Both the position numbers and the translations under genes were made by a program. DNA of 59,720 bases from Candidatus Gastranaerophilales bacterium. Lineage in GTDB: Bacteria > Cyanobacteriota > Vampirovibrionia > Gastranaerophilales > Gastranaerophilaceae. The stretch is taken from NCBI GenBank assembly GCA_944323535.1, contig CALUSW010000003.1, forward strand, positions 1 to 59,720. Direction: 5' to 3'. The notes under the pieces were generated by a model. It was not told the origin of the DNA, made no database searches, and saw only the letters and a program-made list of their open reading frames with translations. Positions 1-59,720 of this stretch are shown piece after piece (the first letter of the stretch is position 1; every line of letters begins with the position of its first letter).

Positions 1-23
1 TTACGGAAAATTCGCAGTTCAGC

Positions 24-2063
24 ATGACAGATTTGTTACGTTCTTCCGAACTTATTCAGAGTCTTTTCACAGAAATTATTAAATCGTATAATGTATTTAT
101 GGAAAATCTGACCGTAAAGAAATATACATTAAAAAAGGTTCAAACAGAATCTATATACAAAATAGATTATGAAAAAGAATTGAATCCGTCCCAGCTTGAG
201 GCGGTAAAACAAAAAGAAGGCGCTGTTCTTGTTATAGCAGGTGCCGGAAGCGGAAAAACAAGGACTTTAACCTACAGAGTCGCCAGGCTGATTGAGGACG
301 GAATTAATCCTAAAAATATATTACTTTTAACTTTTACAAAAAAAGCTGCACAGGAAATGTTGTCAAGAGCGGCAATTGTACTTGATTCAAGGTGTGAACA
401 GGTTGAAGGCGGGACTTTTCACTCTTTTGCAAACAGAATTTTAAGACAGTATTCATCTGTACTTGAGTTAACTAATAATTTTACAATAACGGATAGAGCT
501 GATTCTGAGGATATAATTAATCATATACGCTCGCAAGTCATTAATAAACAGGAAAAGCGCTTTCCTAAAAAGCATACTATTTTGGATATTTATTCAAAAG
601 CAGTAAATAAAGTTATGTCGTCTGAGGAAGTAATAGCTTCTGAATTTAAGCAGTTTGAGCATTGCACTGAAAAAATTAATCAAATAATTGTTGAGTATAA
701 TGAATATAAAAGAAAAAATTCCATCTTAGATTATGATGATTTACTTTTATATTTGCGGACTCTGTTGGAATCAAAACCGGACATAAGAAAAAAACTTTCG
801 GATAAATATAAATATATAATGGTGGATGAATATCAGGATACAAATACAATTCAGGCGCAAATAATAAAACTGCTGGCATCGGAACATAATAATGTAATGG
901 CGGTAGGTGATGACTCTCAAAGTATTTATTCTTTCAGAGGAGCTAATTTTAAAAATATTCTTAATTTCCCCGAAATTTTTGAAAATACTAAAATTATTAA
1001 ACTGGAGCAAAACTACAGAAGCTCTCAGAATATTCTGGCGCTGGCAAATGAACTTTTGCTCAAAGCGAAAGAAAAGTATACGAAAACCTTATTTTCAACG
1101 ATTGAAAGCCCGGTAAAACCCGCATTGATAAGTGCTGCGGATATGAAAACCGAAGCTGAATTTATAGTACAAAGAGTTTTAGAACTATCAGAGGAAGAAA
1201 ATATTCCATTGAATGATATCTGTGTTCTTGCAAGAAGCGCAAGAATGACTTATAACCTCGAAATTGAACTTGCTAAAAAGGGTATACCCTATAAAAAATT
1301 CGGCGGAATGAAATTTATTGAAACAGCTCATATCAAGGATATTATTGCATATTTAAGAGTAATCTTAAATCCGTCAGACATTATAAGTTATACAAGAATA
1401 TTGCTTCTTCTGGACGGGATAGGAAATCAAAGCGCAAATAAACTGCTGCCGGTTTTAACTTCGCCTGACGGGATAAATGGTATTAAGCTGCCCGTAAAAA
1501 ATCCCGAACAAATAGTAAAGCTGACCGATATGCTGAATTCTGCGCAAAAAGATATATTAGCACCTTCAAAAATAGTTAAAAAGGTTATAGAATACTATGA
1601 ACCTATTTTGACCGATAAATATGATGACTATACAAAGAGACAGAAAGATCTTGAACATTTTTATGCATTGAGCGAAAAGTATATGAGTCTTGAGGATTTT
1701 TTAAGCGATTTGGCGCTGGAACCGCCGGATACTTCCGTAAGTGATATTGAGGAAGGAGCGCATAAAGATGAATTTTTGACTCTTTCTACAATTCACAGCG
1801 CAAAAGGACTTGAATATAAGGCTGTGTTTATTATAGGAGCAGTTGATGGCAGATTTCCGTCCGTGTTTTCATTTAATTCAACCGAAGAAATGGATGAAGA
1901 ATTAAGATTAATGTATGTTGCCGTAACACGTGCAAAAACACATCTTGTAATAACATACCCCATTGATATGTTTGATTATTCAACAGGCATGGTGCTATCA
2001 AAACCGTCAAGATTTTTTGACGGGATATCACAGGATATTCTTGAAAAGTGGATTATTGATTAG
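24..2063 (+). CDS. UvrD/PcrA-like superfamily I DNA helicase
   Basis: An ATP-dependent 3'-5' DNA helicase of the UvrD/Rep/PcrA family, acting in DNA repair or replication restart. All SF1A motifs are visible in order: the Q motif (LNPSQLEA, about residue 53), Walker A GAGSGKT (73-79), motif Ia with TFTKKAAQEM, Walker B VDEYQDT (about 267), motif III GDDSQSIYSFRGA, motif IV EQNYRSS, motif V STIHSAKGLEYKAVF and motif VI VAVTRAK (about 632). At 679 aa it is a little shorter than E. coli UvrD and lacks the long C-terminal tail. An internal ATG at 99 (residue 26) is an alternative start, because the first 45 residues are outside the conserved core and no clear Shine-Dalgarno is visible in the 23 bases before position 24. 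The gene converges on the next one with an 11-base overlap. UvrD versus PcrA versus Rep cannot be decided here. Confidence 0.9.
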   Translation: MTDLLRSSELIQSLFTEIIKSYNVFMENLTVKKYTLKKVQTESIYKIDYEKELNPSQLEAVKQKEGAVLVIAGAGSGKTRTLTYRVARLIEDGINPKNILLLTFTKKAAQEMLSRAAIVLDSRCEQVEGGTFHSFANRILRQYSSVLELTNNFTITDRADSEDIINHIRSQVINKQEKRFPKKHTILDIYSKAVNKVMSSEEVIASEFKQFEHCTEKINQIIVEYNEYKRKNSILDYDDLLLYLRTLLESKPDIRKKLSDKYKYIMVDEYQDTNTIQAQIIKLLASEHNNVMAVGDDSQSIYSFRGANFKNILNFPEIFENTKIIKLEQNYRSSQNILALANELLLKAKEKYTKTLFSTIESPVKPALISAADMKTEAEFIVQRVLELSEEENIPLNDICVLARSARMTYNLEIELAKKGIPYKKFGGMKFIETAHIKDIIAYLRVILNPSDIISYTRILLLLDGIGNQSANKLLPVLTSPDGINGIKLPVKNPEQIVKLTDMLNSAQKDILAPSKIVKKVIEYYEPILTDKYDDYTKRQKDLEHFYALSEKYMSLEDFLSDLALEPPDTSVSDIEEGAHKDEFLTLSTIHSAKGLEYKAVFIIGAVDGRFPSVFSFNSTEEMDEELRLMYVAVTRAKTHLVITYPIDMFDYSTGMVLSKPSRFFDGISQDILEKWIID

Positions 2064-2709
2064 TTTCCTGCTGCTCTTCAGCTGCATCTTTTATAATTTG
2101 AGGAACATTTTTCAAAGATTCATGCATCTCATTTTTTATTTTTTCGAATTCACTGTCAGGTAATAACTCCGGTCTGCTGCTAAATGCCTGAATTCCATGA
2201 AAACAAGCCCAGGCCGGACTTATTCTGTCATCATAAAGATTATCCCATTCTATTATTTTATTGTATAAAGATGAAACATATTCTATATCTGTTGCTTTAC
2301 TCTGCATATATTTAAGCGTTTTAGGCGCCATAAGTCCGTAAAACATTGTCTGCTGTTTTGCCGATGTATCTTTGCACATTTTCACATCTTCCATAGCCCT
2401 GACTTTGCCGAAATTATACATAAAAACAGCTTTGTCCTTATCTGTATCATAAACATGATCTGCTGTCATAACAAAATATAAAGGCGGAAGTTCTCCCGGA
2501 TTTTTTTCCAGATATAGGGCAAATTCGCCTGCTTCTTTCGGACTGAAGGTTCTATATAGTTCTACTGACTGAGCTATATTATTGTTTTTAGCGTATTTGA
2601 CTATTTTTTTCACCTTTGGAGAGAGCTTTATATTATCTTTTGCAATAACAACTCCTGTATTTATCAACAATAAAACAAAAGCAAAAATAAGACAAAAACT
2701 CTTTTTCAT
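2053..2709 (-). CDS. exported protein of unknown function
   Basis: A 218-residue protein with a clear Sec signal peptide (MKK, then a hydrophobic stretch to about residue 23 ending in VIAKD), so it is probably periplasmic. The mature part is mostly helical and charged, with two cysteines (in KMCKD and WACFHG) and a Glu/Gln-rich tail. I recognise no enzyme motif. The Ser-Pro-Lys-Glu-Ala-Gly-Glu segment and the regular helix spacing could suit a small helical-repeat scaffold, but that is a guess. Its 3' end overlaps the convergent helicase by 11 bases. It is separated by about 60 bp from the upstream threonine dehydratase on the same strand, so cotranscription is possible. Confidence 0.7.
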   Translation of the reverse strand: MKKSFCLIFAFVLLLINTGVVIAKDNIKLSPKVKKIVKYAKNNNIAQSVELYRTFSPKEAGEFALYLEKNPGELPPLYFVMTADHVYDTDKDKAVFMYNFGKVRAMEDVKMCKDTSAKQQTMFYGLMAPKTLKYMQSKATDIEYVSSLYNKIIEWDNLYDDRISPAWACFHGIQAFSSRPELLPDSEFEKIKNEMHESLKNVPQIIKDAAEEQQETNQ

Positions 2710-2772
2710 ATTCGCAACCCCTCACGGATATTATATCAATATTTTTGCATTTGTAAAATAAACTATAAAATT

Positions 2773-3978
2773 TTATTGCACATTTGAAATGATTTTGTAT
2801 CCTTTTGATATAAGAGCATTTTGGATTTCTTCAAAGTGCTTGGCATTTCTGGTTTCCATTGATATTTTAAGGAAACAGTCGTTTATGTCCGTATTCTCAC
2901 CGCCTTGATTGTGCCTTACTCTAATAACATTAGCGCCGTAGTCTGCAATAATAGCGGAGACATCCTTTAACTGTCCCGGTTTATCCAGAAGTTCAATCGT
3001 TAAGTGGCATAATCTGCCTGTTGTTAATAATCCTCTGTTTATGACTCTTGAAAGGATATTAACGTCAATATTTCCGCCTGAAACAATGCAGGCTGTTTTT
3101 TTATTTTCTAATGGCAGTCTGTTAAACATTGCAGCTGCAACACTCAATGCCCCTGCCCCTTCTGCGACAAGTTTTTGCCTTTCCATAAGGGTTAATATAG
3201 CAGAAGCTATTTCATCATCCGTAACAGTTACAATATCATCAACATATTTGCTGCATAAATCAAAAGTTAATTCCCCGGGTTTTTTAACGGCTGTACCGTC
3301 TGCAAAAGTATGAACGATAGGAAGTTCTAATATCTTTTTGTTAATAAATGACTGATACATACTTCCTGCGCCTTGAGCTTGTACTCCGTATACTTTGCAT
3401 TTTGGTTTAAGCTGTTTAATAGTAAAGGCAATACCTGAGATTAAACCGCCTCCGCCTATAGGCACTATAACAGCGTCAATATCGGGAAGCTGTTCTATTA
3501 ACTCTAAACCGATTGTACCCTGTCCGGCAATAACATCTTCATCATCAAACGGGTGGATAAATTCTCCGTTTGTTTCCTGCTGAAATTGGCAGGCTGCATT
3601 ATAAGCACCGTCATAAACTCCGTCGATAAGTTTTATATCAGCTCCATACTTTCTTGTTGCTTCTACTTTTGAAATTGGTGCGGTCGCCGGAATAAATATA
3701 GATGCTTTGATATTGTTCTTTTGAGCGGACAGAGCAACTCCCTGTGCGTGATTACCGGCAGAACATGCTATTATACCTTTTTTCTTCTGTTCTTCCGTGA
3801 GCTTTGAAATTTTATAATAGGCGCCTCTTAACTTAAAAGAACCTGTTAATTGAAGATTTTCTGATTTTAAATAAATTTCATGTCCTTCAACAATGGTTTT
3901 GGATAATATTAAATCTGTTTTTCTGGCTATTTCACTCAGTACATTTGAAGCATCATAAATTTTATCTATACTTAACAC
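2773..3978 (-). CDS. ilvA: threonine dehydratase (threonine ammonia-lyase) with ACT domain
   Basis: A PLP-dependent enzyme converting L-threonine to 2-oxobutanoate and ammonia, the entry to isoleucine synthesis or threonine catabolism. The PLP lysine lies in GSFKLRGA (Lys49), the phosphate-binding glycine loop is GGGGLISG (about 176-183), and SAGNHAQG is the typical substrate-binding loop. Residues about 327-401 form one ACT domain (TIELLDKPGQL), expected to bind a regulatory amino acid. The length (401 aa) matches the single-ACT form common outside Enterobacteria rather than the two-ACT E. coli IlvA. The start codon is GTG, preceded by GAAGGGA at a good distance. No branched-chain pathway genes lie next to it, so a catabolic role (tdcB-like) is also possible. 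Confidence 0.88.
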   Translation of the reverse strand: MLSIDKIYDASNVLSEIARKTDLILSKTIVEGHEIYLKSENLQLTGSFKLRGAYYKISKLTEEQKKKGIIACSAGNHAQGVALSAQKNNIKASIFIPATAPISKVEATRKYGADIKLIDGVYDGAYNAACQFQQETNGEFIHPFDDEDVIAGQGTIGLELIEQLPDIDAVIVPIGGGGLISGIAFTIKQLKPKCKVYGVQAQGAGSMYQSFINKKILELPIVHTFADGTAVKKPGELTFDLCSKYVDDIVTVTDDEIASAILTLMERQKLVAEGAGALSVAAAMFNRLPLENKKTACIVSGGNIDVNILSRVINRGLLTTGRLCHLTIELLDKPGQLKDVSAIIADYGANVIRVRHNQGGENTDINDCFLKISMETRNAKHFEEIQNALISKGYKIISNVQ

Positions 3979-4020
3979 GTTTATTCCCTTCGCTTTTTTC
4001 TTTATTTTACAATAAAGAAT

Positions 4021-4830
4021 TTATTTTTTGCGCTGTTTGTTATCAAGATTTATAAAAGGAATTGCATTACCCATCATATATATAGGTAATTTACCATTCC
4101 ATTTTTGAACTGCCTCATATTCAACAAGTGCTTTGTTTTGTGCAAGCGCATTTGCTCTGATTGCCATTGATTTTGCTTCTGCTTCTGCTGAAATTAATCT
4201 TTGTTTTGCTTCTTCCTGAATTTGTACTGTTTTGTTTTTTGCTTTTAATGCATCCTGTTCTGCTGTAACTTTGCTTTCAATAGCTCTTTCAAAAACATCG
4301 GAATAATTAATTGCAGTAATTTGAAAATCTGTTACATTTATATAATTATCCTTTAAATGGTTTTGTAGCTTAATTAATATTTCACTTGTAGCTTGTTCTC
4401 TGTTAGCAACTAGGTCTTGAGCATTCCATTTTCCTATAACATCTTTAATACTGCCTTCTACAACCGGCATTAAAATTTTATCTTCATAGTCGCTGCCAAC
4501 TTCTCTGTACATTTTGTATGCATTTTCGGGCTGTAGATTATAGTTTATAACGTAAGAAATTTTTGCCTGCTGGATATCTTTAGTATAAACAGCTGTTGTT
4601 ATATCTCTTTTTTGTGTTCTTACATCCATTGTTACTATTTTAGAAATGAAAGGTGTTACAAAATGAATACCTTCTGAGAAACTTTGAGTTGAAACAACCC
4701 CCAGTGTGACTTTAACTCCTCTTTCTCCAACTCCGACCATTGCAATCGGATTACAAAATATAACAAATAAAACAAACAGTGCAATAATTGTAATTTGAGT
4801 TGCCATAGCACTTTTGTTCATAATATTCAT
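4021..4830 (-). CDS. SPFH/prohibitin-family membrane protein
   Basis: A 269-residue protein with one N-terminal membrane anchor (about 10-33) followed by an SPFH/Band 7 domain: GVGERGVKVTLG, then DVRTQKRDITTAVYTKD and a long Ala/Glu/Lys-rich coiled-coil segment (about 185-235, EAKQRLISAEAEAKSMAIRA). This is the classic layout of prohibitin and HflC/HflK-type proteins, which form ring-like scaffolds in the inner membrane and often control FtsH-type proteases. The start is supported by AAGGAG seven bases upstream. A 63-residue membrane protein is encoded just upstream on the same strand, 17 bases away, probably in the same transcript. No protease gene is adjacent, so the partner is unknown. Confidence 0.85.
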   Translation of the reverse strand: MNIMNKSAMATQITIIALFVLFVIFCNPIAMVGVGERGVKVTLGVVSTQSFSEGIHFVTPFISKIVTMDVRTQKRDITTAVYTKDIQQAKISYVINYNLQPENAYKMYREVGSDYEDKILMPVVEGSIKDVIGKWNAQDLVANREQATSEILIKLQNHLKDNYINVTDFQITAINYSDVFERAIESKVTAEQDALKAKNKTVQIQEEAKQRLISAEAEAKSMAIRANALAQNKALVEYEAVQKWNGKLPIYMMGNAIPFINLDNKQRKK

Positions 4831-4847
4831 AATTAAAACTCCTTCCT

Positions 4848-5039
4848 CTATTTAAGTCCGATAATTGCAAAAACAACATAGACAACAACTATAAAAAGTA
4901 TAAAAATACCGTAACCTTTTAAAATTTTATCACCGTATTTTTTATATAAATTAACATTACATATAATGCTGACAAGAACTATTACAACGTTAACTAGTAT
5001 AAATAGTGAAAATAGAAGTAATAATACCCTTAAAATCAT
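4848..5039 (-). CDS. small two-helix membrane protein, unknown
   Basis: A 63-residue protein that is nearly all hydrophobic: one membrane segment at about 3-26, a short basic loop (NLYKKYGDKILKGYG), and a second segment at about 43-61. An ATG with GGAGAGAG just upstream supports translation. It lies 17 bases ahead of the SPFH gene on the same strand, so the two may work together in the membrane. No family is recognised. Confidence 0.6.
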   Translation of the reverse strand: MILRVLLLLFSLFILVNVVIVLVSIICNVNLYKKYGDKILKGYGIFILFIVVVYVVFAIIGLK

Positions 5040-5145
5040 ATACTCTCTCCATGTTCAATTTATACATTTTGATTATAATTGTCAAATATATTGCGCTTTG
5101 TATATGTCAGCTAAACTATATCTTGCTTTTTTTTTTAATCAAAAT

Positions 5146-5250
5146 AAATTTTATGCCGGCAAGACCCTGAAACAAGTTCAGGGTGATATTTGCTTTTTTA
5201 ATTATATTTTAGTGCGGGCAATAAAACCAAAACTGTCATGCCGAATTTAT
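5146..5250. repeat. dispersed intergenic repeat R2, copy 1
   Basis: This stretch aligns along its full length with 53619-53718. Shared landmarks are AAATTTT at the left edge, a central hairpin, TTAATTA-ATTTT, then CGGGCAATA and GTCAT-C-GAAT at the right edge. The hairpin here is ACCCTGAA (5164-5171), loop ACAAG, TTCAGGGT (5177-5184). The copy at 53.6 kb has different stem bases but still pairs. It lies in a 478-bp gap between a small membrane protein gene and tRNA-Arg and has no coding capacity I trust. Confidence 0.6.
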
Positions 5251-5365
5251 TGCTGTAGCTTACATATAGAGAATTATGGCTTATATTTTATAAAAAACTT
5301 TTTTATAAAAAACATGAAGCTAAAAATAATTTTCAATCTGTTCAATAATAGTTATTTCCTTAGGT

Positions 5366-5391
5366 TTTATTTTAATACGACACTGGATTAT
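5366..5391 (+). repeat. fragment of dispersed repeat R1 (right end only)
   Basis: The sequence TTTTAATACGACACTGGATT followed by ATATT matches the right end of the R1 copies at 19.4 and 33.7 kb (CTTTAATACGA-ACTAGATTATAT) in about 22 of 25 positions. The left part of R1 is absent, so this looks like a decayed remnant. Confidence 0.5.
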
Positions 5392-5517
5392 ATTAAGTGG
5401 ACTCAGAATTTAGAAGAATACTTCATGTCGAACTGCAAGTTAGAAGGCAGAAAGGTAAGCTATGACTATAACTTACCTTTCTCTTATTTCATAAATTTTG
5501 ACTCTTGTCGCAAAAAA

Positions 5518-5591
<74 letters not shown>

Positions 5592-5729
5592 TTACTTTCT
5601 TATTTAAACATATAAATTTTAAATTTCAAGAAGAAATATGTTTGTAACAATTGTAAAGAAATAAAAATAATACGCAATTTTTTATTTTAGAAATACTTTA
5701 TATATTTGTTAACAGGAGCAATATTATTT

Positions 5730-6035
5730 ATGGCAATTTCAAATTTAAGTTTTCAAAATATGTATGCAGCTTCAGGCGGTGCCTCAAATAATATCAATTT
5801 TGGCGGACAGCAGCAGCAATATCGTCCTGTTTCAGATGAAAATGCAAATATTTTTGCTTCGTCATCAGTAGGCGGCGTAAATAGCGGTAACGCCGGATTT
5901 AATCGTGTAAATGGTGTTTCTAAAACAGAAGGTGCTGCCGGATTAGTTGATCGTCTGGACAGAATGGATTCAGGTATACTTAAACCGCAGGCTCAGGACG
6001 AATACAGGGCAAATCATCTTGATTTGTATGCATAA
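5730..6035 (+). CDS. small glycine/asparagine-rich protein, unknown
   Basis: About 101 residues when started at the ATG at 5730, which has AGGAG 11 bases upstream; a TTG at 5706 would add eight residues. The product is low in charge and rich in Gly, Asn, Ser and Gln, with a QQQQ run and a VGGVNSGNAGFNRVNG segment. It ends in a more ordered part (LVDRLDRMDSGILKPQAQDEYRANHL). The N-terminus (MAISNLSFQNMYAA) is not a convincing signal peptide. The composition suggests a disordered or surface-associated protein. No family is recognised. The next gene starts 38 bases downstream on the same strand. Confidence 0.55.
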   Translation: MAISNLSFQNMYAASGGASNNINFGGQQQQYRPVSDENANIFASSSVGGVNSGNAGFNRVNGVSKTEGAAGLVDRLDRMDSGILKPQAQDEYRANHLDLYA

Positions 6036-6073
6036 TAATTGATTAATATAGTTTTTTTGAATATAATTATTGT

Positions 6074-6313
6074 ATGAAGAATCTGTATAATATTGATGAT
6101 TGGTCAGATGTATCTCGGCTCAGATTGGGTGAAATTCTCCTGGAAGCCGGAAAAATAAATCTTCTTCATTTATCAATGGTACTTGATATTCAGAGATTTA
6201 AAAAAATGCCGATGGGGCAAATTTTTCTTTCCATGAAAGTAATTAGTAAAAAAGATTTGCAGCAGGCATTATTTGTGCAGAAAACAATACAGAAAAGATG
6301 CAATAATGCATAA
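6074..6313 (+). CDS. stand-alone MshEN/GspE N-terminal-like small protein
   Basis: A 79-residue protein whose residues about 16-70 follow the two-repeat pattern of the N-terminal domain of type II secretion/type IV pilus ATPases (GspE/PilB, the MshEN fold). RLGEILLEAGKI...LDIQ is followed by MPMGQIFLSMKVISKKDLQQAL, matching the usual pattern LGE-L-EAG-I----L--AL--Q, then -GEIL---G-IS--DL--AL. No ATPase domain follows; the frame ends and the next gene starts within its last codons (8-base overlap). In some ATPases this domain binds cyclic di-GMP, but whether this one does cannot be judged. It may be a regulatory adaptor for a pilus or secretion ATPase encoded elsewhere. Confidence 0.6.
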   Translation: MKNLYNIDDWSDVSRLRLGEILLEAGKINLLHLSMVLDIQRFKKMPMGQIFLSMKVISKKDLQQALFVQKTIQKRCNNA

Positions 6314-7130
6314 AAAAACAAAAAAATTATTTTTATTATTTTTTGCATTTCTGTTGATGCAAAATCTTTCTTTTGCTCAAGTTTTGGAGTTTGCTCAGGT
6401 TAGTGATGTTCATTATTCTTTATCAAATACTTCTCTTGATAAATATTTGTATTTTTTATCTTTGTCTTTAAAAAAGAAAAATCCGGAGTTTGTGGTATTC
6501 CTTGGCGATAATGTAGATAATTCAAAAGAAGAGGATGTTATCGGGTTTATGAGGGCTGTACATTCAATAAAAATCCCCTATTATCTTGCTTTTGGAAATA
6601 ATGATGCTCACAGATTAAGCGGTATAGAAAAAGAAACATATCTTGACATAGTTACAACTTTTAACAGAAACCAGAAAGATAATTTAAAATACTATTATTT
6701 TAAGCCTAATAGTGATTTTATTTGTGTTGTATTGGACGATACTCCCGACTTTGCTCCGTCTACTCACGGTCAGGTTTCAGATGAGCAAATAGAATGGCTG
6801 GATAAATTACTTGCTAAAAACCCTAAAAAATTGTTTTTAATTTTTCATCATAGTCCGATATTGCCGCCAAGAGATGAATATAAACTATCAATGTTAAATA
6901 CTGAAAAGTATTCCGGTTTATTAAAAAAATATTCAAATATAATCCTTATTTCATCCGGACATTATCATCAAGAAGCTGTCCAAACCGATGAAAACGGAAT
7001 AAGGCATATCTCTGTTCCTGCCTTTAAAGATATACCTCATTCTTATCAATTAATAAAAATTATATACGATGAAAACAGTTATAAATCACCTAAAGATGTT
7101 GAAGTTATTGTTACAAGAGTAAAAGTGTAG
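6306..7130 (+). CDS. secreted calcineurin-like metallophosphoesterase
   Basis: A calcineurin-like phosphoesterase of about 274 residues, exported by a signal peptide (MHKKTKK then a hydrophobic run ending SFAQ). Metal-ligand motifs occur in order: QVSDVHYS (D-x-H), FLGDNVDN (GD), FGNNDAH (GNxDxH), FHHSPI (H) and SSGHYHQ (GHxH). The substrate is unknown; relatives hydrolyse phosphomonoesters, nucleotides or phospholipid head groups. A longer frame exists upstream from 6273, but ATG 6306 gives the exact start of the signal peptide and sits at the 3' end of the preceding gene, implying translational coupling. It ends four bases before a convergent regulator gene. Confidence 0.85.
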   Translation: MHKKTKKLFLLFFAFLLMQNLSFAQVLEFAQVSDVHYSLSNTSLDKYLYFLSLSLKKKNPEFVVFLGDNVDNSKEEDVIGFMRAVHSIKIPYYLAFGNNDAHRLSGIEKETYLDIVTTFNRNQKDNLKYYYFKPNSDFICVVLDDTPDFAPSTHGQVSDEQIEWLDKLLAKNPKKLFLIFHHSPILPPRDEYKLSMLNTEKYSGLLKKYSNIILISSGHYHQEAVQTDENGIRHISVPAFKDIPHSYQLIKIIYDENSYKSPKDVEVIVTRVKV

Positions 7131-7134
7131 TAAA

Positions 7135-7713
7135 CTAGCTTTTTGCTTGTTTATATACATATTCTCTTGCACAAGAGAATATTGCCTCCGAAAGCCCTTT
7201 GTTATTTTCAAAATTAAATCCTGAATTTTGCAATAATTGTCTTAATCTGCTTTCCCAAAAATCATACATTTCTTCTTTTGATACATCCAGAATTTGCGCT
7301 ATTACGCTGACTTCTTCCCAGTCAAGCGGCAACGGTCTTGCACCTCTTAAAATATCAACTATTTCTAATCTTTGTTTTCTTGGAAAGGATTTTAGAAACT
7401 GTACCGTTGTTAAATTTTTTTCTTTTTGTTTTTCTCTGATAAATTCCGTTGTTTCATCTATTACAATTGGATCTTGAGGTATTTTATATTCCGAAAATTC
7501 TTCCGGTGATATATCCATAACGGTTGCAATTCTTTCTAAAGTAGTACTTCTTGTAGAAAACGGTATGGTTTCATCTATCAGATTATATACATAAGAAAGC
7601 GTAACTCCTATCATCTGGGCAAAATCTTTTTTATGAAGATGTGTATTTTCCAAAAAATTATAAAGCATTTCACTACTCTTCATCGTAATTATCGAATCTT
7701 TTTTTGTTGACAT
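7135..7713 (-). CDS. XRE-family helix-turn-helix regulator
   Basis: A 192-residue protein with an N-terminal Cro/cI-type helix-turn-helix (about 19-75: HKKDFAQMIGVTLSYVYNLI, then TTLERIATVMDISPEEF). A second partly similar segment lies at about 95-160 (TTVQFLKSFPRKQRLEIVDILRG, VSVIAQILDVSKEEMYDFWE), which reads like a degenerate second HTH. It probably acts as a DNA-binding transcriptional regulator with unknown targets. AGGAGA seven bases before the ATG supports the start. It is transcribed away from pth and converges on the metallophosphoesterase. Confidence 0.75.
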   Translation of the reverse strand: MSTKKDSIITMKSSEMLYNFLENTHLHKKDFAQMIGVTLSYVYNLIDETIPFSTRSTTLERIATVMDISPEEFSEYKIPQDPIVIDETTEFIREKQKEKNLTTVQFLKSFPRKQRLEIVDILRGARPLPLDWEEVSVIAQILDVSKEEMYDFWESRLRQLLQNSGFNFENNKGLSEAIFSCAREYVYKQAKS

Positions 7714-7815
7714 GGTAAATCTCCTGTTTTTTTATAATAATTAGATATAATAATAAGTTTTTAATTGGTAAGGCGAATAAAAATATGGGATAATTTTATA
7801 AAAGGATAGACATGT

Positions 7816-8376
7816 ATGAAACTTTTAATATGTTTGGGAAATCCGGGAATTAAATATGAAAACACAAGGCATAATGCAGGATTTATGTTTGCAGATAAGC
7901 TGGCTGAAAAATTAAATTGTTCATTTAATTCGGAAACCAAATTTAAGTCTGAAATTTCAAAGGGAGTGTATAAGGAAGAAGCTGTATGGATAGTAAAGCC
8001 TCAGACATTTATGAATCTATCCGGAGAGGCTTTATATGCATTAAAATCTTTTTATAAAATTGATATAAAAACTTTATTATTGGTGTATGATGATATTTCG
8101 CTTGATCTGGGCAAAATAAGGTTCAGGGCTAAAGGTTCGGACGGCGGACATAACGGCGTTAAATCAATTATTAAGTATGCCGGTACTTCTGAGTTTAACA
8201 GAATGAAAATAGGAATAGGTCCCCAGCCTTTAAATATGAAGTCAGAAGATTATGTATTGCAAAAATTCCGGCAGGAAGAAAAAATCTTGCTTGATAATAC
8301 GATAAATACAGCCGTTGAAGCATTTTTTTATTATTGTGAAAATGATATATATAATGCACAGAACAAATATAATTAA
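7816..8376 (+). CDS. pth: peptidyl-tRNA hydrolase
   Basis: Hydrolyses peptidyl-tRNA released from stalled ribosomes to recycle tRNA; cytoplasmic and usually essential. The 186 residues match the family length. Visible family motifs are CLGNPGIKYENTRHNAGF (the catalytic His in TRHNAGF and the Asn in GNPG), FMNLSGEAL, LVYDDISLDLGKIR (catalytic Asp) and GSDGGHNGVKSI. Two in-frame ATGs are close together near 7812-7816; AAAGGA upstream fits either. It stands alone between two divergent neighbours. Confidence 0.95.
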   Translation: MKLLICLGNPGIKYENTRHNAGFMFADKLAEKLNCSFNSETKFKSEISKGVYKEEAVWIVKPQTFMNLSGEALYALKSFYKIDIKTLLLVYDDISLDLGKIRFRAKGSDGGHNGVKSIIKYAGTSEFNRMKIGIGPQPLNMKSEDYVLQKFRQEEKILLDNTINTAVEAFFYYCENDIYNAQNKYN

Positions 8377-8693
8377 AAAAAAGAGGGCATAAAGCCCTAC
8401 TGTCTGGAATTAAGAATAGTTGGAAGTATGAAAAAGATATTTATATATAACAAAATAAATACTTATTATACAATTGTCCACCAAGGCTAAAAAAATATAG
8501 GACAATCGGGTAATATTTTTTTAAATAATAAGTGGTTATAATACACTTAATCCAAAAAGTCCTATAATTATTGAGTTTTTGAGGTTTGTAATATTTCATA
8601 ATATATACTATTGACAAAATGATTTTTCTAATACATAATGAATATATAAAATAAAGTGTAGTTAAAACACTTTAACAAAATAAAGGAAAAAAA
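8377..8693. other. non-coding gap with inverted repeats and a promoter
   Basis: This 317-bp gap holds no credible gene. It contains a short GC-rich hairpin at 8384-8398 (AGGGC, loop ATAAA, GCCCT) followed on the minus strand by a T8 run, which could be a weak terminator for leftward transcripts. There is also a 7-bp inverted repeat ATTGTCC/GGACAAT at 8473-8506, a 6-bp inverted repeat TAAGTG/CACTTA near 8530-8550, and a good promoter at 8611-8639. The inverted repeats could be operators, but nothing identifies their binder. Confidence 0.4.
8611..8639 (+). promoter_or_regulatory. sigma-70-type promoter for the 8694 gene
   Basis: TTGACA at 8611-8616, a 17-base spacer and CATAAT at 8634-8639 match the consensus in 11 of 12 positions. 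Transcription would begin about 48 bases before the start codon at 8694. Confidence 0.65.
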
Positions 8694-8963
8694 ATGAAAA
8701 TAAATTCAATTAGTTCAGCAATATACACTACAGGCAGACCGGGTTTTAAAAGTACTGCCGTACCTTACCCTGAATATAAAGATGCTTATATTATAGAAAG
8801 ACTTCCGCTTGATGAAAGAATTTCTAATTTTGTCAGCAGAATTTCCGATTTATTTACTCCTTCCGTAACAAAAGAAGCAAAGGAAATAAAATCAGAAATC
8901 AACAGTATTTTTGAAGATGATAAAACCAATCCTAAAGAACAATTATTATCTGTTCTGGTTTAG
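8694..8963 (+). CDS. small unknown protein with FK-type N-terminal motif
   Basis: An 89-residue soluble, charged protein. Residues 1-30 contain MKINSISSAIYT then RPGFKSTA. This start resembles the N-termini of the AAA+ cluster proteins at 53.9-59.7 kb (MRINKIITSPLNFKG, NISFKGKK, RRVSFCGVDEF). The rest is helical (LPLDERISNFVSRISDLF, then TKEAKEIKSEINSIF). AAAGGA upstream of the ATG and a near-consensus promoter support expression. Its last four bases overlap the convergent ABC permease gene. No function is recognised. Confidence 0.65.
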   Translation: MKINSISSAIYTTGRPGFKSTAVPYPEYKDAYIIERLPLDERISNFVSRISDLFTPSVTKEAKEIKSEINSIFEDDKTNPKEQLLSVLV

Positions 8964-9850
8964 TCATTTTCATTTAATACCCATTTTTTTCGTAATTTCC
9001 ATTGTATTACAGTTAATATTAAAATAGACAAAAACAGTATGTATGCAATAGCGGAAGCTTTCCCTTCATTAAAAAATTCAAATGCATTTTTATAAAGCCA
9101 GAATACGAGTATATTTGTTGAGTTTTCGGGTCCGCCCTGTGTCATAAGGTAAACTAAATCAAATACCTGAAATGAACTTATAGTTGTTATTAATAATACA
9201 AAGAATATTGTCGGACTAATGAGTGGAATGGTAATATTCATAAAAGTTTTTACAGGACTTGAACCGTCTATTTTTGCTGCTTCATAAATATCTTTATTTA
9301 TAGATGCAAATCCGGTTAAAAATATTATCATATTATATCCGGTTAGTTTCCATATTGATACAAATATCAGTGCGGGCATTGCAAGTTTCGCGTCATAAAG
9401 CCATTCAAGATGTGATTTTAGAATAATATTTATAAATCCTATATTCGGATCAAAAAACCATTGCCATATCATTGCAATTACAATCATTGGTGTTATAAAC
9501 GGCAGAAAATATACAGTTTTGTATATTTCTTTGCCTAAGATTTTGTTATTTAAAACCGATGCCAGTATTAACGGCAATAATGTCGCAAAAATAGTTACAA
9601 AAACTGCATAAAAAATTGTGTTTTTTAATATAAACCAGAATTCACGGGAGAATAAAAGTTCTATATAATTGTCAAACCATGTAAATTTTATGGGTGAAAT
9701 CAAATTCCAATTTGTAAAACTTAATAAAAAAGATAATATTGAAGGGATAATAATAAATAAAAAACATCCCAGCAATGAAGGCAGAATGAACAATGCGGCT
9801 TTACCGGCTTCTTTGTATGTTTGATTTTTGTTACGGGAAATATTTTTCAT
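8960..9850 (-). CDS. sugar-type ABC transporter permease (MalF/UgpA family)
   Basis: An inner-membrane permease subunit of a carbohydrate-uptake ABC transporter. Six hydrophobic segments are visible, and the EAA loop that contacts the ATPase reads EAAKIDGSSPVKTFMNITIP (about 211-230). The N-terminus (ALFILPSLLGCFLFIIIPSI) is typical of the UgpA/MalF-type subunit. The usual partner permease, ATPase and binding protein are not adjacent; a family 1 solute-binding protein is encoded at 19.4 kb and could be its partner. The gene converges on the preceding small gene with a 4-base overlap. Confidence 0.9.
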   Translation of the reverse strand: MKNISRNKNQTYKEAGKAALFILPSLLGCFLFIIIPSILSFLLSFTNWNLISPIKFTWFDNYIELLFSREFWFILKNTIFYAVFVTIFATLLPLILASVLNNKILGKEIYKTVYFLPFITPMIVIAMIWQWFFDPNIGFINIILKSHLEWLYDAKLAMPALIFVSIWKLTGYNMIIFLTGFASINKDIYEAAKIDGSSPVKTFMNITIPLISPTIFFVLLITTISSFQVFDLVYLMTQGGPENSTNILVFWLYKNAFEFFNEGKASAIAYILFLSILILTVIQWKLRKKWVLNEND

Positions 9851-9927
9851 TTTGATTTTACATATAATATTTTTTATAATTAAAAGTATAATCGTTTTTT
9901 AGCATTGAAACAAGGAAATAAATAATA

Positions 9928-11418
9928 ATGACAAAGACTTTTGATTTAAGTTCTTTCGGGAAAAATGATATACGCGGCATATATGGAGAAGGAGTAACGG
10001 AAGAGCTTTTTTATTATACGGGAAAGGCTTTTGTAAAATATATTGAAGAAAAAACAGGTATGTATCCGGGAGATATCTGGATTACAGTATCAAGAGACGC
10101 AAGGCTGCATTCCGGGTCTTTGGCAAAAGTTCTTATAAAGGGAATAAACCATGCCGGTGCTAATACTATAAATCTGGATATAGTTCCGACTCCTGTCGGT
10201 TATTATTCCGAATTTGCTTCATATCCTGAAACAATAGGTAAAAATATTAAAGTTTCGGGTGCTTTAATTGTGACTGCAAGCCATAATCCTCCAGAGTATA
10301 ACGGTTTAAAACTTACATTTAATAAAATGTCTTTGGATGAAAAAGAAATAAAAATTCTTAAAGAAATAACGAAGGAAGAAACATCAAGTGATAATAATGC
10401 CGTAAAACACGGAGAAGCAAGACTTTATAACATTTTACCGCAATATAATGATATGCTTGCTTCAAGATTTGCAATGATTGGTAAGGGGTTAAAAGTTGTA
10501 GTTGACAGTGCAAATGGTACGGCCGGTGTTATTGCGCCTAAATTATATAAAGATATAGGATGTGAAGTTGTAGAATTGTATTCGGAGCCTGACGGCCATT
10601 TTCCTAATCATCATCCAAATCCGAGCGATATTTCAACGTTAAAAGATTTATGTGAGAAAGTTGTTCAAACAAAGGCGGATATAGGCATTGCTTTTGACGG
10701 AGATTCTGACAGACTGGGCATTGTTGATTCTGACGGAAATATTTTGACCGGCGATAAGCTCTTATATATATATGCACAGGATATAATAAAAGATTTATCC
10801 GTCAGAGGTGAAGTTCCTGTTATAGTTTCAGAGGTTAAGTGTTCACAGGTATTATTTGATGAAATAAACAAATTAGGCGGTCAGGCCGTTATGGCAAAAA
10901 CCGGTCACGGATATATTAAATCAAAAATGAAAGAAACTAATGCTATTCTTGCAGGAGAAATGTCGGGGCACATGTTCTTTAAAGACAGATATTACGGTTT
11001 TGACGACGCTGTTTATGCGGGATGCAGAATTATTGAAATAATTGCTAAAAATAAAAATAATAATAAGAATTTTAAATTGTCTGATATTCTTTTGCCTTTT
11101 GAAAAAGTTTGTACTCTTGATGAAGTAAGATACAAATGTGCAAATAATCTTAAATCAAAGGTATTGAAAGATATTACGGAAAAAATTAATCAAAATAATA
11201 AAATTTTTGGTACAAAAATAAATGATATAATTACTCTCGACGGGTTGAGGATTATTTTCCCGGACGGATTTGCTTTAATCAGACAGAGTAATACCGAACC
11301 TGTATTTACATTAAGATTTGAAGCAGCAGATAAAGAAAATGCTTTGCACTATAAAAATGTAATGATTTCATTATTGGATGAAAGTATAAAAAATTTTTCA
11401 GATAGCGAGGAAAAATGA
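9928..11418 (+). CDS. phosphomannomutase/phosphoglucomutase
   Basis: An alpha-D-phosphohexomutase interconverting hexose 1- and 6-phosphates, supplying precursors for glycogen and surface polysaccharides. Four family signatures are present: the phosphoserine loop VTASHNPPEYNGLK (Ser near 116), the Mg-binding DGDSDRLG (about 257), the sugar-binding GEMSGHMFF, and the phosphate-binding RQSNTEPVFTLRFEA near the C-terminus. The length (496 aa) suits the bacterial ManB/AlgC-like group. Start ATG 9928 has AAGGAAAT upstream. It is the first gene of a compact plus-strand operon and overlaps sppA by four bases (ATGA). Confidence 0.92.
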   Translation: MTKTFDLSSFGKNDIRGIYGEGVTEELFYYTGKAFVKYIEEKTGMYPGDIWITVSRDARLHSGSLAKVLIKGINHAGANTINLDIVPTPVGYYSEFASYPETIGKNIKVSGALIVTASHNPPEYNGLKLTFNKMSLDEKEIKILKEITKEETSSDNNAVKHGEARLYNILPQYNDMLASRFAMIGKGLKVVVDSANGTAGVIAPKLYKDIGCEVVELYSEPDGHFPNHHPNPSDISTLKDLCEKVVQTKADIGIAFDGDSDRLGIVDSDGNILTGDKLLYIYAQDIIKDLSVRGEVPVIVSEVKCSQVLFDEINKLGGQAVMAKTGHGYIKSKMKETNAILAGEMSGHMFFKDRYYGFDDAVYAGCRIIEIIAKNKNNNKNFKLSDILLPFEKVCTLDEVRYKCANNLKSKVLKDITEKINQNNKIFGTKINDIITLDGLRIIFPDGFALIRQSNTEPVFTLRFEAADKENALHYKNVMISLLDESIKNFSDSEEK

Positions 11419-12422
11419 AGGCAGCAATTATTTCAAAAATTATCATTATATTATGTATATTATGTCTTGTTACAGGCTTTTTTACGGTGGATAAAGATAA
11501 ACCATATGTAGAAAATACCGCAGCAGGTAAGAAAAATATTATATCAAATTCAAATAAAATAGCGGTTATGGAAATTGAGGGAACAATTGCTTCTTCATAT
11601 GAAAGCAGCTTTTTTTCAAGAGAGGCAAATGCGGCTAATCTTTTAAAATCTTTGCAGGCAGCTGAAGCTGATAATGATATTAAAGGAATTATAATAAAAA
11701 TTAATTCTCCCGGCGGAACTGTTGCAATGTCACAAAATATATATAATCAAATTTTAAGAGTTCGCGAAAAAAAGCCGGTAATTGCTTTGATGGATGACGT
11801 CGCTGCAAGCGGCGGCTATTATATTGCTTCTGCAGCTGACAGAATAATAGCCCAGTCCGGAACTTTAACGGGAAGTATAGGAGTGATTTTTTCATTCCTT
11901 GATTACCATAATTTATTAATTGATAAACTTGCAGTGAGTCCGGTTGTTATAAAAAGCGGAAAATTTAAAGATATAGGCTCCGGAATAAGAGCAATAACTC
12001 CTGAAGAAAAAGAACTTATGCAGGAGATTATAAATGATTCTTATTCACAGTTCGTTGATGCCATAAGAGTTGGAAGAATACAAAGAAATGATAATTATAG
12101 CGCTGATAAGTCGGATTTATCGGAAGAAAATCTTAAGGAAAATGCCGACGGCAGAATATTTACCGGCAGAATGGCAAAAGAACTCGGATTTGTTGATGAA
12201 ATCGGAGATATTAATACCGCTAAAAATATGATGGAGAAAATGGTTCAGGAAAAATATGGAAACAGCCTTCCTGTTAAGCTTTTGATATATAATAAAAAAA
12301 GCACCTTCAGCGATTATTTTTCAAGTTTTAGTGAATATAATTCAAAATCGAATATAAAATTAACTGATTTCATACCTACAAGTTTAATATTAAGCAGAAA
12401 GCCTTTATATCTATGGGAATAA
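11415..12422 (+). CDS. sppA: signal peptide peptidase SppA (short form)
   Basis: A membrane-anchored serine protease that degrades cleaved signal peptides. It has an N-terminal membrane anchor (about 4-24) and one S49 domain, as in the short SppA type of Gram-positives and Cyanobacteria (335 aa, against 618 aa for the E. coli double-domain protein). Visible motifs are INSPGGTVAMSQNIYNQI, the nucleophile in MDDVAASGGYYIA (Ser132) and the lysine region IKSGKFKDIGS (about 180-188). The ATG overlaps the phosphohexomutase stop, so it is translationally coupled. Its end overlaps the next membrane protein by 10 bases. Confidence 0.9.
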   Translation: MKAAIISKIIIILCILCLVTGFFTVDKDKPYVENTAAGKKNIISNSNKIAVMEIEGTIASSYESSFFSREANAANLLKSLQAAEADNDIKGIIIKINSPGGTVAMSQNIYNQILRVREKKPVIALMDDVAASGGYYIASAADRIIAQSGTLTGSIGVIFSFLDYHNLLIDKLAVSPVVIKSGKFKDIGSGIRAITPEEKELMQEIINDSYSQFVDAIRVGRIQRNDNYSADKSDLSEENLKENADGRIFTGRMAKELGFVDEIGDINTAKNMMEKMVQEKYGNSLPVKLLIYNKKSTFSDYFSSFSEYNSKSNIKLTDFIPTSLILSRKPLYLWE

Positions 12423-12991
12423 CAACAGACGAATTTTTTGAAAATATTTACAGCGTAATTTTTTCTCCAAAATCATTTTTTGAGAGAACTGATTTAAAAA
12501 TATCAATAAGATTGGCATTAGCCACGATTATTTTTATTGCATTTATCGGTAAAGTTCTATCAGGAATATCAAACGGCTCAATATTTAATATAACCTTTAT
12601 ATTTTCTTTAATATGGCATATCATTGCAACCATAATATTATGGTTTTTAACAGCTTTATTTTTTGAATATATAGCAAAAATTTATGATAAAGGGAATAAT
12701 CTGCCGAAATTACTTTATCTTACTGCTTTTGCTCCGGTGCCGTATTTATTCTTTGCTCCTTTAAATCTGCTTAAACAATCTGGCGGAATCGGCTATATTT
12801 TTGCGGCAAATCTTGAGCTTATATTATACTTTTGGATAATAGTATTGTATGCCTTTTCTCTTAGAGCAGCTTATAATATTAGTTTATCACGCTCTTTTAT
12901 GTTAATTTTTCTTCCTTTTTTAAGTTCTTTCTTTGCAATATACTGGTTGATATCCTTTTTCTTAAAAATCTGGTATATATTCTCAATATAG
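12413..12991 (+). CDS. Yip1-family multispan membrane protein
   Basis: A 192-residue integral membrane protein with five or so hydrophobic helices. The N-terminal cytosolic stretch FFENIYSVIFSPKSFFERT is typical of bacterial Yip1-domain proteins (a segment ending in P-x-x-FF before the first helix). The middle holds LTAFAPVPYLFFAPL, another common element of this family. The function is not known; relatives sit in membranes and may bind partners. It overlaps sppA by 10 bases and is followed 12 bases later by an exported repeat protein. Confidence 0.7.
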   Translation: MGITTDEFFENIYSVIFSPKSFFERTDLKISIRLALATIIFIAFIGKVLSGISNGSIFNITFIFSLIWHIIATIILWFLTALFFEYIAKIYDKGNNLPKLLYLTAFAPVPYLFFAPLNLLKQSGGIGYIFAANLELILYFWIIVLYAFSLRAAYNISLSRSFMLIFLPFLSSFFAIYWLISFFLKIWYIFSI

Positions 12992-13003
12992 AGAAACAAA
13001 CAA

Positions 13004-13882
13004 ATGAAAAAACGAATATTATTAACCTTTTTATTATTTATATTAATACCGCTGAATATAAATGCAGAACAGCTAAATCATTCGCAATCCATAAGTGCGG
13101 TTGAGACAAGTATTTTCGGGTATGATTACAATGACGAGAGTGTTTCTAAACGGCTTGAAAGAATAGAAATGAATTTATACGGCAAGAAAAAGAGCGGAAA
13201 CATTCAAAAAAGAATTGACGATATTAAAAATGATATAGGTTTTGTTGAATATAAACAACCGGATAAACCGCAAAATAAAACAGAATCTCCGTTTAATACA
13301 TCTGACAGTATGAAAAAAAGTATGATTCCTGAGGATTCTTCTGTTGAATATCCGATGGTTGATAAGCTTGAACAGGAAATATTTAATACAACATATAAAA
13401 ATGAAAATATCTATAAACGATTAGATAGGCTGGAGGAAAAAGTTTACGGGAAAACAAGTACAGATTCTTTAAATAATCGTGTTGATAAATTAGCATCCGT
13501 AATAAAGCCGAATGTCAAAAGAACATACAGGCAAAATGATTATATATCTCCCCAGCAAATGGAAAATTATTATGCTTCAAGCGGTTTAGAACCGGTCAAT
13601 GACCAATCGCTTCCTTTTCAGCTGGCTGCTCTTGAACAGGATTTGTTAAATCATGATTATATGAATGAAAATGTTTCTAACAGATTGGGAAGACTTGAAC
13701 AAAAACTTTTTAAGCGTACTTTTTCAACTGATAGCGATATAACAAGGCTGCAAAGAATAATGGTGGCTTATGACGCAAAAAAGAACAGCTATAAATACGA
13801 AAATAACCGAAAAATGCAGAATATGGCAACTATGTCGCAAATAGGCGGAATTCTGCTTATGATTCTGGCAATTTTACTTTAA
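13004..13882 (+). CDS. exported three-repeat protein with C-terminal membrane helix
   Basis: 292 residues: a signal peptide (MKKRILLTFLLFILIPLNINA), three copies of an approximately 40-residue module, and a final hydrophobic helix (about 276-292). The modules are at about 31-70 (VETSIFGYDYNDESVSKRLE, then RIEMNLYGK), 121-165 (LEQEIFNTTYKNENIYKRLD, then RLEEKVYGKT) and 207-250 (LEQDLLNHDYMNENVSNRLG, then RLEQKLFKRT). The pattern LE-x-x-[IL][FL]-x-x-x-[FY]-x-N-E-x-x-x-x-RL-x-RLE recalls repeats in secreted cyanobacterial-lineage proteins. The function is unknown, possibly cell-wall or envelope binding. It ends the phosphohexomutase-sppA operon and overlaps the convergent gene by four bases. Confidence 0.72.
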   Translation: MKKRILLTFLLFILIPLNINAEQLNHSQSISAVETSIFGYDYNDESVSKRLERIEMNLYGKKKSGNIQKRIDDIKNDIGFVEYKQPDKPQNKTESPFNTSDSMKKSMIPEDSSVEYPMVDKLEQEIFNTTYKNENIYKRLDRLEEKVYGKTSTDSLNNRVDKLASVIKPNVKRTYRQNDYISPQQMENYYASSGLEPVNDQSLPFQLAALEQDLLNHDYMNENVSNRLGRLEQKLFKRTFSTDSDITRLQRIMVAYDAKKNSYKYENNRKMQNMATMSQIGGILLMILAILL

Positions 13883-14490
13883 ACAAGTTCCATATCTTGA
13901 AATAATTGACTTTCTATCTGAGAGGGGGTAATGTCATTTTCAACAGGGAATTCTGCTGATTGTCCGGAAGGTTCATTTGGTTTTATTCCGGTTTGTCTTA
14001 TTTTCTCAACTGCAGCGCCTGCTCCTTTACTTCCTGTTGAATATCCAAGTAATGATGCACCTGCAAAAGCAGCGCCTTTTAATATATACCAGCCGATTTT
14101 AGTAAATTTATTTTTGTTAAAAACATTTGAGTTACTGATACATTTATCAATTTTATTTAATCCTTTTTCAGCTGCTTTTTCAAAAGCATACATAGTAGCA
14201 ATTCCGGCGGCCTGTTCCGAGCCTGTTTTAATTTTATCATCTGATTTGACTGTATTATAAACGCCTGAAGCAATAATGAGCGGATAAACAATTTTCTGTG
14301 CAATAGAAGCTGCTTTTTCAAAGAAAGCCGGCAGGCCGAAAGAATTTTTTATTATTCCGGTTTTTGTAACGGCATTAATGGTTCTTGCAGTCTGGGCGCC
14401 TGCAATTCCTTCTTTAAAGACGTTTTGTTCTTTTTTGCCGTATACATAATTTCTTGCAGCAAAGTATGCACATGAAACTCCGTTTGGCAT
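13879..14490 (-). CDS. Ala/Gly-rich unknown protein with hydrophobic segments
   Basis: 203 residues without a signal peptide. Two or three moderately hydrophobic helices are visible (about 72-84 PLIIASGVYN; 100-112; 139-160 ILKGAAFAGASLLGYSTGS), and the C-terminus is acidic. Composition and layout resemble the 141-residue protein at 17450, which also has Ala/Gly-rich helices, but a clear alignment is not visible. The product may be a membrane-interacting protein special to this lineage. A leftward transcript starts in the 166-bp gap shared with the divergent aminotransferase gene. Confidence 0.6.
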   Translation of the reverse strand: MPNGVSCAYFAARNYVYGKKEQNVFKEGIAGAQTARTINAVTKTGIIKNSFGLPAFFEKAASIAQKIVYPLIIASGVYNTVKSDDKIKTGSEQAAGIATMYAFEKAAEKGLNKIDKCISNSNVFNKNKFTKIGWYILKGAAFAGASLLGYSTGSKGAGAAVEKIRQTGIKPNEPSGQSAEFPVENDITPSQIESQLFQDMELV

Positions 14491-14656
14491 AGTGTATCAG
14501 ACCTTCATTATAATTACTTATTACCTATTAATATAAAAACAATTACTATGCGATTATTTACTAAAACCTTATAATAGTTTACAAATTTAACAATTACTTA
14601 AACTTATTTATAATTTGTGAGAAAATAAGAAAGTTACATTAGGGGGAGATTTTTAA

Positions 14657-15808
14657 ATGAAAGATAAAACTTTTTTAATGATACCCGGACCGACTCCTGT
14701 ACCGGAATCTGTGTTGCTGGATATGGCAAAACACCCGATTGGTCATAGAAGCAGTGAATTTGCCAAAATACTGGAATCGGTATATGCCGATTTAAAATAT
14801 GTATTTCAAACAAAAAATGATGTTATAGTTTATACGGCAAGCGGAACCGGCGCAATGGATGCGGCATTATCAAATCTGGTTAATCCGGGAGATAAAGTTT
14901 TATCTTTAGTAATCGGTAATTTCGGGCAGCGCTGGGCAAAGATTGCAGCAGCTCTCGGGGCAGAAGTTGATATTATTGAAGTAGAACCGGGGAAAGCAAT
15001 AGATCCTAAAACTTTAAAAGAAAAGCTTGATAGTGATGTAAATAAAGAAATTAAAATAGTAACTCTTACCCAGAATGAAACATCAACAGGCGTGACAAAT
15101 GATGTTAAAACTCTTGTATCAATGATAAGGGAGCATGGCGCATTATCTGTTGTTGACGGTGTAACCAGTCTCGGGGCCATGACTTGCAAAATGGATGAAT
15201 GGGGAATAGATGTTCTTGTTTCAGGCTCTCAAAAAGGATTTATGATACCGCCTGGTCTTTCTTTCCTTGCAGCAAATGAAAGAGCATGGGAAGTTCAGAA
15301 ACAATGTAAAAGACCAGATTTTTATTTTAACTGGGAAACTAACAGAAAATCCGTAATCGCCAATTCAACGGCCTTTACTCCTGCAGTAAATTTGATAGTC
15401 GCTCTTAAAACGGCACTTGATATGATTAAAGAAGAAGGTTTGGATAATATCATAATCAGGCATGAAAAAATTGCAAAGGGTTTAAGAGAAGCAATCAGAG
15501 CAATCGGGCTTAAATTATTTGTGGAAAATGACAGTATCGCAAGTACTTCTATAACGGCTGTTTTACCACCTGATAATATAACTGTTCCCGATATTAGAAA
15601 AACATTAAAAGAAGACTATGACATTGTTGTTGCGAACGGGCAAAATCAGCTCAAAGACAAAATATTCAGAATAGGCACATTAGGTTTTGTCTCGCAGCGT
15701 GATGCAATTACGGCTGTAGGTTCACTAGAAGCGGCACTTCATAAACTGGGACACAAATTTGAATTGGGACAGGGTGTTGCTGCTTTAATAAAATATTTAA
15801 ATAAATAG
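14657..15808 (+). CDS. class V aminotransferase (serine/alanine-glyoxylate type)
   Basis: A PLP-dependent aminotransferase of 383 residues. The N-terminal MIPGPTPVPESVL and HRSSEF motifs, the GTGAMDAA phosphate loop, VVDGVTSLGAM (PLP-ring Asp) and the Schiff-base lysine in SGSQKGFM (Lys193) are all present. Such enzymes transaminate serine, alanine or phosphoserine-like donors with pyruvate or glyoxylate. The gene lies eight bases before serA, so the pair probably links 3-phosphoglycerate oxidation to amination in serine or glycine synthesis, an arrangement known in Cyanobacteria and Clostridia. A strong ribosome site (AGGGGGAG) precedes the ATG. Confidence 0.9.
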   Translation: MKDKTFLMIPGPTPVPESVLLDMAKHPIGHRSSEFAKILESVYADLKYVFQTKNDVIVYTASGTGAMDAALSNLVNPGDKVLSLVIGNFGQRWAKIAAALGAEVDIIEVEPGKAIDPKTLKEKLDSDVNKEIKIVTLTQNETSTGVTNDVKTLVSMIREHGALSVVDGVTSLGAMTCKMDEWGIDVLVSGSQKGFMIPPGLSFLAANERAWEVQKQCKRPDFYFNWETNRKSVIANSTAFTPAVNLIVALKTALDMIKEEGLDNIIIRHEKIAKGLREAIRAIGLKLFVENDSIASTSITAVLPPDNITVPDIRKTLKEDYDIVVANGQNQLKDKIFRIGTLGFVSQRDAITAVGSLEAALHKLGHKFELGQGVAALIKYLNK

Positions 15809-15816
15809 GGGAAAAT

Positions 15817-17409
15817 ATGAAAGTATTAATTACGGATAAAATAAATGAAGCTGCCGGAAAAATATTAGAAGGTATTGCACAGGTTGATTTTCTTCCGACA
15901 ATGTCTGAAGATGAACTGTCTGCAAAAATTGTTGATTATGACGCTTTGATGATTAGAAGCCAGACAAAAGTTACAAAAAAAATTCTTGAAGCGGGGAAAA
16001 AACTTAAAATTGTCGGCAGAGCAGGGGTCGGAGTTGATAATGTTGATATAGAAGCGGCTACTCAAAATGGTGTTATTGTTGTAAATTCACCTGATGGTAA
16101 TACAAACGCAGCTGCAGAACATACGATTGCGTTAATGCTCGCTATGTCAAGAAATATTCCGGCAGCAGCAGAGTCAACAAAAGAAGGAAAATGGGAACGT
16201 TCAAAATTTACCGGAGTTGAAGTATTCGGAAAAACACTCGGAATAATAGGTTTTGGTAAAATCGGGCATCACGTAGCTCAAGTTGCTATTGCATTAGGAA
16301 TGAAAGTTATTGTTTCAGACCCTTATACAACAAAAGAATCCGTTGAAAAAATCGGAGCAAAATATGTTACAAATCTGGATGAATTCTGGGGACAGTGCGA
16401 TTATATTACAATTCATACACCAAAAACAAAAGAAACAACAGCACTAATCAACAGAAATACATTAAACAGGATGAAAAAGGGCGTTCGGATAATAAATTGT
16501 GCAAGAGGCGGAATTATTGACGAAGCGGCATTAAAAGAAGCTTTGGAATCAGGGCAGGTTCAATCGGCAGCAATAGACGTATATGAAACAGAACCCGATA
16601 TAACTGCTTCTCCTCTGTATAATTGCAGCGGCAATATTGTTATGACTCCTCATCTGGGGGCAAGTACAGCAGAAGCTCAGTTTAATGTCGCAATAGATGT
16701 AGCGGAACAAATAAAAGAAGTATTATCGGGTGGAAGCGCCAGAGCGGCAATAAATATCCCTGCTTTAAAATCAGATATTTTAGAACCGGTTAAAGATTAT
16801 ATGCAGCTGGCTGAAAATCTTGGTGAACTTGTCCGGCAGCTTTCTAAAGGCAATTTAAAAAATATAAATATCTCGGTTAACGGAAATCTTGCGGAATTGA
16901 ATGTCGCACCTCTTGAAGTTGCCGTTCAAAAAGGAATTTTTTCTTCCTCTGTTGAAGGGGTAAACTTTGTAAATGCTCCTTTAATAGCAAAAAAACGCGG
17001 AATTAATATTATTACTTCAAAATCACAAAAAGATTGTACATTTATAGGGTCAATATCGGTAACACTTACAACCGACAGCGAAGAAAATACCGTTACAGGT
17101 GCTTTAATTGCAAAAAATATGCCCAGAATAGTTCGTATTAACGATTATAATATGAGTATTGAAGCAGAAGAACATATGCTTATAGTTCCTCACGAAAATA
17201 AACCTGCAATGGTTGCAAAAGTTGCCGCCGTCATAGGTGAGCATAATATAAATATTAACAGAATGCAGGTTGCGCAAAAATCGAATAATAATGATAACGT
17301 GTCTATTATGATAATTACAATTGACAGAGATGTTGATGATGAAACAATGAAAACTATAAATGAAATAGACGGAATTCAAAATGCGCAATACATAAAATTA
17401 AATGCATAA
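15817..17409 (+). CDS. serA: D-3-phosphoglycerate dehydrogenase
   Basis: Oxidises 3-phosphoglycerate to 3-phosphohydroxypyruvate with NAD, the first step of serine synthesis. At 530 aa it is the long form with an intervening ASB domain (about 315-450) and a C-terminal ACT domain (about 455-530, MLIVPHENKPAMVAKVAAVI). The NAD loop is GIIGFGKIGHHVA (about 144). The catalytic residues fall in NCARGGIIDE (Arg230), DVYETEP (Glu257) and TPHLGAST (His279). The ACT domain suggests control by serine. It is coupled to the aminotransferase upstream and closed by a strong terminator. Confidence 0.96.
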   Translation: MKVLITDKINEAAGKILEGIAQVDFLPTMSEDELSAKIVDYDALMIRSQTKVTKKILEAGKKLKIVGRAGVGVDNVDIEAATQNGVIVVNSPDGNTNAAAEHTIALMLAMSRNIPAAAESTKEGKWERSKFTGVEVFGKTLGIIGFGKIGHHVAQVAIALGMKVIVSDPYTTKESVEKIGAKYVTNLDEFWGQCDYITIHTPKTKETTALINRNTLNRMKKGVRIINCARGGIIDEAALKEALESGQVQSAAIDVYETEPDITASPLYNCSGNIVMTPHLGASTAEAQFNVAIDVAEQIKEVLSGGSARAAINIPALKSDILEPVKDYMQLAENLGELVRQLSKGNLKNINISVNGNLAELNVAPLEVAVQKGIFSSSVEGVNFVNAPLIAKKRGINIITSKSQKDCTFIGSISVTLTTDSEENTVTGALIAKNMPRIVRINDYNMSIEAEEHMLIVPHENKPAMVAKVAAVIGEHNININRMQVAQKSNNNDNVSIMIITIDRDVDDETMKTINEIDGIQNAQYIKLNA

Positions 17410-17443
17410 AAAAAAGACCTTGGTTATCCAAGGTCTTTTTTTA
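17408..17443. terminator. bidirectional rho-independent terminator after serA
   Basis: Perfect stem GACCTTGG/CCAAGGTC with loop TTAT, flanked by an A8 run on the left and a T7 run on the right, so it can work in both directions. It overlaps the serA stop codon and ends about 7 bases before the convergent gene at 17450. Confidence 0.92.
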
Positions 17444-17449
17444 TTTTAA

Positions 17450-17875
17450 TTATTTTACTTCATGTTTGCCTTCAATATAGCCTGCTTTTGATTGAGCACT
17501 TACAGTCATTAATGAACCGACAAGAGTTATTGCTGCAGCACCTGCTGCTATTGCTGCTTTTGCCGGGGTCGGGAGTGCGCTTATTTTATTATAAATTTTT
17601 GAATTTTTAACAATATCTTTTAAATTTTTATCGTTAATTGATATTTTGTTTAAAATTTCTCCTGCTTTTGTCTTTAATTGATTAAATGCACCTGCTGCTT
17701 TATTTGAACAGCCTGTTGCTATTGCGGCTGCGCCTGCTGTACCTGCGGTTACACTGCCGAGCACCAGTGTGTCTTTAATACTTTCTTTTGCCATTTCTTT
17801 GAAACAAGCTCCTTTATCTTCTATTTTGTCATTTGTTAAAACGTGAGCTATAGAACCTTTCCTCCCTACCTGCAT
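17450..17875 (-). CDS. small Ala/Gly-rich protein with hydrophobic helices, unknown
   Basis: 141 residues. A charged N-terminus (MQVGRKGSIAHVLTNDKIED) is followed by a hydrophobic Ala/Gly helix (about 34-55, VLGSVTAGTAGAAAIATG), a lysine-rich helical middle and a second Ala-rich helix (about 104-126, AAIAAGAAAITLVGSLMTV). This is a membrane-active or membrane-anchored layout similar to the 13879 gene. AAAGGAAA precedes the ATG. No family is recognised. Confidence 0.6.
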   Translation of the reverse strand: MQVGRKGSIAHVLTNDKIEDKGACFKEMAKESIKDTLVLGSVTAGTAGAAAIATGCSNKAAGAFNQLKTKAGEILNKISINDKNLKDIVKNSKIYNKISALPTPAKAAIAAGAAAITLVGSLMTVSAQSKAGYIEGKHEVK

Positions 17876-17994
17876 ATAAATTTCCTTTCTTACTTTTTTA
17901 TAATTACTTATTTTTGTATGCCAATATAAAACACGTCAAATAGTATAATTGACTGTTTAACTTAAAATATTAAGAAATATAAACAAGTAAAGAA

Positions 17995-18495
17995 TTAACC
18001 TTCAACATACGTTGGTGCGGATTTTGGGCTTTTGCCTTTTATTACGTTATGGTAATATGCATATGTCATGGGAACTTTAGAACTTAATATATCTCCGTCA
18101 ACAACTTCTGCAATGAACAGCGTATGAGTCGGAGTTTCTGCCTGTCCTTTTAATTCACATATTAAATATCCGCATGCATCTTTTATTACCGGCAGGTCAT
18201 TATGTATCTCGTAAGGAATTATATCAAATTTATTACAGTCTCTTCCGCTTCTAAATCCAAAAGTTCCGATTGAAAGCGGATTGGATTCTTCAGATAAGAT
18301 TGATACTGCGAATTTTTTTGCTTCCTTTAAACATAAATGTGTATAATTATCGTGATTTACACTTAAGGCTATTATTGCCGGAGACGCGGCAATCTGCATT
18401 ATACTGTTTACGGTGCAGCCAGTGTATTTTCCGTTTATTGAACAAGAAACAATATAAACTCCGTAAGATAAATTTCTAAATACGTTATTATTCAT
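17995..18495 (-). CDS. flavin reductase-like FMN-binding protein
   Basis: A 166-residue protein of the flavin reductase-like split-barrel family. Typical features are the N-terminal YGVYIVSCSINGKYTGCTVNSIMQIAASPAIIALSV arrangement (quoted here in outline: start, TGCTVNS and SPAIIALSV), the segment FAVSILSEE and the late H-T-L-F-IAEVVDGDIL strand. Such proteins bind FMN and reduce it or pass electrons; several are fused to rubredoxin in anaerobes. It precedes ferritin-like redox functions on the same strand only at a distance: the ferritin terminator lies between them, so they are separate units. Confidence 0.8.
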   Translation of the reverse strand: MNNNVFRNLSYGVYIVSCSINGKYTGCTVNSIMQIAASPAIIALSVNHDNYTHLCLKEAKKFAVSILSEESNPLSIGTFGFRSGRDCNKFDIIPYEIHNDLPVIKDACGYLICELKGQAETPTHTLFIAEVVDGDILSSKVPMTYAYYHNVIKGKSPKSAPTYVEG

Positions 18496-18541
18496 AAAAT
18501 ATCCTTTTTAATTTATCATACCAAATTTATACAAAATAAAA

Positions 18542-18563
18542 CAGGGGCATTTTAATACCCCTG
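18542..18563 (-). terminator. rho-independent terminator after ferritin
   Basis: Reading the minus strand, CAGGGG pairs with CCCCTG (four further A-U/G-U pairs can form inside) and is followed by TTTTATTTT. It lies 19 bases past the ferritin stop codon. Confidence 0.85.
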
Positions 18564-18581
18564 CTGCTTATATTATTAATT

Positions 18582-19091
18582 TTATTCAATTACGGGCTGA
18601 GTAAAAGTTCTTGCAGCAAGCTCTTTATCCAGCATATATATGCATTGTTTATCATTGCATATAAGTCTTAATGTTTTTAATACATTAGAGACATTTGATT
18701 CTTCTTCAACCTGCTCTTTGATATACCAGTCAAGGAAAGAAACTGCTGCTCTGTCTTTTACGCTGTCCGCAACATCGGCAAGAGCATTAATTTTTGAAGT
18801 TACAAGCTGTTCATGTTTTAAAACATCTTCAAATACATCCAAAGGTGATTCCCAGTTTGTTTTCGGCTGTTCTATTTTATCGAGAGTAACCTTGCCTCCT
18901 CTATCTTGCAAGTATTGGAATAACCCCATTGCATGTGCTCTTTCTTCCTGTCTTTGTACATCCATCCAGTTTTTAAACCCCTGAAGATTCATTCTGTCAA
19001 AATATGCATACATTGATAAATATAAATATTCAGAGTAAAATTCAGCATTAATCTGGTCATTAAATGCTTTTTCCAATGTTTCATTTATCAT
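18582..19091 (-). CDS. ftnA: non-haem ferritin
   Basis: Iron-storage ferritin that oxidises Fe(II) and holds it as a mineral in a 24-subunit shell. Starting at ATG 19091 (AAAGGAGG just upstream) gives 169 residues. An upstream in-frame ATG at 19112 would leave the ribosome site inside the coding region and is not preferred. Ferroxidase residues are in place: Glu17 in NAEFYSEYLYL, Glu50 and His53 in QEERAHA, Glu94 in KHEQ, and the Gln/Glu pair in YIKEQVEEE near 127. The EERAHA start of helix B and the length match bacterial FtnA rather than Dps. A terminator follows. Confidence 0.95.
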   Translation of the reverse strand: MINETLEKAFNDQINAEFYSEYLYLSMYAYFDRMNLQGFKNWMDVQRQEERAHAMGLFQYLQDRGGKVTLDKIEQPKTNWESPLDVFEDVLKHEQLVTSKINALADVADSVKDRAAVSFLDWYIKEQVEEESNVSNVLKTLRLICNDKQCIYMLDKELAARTFTQPVIE

Positions 19092-19187
19092 AATAAAACC
19101 TCCTTTATACAACTATCATTAATATTTTATTACTAAATAAAAAAAATACATCAATCTGTTAATCAAAATTACTTATCTCAATTATAT

Positions 19188-19399
19188 TGTCCGAACAAAA
19201 TTTCACGATAAGCCGGCGGCGTGAGTGAAATTTTGAGAGCGGCGTATTGAAAAGCGGATTGCGAGCAGAGGGTGCAGCCGGGTCGGCTTGCGAGGAGCAA
19301 GACGAGCAGGGCGAAAACCCGTTTAATGCGAGCAACCAAGCAGGTGAGTATTAAAGTGGAAATGTTGAATTTTCACTTTAATACGACACTAGATTATAT
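19188..19399 (+). repeat. dispersed repeat R1, long copy (with 89-bp insert)
   Basis: The sequence starts TGTCCGAACAAAATTTCACG and ends at ACTAGATTATAT. Outside an internal insertion it is nearly identical to 33578-33700 (one visible difference, GACACT versus GATACT). It holds two inverted repeats: AAAATTTCAC/GTGAAATTTT and GTATTAAAGTG/CACTTTAATAC. It occupies most of the 360-bp gap between ferritin and the sugar-binding protein gene, which starts 51 bases downstream. No coding frame is credible. Confidence 0.8.
19254..19342 (+). other. 89-bp GC-rich insertion inside R1
   Basis: This segment is absent from the R1 copies at 33.6 and 28.1 kb: sequence before it ends GTATTGAAAA and sequence after it begins GGTGAGTATT, which are contiguous at 33.6 kb. 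It is far richer in G+C than its surroundings, with small inverted repeats such as CTTGC-GAGGA-GCAAG and GCCG-GGT-CGGC. It could be an insertion here or a segment lost from the other copies. Confidence 0.7.
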
Positions 19400-19450
19400 G
19401 TACAAATAACGATTATTTTAATATTATTTTATTATGAACCCGGAGAATAT

Positions 19451-20662
19451 ATGATTAAGTCTCAGTTAAAAAAAATAATTTTAATTATACTGCTTCTAAT
19501 ATCTTTAGGATTTATTTTTGTATATTCATCTCGAAAAAATATGAATAATAAAAAGACTACTGTTGTTTTTTGGACATTGCAATTGGGTTCATATTCCGAA
19601 TACGTCAATAATATAATAAATGAGTTCGAGAGTAATAATCCGAATGTAAAAATTAAATGGATAGATGTGCCGTATTCAGAGGGTGAAAAAAGAACTCTTG
19701 CCGCAATTCTGACGGATAATCCTCCCGATTTGATAAACCTGACGCCTGATTTTTCTCTTCTTTTAGCACAAAAAAATGCACTGTATTTTTTTGATAAAAG
19801 TACGCTGAAACAATTTAAACAGTCATTAATTGCTCCGCTTCAATATAACGGTATGTATTTCGGGATTCCTTTTTATGCTACTTCGGCGGTAACTCTATAT
19901 AATAAGCAGCTTTTATCCGGTAATATACCTAAAAATTATGATGATTTATTTAAAATGGTTCCCCCAAAAAATTCATTCATTACAATGATAAATTTTACGG
20001 AGAATGATACACTTTTAAAACTGCTGAATAAATATGACATAAATTCTTATGACAAAATTTATTCCGAGAAAAGCATTTCATTATATAAAACTTTTAAAGA
20101 ATTATATGGCAAAGGTTATATCCCTAAAGAAAGTATTAACCAGACACACCGGGATTCTCTTGAAAAATATATGTCAGGACAGCTTGCCGTTATAGTAACC
20201 GGTGCAAATTTTATAAATATGATAAAAGAAAATGCACCTTCCGTTTATAAAAATACTGAAATAATGCCGCAGCTAACAGGTGATACCGGACTTTATGATT
20301 ATTCATTGATGAATTTTGTTATACCGGCAAAAGCAAAAAATAAGGAATATGCTCTAAAATTTTGTTTGTTTTTTACGAATAAGAAAAATCAGCTCGATTT
20401 TGTTAAAATGACTCCTATTCTTCCTGTTAATATTGAAGCGCTTGAAGATGATTATTTTAAAACAGATATAGGAACTTTAGAATCGAAAGCGAAAAAAATA
20501 TCAGCAGCACAATTAAACAAATTGCAGCCGCCCCTGCCTTATTTTGAAAACAGAAAAGAGCTCAATAATCTTTCATCAAATTATATACAGGAAATTTTAA
20601 TAAATAATTCTGATATAGAAGAAACACTTAAAAATTTTTCTCAGGATTGGAAAAATCTGTAA
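19451..20662 (+). CDS. family 1 extracellular solute-binding protein (sugar ABC transporter)
   Basis: A 403-residue substrate-binding protein of a carbohydrate ABC transporter. An N-terminal hydrophobic anchor (about 8-26) without a lipobox cysteine suggests it stays tethered to the membrane outer face. The body has the family layout: TTVVFWTLQLGSYSEYVNNI, then IINEFESNNPNVKIKWIDVP, NPPDLINLTPDFSLLLAQK, and YFGIPFYATSAVTLYNKQL. The ligand is probably an oligosaccharide. A lone sugar-type permease at 8960 and a secreted amylase at 28257 may serve the same uptake route. An R1 repeat fills the region upstream. Confidence 0.85.
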   Translation: MIKSQLKKIILIILLLISLGFIFVYSSRKNMNNKKTTVVFWTLQLGSYSEYVNNIINEFESNNPNVKIKWIDVPYSEGEKRTLAAILTDNPPDLINLTPDFSLLLAQKNALYFFDKSTLKQFKQSLIAPLQYNGMYFGIPFYATSAVTLYNKQLLSGNIPKNYDDLFKMVPPKNSFITMINFTENDTLLKLLNKYDINSYDKIYSEKSISLYKTFKELYGKGYIPKESINQTHRDSLEKYMSGQLAVIVTGANFINMIKENAPSVYKNTEIMPQLTGDTGLYDYSLMNFVIPAKAKNKEYALKFCLFFTNKKNQLDFVKMTPILPVNIEALEDDYFKTDIGTLESKAKKISAAQLNKLQPPLPYFENRKELNNLSSNYIQEILINNSDIEETLKNFSQDWKNL

Positions 20663-20697
20663 TTTGAAAAAGATATTTTTTGTTTTAAAATTTTATT

Positions 20698-21813
20698 ATG
20701 AAAATGCCTTTTACCGTGACAATTTTGGATAAATATATATTAAAGCAGATATTTGAAGTATTTGTGCTTGGCATAGTTGTGTTTACTTCTATAATTTTTG
20801 CATCTGATACCTTTATTTCATTGATAAAACAAATATCAAATTACGGTATGCCTTTTAATATTGCTTTTATGATAATACTTTTAAACCTGCCTGCCGTAAT
20901 AGTAATGACAATTCCTATGAGCGTTTTATTTTCTACGGTGATGACTGTAAATAAACTATGCCTGCAATCCGAAATCACAATTATGAAGGCCTGCGGTATA
21001 AGTATAAAAAGAATATCAAAACCAATATTTATTTTTGCTGCGGCAATGGCTGTTTTGACCTTTTTTATAAATGAAACAATAGTACCTGTTACTACTTCGC
21101 AGTCAAAAACTCTTGCTTTGTATGCGTTGGTTCAGCGAAATATTCCTGAAGGTAAAAGAAATTTTTCCATTAAAGAATTAAAAGACGGAAATTATCTTAA
21201 AAGATTGTTTTATGTTGAAAAATGTGAGGATAAACAATTTTCAAATGTCTCCATTCTTGATTTATCCGATACGGATAAAATACAAATACTTCAAGCCAAA
21301 ACCGGTACTTCGGTGCTTGAAGGCTGGCAATTTGATAATGCCTCTGTATATACAATCTCAAAAGCCGGTAAAACCTTAAATACCTCCTGGCTTCATCGAA
21401 CCATAGTTGATTTTGGAAGTGATATACAATACCAGCTGGATAAAAAGAATGACGGCACCGACTATAATTTTATACAATTAATGCCGTATTTGAAAGGAAA
21501 TAAGGCAAATCTTAATAAGACTACACTTGCAAAGTATCGGGTTTCTTTTTGGGAAAAACTTGCTCTTCCGGTAACAACGGTTGTTTTTGTACTGATTGGT
21601 ATTCCGCTTGCCATTACACCTCCGAGAGTCAGACACAACAGAGGCTTTTTGTTTACTATCGGAATAATATTTTGTTATTATATAATAAGGGCTTTTTCTA
21701 TGTCTCTTGGATATAACTATACAATCACTCCTTTTTGGGCAGCCGGTTTGCCTAACATTATAATAGGTATTGCCGGATTCTTCATGTATAAATATAAATC
21801 AGAAAATCTTTAA
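20698..21813 (+). CDS. LptF/LptG-family lipopolysaccharide export permease
   Basis: An inner-membrane permease of the YjgP/YjgQ family, 371 residues, which with LptB extracts lipopolysaccharide for transport to the outer membrane. Layout: DKYILKQIFEVFVLGIVVFT and two more helices at the N-terminus, the signature SEITIMKACGISIKRI (coupling helix, about 97-112), a periplasmic beta-rich domain (about 140-270) and three C-terminal helices (about 280-370). The family usually has two partner subunits, but only one is here, as is common in Cyanobacteria. No clear ribosome site precedes ATG 20698; an ATG two codons later is equally possible. It follows the binding-protein gene by 35 bases. Confidence 0.9.
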   Translation: MKMPFTVTILDKYILKQIFEVFVLGIVVFTSIIFASDTFISLIKQISNYGMPFNIAFMIILLNLPAVIVMTIPMSVLFSTVMTVNKLCLQSEITIMKACGISIKRISKPIFIFAAAMAVLTFFINETIVPVTTSQSKTLALYALVQRNIPEGKRNFSIKELKDGNYLKRLFYVEKCEDKQFSNVSILDLSDTDKIQILQAKTGTSVLEGWQFDNASVYTISKAGKTLNTSWLHRTIVDFGSDIQYQLDKKNDGTDYNFIQLMPYLKGNKANLNKTTLAKYRVSFWEKLALPVTTVVFVLIGIPLAITPPRVRHNRGFLFTIGIIFCYYIIRAFSMSLGYNYTITPFWAAGLPNIIIGIAGFFMYKYKSENL

Positions 21814-22077
21814 ATTGTTAAGAATTGTAAAATTGATAAAACGAAATTTTTATTTACATCGTATATAATAATAATATACATATAAAATACTATATAACTA
21901 ATTATTATATAAGATTTTAGATAATAAAATACCTAAAAAGCAAGTAAATAAAGGAATTAGACTGATTTTGCCTCTTGGACCTTTTTTGTGGTGTGTGTTT
22001 AGGCAATTCTTTATTTCTAAAATTTTTTATTAAGATGTGGGTTAGTTAAAGACAAATGAAGAAAAGGTAGGTTAGTT

Positions 22078-22584
22078 ATGGGTTACGCTTTATTTGCAAA
22101 TCGTAAGATTTATTATACAAATCTTATTTTTACATTGCAGTCAAAATTAGACAATATTATGCAGCAAAAAAACAGTTTATTAACATTCTCTGCAAATATT
22201 GCAGACGGAAAACTTACTGTTGATGAAATAGCATCAGATGCAACAAACTTTAACAATTATGCAGAATACTTACAAGGTGCAGATGCTTATTTAAATACCG
22301 ATGAAGTACAGGATACTGTTGGTGAAATCGGTTCCATTGCAACAGAAACAAACGAAAGTGAAGAATATCTTGCTACAATAGCAGAATTACTCAATACTTC
22401 AGTAAATGAAGAATATGCACAGCAATATAATAAAAAGCTTGAAGTTTTAGAAAATCAGTTAGATATGCAGCAAAAGAAAATAGAGAGCCAGTTAAGTGCA
22501 GCTCAAAGCCAGCTTCAGGCAGTTGAAGAGGCCGAAGGTCAGGCAATTGAAAAAGCAACACCAAAATATAACGGTGTCGGCTAA
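22078..22584 (+). CDS. coiled-coil protein with conserved MGYALFA/ATPK-NGVG termini (copy 1)
   Basis: 168 residues, no signal peptide and no cysteine. The N-terminus (MGYALFANRKIYY) and the C-terminus (QLQAVEEAEGQAIEKATPKY, then NGVG) are almost the same as in the 146-residue protein at 33788. The helical middle differs in sequence and length and is rich in Gln, Glu, Asn and Ala. This pattern fits a self-assembling or secreted helical protein whose ends are used for recognition, which is inference. A long upstream gap (264 bp) with a TTGCCT/AGGCAA inverted repeat at 21968-22006 suggests a regulated leader, and AAGGTAGG precedes the ATG. A terminator follows. Confidence 0.75.
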   Translation: MGYALFANRKIYYTNLIFTLQSKLDNIMQQKNSLLTFSANIADGKLTVDEIASDATNFNNYAEYLQGADAYLNTDEVQDTVGEIGSIATETNESEEYLATIAELLNTSVNEEYAQQYNKKLEVLENQLDMQQKKIESQLSAAQSQLQAVEEAEGQAIEKATPKYNGVG

Positions 22585-22607
22585 TTCTAACTCCCATAAT
22601 CTAACCA

Positions 22608-22636
22608 CAAATGACCGGTTTTATACCGGTCATTTG
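22608..22636. terminator. terminator between convergent genes
   Basis: Stem CAAATGACCGG (22608-22618) pairs perfectly with CCGGTCATTTG (22626-22636), loop TTTTATA. TTATT follows on the plus strand. It separates the coiled-coil gene from the convergent SPOR gene. Confidence 0.85.
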
Positions 22637-23344
22637 TTATTCATTGATAATTTCAGGATTATATCCTTTTGCCTGCATTCTGGTTACCAGTGCATGTGCT
22701 TTTTCTTTATCGGAAAAAGATCCAAGTTGAACTATGTAATAATCGTTAACGGCTTTTATAAAAGGAATAATATCGGGTTCTGTAGAACTTATTGCTTCCT
22801 GAATTTTCATAGCTTCTTCAACTGTTGAATATTTGCCGAGGAATACCTTGGCAACAGTGGTGTCAGGTGCCTGAGGTTTAGGAATAACTTCTGAAACAGA
22901 CGATGTTCTAAAGTCCGGTCTTTGCTTTTCAATATCATTTATATTTGGACGAGGAATTATATTTTTACCTTTTTTATCTTGTTCTCTGTCTTCTGAAGGT
23001 TCATCATTTGTGTCATCAAAACCTGTTTCTTCATATGTAAATTCATTTTGTTGTTCATTTTCCCTAACCGCAACAGAGGGCATTTCATCTTCCATTTGAA
23101 TCCATTTTAAACGTTCGTCAACTGTTTTTATTTCAACATCCATGTCTGAATCATTTAATGTAAGAGAATCATTGTTTCCTATAGAAACATCTGTATCCGG
23201 AGCGTATGATTTAACTATATAAGACAAACCAAAAAATGCTGCAAGAAAAACAAACGTAAATAAATATAAATATCCGAAATTGATTTTCTTTTTTTTCCTT
23301 TTTTTTGCCGGTTTTACCGGAGAATTTTTTTTATTGGATTCCAT
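22637..23344 (-). CDS. SPOR-domain membrane protein
   Basis: 235 residues: a strongly basic cytosolic tail (PVKPAKKRKKKKINFG), one membrane helix (about 24-43), a long acidic periplasmic linker (about 50-155), and a C-terminal SPOR domain (about 160-235). In the SPOR domain KVFLGKYSTVEEAMKIQEAI is followed by DYYIVQLGSFSDKEKAHALV and RMQAKGYNPEI. SPOR domains bind denuded peptidoglycan at division sites, so this is probably a cell-division-associated protein. It is the last gene of a seven-gene minus-strand operon, with its start overlapping the DUF366 stop. Confidence 0.88.
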   Translation of the reverse strand: MESNKKNSPVKPAKKRKKKKINFGYLYLFTFVFLAAFFGLSYIVKSYAPDTDVSIGNNDSLTLNDSDMDVEIKTVDERLKWIQMEDEMPSVAVRENEQQNEFTYEETGFDDTNDEPSEDREQDKKGKNIIPRPNINDIEKQRPDFRTSSVSEVIPKPQAPDTTVAKVFLGKYSTVEEAMKIQEAISSTEPDIIPFIKAVNDYYIVQLGSFSDKEKAHALVTRMQAKGYNPEIINE

Positions 23345-23907
23345 TAAATAACTCCTCTGACTTTTGAAGATGCCAGGTTAATATCTTCAACTTCTTCTTT
23401 GTAGGTTTTAAGCAGATTTTCCGCAAATTTTTTTATATCTTTAATTCCTATATCTTTTGATAAATCCGCAGCTTTGACCGGTGCATTTACGGCATCTATA
23501 TTTAGTCCGAAGTGAATTAAAGCAGATGTTACGGATTTTGTAGCAATTGATACGGATAATTTTTTATCTTCGATATATAAATCATCGCCGTTTCTTCTTA
23601 TTTTAACTGACGGATAATTCTTTTCAATTAACTCTTTGGTTATAGTAACCAATAATCTTTGTTTGTATACCATTTCTATTAATGAAGAATTAAAATTTTC
23701 TTCAATTATACTTAACATATTACGGCTGTAAATGGGTTCATTATTTATTACATCTTCAATATCAACCATATGATTAAGATTTACTTCACATTCTCCTGTA
23801 AATGCAACAACAGCATTACCCATTATATTAAAATTTTTATATATCCAGTGGGGAGCAAGCTGTTCTCCGGTATATTTAATTTTCTCATCTATAAACATTG
23901 TTTTCAT
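23344..23907 (-). CDS. DUF366 family protein
   Basis: 187 residues matching the DUF366 pattern: DEKIKYTGEQLAPHWIYKNF, then GNAVVAFTGECEVNLNHMVD, DIEDV, and YSRNMLSIIEENF, followed by QRLLVTITKELIE. The biochemical function of this family is unknown to me. It sits 11 bases after queC and overlaps the SPOR gene by one base. The neighbourhood may hint at a link to deazaguanine metabolism, but the rest of the operon is mixed, so this is weak. Confidence 0.75.
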   Translation of the reverse strand: MKTMFIDEKIKYTGEQLAPHWIYKNFNIMGNAVVAFTGECEVNLNHMVDIEDVINNEPIYSRNMLSIIEENFNSSLIEMVYKQRLLVTITKELIEKNYPSVKIRRNGDDLYIEDKKLSVSIATKSVTSALIHFGLNIDAVNAPVKAADLSKDIGIKDIKKFAENLLKTYKEEVEDINLASSKVRGVI

Positions 23908-23918
23908 AATGAAATTCC

Positions 23919-24602
23919 TTAGCTAAATAATTTATCAATTATATCGTATCTTTCATTTAATTCTAAAGCCCGTTTTAATCTTACACAAGACTCGCACTTG
24001 CCGCAATGTTTATCCGAGTTTTCATAGCAGCTGTGAAGAAATTCAAAAGGAAAATCTAATTCTGTTCCTTTTTTTACTATTTCAGTTTTGTTTAGATTTA
24101 TAAACGGAGCAATAAGTTCAAGTTTTTTATTAACAGAATTTTTAAAAGAATTGTTTATCGCTTTTATAAATTCTGGAGTATTATCTTTGAAAGTGGCACC
24201 TTCTTCTTTATTTGCACCTATAATAATCGTATCATAATCAAATGCTTCGGCATAACAGGCTGCTATATTAACGAATAACCCGTTTCTATTAGGCACCCAA
24301 ACAGCTTTTGCTGATTTTTCCGTTAATATGATATTGTCTAAATCTTTATTCGTAAACTGCGGAATATTTATCCCTTTATTTAAAGATGATGCTGATATAT
24401 TTTTTAACCAATCAAGTTCTACTGTTATATGTTTTATTTTAAAATAATCAGAGATAGTTTTAGCGGATTTGTACTCAGAATGGAAGGATATTTGTCCGTA
24501 ATTAAAAGTCAGCGCTAAAATATTTTTATACTGATTTTTTATAACTGCAAGACTTACCGCAGAATCCAATCCTCCTGATAATAGAATAATTGCACTATTC
24601 AT
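23919..24602 (-). CDS. queC: 7-cyano-7-deazaguanine synthase
   Basis: An ATP-dependent enzyme converting 7-carboxy-7-deazaguanine to preQ0 in queuosine synthesis. The PP-loop SGGLDSAVSL lies at the N-terminus, and the C-terminal zinc site is visible as four cysteines in CYENSDKHCGKCESC. Starting at ATG 24602 gives 227 residues, near the family norm; the frame extends to 24623, but MRRKIKM would add an unusual head. It overlaps the HEAT-repeat gene by eight bases. No other queuosine genes are in the window. Confidence 0.93.
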   Translation of the reverse strand: MNSAIILLSGGLDSAVSLAVIKNQYKNILALTFNYGQISFHSEYKSAKTISDYFKIKHITVELDWLKNISASSLNKGINIPQFTNKDLDNIILTEKSAKAVWVPNRNGLFVNIAACYAEAFDYDTIIIGANKEEGATFKDNTPEFIKAINNSFKNSVNKKLELIAPFINLNKTEIVKKGTELDFPFEFLHSCYENSDKHCGKCESCVRLKRALELNERYDIIDKLFS

Positions 24603-25569
24603 CTTTATTTTGCGCCTCATCACAAATTTCTTGTCTTATATCATCGAGCAATTTTAAAGCTTCATTTTTTGCTGCGGCAGGAGAATTATCATCGTTTATA
24701 ATTTCTTCAAGAATTTCTTCATCCAGAAGATTATATAATGCAATTACCGCATTTTGTACAACTTCTCTGTTCGTGTCTGCCAGCATTCCTTTTATAAGAT
24801 TTATTGCTCTGTCATCATCAGAATTCATAAGTAATTCTATAGCATTTATTCTTACTTGAGGTGATTCATCTCTGAGTGATTTTACAAGTGCATTAAATAC
24901 TCTTTCTCCTTTAAAATTAAGCTTATTTAATGCTTCTAATGCTCTTTCTTTTAAAAAAGTAAATTTATCAAGAACCCCTTTTTTACTCTCAAGAATTGAA
25001 ACTAAAGAATCTACTGCTTTTGCATCACCTATCATGCCGAGAGCAGAAACAGCGGATTCTTTTACATACACAGAAGACTCGGTTTCATCTTCAACTATAT
25101 TCATTAAAGGAAGAACTGCATATTTATCACCTATTTTGCCTAATGCCTCAGCACAGGATAATTTTACTTTATAGTTTTCATCTTTGCTGTTCAGGCAATA
25201 TAAAAGCGGGTATACAGCCTGTGAATCTTTTGTATTAGCAAGAACTTTTGTTATGTTAACCCTTATTCTGGTTAAATTGTCGGAATCCTGAATTCTTGCC
25301 GCAAGCTTACTTTTCATAAGTAAAGTATCTATTAATACAGGACGGCTTGATTTATCTTTAAATTTATCTATCTTTTGCAATAAAAACATTAAAACTTCAT
25401 AACAGTTAGAATTTTCAAAAAAATAATTATATATCAAAACTAAATGTTCATTCGGAAACTCGGAGGAAAGTGCCGAAATTCTATCTATGGTATCTTTGGC
25501 ATTTTGAGAATCTATTATATTACACTCTTGCGCTAATTTTTCAAAAGGTAAATTTATATTTTCTTCCAT
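24595..25569 (-). CDS. HEAT-repeat protein
   Basis: 324 residues built largely of HEAT/PBS-lyase type helical repeats from about 95 to 315. Units include YPLLYCLNSKDENYKVKLSC, AEALGKIGDKYAVLPLMNIV, SALGMIGDAKAVDSLVSIL, KSLRDESPQVRINAIELLMN and KGMLADTNREVVQNAVIALY. Such solenoids bind other proteins; in the cyanobacterial lineage some act as lyases for bilins, but there is no reason to infer that here. The acidic C-terminus follows the last repeat. It sits in the pheS-hisF operon. Confidence 0.85.
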   Translation of the reverse strand: MEENINLPFEKLAQECNIIDSQNAKDTIDRISALSSEFPNEHLVLIYNYFFENSNCYEVLMFLLQKIDKFKDKSSRPVLIDTLLMKSKLAARIQDSDNLTRIRVNITKVLANTKDSQAVYPLLYCLNSKDENYKVKLSCAEALGKIGDKYAVLPLMNIVEDETESSVYVKESAVSALGMIGDAKAVDSLVSILESKKGVLDKFTFLKERALEALNKLNFKGERVFNALVKSLRDESPQVRINAIELLMNSDDDRAINLIKGMLADTNREVVQNAVIALYNLLDEEILEEIINDDNSPAAAKNEALKLLDDIRQEICDEAQNKDE

Positions 25570-25621
25570 AGCTCACATGTATTAGTACACATATATAGAA
25601 TATATAAAAAATAAACTCTTA

Positions 25622-26227
25622 TCAAGCTTTTCCGCTAAAATTGCCAATTTTTGATAAATGACTCAAATCCTTAGTTTCTACTGCTTTTTGTAGAATTTCT
25701 TTAATATCCTGAAGATTTTCCGTAAATTTTATTTCTTTCAATTCGTCCGGCAGAAGTATATCATCTGTTGTTTTTGTATTTGTAAATCCTTTATTTAATT
25801 CAAGAAATTTTGAGTATAATGATACAATCAATTTCCATTGTTCCGGAATTTTATATTTTTTTCCGGTGTAATATAACATATCACGTTCAAATGAGTCAAA
25901 ATAATTTTCTATAAAATTAACTTGAATCATGTAATCATAATTTTCTTTTTGTTCTTCGCTCATATTGAAAAAAACATTTCCGGTTATTTCTTTTGGCGAC
26001 TTAATATTATCTTCTTTTATATAGTATGCCCATAATAAACATCCGAGATAAAAATCAATATTATTTTTTAGATTTTTTTCAATTTTTGAAGCAAATAGTT
26101 TAAAATGAGTTCTTTTCTGATGAATTGTTGTTAAAGACATTAATTTTGAATAAAAGTTATTAATAAATTCATTAAAATCTATAACTAAATCTCCAAGTCC
26201 GGGATCAAATTTTACTGTATCAGCCAT
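25622..26227 (-). CDS. unknown helical protein
   Basis: 201 residues, soluble and rich in Lys, Asn, Phe and Tyr, without a signal peptide or membrane segment. Recognisable stretches are FDPGLGDLVIDFNEFINNFY at the N-terminus and NYDYMIQVNFIENYFDSFER in the middle; neither identifies a family. The start overlaps the hisF stop by one base, so the two are translationally coupled. The gap to the HEAT gene is 52 bases. It may be a lineage-specific regulatory protein. Confidence 0.65.
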   Translation of the reverse strand: MADTVKFDPGLGDLVIDFNEFINNFYSKLMSLTTIHQKRTHFKLFASKIEKNLKNNIDFYLGCLLWAYYIKEDNIKSPKEITGNVFFNMSEEQKENYDYMIQVNFIENYFDSFERDMLYYTGKKYKIPEQWKLIVSLYSKFLELNKGFTNTKTTDDILLPDELKEIKFTENLQDIKEILQKAVETKDLSHLSKIGNFSGKA

Positions 26228-26985
26228 TATATTCTAACCTCAATATTCTGTAGTGAAAGCTCTTCTTTTAGTTGTTTTACGGGCAGTGTATTAAAATGAA
26301 AAATAGAAGCTGCAAGAGCCGCGTCTGCTTTTGCTTGTTTAAAAACATCCGCAAAATGATTTGAATTTGGACCTGCTCCTCCTGATGCAATAACGGGAAT
26401 ATTTACAGTAGATGTTACCAATTCAGTCATTTCTATATCAAAACCGTTTTGAGTTCCGTCTGCATCCATTGAAGTAAGAAGAATTTCTCCCGCACCTCTT
26501 TCCTGAACTTCTTTAACCCACTTTGATAGTTTTATACCTGAATTAATTTTACCTGCATTTATATGAACATAAAAGTCATTATTAATTCTTTTAGCATCGA
26601 TTGCAATGACTATACATTGAGAACCAAAGTATCCGGAAGAAATATCGATTAAATCAGGATTTTTTACTGCGGCGGAATTAATTGCGATTTTATCGGCACC
26701 TGCGGCAAGCAGCATTTTTATATCTTCTAGAGAATTAATTCCCCCGCCGACAGTAAACGGGATAAATACCTGCCGGGCCACTTTTTTTACCATTTCAACA
26801 GTTGTTTTCCTTTTTTCGTTTGTAGCGGTGATATCAAGAAAAACAAGTTCATCAGCTCCGTCTTCAGAGTATTTTTTTGCAAGCTCGACAGGGTCGCCCG
26901 CATAGCGCAGGTTCTCAAAATTGACTCCTTTTACTGTTTGTCCGTTCTTAACATCTAAGCAGGGTATAATTCTTTTTGCAAGCAT
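26227..26985 (-). CDS. hisF: imidazole glycerol phosphate synthase cyclase subunit
   Basis: The cyclase half of the HisHF enzyme, which makes imidazole glycerol phosphate and AICAR in histidine synthesis. The 252-residue barrel shows the family's [19 protein letters not shown] (with the catalytic Asp11-type residue in CLDV), [48 protein letters not shown] (second catalytic Asp) and PVIASGGAG motifs. No other his genes are nearby. It starts one base after the pheS stop, giving tight coupling. Confidence 0.96.
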
Positions 26986-26986
26986 T

Positions 26987-28021
26987 CTAAAACTGTCTCA
27001 AAAATCTAATATCATTATTAAAGAATAATCTAATATCGTTAATTGCATATTTAAGCATGGTAAGTCTTTCAACACCCATGCCGAATGCGAACCCTGTATA
27101 TATTTCAGGATCAATTCCTACATTTTTAAGCACATTTACATGAACCATACCTGACCCGAGTATTTCAAGCCAGCCTGTTCCTGAACAGGTTCGGCATCCT
27201 TTTCCGCCGCATATTATACATTGTACATCTACTTCCGCGCTCGGTTCCGTGAACGGGAAATAGCTGGCTCTGAATCTTGTCGGGCGTGCAGAACCGAAAT
27301 AAATTCTTATAAATTCGTTTAATACACCTTTTAAATCCGCAAAAGTTATATCTTTATCCACAAGTAAACCTTCTATCTGGTGGAATAAATTATTCTTTCT
27401 GGCGCTTACTGATTCACATCTGTATACTCTGCCCGGTGAAATTACCCTGACAGGAGGATTTTGGGTAAGCATTTGTCTTATTTGAGAGCATGATGTATGA
27501 CTTCGTAAAATAACGTTTGGGGCGGTTTTTGTGTAAAAAGTATCCTGCATATCTTTTGCCGGATGCTCTTTCGGGAAGTTTAACATATCAAAATTATAAT
27601 ATTCTGTTTCAACTTCCGGACTGTTTTCCGGTTTTACTACCGAAAATCCCATTCCCTGAAATATTTCGACAATTTCGTTTACCGTTTGTGTCAGCGGATG
27701 AATTTTACCTTGAGGTCTGAAATCGGAAGGCAGCGTAATATCAATTCTTTCTTCTTCTAATTTTTTATTTAATTCTATTTTATAAAGTTCTTCGCTTTTT
27801 TCTGACAATAACAGTTCAAGCTGATTAGAAACATTATTTGCAAATGCGCCTACTGTTCTTTTTTCTTCATCAGTCAAATCTTTTAAATTCTTTTTTATTG
27901 AATTTAATTCACCTTTTCTGCTCAAATACTTAAGTCTGATTTCATCGAGTTCGAGAACAGATTTAGCATTTTTTATATCATCTGATGCATTTTTTAAAAT
28001 AAGTTCTAATTTTTCTTTCAT
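26987..28021 (-). CDS. pheS: phenylalanyl-tRNA synthetase alpha subunit
   Basis: The catalytic subunit of the alpha2beta2 PheRS, which charges tRNA-Phe. Starting at ATG 28021, preceded by TGAGGC, gives 344 residues; an upstream frame to 28075 adds a head not seen in the family. The N-terminal tRNA-binding coiled coil (about 1-85) is followed by the class II core: [26 protein letters not shown] (motif 2 region), [12 protein letters not shown], and [15 protein letters not shown] then [15 protein letters not shown] (motif 3). [15 protein letters not shown] insertion is typical. pheT is not in the window. It opens a seven-gene minus-strand operon. Confidence 0.95.
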
Positions 28022-28132
28022 ATATGCCTCATTTATTATATTTTTATTAAAATTATAGGACAAATAAAATAGCATGTCATTTAATTTTTAAAGCAGGTCT
28101 TATACAATTTATGTTATAATTTTATAAAATTC

Positions 28133-28237
28133 AGTGTCGTATTAAAGTGAAAATTTGACATTTTTGCATTAATTTACACCTCTTCAATAAGTCATTTTTA
28201 CAAAATCCGGCATTATTGTAAAATTCAGTTCGGACAA
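28133..28237 (-). repeat. dispersed repeat R1, diverged copy
   Basis: On the minus strand this begins TGTCCGAAC and ends TTTTCACTTTAATACGACACT, as in the 19.2 and 33.6 kb copies. The interior matches less well (GCCGG, then TTATTGAAGAGGTG against GTATTGAAAAGGTG). It lacks the 89-bp insertion of the 19.2 kb copy. Its head ends 20 bases before the amylase start codon, so it probably forms part of the amylase leader or promoter region. Confidence 0.65.
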
Positions 28238-28256
28238 TAGAAAGCAGGCACAATAA

Positions 28257-29786
28257 ATGTCATTTAAAAAAGCAGTTTTTCTTATAATTGCATTATGTTT
28301 TGTAAGCAATATTTCTCTGGCAGATAATGAAGAGTTGAGTTTGCGCGAAATGTTTCAAAATAACAGAGCGGTTATATACTCGTTAAATATGAGAACTTTT
28401 AATGCGGATGATAAAAACGGGAACGGAATAATAGAGTTTTCACAAGGAGAAGTTTCAGGCTCCTTTATTAATGCGATAGAAAGACTGGATGAAATAAAAT
28501 CACTGGGAATTAATACACTTCATGTTCTGCCTATTACTCCGGTAGGTAAAATAAAAGCTCTGGGAACAGCAGGTTCTTTATATGCCATGGCTGATTTTGC
28601 ATCTTTAAATATGCAGCTGTCAGATATACAAAGCGAGCTTTCGTTAAAAGATCAGGCAAGGAAATTTATAGACGAGTGCCATAAAAGAAATATAAAGGTT
28701 ATTGTAGATTTGCCAAGCTGCGGAGCATATGATTTATATATAAACAGACCTGATTTATTTGTTTTGGATGACAGCGGACTGCCTTTTGTTCCTGCAGATT
28801 GGACTGATGTCAGATTATTCAAAGTTCCTGATGATGAAACTTTATTTTCTTCCGATATTTTTATTCTGCATAAAATATTTGTAAATTATATGATTAATCT
28901 TGGTGTTGACGGAATAAGAGCTGATGTTGCAACAATTAAACCGTATTTATTCTGGAAAGAACTTATTGATTATGCAAGAAGTAAAAAAGAAGATTTTCTG
29001 TTTTTAGCTGAGGCTTCTGAAAGCTGGACTCAGCCGGCTTCTGAAAAAGCATATTTTACCGATTACAAAAAACTTCTTGAAGCAGGATTTGACGGATACT
29101 ACGGAGATTATTTTGAATTAAAAAACTGGAAAACAATGGAAGAATTGGAAAACTCCGTTCAGGACAGACAGAAAGTGTTAAAAAAATACAAAGATAAAAA
29201 ATCTGTAATCGGCAGTTTTGAAACACATGATGAAGTCAGTCCTCTTATAATAGGCGGTGAAAATTTTTCTAAAATAATTATATGGTTAAATGCAACATTA
29301 CCTCTAAATCCTTATTATGTTGATGGTTTCCTTCAGGCTGATGACTATATTTACGGCTATTCTAATAAAAGAGCCTCTGAAACATATACTGATGATGAAT
29401 ATTATTATGTTCATCAAGGGCAGATAGATATATTTAATTTTTCAAGACGTCCGGGTTCTGACAGTACAATTTTGATTGAAGAGCAAAAGAATGCCATGAA
29501 TTTAAGAAATAAATATATTGATGTTATTGCTGACGGCAGTTTTATTCCGCTTTCTTCCGATAATGAGAAAATATTTGCTTATCAACGAACATATAATAAA
29601 AAATCGGTTGTTGTTATTATAAACAGAAATCTTGTTAATACTGAAGATGTCAGTGTAAAAATAAAAAATATAAAGAAAAAATCAAAGATTACATTTATAA
29701 AAGATATAGATGACAGAAAGCTTGATAAATCAATACTTAGTGCGAAATTAAAGCCTGCCGGGATAATTGTTTTTACAATTGAATAG
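28257..29786 (+). CDS. secreted alpha-amylase family (GH13) glycoside hydrolase
   Basis: A 509-residue GH13-fold enzyme with a signal peptide (about 1-22, ending SLADNEE). The (beta/alpha)8 barrel motifs are present: INTLHVLPITPVG, VIVDLPSCG, the nucleophile in GVDGIRADVA (Asp223), the acid/base in FLAEASES (Glu252), and SFETHDEVSP (His324-Asp325). A C-terminal beta domain follows (about 430-509). The substrate is probably starch- or glycogen-like alpha-glucan, cleaved in the periplasm or outside. The second conserved histidine region reads DLPSCG rather than DxxxNH, so activity on standard starch is not assured. It may feed the sugar transporter parts at 9 and 19.4 kb. Confidence 0.88.
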   Translation: MSFKKAVFLIIALCFVSNISLADNEELSLREMFQNNRAVIYSLNMRTFNADDKNGNGIIEFSQGEVSGSFINAIERLDEIKSLGINTLHVLPITPVGKIKALGTAGSLYAMADFASLNMQLSDIQSELSLKDQARKFIDECHKRNIKVIVDLPSCGAYDLYINRPDLFVLDDSGLPFVPADWTDVRLFKVPDDETLFSSDIFILHKIFVNYMINLGVDGIRADVATIKPYLFWKELIDYARSKKEDFLFLAEASESWTQPASEKAYFTDYKKLLEAGFDGYYGDYFELKNWKTMEELENSVQDRQKVLKKYKDKKSVIGSFETHDEVSPLIIGGENFSKIIIWLNATLPLNPYYVDGFLQADDYIYGYSNKRASETYTDDEYYYVHQGQIDIFNFSRRPGSDSTILIEEQKNAMNLRNKYIDVIADGSFIPLSSDNEKIFAYQRTYNKKSVVVIINRNLVNTEDVSVKIKNIKKKSKITFIKDIDDRKLDKSILSAKLKPAGIIVFTIE

Positions 29787-29838
29787 CACAAAGAATGTAC
29801 TGTATAAAGAATTTTCTGAAAAATTTTTGTTAAAACTA

Positions 29839-29866
29839 TTGCCAAAACTTGAAATATAAGTATAAT
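29839..29866 (+). promoter_or_regulatory. sigma-70-type promoter of the HU gene
   Basis: TTGCCA at 29839-29844, a 16-base spacer, then TATAAT at 29861-29866; the start codon is 29 bases downstream with GAGGAGG in between. Confidence 0.6.
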
Positions 29867-29894
29867 AATCATTGTAATATAAGAGGAGGTTCTC

Positions 29895-30167
29895 ATGAAC
29901 AAAGAAGAATTAGTAAAAGAAGTTGCAAAAAAAGCAAAAGTTTCACAGAAAGCTGCAGCAGATGTTTTAAGTGCAACAATTGATACCGTACAAAAAACAG
30001 TTGCTAAAGGTAAAAAAGTTACATTAGTCGGCTTTGGTACTTTTGAAGCTCGTAAAAGAAAAGCAAGAACAGGCCGTAACCCTCAAACAGGTGCTGCAAT
30101 TAAAATTGCTGCAAAAACTGTTCCGGCATTTTCTGCAGGTAAGAAATTTAAAGATGCTGTAAAATAG
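29895..30167 (+). CDS. hup: HU-type histone-like DNA-binding protein
   Basis: A 90-residue nucleoid protein that bends DNA as a dimer. MNKEELVKEVAKKAKVSQKA is the dimerising helix pair, VTLVGFGTFEARKRKAR leads to the DNA-binding arm, and the arm tip GRNPQTGAAIKIAAKTVPAF carries the intercalating proline. The C-terminus (FSAGKKFKDAVK) is standard. A good promoter, a strong ribosome site (AGAGGAGG) and a terminator make this a highly expressed single-gene unit. Confidence 0.97.
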   Translation: MNKEELVKEVAKKAKVSQKAAADVLSATIDTVQKTVAKGKKVTLVGFGTFEARKRKARTGRNPQTGAAIKIAAKTVPAFSAGKKFKDAVK

Positions 30168-30184
30168 TTATCTGTTTTATATTT

Positions 30185-30213
30185 AAAAACCGGACTGATC
30201 CAGTCCGGTTTTT
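30185..30213. terminator. terminator between hup and the convergent operon
   Basis: A 13-bp perfect stem, AAAAACCGGACTG/CAGTCCGGTTTTT with a 3-base loop. It ends in T5 on the plus strand and the A run gives T5 on the minus strand, so it serves both directions. Confidence 0.92.
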
Positions 30214-30220
30214 GTTTTAT

Positions 30221-30505
30221 TTAGTTTAATGTTCGTTTACAGCAGGGACAGGTCATTGCCGTAACTTTAACTTTTGTATTGCAATATGGGCATATTTTAT
30301 ATACTTCTCCCATCCGGGGTGTAAAATTTTCTTCGGCTTCGGAAACTTTAGTTTTTATATTCTTGTATATCATATTTGCATAGTAAATAATAATTAAAAT
30401 TAATATTATTCCGATAATAAGCCACCATAATTCTTTAAGCAGAAAAAGAATTAACAGAAAAATTAAAAATGTAGTGAAGCAGCCTGAAAGTTCTATTCTA
30501 TACAT
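30221..30505 (-). CDS. small membrane protein with zinc ribbon
   Basis: 94 residues: two closely spaced hydrophobic helices (about 9-22 and 27-47), then a basic linker and a C-terminal zinc-ribbon-like site CPYC...CPCC (about 73-90, in ICPYCNTKVKVTAMTCPCCK). This suggests an inner-membrane protein with a small cytosolic metal-binding tail. The partner is unknown. It overlaps tsaB by eight bases and is the last gene of the bamA-tsaE-tsaB unit. Confidence 0.7.
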   Translation of the reverse strand: MYRIELSGCFTTFLIFLLILFLLKELWWLIIGIILILIIIYYANMIYKNIKTKVSEAEENFTPRMGEVYKICPYCNTKVKVTAMTCPCCKRTLN

Positions 30506-31175
30506 TAAGTTTGTTGCCTTTCGGAATTGTTATTGATGGTGGTTGTATATATAACGGTTTTATTTTCGCCCAGTGAAAATCATCGTTTTCTTTTTTTAAT
30601 TTATCAGTAACTATGTCAGATAAATATATACCCAGATTTTTATCATTATCTTCATATTTTTTGGCTTGTATTCCAAATTCATTAAGATAATCTGAAATAG
30701 ACAAATCCGTAATTATATACGAATTATTGCCAATATTACTCAAAATTTCATTTTTTTCCATTAACATGGGCGGAATTATTATTCTTTTTTCTTTATATTT
30801 AGAATAATATACTTTATTTTTTCTTGCATCAGTAGTTACAATAGTTTCTTTATCGGAAGAATTAATACATGAAAGTATTTGCAGAGAAGGAACTCCGACA
30901 AGTTTTAAATCAGTCTGCTGGGCAAGTACTCTTGCAATTGTAATTCCTGCTCTGATTCCTGTAAAACTACCGGGGCCTATATCTATCCCGATTGCATCCA
31001 AATCTTTAACATAAAGATGATTTTTAGAAAGTATATCCCTGATTTTAGAAATTAAAAAGGCACTGTGATAGTTTTTATCGCTGCTTTCAATTATTTCATT
31101 TGAGATAATATTTTTTTCATCTTTTAAAACTAAATAAGATTTATTGAAACAGGTATCAATAGCAAGTATTTTCAT
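30498..31175 (-). CDS. tsaB: tRNA threonylcarbamoyladenosine synthesis protein TsaB
   Basis: A component of the TsaBDE complex that adds t6A37 to ANN-decoding tRNAs. MKILAIDTCFNKSYLVLKDE is the ASKHA-type first strand, and DAIGIDIGPGSFTGIRAGIT is the diagnostic TsaB signature (about 66-85). ATG 31175 overlaps the tsaE stop (ATGA) and gives 225 residues; the longer frame from 31229 would add a basic head inside tsaE. It is coupled to tsaE, its functional partner; tsaD is not in the window. Confidence 0.93.
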   Translation of the reverse strand: MKILAIDTCFNKSYLVLKDEKNIISNEIIESSDKNYHSAFLISKIRDILSKNHLYVKDLDAIGIDIGPGSFTGIRAGITIARVLAQQTDLKLVGVPSLQILSCINSSDKETIVTTDARKNKVYYSKYKEKRIIIPPMLMEKNEILSNIGNNSYIITDLSISDYLNEFGIQAKKYEDNDKNLGIYLSDIVTDKLKKENDDFHWAKIKPLYIQPPSITIPKGNKLNV

Positions 31176-31639
31176 TGTTCTAACCTTTTTAATATATTGC
31201 CGCTTTTTTCTCCTGATGAAGTTAAACAAAATTCCCGTTTTGTATCGCCCAAATAATTGATGTTAATATCAACTCTGTCAAAAGGGAGACTGTTCTGTGA
31301 AAATTCTGCCCATTCAACAAATGTTACAAATTTACCTTCGGAATATTCCTCCATTTCATTTATAATAGATTTAATACCTTCTTTTTCAAGTCTGTATAAA
31401 TCAAAGTGGTATACCGGAATTCTGCCGCTTTTATATTCATTTAAAATAACGAAACTCGGACTGGTAACTTTTTCTTTTATTCCCAGATATTTGCAAACAA
31501 ATTTTGTAAAGGTTGTTTTACCTGCGCCTACATTTCCAATAAGACTTATAAAAGCTCCGTTTTCTGAAATTATATCTGCGAGGTTTTCAGCCAGTTTTTC
31601 AGTATCAGCCAGATTATTACATATAAATTTCATCTGCAT
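31172..31639 (-). CDS. tsaE: tRNA threonylcarbamoyladenosine synthesis ATPase TsaE
   Basis: A 155-residue P-loop ATPase needed for t6A formation with TsaB and TsaD. Walker A is ISLIGNVGAGKTTFTKFVCK (about 33-52), followed by VTSPSFVILNEYKSGRIPVYHFDLYRL (seen as SPSFVILNEY and HFDLYRLE) and VEWAEF, all typical of the family. A second start two codons in (MKFICNN) is possible. Its start overlaps the bamA stop (TGATG). Confidence 0.94.
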   Translation of the reverse strand: MQMKFICNNLADTEKLAENLADIISENGAFISLIGNVGAGKTTFTKFVCKYLGIKEKVTSPSFVILNEYKSGRIPVYHFDLYRLEKEGIKSIINEMEEYSEGKFVTFVEWAEFSQNSLPFDRVDININYLGDTKREFCLTSSGEKSGNILKRLEQ

Positions 31640-33504
31640 CAGAAAATATCTCCAACTCCGAAGGAGAATGCACCGCGTCTGTTTCCTTCTCCTACATTTG
31701 TGAACGGAATACCATAATCTATTGATAAAGGACCAACTCCGGGGATAAATAATTTGATACCGACACCGCCTGCTATACCGTATTCTGGTCTGTTATACAG
31801 CTGGTTTGTAATAGAACCGTTAAATAATTGACCTGCATCAATAAATACGGAGAATTTAATATTATCCAGGAATTTAGCTTTTTCTATTCTGTCAAGGAAG
31901 AAAAACGGTGTTGTTAATTCCGCACTTGCCATCATAAATCCTTCGCCGGTACCTATGGTACTCATTCTGTAACCTCTTACAGTATAAGGACCGCCTAAGC
32001 TGTATGCCATAACTTCAGGCATATCGCCGTGAATTTTTCCGGCTGCTCTTGCCATTAAAGAGAATGAAGACTTTTTCATAACCGGGAAGTAGCGCTTTAT
32101 ACCTGCAGACAATGTTCCATGTGTAAAATCCAGATCTGTAATATTTATATTTTCATTGAATCTTAAAGTTGCAAGCACCCCGCTTCTGGGATTTAAAACA
32201 TTATCTCTTGTATCATATACAAGACTTGGTCCAAGTGTTATATATGTGCCGCCCTGTAATTGTTTTGAACGTTCAGAAATAGGTATATTGTGCTGTTCAT
32301 ATAACTGCGAAATTTTATTGAAATCACCTTCTTTTACTTTTATATATTCTCCGCCTAATTTAATAGAACCCATAAGATTTTTATATGTTTTAAAAGGTCT
32401 TGATAATACCACTTCAGCACCATAACGCTGTTCTATTGCTAACGGCACCTGATAGCTTCCGAAATCACGTCCGAAGGCTTTAACTAACAGAGCATTATCT
32501 GTTCCTCTCAATCTTGGTTCAAAGAAACTGACTTCTGCCTGCAAATTAGCATGATCTATTGTAGAACTGTCAGACATAATTACACCGGTACCGGCCATAA
32601 AGTTAATACCAACTCTTTGCCCGTTTCCTAAAAAGTTATTTTCAACAAAACCGGCTTGTCCGAATAAACCTGTAGCTGTATCAACACCTCCGCCCAGAGA
32701 TATTGTACCGGTTCTTTGTTCTTCAAGTATTATTGTAACATCATATAAGTTGGGATTGTCTGCACATCTTTCTATTGAACGGTTAACATCTTTAAATGCC
32801 TGAGTAGAATAAAGACGCATCAAATCTTCTTTTAATGTATTTTCATTATAAACACTTCCCGGGGTTGATAAGATATTACGTTCAATAACAAAATCTTTTG
32901 TTTTTTTATTTCCTTCAAAAGCAATAGAATTAATTATTCCTTCTTCCATTTCTATATTGACGCATCCGTCAGGATCGTCGGTTACATTTGATACTCTTGC
33001 CAGAACATAACCTTTGGAGGCATACAAATCTTCAATATTTGCAACGGCATCTCCCAGTGTTTTTAAGTTTTGCGGCTGTCCTTCAAGAGGGTTTAATATA
33101 CTTAATATTTCTCCGGTAGAAACAACTGTATTACCGGAAATTACAAAACTTGTTACCGGAATATTTTCTTCAAGATAAATTCGTAATGTCAATGAGTCAG
33201 AATCTGTCGGGATAGGAATGGCTTTCATTTTTTCCGAAAAATATCCTGTTTTATATATGGCTTTAAGATTCTGCTGTACAAGTTCCTTACTGTAAATATC
33301 ACCGATTTGCATATTCATAACTTTTACAATATCGGAGTCATTTATTAAATGGTTTCCTTCAAATTCTATTTTTGTAATCTTGGAACTGTCAGAAATATCT
33401 GTTGTGATATCATCTTCTACAGCCAAAACGGTTGCATGGATTTGAAAAAATACCATACAAAAAAATAAGACACCCGTGTATAACTGCTTATATATACCTT
33501 TCAT
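31639..33504 (-). CDS. bamA: outer membrane protein assembly factor BamA (Omp85)
   Basis: Inserts beta-barrel proteins into the outer membrane. Starting at ATG 33504 (GGAAGAG upstream) gives 621 residues with a signal peptide (about 1-27). The frame runs up to 33588 inside an R1 repeat, which cannot be the real start. Three POTRA domains follow (about 40-270; SKITKIEFEGNHLINDSDIV, NIPVTSFVISGNTVVSTGEI, NSIAFEGNKKTKDFVIERNI), then a 16-strand barrel with the conserved PYTVRGYRMSTIG (VRGY) loop and a final strand ending in Phe (GVGDIF). Three POTRAs match the cyanobacterial-lineage type rather than the five of E. coli. It proves a diderm envelope. Confidence 0.93.
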   Translation of the reverse strand: MKGIYKQLYTGVLFFCMVFFQIHATVLAVEDDITTDISDSSKITKIEFEGNHLINDSDIVKVMNMQIGDIYSKELVQQNLKAIYKTGYFSEKMKAIPIPTDSDSLTLRIYLEENIPVTSFVISGNTVVSTGEILSILNPLEGQPQNLKTLGDAVANIEDLYASKGYVLARVSNVTDDPDGCVNIEMEEGIINSIAFEGNKKTKDFVIERNILSTPGSVYNENTLKEDLMRLYSTQAFKDVNRSIERCADNPNLYDVTIILEEQRTGTISLGGGVDTATGLFGQAGFVENNFLGNGQRVGINFMAGTGVIMSDSSTIDHANLQAEVSFFEPRLRGTDNALLVKAFGRDFGSYQVPLAIEQRYGAEVVLSRPFKTYKNLMGSIKLGGEYIKVKEGDFNKISQLYEQHNIPISERSKQLQGGTYITLGPSLVYDTRDNVLNPRSGVLATLRFNENINITDLDFTHGTLSAGIKRYFPVMKKSSFSLMARAAGKIHGDMPEVMAYSLGGPYTVRGYRMSTIGTGEGFMMASAELTTPFFFLDRIEKAKFLDNIKFSVFIDAGQLFNGSITNQLYNRPEYGIAGGVGIKLFIPGVGPLSIDYGIPFTNVGEGNRRGAFSFGVGDIF

Positions 33505-33577
33505 TATCTCTTCCAAGATTAACTCATTTAAAATTATATCATATATAAAAAAATTTTTTAGTACGTATAAAAAAGTA

Positions 33578-33700
33578 TGTCCGAACAAAATTTCACGATA
33601 AGCCGGCGGCGTGAGTGAAATTTTGAGAGCGGCGTATTGAAAAGGTGAGTATTAAAGTGGAAATGTTGAATTTTCACTTTAATACGATACTAGATTATAT
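33578..33700 (+). repeat. dispersed repeat R1, short copy
   Basis: 123 bases, TGTCCGAAC... to ...ACTAGATTATAT. Two perfect inverted repeats are present: AAAATTTCAC at 33587-33596 with GTGAAATTTT at 33615-33624, and GTATTAAAGTG at 33649-33659 with CACTTTAATAC at 33675-33685. It lies between bamA and the upstream minus-strand gene, in the likely bamA promoter region. Confidence 0.8.
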
Positions 33701-33733
33701 TAAACAATATATCAAAAGCCTGTTTTTAATACA

Positions 33734-33761
33734 AAAAGAGGAAACATCTGTTTCCTCTTTT
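33734..33761 (-). terminator. terminator after the coiled-coil gene (copy 2)
   Basis: Perfect 13-bp stem AAAAGAGGAAACA/TGTTTCCTCTTTT with a 2-base tip (in practice a 4-base loop). On the minus strand it is followed by TTTTT, 26 bases past the stop of the gene ending at 33788. Confidence 0.88.
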
Positions 33762-33787
33762 GTTGTATATAAAAATCAAATTAGATA

Positions 33788-34228
33788 TTAACCGACACCG
33801 TTGAATTTCGGGGTAGCTCTGTCTATAGCACTTCCTTCTGCTTCTTCTACTGCTTCCAGTTGTTTTTGGAGGGTAGTAACCATAGTATCAAGCCTTTTAA
33901 CTTCCATTTCTATGGCATTTTCTTTGACGGAGACCTGGTAAATTTCTCTGTTAATCTGGTCAACTTCAGCTTCAAATTCAGCCTGTTTTTGGTTAATAGA
34001 AGCATTTATGGTGTCTCTCATTCCTGAATCTGCACTTGCCAAATCTGCATATAAGGCTGCGAGTTCATTTGATTGAGAAGCATTCATACTGGTTAATTGC
34101 TGCTGCAGACTCAGAGTCTGGGTAGCCAGAGCATATTGCTCATTGGATCTTTGTGTCTGTTGCAATTGTGCATTGTTGAGCTGTCCGTCAAGTACTAATT
34201 TTCTTTGTGCAAATAATGCGTAACCCAT
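33788..34228 (-). CDS. coiled-coil protein with conserved MGYALFA/ATPK-NGVG termini (copy 2)
   Basis: 146 residues, paralogue of the 22078 product. The N-terminus MGYALFAQRKL and C-terminus QLEAVEEAEGSAIDRATPKF-NGVG match it nearly residue for residue. The Gln-rich helical middle (QTLSLQQQLTSMNASQSNEL, and QKQAEFEAEVDQINREIYQV) is different. No signal peptide and no cysteines. The shape, with long helices between fixed ends, suits a secreted or filament-forming subunit, though no secretion genes are nearby. It is a monocistronic unit closed by its own terminator. Confidence 0.75.
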   Translation of the reverse strand: MGYALFAQRKLVLDGQLNNAQLQQTQRSNEQYALATQTLSLQQQLTSMNASQSNELAALYADLASADSGMRDTINASINQKQAEFEAEVDQINREIYQVSVKENAIEMEVKRLDTMVTTLQKQLEAVEEAEGSAIDRATPKFNGVG

Positions 34229-34317
34229 CTTAATTTCCCCGGTCTTTTTCTCTTATATACATGAAAACTTTTCGTTTTTAATTCATGACTTTTTGAAAAA
34301 AGTTTGTTACAATTTTG

Positions 34318-35172
34318 TTACAAATCTAAACTAAACAATAATTTATTATATTTGATACACTGCGAACATAGGGGAGTTTCAAGATAGCTTTTAGTTGAAT
34401 AGTCATTTAAATCAGAACCGCATTTACCTCTGTTATCACTGGAAAGAAGCGGGCATGTAAAAATACCGTTAATTGTTAATGTTCTGCTTTTACCGCAGTC
34501 AGTATTTAATGAACTGAAATCGGTATCTTCTTGCATTTCATATTGCTTTGACTTATCGAGCAGCGGTATAATTTTGAAATTAATATCAGAGGTTTCAAAT
34601 CCGATTGAAGTACACAGTGCTGTAAAATTCTCTTTTATTTCTTCTTCAGAAAGTGATTTGTAATTTACAATTGCAAGTATAGGATTAAAATCGTATTTTA
34701 TTAAACTTTGAATTGCGTGTACTGCCTTTCTGTATGAGCCTCTTCCTCTTATTAAATCGTTTTCTTTTTCATTCCAATCATCTATACTAATCATAAAAAT
34801 AATTTCATTGCCTATATTGTTTTCTTCTTCTACTTTTCTAAGAAATCTGGCTTTTTTGTCATTTATATTTAATGCGTTTGTATGTATTACAACTGAACTG
34901 TATTTTAAACATAATCTTAAAATATGATTAAAATCCGGATGAAGCATTGGTTCTGCTCCGGTCAAATGTATATATTTTAACTCTTTTTTATTTATTACTG
35001 TCAGCGTCTGTTTTATTTTTTCTATAGGAATATAATCTTTTATTTTTCTATCTTTGAAATCTATATAACAATGTTTACATCTTAGATTACAATTTTGCAG
35101 TGTCATTTCTATAAATAATGATTCTAGCTTTTGCATATTAATGCATGGTGCTTTAATAATAGTTCTGTTCAT
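34318..35172 (-). CDS. radical SAM protein with C-terminal cysteine cluster
   Basis: 284 residues. The 4Fe-4S/SAM motif is CNLRCKHC (about 28-35, C-x3-C-x2-C), followed by the SAM-binding LTGAEPMLHPDF. The C-terminal third carries five more cysteines (CGKSRTL, TCPLLSS, KCGSD, LCSQC), consistent with a SPASM- or twitch-like auxiliary cluster. This architecture is common in peptide-modifying and tRNA-modifying enzymes, but the substrate is not evident and no precursor peptide is obvious beside it. GAGG precedes the ATG. A 57-residue unknown protein is encoded divergently upstream. Confidence 0.82.
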   Translation of the reverse strand: MNRTIIKAPCINMQKLESLFIEMTLQNCNLRCKHCYIDFKDRKIKDYIPIEKIKQTLTVINKKELKYIHLTGAEPMLHPDFNHILRLCLKYSSVVIHTNALNINDKKARFLRKVEEENNIGNEIIFMISIDDWNEKENDLIRGRGSYRKAVHAIQSLIKYDFNPILAIVNYKSLSEEEIKENFTALCTSIGFETSDINFKIIPLLDKSKQYEMQEDTDFSSLNTDCGKSRTLTINGIFTCPLLSSDNRGKCGSDLNDYSTKSYLETPLCSQCIKYNKLLFSLDL

Positions 35173-35341
35173 TTTATAATCCTCTTTTCTAATCAGGTAT
35201 AATAATTTGTAGCATTTAAAATTTACGGATTGTATTAGACAGTAGTATATAATCTTAATAAGAATTTTTAATTCAAAAACAGTATTCTTCTAAAGTTTTA
35301 TATTTTTTTTTCGATTTCCTTTTTGTTCAAAGGAGGAAAAT

Positions 35342-35515
35342 ATGGCAAAAATTATTGAAAATTTAAACGGCAGAAGAATTATCAGACTAAACTCAAATGA
35401 TATTATTAATATAGTTCGGGAATATCAGAATATTACATCAGGTCTTTTTGATTATAATGCTATAAGACAAAAACTGGATATAACAGATTTATATTTACCT
35501 GAAGATATAAATTAA
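35342..35515 (+). CDS. 57-residue small protein, unknown
   Basis: A short but convincing gene. A perfect AAAGGAGG lies just before ATG 35342 and the frame runs 57 codons to TAA. The product starts MAKIIENLNGRRIIRLNSND and continues IINIVREYQNI, ending DLYLPEDIN. It is charged, with mixed alpha/beta character, and has no signal or membrane segment. It reads like a small regulatory or antitoxin-type protein, but no partner toxin is adjacent. It lies between a divergent radical SAM gene and a thioredoxin-like gene. Confidence 0.65.
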   Translation: MAKIIENLNGRRIIRLNSNDIINIVREYQNITSGLFDYNAIRQKLDITDLYLPEDIN

Positions 35516-35581
35516 GAATATGCCTGATTAGACAATTTAGTTTATACTAACTTATTGTAATGTTTATTCAGAGGAGGAAAC

Positions 35582-35974
35582 ATGAAAAACATTATAACTA
35601 TAGTATTAATTCTTGTATTGCCTGTTGCCGCATATTTGTTTTTAAGTAAAAATAACGAAGAAATAAAAGCAGTTGCATATGATAATAATCTTCCGTCATT
35701 GATTACTTTTACTTCTGCAATGTGTATGGACTGCCAGAAAATGAAGGGGGTTATAAAAACTCTTGAAAAAGATTATAAAGACAAAATTAATTTTATTTCG
35801 GTAGATGCACTGGATAAAAACAGAAAAGTTCAGGAAAGCATAAAAAAATATAATGTTGTTCTGGTGCCAACCATGGTTTTTGTTGATACAAACGGCAATC
35901 AAATAAATAAAGCGGAAGGATATATTCCTGAAGAAGAAATGGTAAATAAAATAGAGGCTTTGATAAATGAATAA
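35582..35974 (+). CDS. membrane-anchored thioredoxin-like protein
   Basis: 130 residues: an N-terminal signal anchor (about 4-21) and a thioredoxin fold outside the membrane. The active site is SAMCMDCQKMKG (C-x2-C), with the cis-proline in VLVPTMVFVD. It probably carries electrons to periplasmic disulfide targets. It overlaps the CcdA gene by eight bases, the classic donor-acceptor pair: CcdA moves reducing power across the membrane and hands it to this protein. The ribosome site GAGGAGG is strong. Confidence 0.88.
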   Translation: MKNIITIVLILVLPVAAYLFLSKNNEEIKAVAYDNNLPSLITFTSAMCMDCQKMKGVIKTLEKDYKDKINFISVDALDKNRKVQESIKKYNVVLVPTMVFVDTNGNQINKAEGYIPEEEMVNKIEALINE

Positions 35975-36677
35975 TATACTTCAGACTTTTTCCTCTTATT
36001 ATTCAGGTGCCGGTTATATATTTCCTGTTATGCTGATTATTTCTTTTTTTGCAGGTATTCTTGCATCGCTTACGCCTTGCAGTTTAGGAGTTTTGCCTTT
36101 GATTATCGGATATGTAGGCGGTTATGCAAAAGAAGGAAATAAAAAACTATTTATACAGATGATTTCTTTTTCTTTTGGTCTTTCATCCGTCCTTAGCATA
36201 ATAGGTGTTATTTGTGCTTTATCAGGCAGAGCATTTACCGGATTTGCTCCGCCTGTTGTAATATTATTGTTTGCATCGATTATTATAATTTTGGGGTTAA
36301 ATCTTCTTGAAATTCTTGATATCAGATTTCCTTCTATTGTAAAAAGAATGCCTCAGAATAAAACCGGCGGGTTATTTTTATTTCCATTCCTGGTCGGTGT
36401 ATTTTTTGCTTTAGCTTCAAGCCCTTGTTCATCTCCGATTTTAGCAAGTATTATGGCTGTAGCTGCAGTTTCCACAAATATTTTGTTTTCAATTGCATTA
36501 TTGTTCTCCTTCGCAATAGGACAATGTATAATCATAATATTTTTTGCAATGTTTACCTCAGCATTAAAGCATATGAATTCGCTTGCCAGATATTCTTCAA
36601 TACTAATGAAGGCAAGCGGAATTATATTAATATTAACCGGATTATATCTTTATTATTCTATATTTACAGGTATTTAA
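35967..36677 (+). CDS. ccdA: CcdA/DsbD-type thiol-disulfide transporter
   Basis: A six-helix inner-membrane protein of 236 residues that passes electrons from cytosolic thioredoxin to the periplasm. The two redox cysteines lie in SLTPCSLGVLP (about 36) and ASSPCSSPIL (about 152), each at the start of a symmetric three-helix half. It partners the thioredoxin-like gene it overlaps. There are no cytochrome c genes nearby, so general periplasmic disulfide reduction is as likely as cytochrome maturation. It ends one base before a convergent gene. Confidence 0.9.
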   Translation: MNNILQTFSSYYSGAGYIFPVMLIISFFAGILASLTPCSLGVLPLIIGYVGGYAKEGNKKLFIQMISFSFGLSSVLSIIGVICALSGRAFTGFAPPVVILLFASIIIILGLNLLEILDIRFPSIVKRMPQNKTGGLFLFPFLVGVFFALASSPCSSPILASIMAVAAVSTNILFSIALLFSFAIGQCIIIIFFAMFTSALKHMNSLARYSSILMKASGIILILTGLYLYYSIFTGI

Positions 36678-37088
36678 TTATGCAGAAATGTACAAATTAT
36701 TTGCAAGAACGTCCTGTGCTTTATCTTTTGTTAATATCCTAAAATGATTTCTTCCGTAATCATCACGAGTTCTTACTGCAAAAAGTTTGTCAGAAAAAAT
36801 AGAATGAATTTCCGTTTCTTTTACACCGTCTTTTATTGTTGCTCCTATAAATTTAGAAGGATTATTTTTATCGGATATGGACAAAAGAGAATTTAAGACA
36901 TCCAACTTTGCTGTTTCCGGAGAAATAACGTCTAACCTTGATTGTTTAATGAGAGGAGAACTAATAACATTGCGGTTGTAATCACCATCTGAATTGACTT
37001 TGTGAATAATGCAGGTATAATTTTTTCCATGCAAATTCTTGCTTTTTATTTTATCCTGAAATAAAAAGCCAACGGCAGAGACCTTCAT
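36678..37088 (-). CDS. unknown protein
   Basis: Starting at ATG 37088, which has GAGGTGTT before it, gives 136 residues; the frame extends to 37307 but the upstream part is a poor low-complexity head. The product starts MKVSAVGFLFQDKIKS and is soluble and mixed alpha/beta. Its second half (KDGVKETEIHSIFSDKLFAV, then RTRDDYGRNHFRILTKDKA) may form a small beta domain. No family is recognised. It is convergent with ccdA, with a 1-base spacing. Confidence 0.6.
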   Translation of the reverse strand: MKVSAVGFLFQDKIKSKNLHGKNYTCIIHKVNSDGDYNRNVISSPLIKQSRLDVISPETAKLDVLNSLLSISDKNNPSKFIGATIKDGVKETEIHSIFSDKLFAVRTRDDYGRNHFRILTKDKAQDVLANNLYISA

Positions 37089-37299
37089 AACACCTCGCTT
37101 TCCTTTTATATAATAAACTTTTTTTAAGCATTTGTCTATATAAATGTAGTAAATTTTAATATTTTTGTAGTATTTTGCAAATTTTTCAGAGGAGGACATG
37201 AGGGAGTATATTGATAATTTTGGACAAATATTAAATGTTAAAAAAGTTGCTGCTCTATATAGTATATTGTATAATGCTGTATGGCAAAATAGGAAGAAA

Positions 37300-38595
37300 A
37301 TGAGCAAAAACAGAGTTGATGTTATAGTAATAGGAGCAGGACCGGCAGGTGTAAGCGCAGCTGTTACTCTTGCAAGAGCAGGAAAAGAAGTTCTTCTTGT
37401 AGATAGAAGTGATAATGCAGGCGATAAAAATGTTTTTGGCGGTTGTATTTACGCAAAACAAACAGCTGAAATTTTTCCTTCTTTCTGGGAAACTGCGCCG
37501 GTAGAAAGGTCTGTCACCGAAAACAGAATATATATGCTTACCGATTATGATTCAACGATGTTTGCTCACCGCTATTCTTCTAAAGGTTCATATAAAGCTT
37601 TTACGGTTTTGCGTTCAAGATGGGACAGATGGTGCGTTGAACAGGCAAAAAAAGAAGGAGTATATTTTGCTCCCAAAACTTTAGTAAAAGAACTTTTAAT
37701 TGATAACGGCAAAATTTTGGGTATTAAAACACAATATGAAAATTTTTATTCGGATATTATAATTGCCGCAGACGGCGTAAATTCTTTAATCGCAAAGCAG
37801 GCAGGACTGAGAAAAAATTTTAAGGATTCTGATGTAACTTTAAATGTAAAAGAAGTTATAAAAATTCCGCGAGAAAGACTGGAGGACAGGTTTAATCTTG
37901 ATGAAAACGATGGCTGCGCCTGCAAGATTATAGGCGGACCTTTAAAAAATATGTTTGCAATGGGGTTTTTATATACAAATTCCGATTCAATTTCTATCGG
38001 GCTTGGCGTTTCACTTGATGAATTAAAAAAACATAACCTTAAACCATATGAGCTTCTTGACGAATTAAAAGAACATCCTTCCATATCGCCTCTTATTAAG
38101 GACGGAGAAGTTCTTGAGTATTCTGCTCATATGATTCCCGAAGGCAGATATGATTCAATACCAAAAGTTTATGATAACAGAATAATGCTTGCCGGTGATG
38201 CAGCAGGTTTTGTTGACAATCTTCATTTTGAAGGAACAAACCTTGCAATGTTAAGCGGAAAGCTTGCTGCGGAAACAGCCGTATTTGCAATTGATAAAGG
38301 AGACTTTTCCGCTTCTACTCTTTCTTTATACTATAAAAAATTAAAAGACAGCATAATATTAAAAGATTTAAAAACTCATAACAATACAATTCCGTTCTTA
38401 AAACATAATATTAATACAATTACTTCTTTATATCCCGAGTTGGCTTGTGAATTTTTTGATATGCTCCACAGCGCCGATGAAATTCCTAAAAGGACTAAAT
38501 ACCGCAAGTTTTTATCAAAAGTTATAAAATCGGGAGGTATACAAAAATCTTTACCGCTTGGTATGTTTGCTTTGGAGAAATGTTTAAAAAAATGA
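37300..38595 (+). CDS. fixC: FixC-like FAD-dependent oxidoreductase (ETF-quinone oxidoreductase family)
   Basis: A flavoprotein of the geranylgeranyl reductase/FixC family, 431 residues from ATG 37300 (AGGAAG just upstream). The Rossmann loop DVIVIGAGPAGVSAAVTLAR starts at about residue 5 and a second FAD motif IMLAGDAAGFVDNLHFEGTN lies at about 295. An in-frame ATG at 37198, preceded by AGAGGAGG, would add 34 residues not seen in the family; it could be a leader peptide or a real extension. The gene overlaps a FixX-like ferredoxin by 16 bases, so the pair probably moves electrons to quinone. ETF genes (fixAB) are absent from the window. Confidence 0.85.
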   Translation: MSKNRVDVIVIGAGPAGVSAAVTLARAGKEVLLVDRSDNAGDKNVFGGCIYAKQTAEIFPSFWETAPVERSVTENRIYMLTDYDSTMFAHRYSSKGSYKAFTVLRSRWDRWCVEQAKKEGVYFAPKTLVKELLIDNGKILGIKTQYENFYSDIIIAADGVNSLIAKQAGLRKNFKDSDVTLNVKEVIKIPRERLEDRFNLDENDGCACKIIGGPLKNMFAMGFLYTNSDSISIGLGVSLDELKKHNLKPYELLDELKEHPSISPLIKDGEVLEYSAHMIPEGRYDSIPKVYDNRIMLAGDAAGFVDNLHFEGTNLAMLSGKLAAETAVFAIDKGDFSASTLSLYYKKLKDSIILKDLKTHNNTIPFLKHNINTITSLYPELACEFFDMLHSADEIPKRTKYRKFLSKVIKSGGIQKSLPLGMFALEKCLKK

Positions 38596-38867
38596 ATATA
38601 AATGACAAACTTGCAACATTAAAATATAATAAAGATATACAAAGTCATCTTTCCGTTGACAATGATATTTGTATGAGATGTAATAATAAGTTTTGCACCT
38701 TTATATGTCCTGCAAATGTTTATGAATGGAATGATGAAAAATGTACAATGATAATAAGGTATGAAAATTGTTTGGAATGCGGAGCATGTAAAATTGCATG
38801 TGAAAAGAATAATATTTTGTGGCAGTATCCTAATAGCGAATATGGTGTAAAATTTAAGAAAGGTTAG
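38580..38867 (+). CDS. fixX: FixX-like ferredoxin
   Basis: 95 residues with the FixX arrangement: HLSVDNDICMRCNNKFCTFI then CPANVY, followed by CLECGACKIACEKNNILWQY and the terminal YGVKFKKG. Seven or more cysteines can hold one or two iron-sulfur clusters. It overlaps the FixC-like gene and must be its electron partner. An alternative start four codons downstream (MNINDK) is possible. Confidence 0.9.
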   Translation: MFKKMNINDKLATLKYNKDIQSHLSVDNDICMRCNNKFCTFICPANVYEWNDEKCTMIIRYENCLECGACKIACEKNNILWQYPNSEYGVKFKKG

Positions 38868-38884
38868 TAAAGAGAGGTATCTAT

Positions 38885-39301
38885 ATGCGTGAAGAATACA
38901 ACAACAAGCAAAGAAGATGGTATGATAAAGATCCTATTTTATCACGTTCTATGAAAACACTTGAAGCCTCTAACGATGAGACGCAGATAAAAGTTGCTCT
39001 TAATATAATAAAAATAATAGTTGAGCATAATCTTGCATTTAGTGAATATACGGATGTTAATGAAATTATTGAAGCTGTTGAAGAAGGTATGGATTCAAGA
39101 GCTAACTCAAGATGGTACGACATAGACAGAACGGTTAGAGCTGCGATTAATATGCTGCAGAATTCGCCTCCCGAAACACAAAAAATTATAGCTAAAGAAA
39201 TGGCAAAAATTGTTATAGATAAAATAAAAGAAGATAAAGATATTGAAGAATTAAAAAAAGAACTTGAAAAAGAGGAAAATTCTTCTAAAGATGAAGAGTA
39301 A
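38885..39301 (+). CDS. unknown helical protein with internal duplication
   Basis: 138 residues. Two halves resemble each other: RRWYDKDPILSRSMKTLEAS then IKVALNIIKIIVEH (about 10-50), and SRWYDIDRTVRAAINMLQNS then QKIIAKEMAKIVIDK (about 75-115). The shared pattern is RWYD-x-D followed by a long amphipathic helix, then an acidic lysine-rich tail. It is soluble and probably a scaffold or regulatory protein of unknown function. AGAGAGG precedes the ATG. It is the third gene of a plus-strand operon running from fixC to recJ. Confidence 0.7.
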   Translation: MREEYNNKQRRWYDKDPILSRSMKTLEASNDETQIKVALNIIKIIVEHNLAFSEYTDVNEIIEAVEEGMDSRANSRWYDIDRTVRAAINMLQNSPPETQKIIAKEMAKIVIDKIKEDKDIEELKKELEKEENSSKDEE

Positions 39302-39328
39302 TTCATTTTGTAAAGAACACGAAAATAT

Positions 39329-41734
39329 ATGTCAATTAAAAAAATCTGGAAAATAAAAAACAGCGAAATAAACGAAGAAATATTAAATGCTTGCGGCGGG
39401 AACAGAGTTCTTGCCGTTCTGTTAAAAACCAGAGGGATTGACAGCAAAGAAAAAATCGAGAGATTTTTAAACCCGCTGCAGACTAAATTTTTGAGTCCGG
39501 ATGTTTTTAATGATATGGCTAAAGCTGCCGAAAGAATTCAAACAGCAGTCAAAAATAATGAACATATTACGGTATACGGGGATTTTGATGCGGACGGGGT
39601 GACTTCAACTGCTATTCTTTATCTTACTTTAAAAAAAATAGGCGCAAATGTTGATTATTATCTGCCGGATAGAAGTGCAGAAAGCCATGGTCTGAATACT
39701 AAAGCGCTTGTTAAAATAATAGCCAAGAAAAAATCGAAACTTATTATAACGGTTGACTGCGGTATTTCTAATATTTCCGAAGTAAATTTTGCTAAGGGAT
39801 TTAAAGCGGATGTTATAATAACCGACCACCATGAAGCGGGAGAAATACTTCCGGAAGCTTATGCAATTTTAAATCCTAAGGCGAAAGATGCGGTTGATTC
39901 TTCCTTATCCGTTGAAGAATTGCAGAGTTTAAATTATCTTGCCGGGGCAGGGGTTTCATTTAAGCTTTCGTGCAAACTTCTTGAATTATATAATTGTGAA
40001 GATTTTGTACACGAAATACTGCCGCTTGCCGCCGTCGGAACAATAGGTGATGTTGTTGAGCTTATAGGCGAAAACAGAAGTATTGCGGCTATGGGTATAG
40101 AACTTATAAAATCAGGAAAACATAAAGGCATACAAAAAATATTAAAATCTACGGGTTTATCTGATTCTCATTTATTAACGTCAGAAACAATTGCTTTTGG
40201 AATAGTTCCCAGGTTAAATGCGGCAGGCAGGCTCGGTTCTCCGTCATCAGCTTTGAATGTTCTTATTTCTGATGATGATGGTCAATTGGATAAAGACGTA
40301 AATGTTTTAAATGAATTAAATTCTTTAAGACAAGATTTATGTGATAAAACATTTCTGGATGCAAAAGAAATGTATGAAAAAAATTTGTCAGGTAATAAAA
40401 AAAGCATTATTTTATTTAATCCTGACTGGCATATCGGTATTATAGGTATAGTGTCTTCAAAACTCGTTGAAATGTATAATAAACCTGTTTTTTTAATGAC
40501 AAAAGACCTGTTTAATACAAATATAATACGCTGTTCCTGCAGAAGTACGTCAGAAATTAATATATATGAAATTTTATCCCGTCATAGAGAAAGCTTTGAA
40601 GGCTTTGGCGGGCATAAAATGGCTGCCGGATTTTCTTTTGATGAAAATAAAATTTCTTTTGAACATTTTAAAAACGCACTAAATATAACAATAGATGAAT
40701 ATACTCAGGAAATTGATTTCGGCAAAATTACAGTAGAGGCTGATATGCTGCTGGAGCCTGAGGATATATCTGTTGAAACAGTCAAAATTATTGATAAAAT
40801 GCAGCCGTTTGGAGCCGGAAATCCTTCTCCTTTATTTGTTATGAATAATACTGTTTTAAATCAGTTTAAAATGATAGGACAGGATAATAAACATTTGAAA
40901 TTTTTTATTTCAAAAAATAATTCATCATTAATAGAATGTTTAAAATGGAATTGTCCTGATTTTAGTATTCCGGTTGGTTCGAATCTTGATGTATTATTTT
41001 CTATGAAATTAAATTCTTTTAACAACAATATAACCGTCCAATTAATAATATCGGATATTCATTCTCAATTTGAAGAAAAAAATATTGATTTTTCTAATAT
41101 TAAAATTCTTGACCACAGGCATAAAAAAAATATTCTTATGCAGGTTTGTGATTTTATTTCTACAACAAAAAAGACTACGGCGGTTTATTCGGAAAATGAT
41201 ACTTCTTTTAAAGAATATAAAATTCCTGATGACATATCAGATAAGTTTTTCACAAAAGAAAACATTCCTCATAATATTGAGCAGCTTATGTTTTTTGATA
41301 TTCCCGAATCAAAAGAATTATTTATAAAAATAATAAATGACACCAATGCAAGTATAATTCATTTAATGAATTTTTCAAATATTGGCGAAATTCCAGTTGA
41401 TACTTTTGCGGCAAGGTTATCAGGAATGTTAAAGTATGCACTTTCAAATATGGAGGGAATATTTAATATTAACCGGGCCTCAAGGGCGCTCAAAGTTGAT
41501 GAAGATACAGTAGAATGTGCTTTATCTTTGTTTGAAGATATAAATCTGGCTGATTTTGAAAAAAACGGAAATGATAGTTATAAAGTATTCTCCGTTCATC
41601 CAGTTGAACTTTCAAAAATAAAACAGAATGATTTGTATTTTGATCTTCAAAAACATATTAATGATATAAATTCTTTCAGGCAGTATTATATGAATACTCC
41701 TGTTGAAAAAATAAAAGAAGCGTTGTTATGTTAA
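39329..41734 (+). CDS. recJ: single-stranded-DNA exonuclease RecJ
   Basis: A 5'-3' ssDNA exonuclease for recombination and mismatch repair. DHH phosphoesterase motifs are present: YGDFDADGVTSTAIL, TVDCGIS, IITDHHEAGE, NYLAGAGVSFKLS and PRLNAAGRLGS; the DHHA1 domain shows FGGHKMAAGFSF, followed by an OB domain (about 470-580). At 801 aa it is longer than E. coli RecJ (577) because of a C-terminal region of about 220 residues, as in Firmicutes and Cyanobacteria. It lies 27 bases after the unknown RWYD protein. Confidence 0.94.
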   Translation: MSIKKIWKIKNSEINEEILNACGGNRVLAVLLKTRGIDSKEKIERFLNPLQTKFLSPDVFNDMAKAAERIQTAVKNNEHITVYGDFDADGVTSTAILYLTLKKIGANVDYYLPDRSAESHGLNTKALVKIIAKKKSKLIITVDCGISNISEVNFAKGFKADVIITDHHEAGEILPEAYAILNPKAKDAVDSSLSVEELQSLNYLAGAGVSFKLSCKLLELYNCEDFVHEILPLAAVGTIGDVVELIGENRSIAAMGIELIKSGKHKGIQKILKSTGLSDSHLLTSETIAFGIVPRLNAAGRLGSPSSALNVLISDDDGQLDKDVNVLNELNSLRQDLCDKTFLDAKEMYEKNLSGNKKSIILFNPDWHIGIIGIVSSKLVEMYNKPVFLMTKDLFNTNIIRCSCRSTSEINIYEILSRHRESFEGFGGHKMAAGFSFDENKISFEHFKNALNITIDEYTQEIDFGKITVEADMLLEPEDISVETVKIIDKMQPFGAGNPSPLFVMNNTVLNQFKMIGQDNKHLKFFISKNNSSLIECLKWNCPDFSIPVGSNLDVLFSMKLNSFNNNITVQLIISDIHSQFEEKNIDFSNIKILDHRHKKNILMQVCDFISTTKKTTAVYSENDTSFKEYKIPDDISDKFFTKENIPHNIEQLMFFDIPESKELFIKIINDTNASIIHLMNFSNIGEIPVDTFAARLSGMLKYALSNMEGIFNINRASRALKVDEDTVECALSLFEDINLADFEKNGNDSYKVFSVHPVELSKIKQNDLYFDLQKHINDINSFRQYYMNTPVEKIKEALLC

Positions 41735-41759
41735 AATATTCTTATAGGATAAAGCCAAA

Positions 41760-42749
41760 ATGTTTTTTTTCAATAAAAAAAAGAAATATATAAGCTGCGA
41801 TTTAATTGAACACGGTCTTGATTTCTTTACGGACAGTATAAATTTTTGCTGCCGTATTCCGCCTGATGAAAAAGGATATAAAAAAATACTGGATAATTAT
41901 TACGGTGAATTAATTAACTGGAAACATTTTTTTTCAATAAAAAGAAAATACAGAAATCAAATGAAAAAAGGGGATATTATTCCTGAGTGTAAAAACTGTA
42001 TATATTTAAAGGAAAAAGAATGGGATAATGAAGATTACATTTCTTTTATAAATTTTAATAACTGGACTATCTGTAATGAACATTGTATATATTGCTGGCT
42101 TAATGATGAAGATAAACCGCATCAAAAGCAGTATAATGTTTATCCGGCAGTAAAAGATATGGCAGAAAAAGGTTATTTAAGAAAGGGCGGGCACATAACA
42201 ATAGCCGGAGGCGAACCTTGCACTGCTCCTGAATTTGATGATTTAATGCAGCTTTTTATAGATTATGATTTATCGAGTATAAGAGTTCTGACAAATGCTA
42301 CAAAATACAGCTCTGTTGTAGAAAAAGGCATAAAAGAAGGTCGTGTAAATATTGTTGTTTCAGTTGATTCAGGAACAAGAGAAACTTTTATAAAAGTAAA
42401 AAGATATGATTTTTATGACAGAGTTTGGGAAAATATTTCAAAATATGCGGCAGCTCAGCCAAGTACAGACAGAGTAAAAACAAAATTTATACTTATTCCT
42501 GATGTAAACGATACCGAAAAAGAGATTGATGCCTGGATTAATAAGTCAATAGAAGCAGGTGTAAAACATCTTGCCTTTGATATAGAGATGATGTGGTTTA
42601 ATAAAAATAAAGAAAATTTGCCCGTATCATTATATAGAATAGTTGATTATCTTCTTAATAAGGTTAAAGAAAAGAATTTAGATATAGAGCTTATAGACCG
42701 CGGTGTTATAGTTGCGGATGAACTAAAAAGGAAAAATGTATTAATCTGA
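41760..42749 (+). CDS. radical SAM protein (twitch/SPASM-like)
   Basis: 329 residues. The radical SAM motif is TICNEHCIYCW (about 116-126, C-x3-C-x2-C) followed by HITIAGGEPCTAPEF (SAM-binding GGE). The N-terminal part has additional cysteines (ISCDLIE, INFCCRIPP, PECKNCIYL), which may bind a second cluster, placed before rather than after the barrel. The product type is unknown. It follows recJ by 25 bases and is the second radical SAM gene in the window, but the two are not close paralogues. Confidence 0.8.
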   Translation: MFFFNKKKKYISCDLIEHGLDFFTDSINFCCRIPPDEKGYKKILDNYYGELINWKHFFSIKRKYRNQMKKGDIIPECKNCIYLKEKEWDNEDYISFINFNNWTICNEHCIYCWLNDEDKPHQKQYNVYPAVKDMAEKGYLRKGGHITIAGGEPCTAPEFDDLMQLFIDYDLSSIRVLTNATKYSSVVEKGIKEGRVNIVVSVDSGTRETFIKVKRYDFYDRVWENISKYAAAQPSTDRVKTKFILIPDVNDTEKEIDAWINKSIEAGVKHLAFDIEMMWFNKNKENLPVSLYRIVDYLLNKVKEKNLDIELIDRGVIVADELKRKNVLI

Positions 42750-42820
42750 TATTTATATTCTCTTATCTGATATTTTAGTTAATGTTTCCTGATATTCTAA
42801 AATCAAAGGAGATTTTTTTT

Positions 42821-43168
42821 ATGAATATGATTTTAAAATGGATACTTTTTGCCCTGTTAATTATGTTTATTGCGTGGGTAATACCCGGGATTACGGTAAC
42901 AGGTTTTATAAGTGCGTTAATTGTCGTTATTGTATTAAGTATAGTTAATTTATTTATAAGACCTTTAGTTGAATTAATTTCTTTGCCGTTAAATGTAATA
43001 ACACTCGGGATTTTCAGTTTAATAGTTAATGCGTTGTTATTTTTACTTGCAGCAAAATTTTCGCCGGGATTTCAAATAGACGGATTTTGGAGCGGATTTT
43101 TCGGTGCGTTAATACTCTCTGTATTTACTCCGATGATTGATAAAATAAATATTAGTAAGAAATTATAG
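42821..43168 (+). CDS. phage-holin-4/DUF360-type small membrane protein
   Basis: A 115-residue membrane protein with four hydrophobic helices and the typical signature ITVTGFISALIVVIVLSIVN, LFIRPLVELISLPLNVITLG and LFLLAAKFSPGFQIDGFWSG. This family is common in bacteria as a chromosomal membrane protein of unknown role and is not a phage sign here. ATG 42821 is preferred over the upstream in-frame ATG 42782 because AAAGGAG precedes it. It is followed by a terminator. Confidence 0.85.
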   Translation: MNMILKWILFALLIMFIAWVIPGITVTGFISALIVVIVLSIVNLFIRPLVELISLPLNVITLGIFSLIVNALLFLLAAKFSPGFQIDGFWSGFFGALILSVFTPMIDKINISKKL

Positions 43169-43200
43169 AATTATAGGATTTCTATTTTCTCTGATTGATT

Positions 43201-43230
43201 AACTGTTTTTGGAATATTTCAAAAACAGTT
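43201..43230. terminator. terminator between convergent genes
   Basis: Perfect 11-bp stem AACTGTTTTTG/CAAAAACAGTT, loop GAATATTT, then ATTTTTAA on the plus strand; it lies 5 bases from the cstA-like stop on the other strand. Confidence 0.85.
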
Positions 43231-43234
43231 ATTT

Positions 43235-44674
43235 TTAATTGTCATCAAATTTCTTATTCCTGCAGATTTTAATAATAGAATAAAGACTAATAATCATTAT
43301 AACAAATGCTAAAATTTCTGCTATATTCAGATTCAGGTTAAAGCCTATTTTAGCGTTAAATATAAAGGATAGAGTTATAAATATGTAGAACAACCCTGGA
43401 ATTAAAGTTATAAAGTAATTCTTTTTGTTCTGATAAAGCATTATTGTTGCTATAAGGAAGGTTGGAATTACTAATAACTGGTTAAATAACATTACATAAT
43501 TCCATAAGGTTGAAAATTGGTTTGAATAATTTTTTGCACCAAACAAACACAAAAATATTGCAATCATTGATGGTACTATAATAATTAATCTGTTTTTTAT
43601 GGGCTTTTGATCTAAATCAAAAGCATCTGCAACAATCATTCTTAAAGCCCTTAATGCTGTATCTCCGGAGGTGATGGGAAGACATAATACCGCAAGAACA
43701 ACAATTACTGAAAGATTTAACGGTGTAAATTCTTTCGCTATAGTGTTTACAACATTGACAGTTCCTATCATATTATCGGGAACTAAACCTGAATTGTAAA
43801 CATATAAAGCACCTGCTGCCCAAATCATAACGATTAAACTTTCAAAGCACATTGTTTTAAAGAAAACTTTGCGTCCGTCATATTCATTCTTTATAGTTCT
43901 TGCGACTATCGCAGTTTGAGTTGCATGCGAACCTGATAATAAACCACAGCTCACTGTCATAAAGAAAAATGGTATCCAGGGCAGTTTATGCCAATTTAAG
44001 TTATTTACATTTAATTCAGGTAAAGTAATTCCATTGATTATATAACCGCTTAACAAAAGCATTGACCCCAGAAGAACAAGTATTCCGATAAAAGGATATA
44101 TTTTAGCTATCAACTTGTTAATAGGGAATAATGCCATTAAAAAGAAGTAAGCACCTATTATTATATATGTTATTATTGCTGTTTGATTATTAAAAGTAAA
44201 ATCGGTTTCATTTAAGATTTTACCCAAATATAAATCGCCTGCAGCATATATAAAAACAGTAACCCATAAAATGGACATGATAGATACTATTATTGTAAAT
44301 GTTGTGAAGAAAGCAGAACCAAAATATTTTTTTGTAATTTGAGTTATTTGCAGTCCTTTATTTCTTACTGATATCATTCCGCTGAAATAGTCGTGAACAC
44401 AACCCATAAATATACAGCCTAACGGAACTATTATAAAAAACAAAGGTCCGAATACTATACCTTGCAATGCCGATAAAATTGGTCCCATTCCTGCTATATT
44501 TAACAAATTTATTAATTGATTTTTATTTGCGGATAATGGAACATAATCAACTCCATTATATAAATTTTCTGAAGGAACTTTTCTATCATCGGGACCAAAT
44601 TGTTTTTCTATGTATTTTGAATAAAAAATGTATCCAAACAATAAAATTAATAAACCGACAAAGAATGTTATCAT
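43235..44674 (-). CDS. CstA-family carbon-starvation transporter
   Basis: A 479-residue membrane protein with about 13 helices. The N-terminus (FLVGLL-type helix then YSKYIEKQFGPDDRKVPSEN), the loop SANKNQLINLLNIAGMGPIL, GCVHDYFSGMISVRNKG and SGSHATQTAIVAR are CstA signatures. Family members take up pyruvate or peptides. The short length matches the CstA form of anaerobes rather than the 701-residue E. coli protein. It is the last gene of the acyltransferase operon, five bases after the U32 gene, so the substrate may relate to surface modification, though this is only contextual. Confidence 0.9.
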   Translation of the reverse strand: MITFFVGLLILLFGYIFYSKYIEKQFGPDDRKVPSENLYNGVDYVPLSANKNQLINLLNIAGMGPILSALQGIVFGPLFFIIVPLGCIFMGCVHDYFSGMISVRNKGLQITQITKKYFGSAFFTTFTIIVSIMSILWVTVFIYAAGDLYLGKILNETDFTFNNQTAIITYIIIGAYFFLMALFPINKLIAKIYPFIGILVLLGSMLLLSGYIINGITLPELNVNNLNWHKLPWIPFFFMTVSCGLLSGSHATQTAIVARTIKNEYDGRKVFFKTMCFESLIVMIWAAGALYVYNSGLVPDNMIGTVNVVNTIAKEFTPLNLSVIVVLAVLCLPITSGDTALRALRMIVADAFDLDQKPIKNRLIIIVPSMIAIFLCLFGAKNYSNQFSTLWNYVMLFNQLLVIPTFLIATIMLYQNKKNYFITLIPGLFYIFITLSFIFNAKIGFNLNLNIAEILAFVIMIISLYSIIKICRNKKFDDN

Positions 44675-44679
44675 TCAAA

Positions 44680-46530
44680 TTATTCCTCTTCTTTAAGATA
44701 TAGATACATAGAACATTTTTTGCAATCGAATTCGATATTGAATTTAATATTGCTCTCAATTTGCTCTAAGCTCCATGGTAATGGCGGAAGATTTTTTGGA
44801 TTTAATTTAGAACATAAATCAAGTTCATTTCGCAGGCAATATCTTGAACTGAAAACTCTTTTATCCTTTAAGTTAATACCTGTTTCAAGTCCGGGGTCGA
44901 TTTTCTCAACTCCGTGACGTTCATAAAAAGCTCTTGTGCAAGAATTTGTTACATTGCCAAGATAAGAAATTTCTTTTTTATAATAAGGATAATTATTTTT
45001 TGTAATTTGAATTCTATCAACAGGACGATTTTTTTCCCGTTCTTCCCTCAATAATTCAAATACTTTGCTTCTGAATAATTCCAAATTATCTATCTTTATA
45101 TCATTGTCTGATATTACCTCATCAATTACAAATTCACGCTCTTGATCTAAATTGAATAATAACTTTTGTATATTATCTTTCGTAATTAAAGTTTTTTCTA
45201 TTTTATAAGTTAATTGAATTGAATTATTATCTTCATCAATTGCTTTAATATTATACTGTCCATTTTCTTCTTGAATTTCCAGCTTGACGGAAATAACTCT
45301 GTAATTTACGGAATCCTCAACTTCTTTAAAACCTTTTACATCAATATATCTGTATAAATCAAGCCCTTTAATATAATCTTTTATACCTGAGGCATAATAC
45401 TTATTGCCTTCCTTAGCTGTTATTTCAATTGTTTGAACAGGTTTATTTTCAACTTTATATCTTAATCTGTCACCAACAGATAAGCTGATATCAGAATCAA
45501 GAATAAAGTATTTGTCATTGCATTCTGCAGCTTTCCCCACATTAGTGCCTACTATGTGATATTTTGAATACATTTCTTTCTTCCTTCCGTTCAGAAAGAA
45601 ATCAGTGAAGCCTTTATTAAAGTTCTTGGATAAGTCCGGTTCAAAACCAAGAATTGTTCTTCCTGAAGATTTTCTTTTCACACCTTTTTTCTTTACAATG
45701 TCATCTGCTATTTTTGAAAATATAGCAGTTGAATTTTTAACGTGTTTTAAATCTTTTTCTCTGCCTGCTATCTTAAACGAATCAACACCAATATCAAAAA
45801 GTCTTTCAATTTCATTATTTAAACTTAAAAATCTGAGATTAAATAATCTGTCATTTTCTCTGATAATGTTTCCGTTTGCATCTCTAAGAGTCCAATTTCC
45901 CATACATCTTTCAGGACAAACACCATGATTTGAGGCATTATAATGAGCGATATCGGATGATTTTGTATTTTTTAAATTCTCAACATATGCAAGATAACAG
46001 TTACCGCTGTATCCGACACATAAAAAACCATAGCAGAAACACTCTATTTCTATTTTAGAATTTTCGGTTATATCTTTTATTTCTTCAAAGGTTAATTCTC
46101 TTGGAAGTACAATTCGTTTTACATTACATTTTTCAAAGAATTGAGCATCTTCTTTTGTATAACAGCCGGTATTTGTGCTCAAAATTATAGGAATAGGCGG
46201 CAAATCGAGTTCTAAGATTCCTATATCTTGAATTATTAAACCATCAACACCCATTTCATAAAATTCATTAATCATATTTTGGGCTAGTTGTATGTCTTCT
46301 TTTGTATACAAAAGACAGTTGAGCGGTACATAAACCTTTGCCCAGTATTTGTGAGCAAATTTAACCAGCTCTTTTATATCTTCCATTGTATTTGCGTGTT
46401 CATGTCTTAATGAAAACTTTGGAGCTCCAATATATACAGCGTCTGCACCGCATCTTATTGCTTCTTTTGAATAAAATAAATTTTTCCCGGGAGATAAAAT
46501 TTCTATATCCTTAAGATTTCGCTTCGACAT
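44680..46530 (-). CDS. U32 family peptidase/hydroxylation-related protein
   Basis: 616 residues of the peptidase U32 family, whose best-known members (RlhA, TrhP/TrhO, UbiU/V) hydroxylate RNA or ubiquinone and carry a 4Fe-4S cluster. Signatures are GADAVYIGAPKFSLRHEHAN, EIECFCYGFLCVGYSGNCYLA, NHGVCPERCMGNW (cluster cysteines) and SFKIAGREKDLKHVKNS. A C-terminal domain (about 500-616) has further cysteines (CTRAF, CLRNELDLC, CKKC). A protease, tRNA/rRNA or small-molecule substrate is not decidable. It sits between the acyl ligase and CstA genes in a seven-gene operon. Confidence 0.85.
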   Translation of the reverse strand: MSKRNLKDIEILSPGKNLFYSKEAIRCGADAVYIGAPKFSLRHEHANTMEDIKELVKFAHKYWAKVYVPLNCLLYTKEDIQLAQNMINEFYEMGVDGLIIQDIGILELDLPPIPIILSTNTGCYTKEDAQFFEKCNVKRIVLPRELTFEEIKDITENSKIEIECFCYGFLCVGYSGNCYLAYVENLKNTKSSDIAHYNASNHGVCPERCMGNWTLRDANGNIIRENDRLFNLRFLSLNNEIERLFDIGVDSFKIAGREKDLKHVKNSTAIFSKIADDIVKKKGVKRKSSGRTILGFEPDLSKNFNKGFTDFFLNGRKKEMYSKYHIVGTNVGKAAECNDKYFILDSDISLSVGDRLRYKVENKPVQTIEITAKEGNKYYASGIKDYIKGLDLYRYIDVKGFKEVEDSVNYRVISVKLEIQEENGQYNIKAIDEDNNSIQLTYKIEKTLITKDNIQKLLFNLDQEREFVIDEVISDNDIKIDNLELFRSKVFELLREEREKNRPVDRIQITKNNYPYYKKEISYLGNVTNSCTRAFYERHGVEKIDPGLETGINLKDKRVFSSRYCLRNELDLCSKLNPKNLPPLPWSLEQIESNIKFNIEFDCKKCSMYLYLKEEE

Positions 46531-46535
46531 TTATA

Positions 46536-48359
46536 TTACTCCTTATATAAATCTTCAATTTCTTTATTATATTTTTTGCATACTGCTTTATATTTTGTTT
46601 TTAACGTTGTTGTTAACAAACCGTTATCTACTGTAAATTTATCATTTAAGAAGTATATTTTCTTTAATTTTTCAAAATATCTAAAATCAGTTTTCCTTCT
46701 TATTTTTTCATTTAGATGTTCTATGATAAACTTCTTAAATTCTTCATTATTATTTGGTTCAAGAGCTTGTGTATTATTTCTTTTACACCACGATAAATAT
46801 TGGTTGTGTTCGAGAACAACCAAAGCGGAAAGATAAGGTTTCCCGTGTCCGACAATTACTATCTGCTCTATATATTCAGAATCTTTTGCTTCATTTTCAA
46901 GCAAAGGAGTGAAAACATTATATCCGTTTGACATTACAATTACATCATCATATCTGGATAATACTGTTAAATAACCATCATTATCAACATAGCCAAGATC
47001 GCCCGTATTTAAATAATTATTTTCCAATAAAGCTTTAGCAGTTGCTTCTGGGTTTTTATAATATCCTTTCATTATCTCAATTCCGCCTAATGTAATAAGC
47101 CCGATTTCATTAGGTTTTAATTCAGCATGAGTTTCAGGGTCAATTATTCTGATAGTTGTCCCCTCAAATGCAATTCCAACCGTGTAATAATGTTCTTTTT
47201 GACTTTCTAAAGTATTACTTACTGCCAGTCCTGTTGTTTCTGTTAATCCATAATGCTGTATTAGAGGAATGGAAATTATTTCATAGAAGTCTTCTAAAGG
47301 TTTTGCAAGATGTGCAGAACCGACAAATATAACTATTTCGTCTTTAAATAACTTATTTCTTATTTGTTTATATATGTTCTTATCTATAATTTTTTTAATT
47401 ATGCCGGCTATAAAAATGTTCTTTTTTTCTCTCTCCAGTTTTAATATTATCTGAGAGACTGCAAAAGCAATTTTATATAATTTAGAAAAAAACACACCCT
47501 TGTTCTTTACTTCTTCCATTAACTTAGAATGGATTGTCTGCATAATTTTAGGTGCACAATGGAGATAATCAGGTTTTTCGTTATCAATAACAGTATAAAA
47601 ATCTTTGTATCGGGTAAAAATAACTTTGCAGCCTTCAGAAAAACAAAGCAGGACAAAGCTCTTGCCTCCGGCACTGGAAAGAGGAAATGTAACAACAAAT
47701 TTCCTGCCCGATTTTATTTTGTTAAATTTCTGTAATTCTTCAACGACATAAGACATTCCAATATTGGGGAGCATTGCGCCTTTCGGAGAAGCTGAAGTTC
47801 CGGATGTATAGTTTATATATGCTATATCATCAGGATTTTCATTCCAATCCGTGATTAAATTTTTCTCTTTTTCATTATCTAATTCTTTGAGAATATTAGA
47901 TAAGAATATAACTTTATCTACATTTTTAAATTTATCATTTTCTCCGGTATATATTATAAATTCTAGGTTATTAATGTTTTTACAATCGTTCTCGTATAAA
48001 TAGTCTATTATATCTGAATTATCAGTTATTAAAGCGATACAATCACTGTTTTCAAAGACAAAGTTCAGCTCTTTGAAGCTAATATCAGAAGTTTTAGAAA
48101 CACAAACAGCCCCGTTAGTAATAATAGCTTGTTCAATTATTAGCCATCTCGGAAAGTTTGCTGCAAACAGACAAACTTTGTCTGATTTTTTTAACCCCAA
48201 ATGAGAGAAATATTCAGAAAAAAAGCATAATTCTTTGAACGCTTGTCTAAATGTTATATTAGTAATATTTCTGCTATCAGAAAAAGCTACTTGATCTTGA
48301 TATGTGTCACAAGTCTTTTTCCATAAATCAAATAGCGATTTATATTTGTAATTTTTCAT
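46536..48359 (-). CDS. AMP-forming acyl ligase (long-chain acyl-CoA synthetase family)
   Basis: 607 residues of the ANL superfamily. The P-loop-like motif A5-type region reads NYTSGTSASPKGAML (about 192-206), followed by YGLTETTGLAVSN, LGGIEIMKGYYKNP, LNTGDLGYVDNDGYLTV and YDDVIVMSNGYNVFTPLLEN, as in long-chain acyl-CoA synthetases. The catalytic lysine near the C-terminus is harder to place; KTDFRYFEKLKKIYF is a candidate. It could activate a fatty acid or an amino acid for transfer by the MBOAT proteins, by analogy to DltA, but no carrier protein is encoded alongside. It lies 5 bases before the U32 gene and 52 after the SGNH-like gene. Confidence 0.85.
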   Translation of the reverse strand: MKNYKYKSLFDLWKKTCDTYQDQVAFSDSRNITNITFRQAFKELCFFSEYFSHLGLKKSDKVCLFAANFPRWLIIEQAIITNGAVCVSKTSDISFKELNFVFENSDCIALITDNSDIIDYLYENDCKNINNLEFIIYTGENDKFKNVDKVIFLSNILKELDNEKEKNLITDWNENPDDIAYINYTSGTSASPKGAMLPNIGMSYVVEELQKFNKIKSGRKFVVTFPLSSAGGKSFVLLCFSEGCKVIFTRYKDFYTVIDNEKPDYLHCAPKIMQTIHSKLMEEVKNKGVFFSKLYKIAFAVSQIILKLEREKKNIFIAGIIKKIIDKNIYKQIRNKLFKDEIVIFVGSAHLAKPLEDFYEIISIPLIQHYGLTETTGLAVSNTLESQKEHYYTVGIAFEGTTIRIIDPETHAELKPNEIGLITLGGIEIMKGYYKNPEATAKALLENNYLNTGDLGYVDNDGYLTVLSRYDDVIVMSNGYNVFTPLLENEAKDSEYIEQIVIVGHGKPYLSALVVLEHNQYLSWCKRNNTQALEPNNNEEFKKFIIEHLNEKIRRKTDFRYFEKLKKIYFLNDKFTVDNGLLTTTLKTKYKAVCKKYNKEIEDLYKE

Positions 48360-48411
48360 ACATTTTTAGCATATCATAAAAATTTATTATTTACAAAAAT
48401 ACCTGGTTATG

Positions 48412-49596
48412 TTAATTGTTAATCTCTCTTAAATAATTCATTTCTTGTTTTGAATTGTCTGAAAAAGAATCTTCATATATATTTTTACAGAATAAGATAT
48501 CTTCTGCTTTTTGCTTTTCTCTTAAATCAAAATAATATTCAATAGTTTTCCGGTTATTTTTTATAAAATCTTTTATTAATTTATTTTCTTTATTTATAAC
48601 AGATTCAACATTATCCTTATTTAACAAAAAGTATATACTATTATCTGCTTTTTTGTCATTTTGTAGAACTTTAAATACTTTTGCACCGTAAATAATGGAA
48701 GGATGACTTAAATTAATATATAATGCGTCTTTATTTTCAGAAATATCTGATGATGTATATTTATTAACAAATGCAAAATCATAAATTTTTTTGTCTTCGG
48801 GGACTATAGAAACCAAATATCTTCTAAAATTATCTACATTATTTTGAAAATGTTTGTTTTCATATATTGAAGCAAGATATATTCCATTATATGGCGGAAT
48901 TATAAAAACATAATCTATATTTTTCTCATCCAGCATTTTAATTAAACTGTCGATGATTTTGAAATTTTTATTTTCCAGCTCTTTTAGATCTTCTATAGAA
49001 CCCTCATATTTATCAAGTTGTTTTGGTTTATATTCTATGTAAAAACCTCTATTTTCCTCTTCCGGAAGATTTTTTATTATATATTTATGGGCAAAATGAT
49101 TTTTTAATAATAAAAAGCTGTCTATTGTTGCTTCTAATGAAAAAAATAATCTTTGATAATCCTTTAATGAATATTCAATCCCGTCAAATTCAGGAAGTAC
49201 AAATAAATCAATTTCATTTATAATATTTATATAGCTTGCCAAAATTATAACTTTTTTTGTTTCGGGATGTATTTTTAAATAATTATCAAGAATTTTTTTA
49301 TATTGATAAAAATTAATACCCTCTATGCTTATATTATTGAAATAATCTTGAAAATGTTCATCAAATAAGGAAGCTCCATCCGAGCCGCCAATAACTACTG
49401 TATCTGATTTATAATCTTTATAACTTTTCAATATAATATAAATCAGTTCCGGTTGATTATTAGGGAAAATCATATAATGTTTATTTTTTAATAGATTATA
49501 AGGATCCATATTATAATTAAACAAACAAATTCCAACTATTATTGAAACTGTCAGAAATACGAATAATAAATTTTTAACTAATTTTTTTGATTTCAT
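48412..49596 (-). CDS. AlgJ/DltD-like SGNH-fold protein (A), partner of MBOAT
   Basis: 394 residues, one N-terminal membrane helix (about 11-28), then FNYNMDPYNLL, a motif shared with the other SGNH-like protein in the operon. The SGNH-type block is TVVIGGSDGASLFDEHF, with the nucleophile position as Ser72. The C-terminal block reads YINLSHPSIIYG: His298 is present but the usual aspartate of D-x-x-H is Asn295. This family acts outside the membrane together with MBOAT proteins to transfer acyl groups to polysaccharides or teichoic acids. It lies nine bases downstream of the degenerate MBOAT. Confidence 0.7.
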   Translation of the reverse strand: MKSKKLVKNLLFVFLTVSIIVGICLFNYNMDPYNLLKNKHYMIFPNNQPELIYIILKSYKDYKSDTVVIGGSDGASLFDEHFQDYFNNISIEGINFYQYKKILDNYLKIHPETKKVIILASYINIINEIDLFVLPEFDGIEYSLKDYQRLFFSLEATIDSFLLLKNHFAHKYIIKNLPEEENRGFYIEYKPKQLDKYEGSIEDLKELENKNFKIIDSLIKMLDEKNIDYVFIIPPYNGIYLASIYENKHFQNNVDNFRRYLVSIVPEDKKIYDFAFVNKYTSSDISENKDALYINLSHPSIIYGAKVFKVLQNDKKADNSIYFLLNKDNVESVINKENKLIKDFIKNNRKTIEYYFDLREKQKAEDILFCKNIYEDSFSDNSKQEMNYLREINN

Positions 49597-49605
49597 GGTT
49601 GTTCC

Positions 49606-51039
49606 TTAAAATACGAAATATAAAAATTCTGTACTTTTAGTGATAGATAAAGTTGCGAATATGAACGTTAATACTAATATTATAGTATATAAAGTATTGT
49701 TTGATTTAACATATATTTGAGCAAGTTCATTAGAATTTTTACCAAAAAGTAATATAACAAAACTTGAAAGTAACAGCACAATATTAACTTGTGCATTGTG
49801 AGGAGGCTGCAGCATAAAGGCTAAATTCCAGTCTATGAAAGTAATATCACTATATTGTGCATTTATTCCAAACATTGTTTTTAATAGAGTAATTGATTGT
49901 GATAAATCCTTTGTCATTATAAAAGTACTTAATAAAATTAAAGTTATAAAGGTGAGAGTAATTGAAAAGGGTTTTGGTATTTTTATGTTAGTTTTTTCCC
50001 ATATTTTATTTATACACACTAAAATACCATTTATTATTCCATATAATATATTTACAAAATTTATATATTGCCAGCAGCCATATATAAAAAATACTACCAT
50101 TACATTAATGCAGTAACGGAACAGTCCTTTAGAACAGCCGCCCAAAGGCATAAAAATATAATCTTTTAAAAATCTCATTAATGTCATGTTCCATCTGTTC
50201 CAATAATCGGCTATACTTTGTGCTTTATAAGGTGAATTAAAGTTCCAGGGTAAATTTATATTGAATAGAAAAGCAGATCCTAATGCTATATCACAATATC
50301 CCGAGAAATCGAAATAACCCTGGAAAATTTTTGCTATTCCCAGAATCCATGAAATTCCAAAGTCATTATATATTTGATTATCTGCAATAAATGTTATGAA
50401 TCCTGCAAATCCGTCGGAAAATACAGTCTTTTTTAATAATCCTACGGTTATTAAAAATATACCTATAAATATGTTATCTTGATTTATAACTTTATTTTTT
50501 ATATCCATAAATTGCGGTATCATTTCCTGATGTCTTATAATAGGTCCCGATACCAATTGAGGGAAGAAACATATAAATAAGGCATAATCAAGTATATTAT
50601 ATTCAATTACATCTTTTTTATAACAATCAACAAGGAAGGATATTTGCTGCATGGTAAAAAAGCTTATACCTAAAGGCAATATAATATCAAAAGTATTAAA
50701 CGGTATAAATGTTATATTACTCAAAGTTTCTTTCAAAAAATCAAAATATTTGAAAAATATTAAAATCAGTATATTTGCTGTTATACCAAATGTTAATATC
50801 AATTTTCTTTTTAATCCGGTTATATTTATTTTAAACAGATAACTTATAAAATAATTAAATAAAATGGATACAAGTATAATAGGAACATATTCTTTTCTAT
50901 AGCTGCCGTAAAAATATAAAGAAGCCAGAAGAAGAAATATTCTTGCCGCTTTGCATAGTTTAAATTTATTCAAAGTAAAGTATATTATAAATACAAACGG
51001 AAGAAATAATAAAAGATATTCAATAGAATTAAATAACAT
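49606..51039 (-). CDS. MBOAT-family protein (B) lacking both hallmark histidines
   Basis: 477 residues, about ten membrane helices, clearly paralogous to the MBOAT at 52132 (both begin MLFNSIE-L followed by a long similar N-terminus; NLPWNFNSPYKAQSIADYWN against NLPINFFSPYKSKDISDYWR). In canonical MBOATs the motifs are RRWH and WHGxxW. Here they read NRWN (Asn284) and CWQYINF (Gln324), at the same residue numbers as His284 and His324 of the intact copy. Codons AAC and CAA are clean, with no frameshift or stop, so this is a conserved open frame and not simple decay. It may serve as a non-catalytic partner or lipid channel. It overlaps the SGNH-like gene (B) by 11 bases. Confidence 0.85.
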   Translation of the reverse strand: MLFNSIEYLLLFLPFVFIIYFTLNKFKLCKAARIFLLLASLYFYGSYRKEYVPIILVSILFNYFISYLFKINITGLKRKLILTFGITANILILIFFKYFDFLKETLSNITFIPFNTFDIILPLGISFFTMQQISFLVDCYKKDVIEYNILDYALFICFFPQLVSGPIIRHQEMIPQFMDIKNKVINQDNIFIGIFLITVGLLKKTVFSDGFAGFITFIADNQIYNDFGISWILGIAKIFQGYFDFSGYCDIALGSAFLFNINLPWNFNSPYKAQSIADYWNRWNMTLMRFLKDYIFMPLGGCSKGLFRYCINVMVVFFIYGCWQYINFVNILYGIINGILVCINKIWEKTNIKIPKPFSITLTFITLILLSTFIMTKDLSQSITLLKTMFGINAQYSDITFIDWNLAFMLQPPHNAQVNIVLLLSSFVILLFGKNSNELAQIYVKSNNTLYTIILVLTFIFATLSITKSTEFLYFVF

Positions 51040-52111
51040 CTTTTCTCCTTACAGAAATATCTGCATCTTCTTTTTTTACATTTTCTATTTTTTTATAAAT
51101 TTCCGGATTATTTTTTATATAATTTTTTAAATTTTCACTATCTATTTTTAAATAATTTTCTATATTTTCTTTTGTAATATAAGTTCCTGTTTTTTTGTTA
51201 TCAGATAATAAATCAAATACAATCAAATTATTGTAAGTATTGGACGGATGAATATTATCAATAAAGTTCATATTATTTTCATCTAACGGGGATACATTAT
51301 AGTCATTTTGAAAAGAATAATCATAAAAAGGAGTTATTTGAGCCAGTTTACGTTTTAATTCCTGATTGGACTCCCACAATCCCTTTGAATAAATATGCAA
51401 TTTTTTTGAAATATGAATAGGAGAATAATATATAATTAATTCTATATTATTTTTATTTGCGAAATCTTTAATATCTTCAATATTTTTTAAAGAATCAAAC
51501 GATAATTTCTTATTATATGTCTTTTTTGCAATTTCTCTATACGGATATACATAAATAATGTCTTTTCCTTTATTTTTTATGGAATCCCGTAAAGTTTCAA
51601 TACTATATTTTGTTGTATTGTAAGAGAAAAATAAATTTATAATATCATCTAAACTAATCTTTTTTGTTTCCGGTATTGGCAGTGTATCAGTTACATCGTC
51701 ATTTTTATCATTCCAAAAATCATCATAAAAAAGTCCCAAATAAATTGTTTTAATATCGGGAGCAATAGTAATTAGATTTTTGATTATATTCTTTATTTCT
51801 TCAATTTTTACAACAGGAACAGTAAAAAATGCAATGTTATCAAGACCCGAACCATAATGCGAAAGCAGGCAATTACCTGTAAAAGCCGTGTCTTTGTTTT
51901 TACTGTTTATTTTTATATCAGAATATATTATTGTTCTTTTATTAGAATATTTATGTGTTTTTACATTATTAATTCCTTTTATGGTTGAATCTCTAAAAAT
52001 GTAATAAGGATCAATTATATAGTTAAATAAGCCTATCAATATAACAAAAACAATAAGCAGAATCAAAAATAAAATATCTCTTCTCTTTTCTGGTTTATTT
52101 TCTGTTTCCAT
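51029..52111 (-). CDS. AlgJ/DltD-like SGNH-fold protein (B), partner of MBOAT
   Basis: 360 residues, one N-terminal helix (about 12-30) and the shared FNYIIDPYYIF motif. The N-terminal catalytic block that in family members reads G-x-S is TGNCLLSHYG here (Asn80-Cys81), so the nucleophile is lost or replaced. The C-terminal block is complete: DNIHPSNTY with Asp285 and His288. Protein A has the opposite pattern (Ser kept, Asp lost). It lies 20 bases after the intact MBOAT and overlaps MBOAT B by 11 bases. Confidence 0.7.
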   Translation of the reverse strand: METENKPEKRRDILFLILLIVFVILIGLFNYIIDPYYIFRDSTIKGINNVKTHKYSNKRTIIYSDIKINSKNKDTAFTGNCLLSHYGSGLDNIAFFTVPVVKIEEIKNIIKNLITIAPDIKTIYLGLFYDDFWNDKNDDVTDTLPIPETKKISLDDIINLFFSYNTTKYSIETLRDSIKNKGKDIIYVYPYREIAKKTYNKKLSFDSLKNIEDIKDFANKNNIELIIYYSPIHISKKLHIYSKGLWESNQELKRKLAQITPFYDYSFQNDYNVSPLDENNMNFIDNIHPSNTYNNLIVFDLLSDNKKTGTYITKENIENYLKIDSENLKNYIKNNPEIYKKIENVKKEDADISVRRKDVI

Positions 52112-52131
52112 AGTTTCCTGCCTTATTTTTT

Positions 52132-53556
52132 CTAGAAATTAAAGTAAATAAATTCTGATCTTTTTGTAATGGATAATGCGGATATTATAAATATTACAGC
52201 CAATATAATTGTATAAAAAGAATTATTGGATTTTACATATTTCTCTGACAACTCATTTGTGTTCTTAAAACAAAATACGATTATAAAAGAAGCAATGAAC
52301 AGTATAACATTTAATTTTAGCTGGGGATTAGAGAATACCATATTAAAATTAGAAACTACAGCCGGTATAAACTCTGTATTTATTCCGAGCATAGATTTAA
52401 CTGAAAGAAAATATTGGTTTATATGTTTAATCATAACTAAAGGTGCAATAAATACCATTGTTATGAACGTGATAAATATTGCCAGCGCATCAGGCATTTG
52501 AATATTTGTTTTTTTCCATAACTTATTAATACATACGAGAATGCCGTTAATTACACCGTAAAAAATACAAGGCCAATTTGCGCCATGCCAGATACCTGTC
52601 ACTAAAAAAACAAAGAACAAATTCCAATAAGTTCTTAAATTACCTTTTCTGCTTCCTCCCATAGGGATATAAACATGATATTTTAGAAATCTTCCCATTG
52701 TAATATGCCATCTTCTCCAATAGTCGGAAATATCCTTTGATTTATATGGTGAGAAGAAGTTTATAGGAAGAGTAATATTAAATAGAGAGCCAAGACCTAT
52801 TGCAATATCGCAATAACCCGAAAAATCGAAATATCCTTGTAGTGCAACAGAAAAAGCGAAAGTCCAGGTAGTGAAAAATTCTGTCATTCCATTCATTGCA
52901 ATAACATCTTGTATAAAATCGGTAAAATTATCTGCTAAAATAACTTTTTTGAATAGACCGATAGATATAAAAAATATTCCTAAATATATATTTTCACGAT
53001 TAATAAATTTTTTTGTTTTATCTTCAAATTGCGGGATTAACTCTTTAAAAGTACAGATAGGACCTGCTATAAGCTGCGGGAAAAACAAAACAAATAATGT
53101 ATAATCAATTATATTTGTGTGTTTTGCTTCGCCTTTATACATATCATAAATAAACGATATTTGTTGAAATGTAAAAAAGCTTATCCCGAGCGGCAAAAGA
53201 ATTTTCATTGTATCAAAGTGATAAAAAGAGAACTTATTTATTGTTTCTATTAAAAAGTTAAAATATTTATAATAACAAAGAAGAAATAAATTTCCGCAGA
53301 CAGCAAAAATTAATAAAAATTTTTTTAAATTATGTTCATAATTCTTTTGAATAAAATAGCCCATAATATAGTTGAATATTATAGAAGATAATATAATCGG
53401 AAGATACTCAATTTTATAATAAGCATAAAAATACAGAGAAGAACAAGCCAGCCATAAGTTTGTATATTTAATTAATCCGATTTTGCCAAGTAAAAAATAG
53501 ACAATGAAAACAATCGGCAAAAATATAAATAAGAACTCTATAGAATTGAATAACAC
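52132..53556 (-). CDS. MBOAT-family O-acyltransferase (A), canonical
   Basis: 474 residues with about ten membrane helices and the AlgI/DltB hallmarks: YWRRWHITMGRFLKYHVYIP (His284), PMGGSRKG and TGIWHGANWPCIFYG (catalytic His324). Such proteins pass acyl groups (acetyl, D-alanyl or longer) across the membrane onto extracellular polysaccharides or lipids, with an SGNH-type partner outside. It is the first gene of the operon, so transcription starts in the 320-bp gap shared with the AAA+ cluster. The actual acyl group and acceptor are unknown. Confidence 0.92.
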   Translation of the reverse strand: MLFNSIEFLFIFLPIVFIVYFLLGKIGLIKYTNLWLACSSLYFYAYYKIEYLPIILSSIIFNYIMGYFIQKNYEHNLKKFLLIFAVCGNLFLLCYYKYFNFLIETINKFSFYHFDTMKILLPLGISFFTFQQISFIYDMYKGEAKHTNIIDYTLFVLFFPQLIAGPICTFKELIPQFEDKTKKFINRENIYLGIFFISIGLFKKVILADNFTDFIQDVIAMNGMTEFFTTWTFAFSVALQGYFDFSGYCDIAIGLGSLFNITLPINFFSPYKSKDISDYWRRWHITMGRFLKYHVYIPMGGSRKGNLRTYWNLFFVFLVTGIWHGANWPCIFYGVINGILVCINKLWKKTNIQMPDALAIFITFITMVFIAPLVMIKHINQYFLSVKSMLGINTEFIPAVVSNFNMVFSNPQLKLNVILFIASFIIVFCFKNTNELSEKYVKSNNSFYTIILAVIFIISALSITKRSEFIYFNF

Positions 53557-53618
53557 TACCTATCTCCAGCTATATTAAAATGGTAAAATAAATAAACTAT
53601 GTTGTCAAAAATTGGGAT

Positions 53619-53718
53619 AAATTTTCAAGCTGATAAGGTCTTGAAATTTTTTCAAGATGACAAAAGTTTGTTAATTAGATTTTGTACGGGCAATAGTCCA
53701 AAATAGTCATTCTGAATA
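53619..53718. repeat. dispersed intergenic repeat R2, copy 2
   Basis: This aligns with 5146-5250 across its length. The central hairpin TCTTGAA (53639-53645), loop ATTTT, TTCAAGA (53651-53657) occupies the same place as CCCTGAA/TTCAGGG in copy 1, and the base differences on the two arms are compensatory. The right edge reads ACGGGCAATA then AGTCATTCTGAATA. It fills about a third of the divergent intergenic region between the acyltransferase operon and the AAA+ cluster. Confidence 0.6.
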
Positions 53719-53755
53719 AGGAAAGAAGAGTAAAAAAATAAAAAGTCAAAAAGTT

Positions 53756-53781
53756 AAAAAGACGGAAACCTCCGTCTTTTT
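53756..53781. terminator. terminator-like hairpin between divergent operons
   Basis: Perfect 11-bp stem AAAAAGACGGA/TCCGTCTTTTT, loop AACC, with T5 ends on both strands. Flanking genes point away from it on both sides, so it ends neither of them. It is 96 bases before the first AAA+-cluster start codon, where it could act as an attenuator or end a small RNA. Confidence 0.7.
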
Positions 53782-53876
53782 ATTATGTAAAAAAATGTAA
53801 TCTTTCATGCCAAAAATGGCAAAAATTTTTTATAATTGTTTTTAAAACAGGTTGGATATAAGTAAGGAAGAAATAT

Positions 53877-55592
53877 ATGATTAAAGCATTAACGGATAAT
53901 TTCGATATTATAAAAAGCAGAGAATATCGAATAAATAAAAACTCATTAAACGCACACAATTCAAATCGAAATGCAGGAGAAAATAATCAGTCATTGACAA
54001 AAGCATTAGCGCAGGCATCTAAAAGCAGCGCCGTTGCAGGCATGAATATCGCCAGAAATATAAGTTTTAAAGGGAAAAAAATAACTGAAGTTCCCAGAGA
54101 CTGGAGAATGACAGAAAGCGAAATTACAGATAACGGAGGTGTAAACAGAAATGTCCCTCCTGATCATGAAGCCTCATTTTATAAACCGAATCCGAATGAA
54201 ATCAATGATTTTATAAATGATACAAAAAACAGAAATACATGTCTGGATTTTTATCATGCAACAACAAATTACCATAGTATGTACAGTTATCCTGTTTCAA
54301 AAACGGCTGAACATACAGGAGCTCTATTCATTGATGAAAAAGGAGCATTAACATATTATTCAAAAGAAGAAATGGGAATTAAAGATGATATATCATCAGC
54401 CGAGCTGATATTTTCAGGTTTAAAAAAAGACGGAAGAATTAATGAAGCGGGAATTGTTGCGGAAAAGTATGCACTTAATTCACCGGAAGCGCAATCCGCC
54501 ATTGCGGCGCATTATATAATTGATGGCAGAGAGGATGAAGCTGCCGAAAAATATCCTCATCTGGCGGATAGTATTAATAAAACGGTTGATGACATAAAAG
54601 GCAGGTATTTTATTTCAGAAGGAAGAAAAAGTAAACAGGAGCGTATCCGCGACCTTCTTGCAGAGGGAAGGCTCAAAGAAGCTGTTGAAGAAGGCGTTGA
54701 ATATCTGCCTTCACCTTTAAACGAACAGAAAAAAGAAAATCTTTTAAAAGCGGCAGAATATATTGATGATAATAATTTGCTGGAAATCTGGGCTGACCAG
54801 TACAGAGAATATAAGAAATCAACGGCAGAAGGTTTTCTTGATGATAAAAATGAAGACGACAGAACAGCTTATGCCCTGATTACACTGGGATTATCAGAGG
54901 CTTTAAATCTGGTATCAAAACAGTTTGATAAGCTAAAGCAAATTTCTTCGGCAAATAAAGAAATTGCCGTTCGGCGTGAACTGGTAAACGCGTGCGTTTT
55001 AACTATGCTGAAAGCGATGGAGGACAAGACGGAAGATAACCGTTTAAAATCTTTTGAAATATACAGACTTGAAGAACTAAAAGAACCGGCAAGAGCAAAA
55101 ATCAACAGCAGATTAATAAAACCATTGATAGCATATGCTAAAGATAACTTTGTTAAGATACCTAATTGTGTTATGTTAACCGGCGATAATCCTTTTGTAA
55201 TGAAAGAGCTGATTGATTGGACCGGAGAACTTGCAGGTAAAAATTCAAAAACAAATTATGTAAAACTTCCTTCACTGGGTGATAAAGCACTTATGCAGGA
55301 AAGTATACTGGCTGCGCTTGAAAATGCCGAAGAAAACTATCAAACAACAGGAAAGCGTTCGCTTATCTTTGTAAACGGCATGGAAAAACTTATAAATTCC
55401 TACTCGAACACTAAAGCAGATATTGCAGTAATGAAAGATTTAATGGATAAAGCAGGCAGATATTTTCATTCTACACTTATTTTTTACGCAAAAAATCCGG
55501 AGAATTTAGACCCCGGAACTGCGGTAGCTCACAGAATCGGACTTAAGGTTGATGTTCCGGCAAAGTTTGATAGCAACATAAAAATTATATAG
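53877..55592 (+). CDS. degenerate AAA+ paralogue with helical N-terminal region
   Basis: 571 residues. Near residue 63 is NISFKGKK, the short motif shared at the N-termini of this cluster. Residues about 150-410 are helical and repeat-like (SPEAQSAIAAHYIIDGREDE, GRLKEAVEEGVEYLPSPLNE). The last 150 residues have an AAA+-like pattern without catalytic residues. The P-loop position reads PNCVMLTGDNPFVMKELI (about 430), lacking GKT, and the Walker B position reads TGKRSLIFVNGMEKLI (about 492), with Asn-Gly for Asp-Glu. Then come DIAVMKDLMDKAGRYFHSTL and FYAKNPENLDP (sensor-1-like). AAGGAAG precedes the ATG. The next gene is 14 bases away, and the products probably assemble. Confidence 0.75.
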   Translation: MIKALTDNFDIIKSREYRINKNSLNAHNSNRNAGENNQSLTKALAQASKSSAVAGMNIARNISFKGKKITEVPRDWRMTESEITDNGGVNRNVPPDHEASFYKPNPNEINDFINDTKNRNTCLDFYHATTNYHSMYSYPVSKTAEHTGALFIDEKGALTYYSKEEMGIKDDISSAELIFSGLKKDGRINEAGIVAEKYALNSPEAQSAIAAHYIIDGREDEAAEKYPHLADSINKTVDDIKGRYFISEGRKSKQERIRDLLAEGRLKEAVEEGVEYLPSPLNEQKKENLLKAAEYIDDNNLLEIWADQYREYKKSTAEGFLDDKNEDDRTAYALITLGLSEALNLVSKQFDKLKQISSANKEIAVRRELVNACVLTMLKAMEDKTEDNRLKSFEIYRLEELKEPARAKINSRLIKPLIAYAKDNFVKIPNCVMLTGDNPFVMKELIDWTGELAGKNSKTNYVKLPSLGDKALMQESILAALENAEENYQTTGKRSLIFVNGMEKLINSYSNTKADIAVMKDLMDKAGRYFHSTLIFYAKNPENLDPGTAVAHRIGLKVDVPAKFDSNIKII

Positions 55593-55606
55593 AAAAGGAT
55601 TGCACT

Positions 55607-56812
55607 ATGCGAATAAATAAGATAATAACTTCCCCTCTTAATTTTAAGGGCATAAAAGTAAGTAAAAACCAGACCCCCCTCCCTGAGCGTAATATAGAAT
55701 CTGTCCAGCAGATAATTCTTGATAACTGGCTTAATCAGCTTTTTTTGTATGATGACCGTATAAAAAATGCTTCGCTCCCTAAAACATCGGATATAGACAG
55801 TAAAATAGACTCTGAATATACCTCTTATTCCCCTGGTCTGTTCAGCGATTTAAAAGAAAAATTTACAAAAAAACATGATTCTTTTCAAGCACAGAATACC
55901 TCCCTCGGCAAAAAAATGCGCTGTTCAGGCGAAATGGTAGAGCTGTCCGGCAAAACTGCAAAACAGCTGAAAGAAAGTTATGAATCAGGTTCTCAAAATG
56001 AAACCGGGGCAATAAGTTCAAAAAATACGGGAATTAAAACGATTGCGGGCTATAAGCCCGAACTCGGGGTTTTGCAAAAAGAATTTATAGACAGAGTAAA
56101 AGAAGAAAAAGCCGGCAGTGATATAGATATTTTCGGCAGTATTTTGTTTTTCGGTCCATACAGCAACGGAAAAACACATATTACGGAAGCCGTTGCGCAG
56201 GAGACCGGCTGTACGGTTATTCCGATTTTTGTTATGAAAGGTCAAAATAAAAAAGCAATGCAGGAAATATATAAAGAGGCGGGAAAAAGCGAAGAAAGAT
56301 TTATTAAAACCGGAACAAGAACCATAATTTTTATAGATGAGGCAGATAAGCTCTTAGGTGAGAACTCCCCTGTAACAAAAGAATTTGAAGAGTTCATAAA
56401 AAGCTGCTCTGAAGAATATCACTGCAGCGTTTTTGCCGCAACAAACGAACCGTTAAGCCTCGGAGTTAATTTTAATGACCCGGATATTTTCCCCGTAAAA
56501 ATGTCAATAGATCCGCCAGAAGGAGAAAATATTGAAGAAATGTTTAAATTTGGCTTAAAACAATATAAAACGGCTGATGATATCGATTATAAGGCTCTGG
56601 CGCAAATTGCCGCGCAAAGAGAAGAGGAAACGGGCGGAAAATTCAGCAGCGGACAAATCATTGCAATGTGCGATGAAATGGCTGTAAATTCTGGTTCAGC
56701 GCCTGTAGGAATGCAGATTGCTGCAGAATATATCCAATCTGCCGAGCCTGAAATAACCGAAAAACTCAGCGAAAAATTTAATAACGACTATAAAAATCTA
56801 ATCGGAGAATAA
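55607..56812 (+). CDS. AAA+ ATPase (canonical member of the cluster)
   Basis: 401 residues. The N-terminus MRINKIITSPLNFKGIKVSK carries the cluster's FKG motif, and residues about 20-150 are charged and variable. The AAA+ module spans about 160-390: Walker A FFGPYSNGKTHITEA (Lys189), Walker B RTIIFIDEADKLLG (Asp244-Glu245), and sensor 1 VFAATNEPLSLG (about 284-295). A C-terminal helical lid contains KFSSGQIIAMCDEMAVNSGS. All catalytic elements are present, so this is the likely motor of a complex with the non-catalytic paralogues on either side. It most resembles general FtsH/CDC48-type AAA+ modules; no protease or helicase domain is attached. Confidence 0.88.
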   Translation: MRINKIITSPLNFKGIKVSKNQTPLPERNIESVQQIILDNWLNQLFLYDDRIKNASLPKTSDIDSKIDSEYTSYSPGLFSDLKEKFTKKHDSFQAQNTSLGKKMRCSGEMVELSGKTAKQLKESYESGSQNETGAISSKNTGIKTIAGYKPELGVLQKEFIDRVKEEKAGSDIDIFGSILFFGPYSNGKTHITEAVAQETGCTVIPIFVMKGQNKKAMQEIYKEAGKSEERFIKTGTRTIIFIDEADKLLGENSPVTKEFEEFIKSCSEEYHCSVFAATNEPLSLGVNFNDPDIFPVKMSIDPPEGENIEEMFKFGLKQYKTADDIDYKALAQIAAQREEETGGKFSSGQIIAMCDEMAVNSGSAPVGMQIAAEYIQSAEPEITEKLSEKFNNDYKNLIGE

Positions 56813-56813
56813 A

Positions 56814-58256
56814 ATGCAAATAGTATTAAATCCGGAAACAAAGATAAGCGGAATAAAAAATATAAATACACGGGAGCAAAGGCGCGTAAGTTTTTGCGGA
56901 GTTGATGAATTTATAAAAACAGCGCCTTCCGGAAACTTTGCTGAGATGAAAAAAGCGATACAGATGAAGTACCGTCCCGCAATATCACAATTGAGAGCCG
57001 AAAGAAAAGAAATTGCGGATGCTGCAAGAACAGCAATAATGAGTGAAATTATACAAAGTAAATCTGCAGAAACAATATTATTTAATATTAATTACGAAAA
57101 CGAATTAAAGCAGACTGGCAAAAAATATCCGGTCAGAACAATAAAGGATAAAATTGCATCAAGTTTTTATACAAGAACAGCGTCAAATGTTTTTAAATGC
57201 CCGAATTGTGTAATGCTGGTATCAAAAGATAAAGAAAAAGGCGAAACATTATTCCAAAATATAATAAATTATGTAAAAGCAATGAGAATATACCCGAGAG
57301 ATGACTTTACAAACGGAGAGATATTCGGAACCAATAAAAAGTTTATATTGCCGGAATACAGATATAAACCTGAGAAAGTAACGGATAGAGATTTTATAGT
57401 GCAGAGAATGTATTATCCGTTCAGATTAGACTTTAAGACGCTGGAGGACAGCCTGCCTGCGAATGCCGATAAATTAGCAAGACAGGAAGCATTATTTGAT
57501 GCACTCAATAGAGCCGAAGAAAATTTTAGAAAAACCGGAAGAGGGACGGTGCTGCATGTCAGAGATATGGAGCAGATGATAGACAGCACGAAAAACTCCA
57601 AATCTGATATTGCAATTATGAAAGATTTAATGGATAAATCTGACAGATATTTTCATACTTTAATAACCTTCACAAACACCGACCCGACAAAAAGTGATCC
57701 GGGAACTCTGGTTTCACACAGGGTAGGATATAGGGCAGATCTAGATGCACTTGGAGTTACAAAGTCGAATATAAATGCAGTAAGTATTGGAGAACAACTG
57801 CAAAGAACAACGGAAAAAGCGGAAGAGATATACCGTGAGACCGGAGCGAAGTATGACGAATATACAAAGAGAATAGAGGCATTGCAGGCTCAATGCAGGG
57901 ATGAGGTATCCGAGCTGGAAAAGAAGGTACCGAAGACAAAGCGTTCCCGTATACAACAGAGAGTGAAAAAAACAACACAAAGTTCCGTAAGTAATATAGA
58001 AGAGAAGGGAAAATCAGCAGCGAAAAAGTATTCAGTAAATAAGAAGGCGGCAATAATAGCCGGAATAATTGCCGCAGGAGGCACAGCATTAATAATTTTG
58101 TATAAAAAAGGGATTTTAAAAAAGCTGATACCTCAAAAGAAAACGCCTGCAGGGCAGACAAAACAGCCTGCGGAAAGGAATAAGGCCGTTCAAACAATAA
58201 ATACGCTTCAAGCTTCAAAAGTATTCAGCGATTTTGACTCTTTTATCAAAAAATAA
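56814..58256 (+). CDS. degenerate AAA+ paralogue with C-terminal membrane anchor, tandem copy 1
   Basis: 480 residues. RRVSFCGVDEF near the N-terminus is the cluster motif (F-x-G). The AAA+-like part is about 115-310: NCVMLVSKDKEKGETLFQNI at the P-loop position (no GKT), GRGTVLHVRDMEQMIDSTKN at the Walker B position (no Asp-Glu), and DIAIMKDLMDKSDRYFHTLI followed by FTNTDPTKSDPG. It shares the MKDLMDK-x-x-RYFH block with the 53877 protein. A lysine/glutamate coiled coil (about 325-400) leads to a single membrane helix (KKAAIIAGIIAAGGTALIIL, about 410-430) and a Lys/Pro-rich tail. The start is one base after the ATPase stop. Confidence 0.8.
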   Translation: MQIVLNPETKISGIKNINTREQRRVSFCGVDEFIKTAPSGNFAEMKKAIQMKYRPAISQLRAERKEIADAARTAIMSEIIQSKSAETILFNINYENELKQTGKKYPVRTIKDKIASSFYTRTASNVFKCPNCVMLVSKDKEKGETLFQNIINYVKAMRIYPRDDFTNGEIFGTNKKFILPEYRYKPEKVTDRDFIVQRMYYPFRLDFKTLEDSLPANADKLARQEALFDALNRAEENFRKTGRGTVLHVRDMEQMIDSTKNSKSDIAIMKDLMDKSDRYFHTLITFTNTDPTKSDPGTLVSHRVGYRADLDALGVTKSNINAVSIGEQLQRTTEKAEEIYRETGAKYDEYTKRIEALQAQCRDEVSELEKKVPKTKRSRIQQRVKKTTQSSVSNIEEKGKSAAKKYSVNKKAAIIAGIIAAGGTALIILYKKGILKKLIPQKKTPAGQTKQPAERNKAVQTINTLQASKVFSDFDSFIKK

Positions 58257-58268
58257 TTAAGGAATAAA

Positions 58269-59711
58269 ATGCAAATAGTATTAAATCCGGAAACAAAGAT
58301 AAGCGGAATAAAAAATATAAATACACGGGAGCAAAGGCGCGTAAGTTTTTGCGGAGTTGATGAATTTATAAAAACAGCGCCTTCCGGAAACTTTGCTGAG
58401 ATGAAAAAAGCGATACAGATGAAGTACCGTCCCGCAATATCACAATTGAGAGCCGAAAGAAAAGAAATTGCGGATGCTGCAAGAACAGCAATAATGAGTG
58501 AAATTATACAAAGTAAATCTGCAGAAACAATATTATTTAATATTAATTACGAAAACGAATTAAAGCAGACTGGCAAAAAATATCCGGTCAGAACAATAAA
58601 GGATAAAATTGCATCAAGTTTTTATACAAGAACAGCGTCAAATGTTTTTAAATGCCCGAATTGTGTAATGCTGGTATCAAAAGATAAAGAAAAAGGCGAA
58701 ACATTATTCCAAAATATAATAAATTATGTAAAAGCAATGAGAATATACCCGAGAGATGACTTTACAAACGGAGAGATATTCGGAACCAATAAAAAGTTTA
58801 TATTGCCGGAATACAGATATAAACCTGAGAAAGTAACGGATAGAGATTTTATAGTGCAGAGAATGTATTATCCGTTCAGATTAGACTTTAAGACGCTGGA
58901 GGACAGCCTGCCTGCGAATGCCGATAAATTAGCAAGACAGGAAGCATTATTTGATGCACTCAATAGAGCCGAAGAAAATTTTAGAAAAACCGGAAGAGGG
59001 ACGGTGCTGCATGTCAGAGATATGGAGCAGATGATAGACAGCACGAAAAACTCCAAATCTGATATTGCAATTATGAAAGATTTAATGGATAAATCTGACA
59101 GATATTTTCATACTTTAATAACCTTCACAAACACCGACCCGACAAAAAGTGATCCGGGAACTCTGGTTTCACACAGGGTAGGATATAGGGCAGATCTAGA
59201 TGCACTTGGAGTTACAAAGTCGAATATAAATGCAGTAAGTATTGGAGAACAACTGCAAAGAACAACGGAAAAAGCGGAAGAGATATACCGTGAGACCGGA
59301 GCGAAGTATGACGAATATACAAAGAGAATAGAGGCATTGCAGGCTCAATGCAGGGATGAGGTATCCGAGCTGGAAAAGAAGGTACCGAAGACAAAGCGTT
59401 CCCGTATACAACAGAGAGTGAAAAAAACAACACAAAGTTCCGTAAGTAATATAGAAGAGAAGGGAAAATCAGCAGCGAAAAAGTATTCAGTAAATAAGAA
59501 GGCGGCAATAATAGCCGGAATAATTGCCGCAGGAGGCACAGCATTAATAATTTTGTATAAAAAAGGGATTTTAAAAAAGCTGATACCTCAAAAGAAAACG
59601 CCTGCAGGGCAGACAAAACAGCCTGCGGAAAGGAATAAGGCCGTTCAAACAATAAATACGCTTCAAGCTTCAAAAGTATTCAGCGATTTTGACTCTTTTA
59701 TCAAAAAATAA
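58269..59711 (+). CDS. degenerate AAA+ paralogue with membrane anchor, tandem copy 2
   Basis: Encodes the same 480 residues as the preceding gene, and the DNA appears identical throughout by eye, so the duplication is either very recent, under strong homogenisation, or an assembly product. It starts 12 bases after the stop of copy 1, preceded by AAGGAATAAA. The nine bases after its stop match those after copy 1, just where the window ends, so another copy could follow. Confidence 0.75.
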   Translation: MQIVLNPETKISGIKNINTREQRRVSFCGVDEFIKTAPSGNFAEMKKAIQMKYRPAISQLRAERKEIADAARTAIMSEIIQSKSAETILFNINYENELKQTGKKYPVRTIKDKIASSFYTRTASNVFKCPNCVMLVSKDKEKGETLFQNIINYVKAMRIYPRDDFTNGEIFGTNKKFILPEYRYKPEKVTDRDFIVQRMYYPFRLDFKTLEDSLPANADKLARQEALFDALNRAEENFRKTGRGTVLHVRDMEQMIDSTKNSKSDIAIMKDLMDKSDRYFHTLITFTNTDPTKSDPGTLVSHRVGYRADLDALGVTKSNINAVSIGEQLQRTTEKAEEIYRETGAKYDEYTKRIEALQAQCRDEVSELEKKVPKTKRSRIQQRVKKTTQSSVSNIEEKGKSAAKKYSVNKKAAIIAGIIAAGGTALIILYKKGILKKLIPQKKTPAGQTKQPAERNKAVQTINTLQASKVFSDFDSFIKK

Positions 59712-59720
59712 TTAAGGAAT

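Follow-up and report, generated by a model that had tools for sequence, protein, structure and literature searches.

A bacterial AAA ATPase without an arginine finger is encoded beside catalytically dead paralogues that retain one: a candidate counterpart of Torsin and LAP1

Torsins are ER-resident AAA+ proteins, for which the Clp D2 AAA+ domain has served as a modelling template; they are activated in trans by the membrane proteins LAP1 and LULL1, and an alternating ring of the two kinds of subunit has been proposed (PMC4358337). LAP1 has an atypical AAA+ fold with no Walker motifs and no C-terminal domain, and its strictly conserved R563 lies at the position expected for an arginine finger, an arginine that TorsinA does not have (PMC4358337). 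Three neighbouring genes of a Candidatus Gastranaerophilales bacterium, here called A, B and C, present a similar picture. B encodes an intact AAA+ ATPase without an arginine finger, and A and C encode lidless, Walker-less partners that bear the arginine. Like LAP1 and LULL1, C is predicted to be anchored in a membrane, and activation through the arginine is what we propose here from sequence and structural models. The preliminary description of this DNA recognised no known system with this make-up, a statement that proved too strong, since Torsin and its partners LAP1/LULL1 work on the same principle (PMC4358337).

There are also clear differences. Unlike Torsin, B is bacterial and belongs to the p97/Vps4/CdvC branch, and unlike LAP1 and LULL1, the partners are paralogous to the ATPase and share an operon with it, A is without a membrane anchor, and that of C is near the C-terminus. 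A Pfam search of A, B and C up to E 1 returned no Torsin or LAP1 family, and because B comes from a different AAA branch and no such family was matched, we do not claim membership in either. DNA clamp loaders (bacterial gamma/delta-prime, T4, RFC) are likewise mixed AAA+ assemblies with trans arginine fingers and some non-catalytic subunits (PMC3331839). A, B and C would share this trans-finger principle in a different architecture; clamp loaders carry a collar domain and operate on DNA, whereas nothing at the A-B-C locus suggests DNA. Clamp-loader ATPases retain their own fingers. In p97/Cdc48 and Vps4/CdvC, which B resembles in sequence and fold and A and C resemble in fold, all subunits have arginine fingers, whereas B has none, A and C have no ATP site, and A has no lid. 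A literature search on AAA proteins or pseudo-ATPases of Gastranaerophilales/Melainabacteria, and on bacterial Torsin-like systems, found nothing relevant.

The window analysed is the entire contig C3 (59720 nt) of a 1.9-Mb genome, and the three genes lie at its right end on the plus strand, with gaps of 14 nt (A-B) and 1 nt (B-C). The genes 5' of A encode MBOAT acyltransferases (Pfam) on the opposite strand, and a strong hairpin with T/A tails (53755-53782) separates this divergent operon from gene A, so that A, B and C form a unit of their own. A four-gene AAA+ cluster had been described, but the fourth gene, C', is a perfect copy of the third, with 0 mismatches over the 1443-nt ORF, leaving three different genes. 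The repeat unit of 1455 nt is also without mismatch and extends to the final base of the contig, and gene C is single-copy in the close relative G005; C' could have arisen by recent tandem duplication, or it could be a repeat that the assembler closed without resolving it (an assembly loop).

Table 1. Features of the A-B-C locus, in window coordinates; ORF starts were set mechanically
Feature	Position	Strand	Remarks
Gene A	53877-55592	+	ORF, 571 aa
A, dead AAA domain	55065-55565	+	Walker A changed to GDNPFVMK, Walker B DE to NG, sensor-1 N to K539
A, Lys520	55434-55436	+	top-conserved residue of the dead family
A, Arg553	55533-55535	+	candidate trans arginine finger; aligned to p97 R362
Gene B	55607-56812	+	ORF, 401 aa; catalytic AAA ATPase; lid at the C-terminus, no arginine finger
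B, Walker A GPYSNGKT	56153-56176	+	residues 183-190 (G183-T190)
B, Walker B Asp-Glu	56336-56341	+	D244, E245
B, sensor-1 Asn280	56444-56446	+	N280
B, arginine-finger loop DPDIFP	56477-56494	+	no arginine
Gene C	56814-58256	+	ORF, 480 aa; helical N-terminus, dead AAA domain (residues 105-316), coiled coil, predicted membrane segment near the C-terminus
C, Arg303	57720-57722	+	candidate trans arginine finger; aligned to p97 R362
C, predicted membrane helix	58047-58103	+	residues 412-430; hydropathy only
Gene C'	58269-59711	+	480 aa; exact tandem copy of C at contig end

The product of B is a classical AAA ATPase of the p97/Vps4 type, matching Pfam AAA (PF00004) at E 7.6e-11, above the family cut-off; Walker A and B, sensor 1 and the lid are present, whereas the arginine finger(s) of the second region of homology are absent. 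The three catalytic motifs noted in the preliminary description were all recovered, at residues 183-190, 244-245 and N280. An alignment of B relatives matched p97/Cdc48 by profile comparison (E 3e-32), and the same profile aligned to archaeal Vps4 (4lcb) over nearly its whole length, the C-terminal helical lid included; the top NCBIfam models for B were CdvC and Cdc48, both far under their cut-offs. The finger loop of B reads NFNDPDIFPVK and has no Arg at the positions of p97 R359 and R362, the latter of which is an established arginine finger. When genome contigs were scanned with B, only a clostridial FtsH was matched, a generic AAA similarity, and among viral contigs the B alignment picked up nine AAA relatives, all of them weak (23-27% identity).

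A and C contain neither GKT nor DE. The P-loop Lys, the Walker B Asp-Glu and the sensor-1 Asn are all lost, and this holds across the 92-member dead family. Homology of the dead domain to B was detected by profile-profile comparison (probability 99.6, E 6.6e-24, 151 columns), B was matched directly by an A orthologue (E 5e-8), and A and C match each other at ~1e-29. In the AlphaFold model of A, with pLDDT >95 across most of the core, the N-terminal half is predicted to form TPR-like helical pairs (about residues 174-300) followed by an 80-residue helix (340-421), and a nucleotide-free AAA large subdomain occupies residues 397-563; the protein ends after beta5 and has no lid. Residues 397-562 of A superpose on p97 D1 204-371 with Z 14.5 (156 residues, 2.7 A), and residues ~105-317 of C superpose on p97 D1 with Z 13.0 and 3.1 A, the AAA domain of C bearing an insertion after alpha1. 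The AAA+ core beta1-alpha1-beta2-alpha2-beta3-alpha3-beta4-beta5 is present in both predicted models. Profiles and predicted structures thus assign the flanking proteins to the AAA+ fold and not to an unrelated one, in agreement with the earlier observation that they align with B and have no catalytic residues. Downstream of its AAA domain, C continues with a coiled coil, the predicted membrane helix and a tail; one paralogue had been said to end in a membrane anchor, and the segment is there, but ~50 residues before the end. Predicted membrane segments, called from hydropathy only, were commoner in dead partners (23/92) than in intact ATPases (4/102).

Both R553 of A and R303 of C fall on p97 R362 at the ends of the structural alignments, with the last stretch taken as ungapped, and the sequence register concurs, placing the dead 'LDxxAxxPHRV' opposite the canonical 'LLRSGRF'. 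In a census of motifs, the intact class (n=102) had the P-loop K in 97 members, the Walker B E in 91 and the sensor-1 N in 95; in the dead class (n=92) these signatures were gone, and the finger R was found in 84 of the 89 members aligned there. When conservation was ranked over 73 non-redundant dead domains, K520 and R553 (A numbering) stood first and second among 140 columns, above every hydrophobic core position. An arginine anywhere in the finger loop was present in 24 of 72 non-redundant intact ATPases, compared with 65 of 70 non-redundant dead partners with an arginine at the exact finger position (Fisher 3e-14, with phylogeny ignored; all loci come from one order, and the 70% filter reduces phylogenetic non-independence but does not remove it). 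B shares its missing arginine with two thirds of its relatives. Neighbouring genes were then compared as pairs: in 53 the partner alone had the arginine, in 21 both had it, in 1 neither did, and in 1 only the ATPase did. Of the 54 pairs (34 loci) whose ATPase is without the arginine, 53 therefore have it in the dead partner. The complementarity is not strict throughout, since about one third of the intact relatives, those of L092 and L106 among them, keep a loop arginine and 21 pairs are two-sided.

The dead-domain profile had matches in 104 of the 286 genomes and 27 of the 50 genera of the order, often in several copies and up to 10 in one genome, some of the weaker matches being intact ATPases of the same family. 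All 45 positives in a phylum-wide sample (292 genomes, 115 genera) came from this same order, which supports the earlier suggestion of a machine special to the lineage. To judge from 53 loci picked solely by a dead-domain match, dead and intact genes are kept together in relatives: an intact-type AAA gene was present within 2.5 kb on the same strand in 50 of them and abutted the dead gene in 26. Gene order varied (dead-intact-dead, intact-dead-dead and others), the lengths of the dead partners were highly variable, and the close relative G017 had A and B with no adjoining C, so that a membrane tether is not always present. The dead domains group in a single clade (support 0.98), indicating one loss of catalysis, after which the dead form persisted and diversified. 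Among the intact ATPases, about nine changes on the tree are needed to account for where the finger arginine occurs. Trees of neighbouring partners were correlated (Spearman 0.39, 0/2000 permutations), a correlation that may come partly from shared species history.

We consider it likely that A, B and C assemble into a single hetero-oligomeric AAA machine with catalysis divided between proteins, A and C activating B in trans. For ATP binding B would rely on a P-loop, Walker B, sensor 1 and lid of its own, and because it has no arginine finger, a homo-oligomer of B is expected to show little or no activity. For their part, A and C, as AAA large subdomains without a lid, should be incapable of binding ATP in the usual mode; they would offer R553 and R303 to the ATP of an adjoining B and so switch on hydrolysis, which would occur solely at B-A or B-C interfaces. 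The partners might also set where and when B acts in a putative remodelling role, C by anchoring the complex to the membrane, and A by means of its helical-repeat and coiled-coil parts, which probably bind the client. The dead paralogues had previously been described as scaffolds or regulators; that they are non-catalytic AAA proteins stands, but the description was too vague, since they retain an arginine finger that is absent from the intact ATPase, which points to trans-activation. It also seems fairly likely that this is an independently evolved bacterial counterpart of Torsin-LAP1: a family of AAA machines found across the order, with the ATP site divided between an ATPase that has no finger and nucleotide-free paralogues without a lid, which would donate the arginine and some of which are predicted to be membrane-anchored.

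Dead AAA subunits frequently play a structural role, and the finger arginine sits at the subunit interface in any AAA ring, so A and C could be non-catalytic spacers or adaptors in a mixed ring with B, their arginine merely holding the domain or the interface. The retention of an own arginine in some B relatives would fit such a pure scaffold. We nevertheless regard it as unlikely, because the arginine is one of the two most conserved residues while the other catalytic positions have drifted, because B is without a finger arginine, and because a structural role leaves the exact fall on p97 R362 unexplained. It is more doubtful still that the dead paralogues stand outside the ring as ATPase-derived clients, adaptors or decoys under its regulation. 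Their differing N-terminal parts (helical repeats, coiled coils) and greatly varying lengths might be expected of such proteins, but the alpha/beta core in its entirety, and with it the finger loop, has been preserved despite great divergence, and the genes remain next to the ATPase.

The patchy distribution within the order might suggest a system of phage defence or of mobile elements that uses an AAA sensor, as might a faint resemblance of B to IetA (PADLOC E 2e-4), itself a generic AAA similarity. This is very improbable, and we rejected it: the cluster has no effector gene, A and C match nothing in PADLOC, B matches curated defence models only through that generic similarity, and a single genome can hold as many as 10 dead-domain matches. 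Searches of plasmid and phage records found no relative of A, and they lend no support to a phage or plasmid origin.

A short F-x-G motif near the N-terminus had been noted in all of these proteins, and A (64-66), B (13-15) and C (27-29) do have it. In a census of ~390 kb of the genome plus the window (383 ORFs), however, the form [IVL][SN]F-x-G occurred 10 times in the first 80 residues and 3 times in the remaining 102,415 residues, and it was also found in unrelated proteins (window 5730-6035, L148:715-4677, L143:6126-9044, L142:8305-9840 and L151:18750-19361), one of which carries an alpha-amylase domain. The motif is thus genome-wide, and we rejected it as a marker for the complex; throughout the lineage it may serve as an N-terminal tag or as a signal for sorting.

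Other protein families were observed around AAA genes of the order. At loci L062, L092, L093, L106, L111, L133 and L135, a recurrent family of 360-450 aa lies beside dead/intact AAA clusters and adjoins a second AAA protein of 700-850 aa; several members have F-x-G and a membrane segment, and the member searched against Pfam had no match. HEAT-repeat proteins are encoded next to the AAA genes in two other families of the order (L064:2574-6167, 1197 aa; L068:1043-2077, 344 aa). In another branch of the order (L113, L115, L117 and L118), clusters of several AAA genes include a different dead member, in which the P-loop Lys is replaced by Asn, the GRF/SRF arginine is retained, and sensor 1 is degenerate in three of the four.

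Within a single bacterial order, these results identify a large and so far uncharacterised gene family. Activation of Torsin by a dead, membrane-bound AAA-like protein is usually regarded as a eukaryotic peculiarity. If the arrangement proposed here is true, a separate bacterial origin from the p97/Vps4 type would show that dividing an AAA site, one part in an ATPase and the other in its tethered activator, is a repeatable solution, and would provide bacterial proteins in which site splitting could be tested, with ~90 natural partner sequences at hand.
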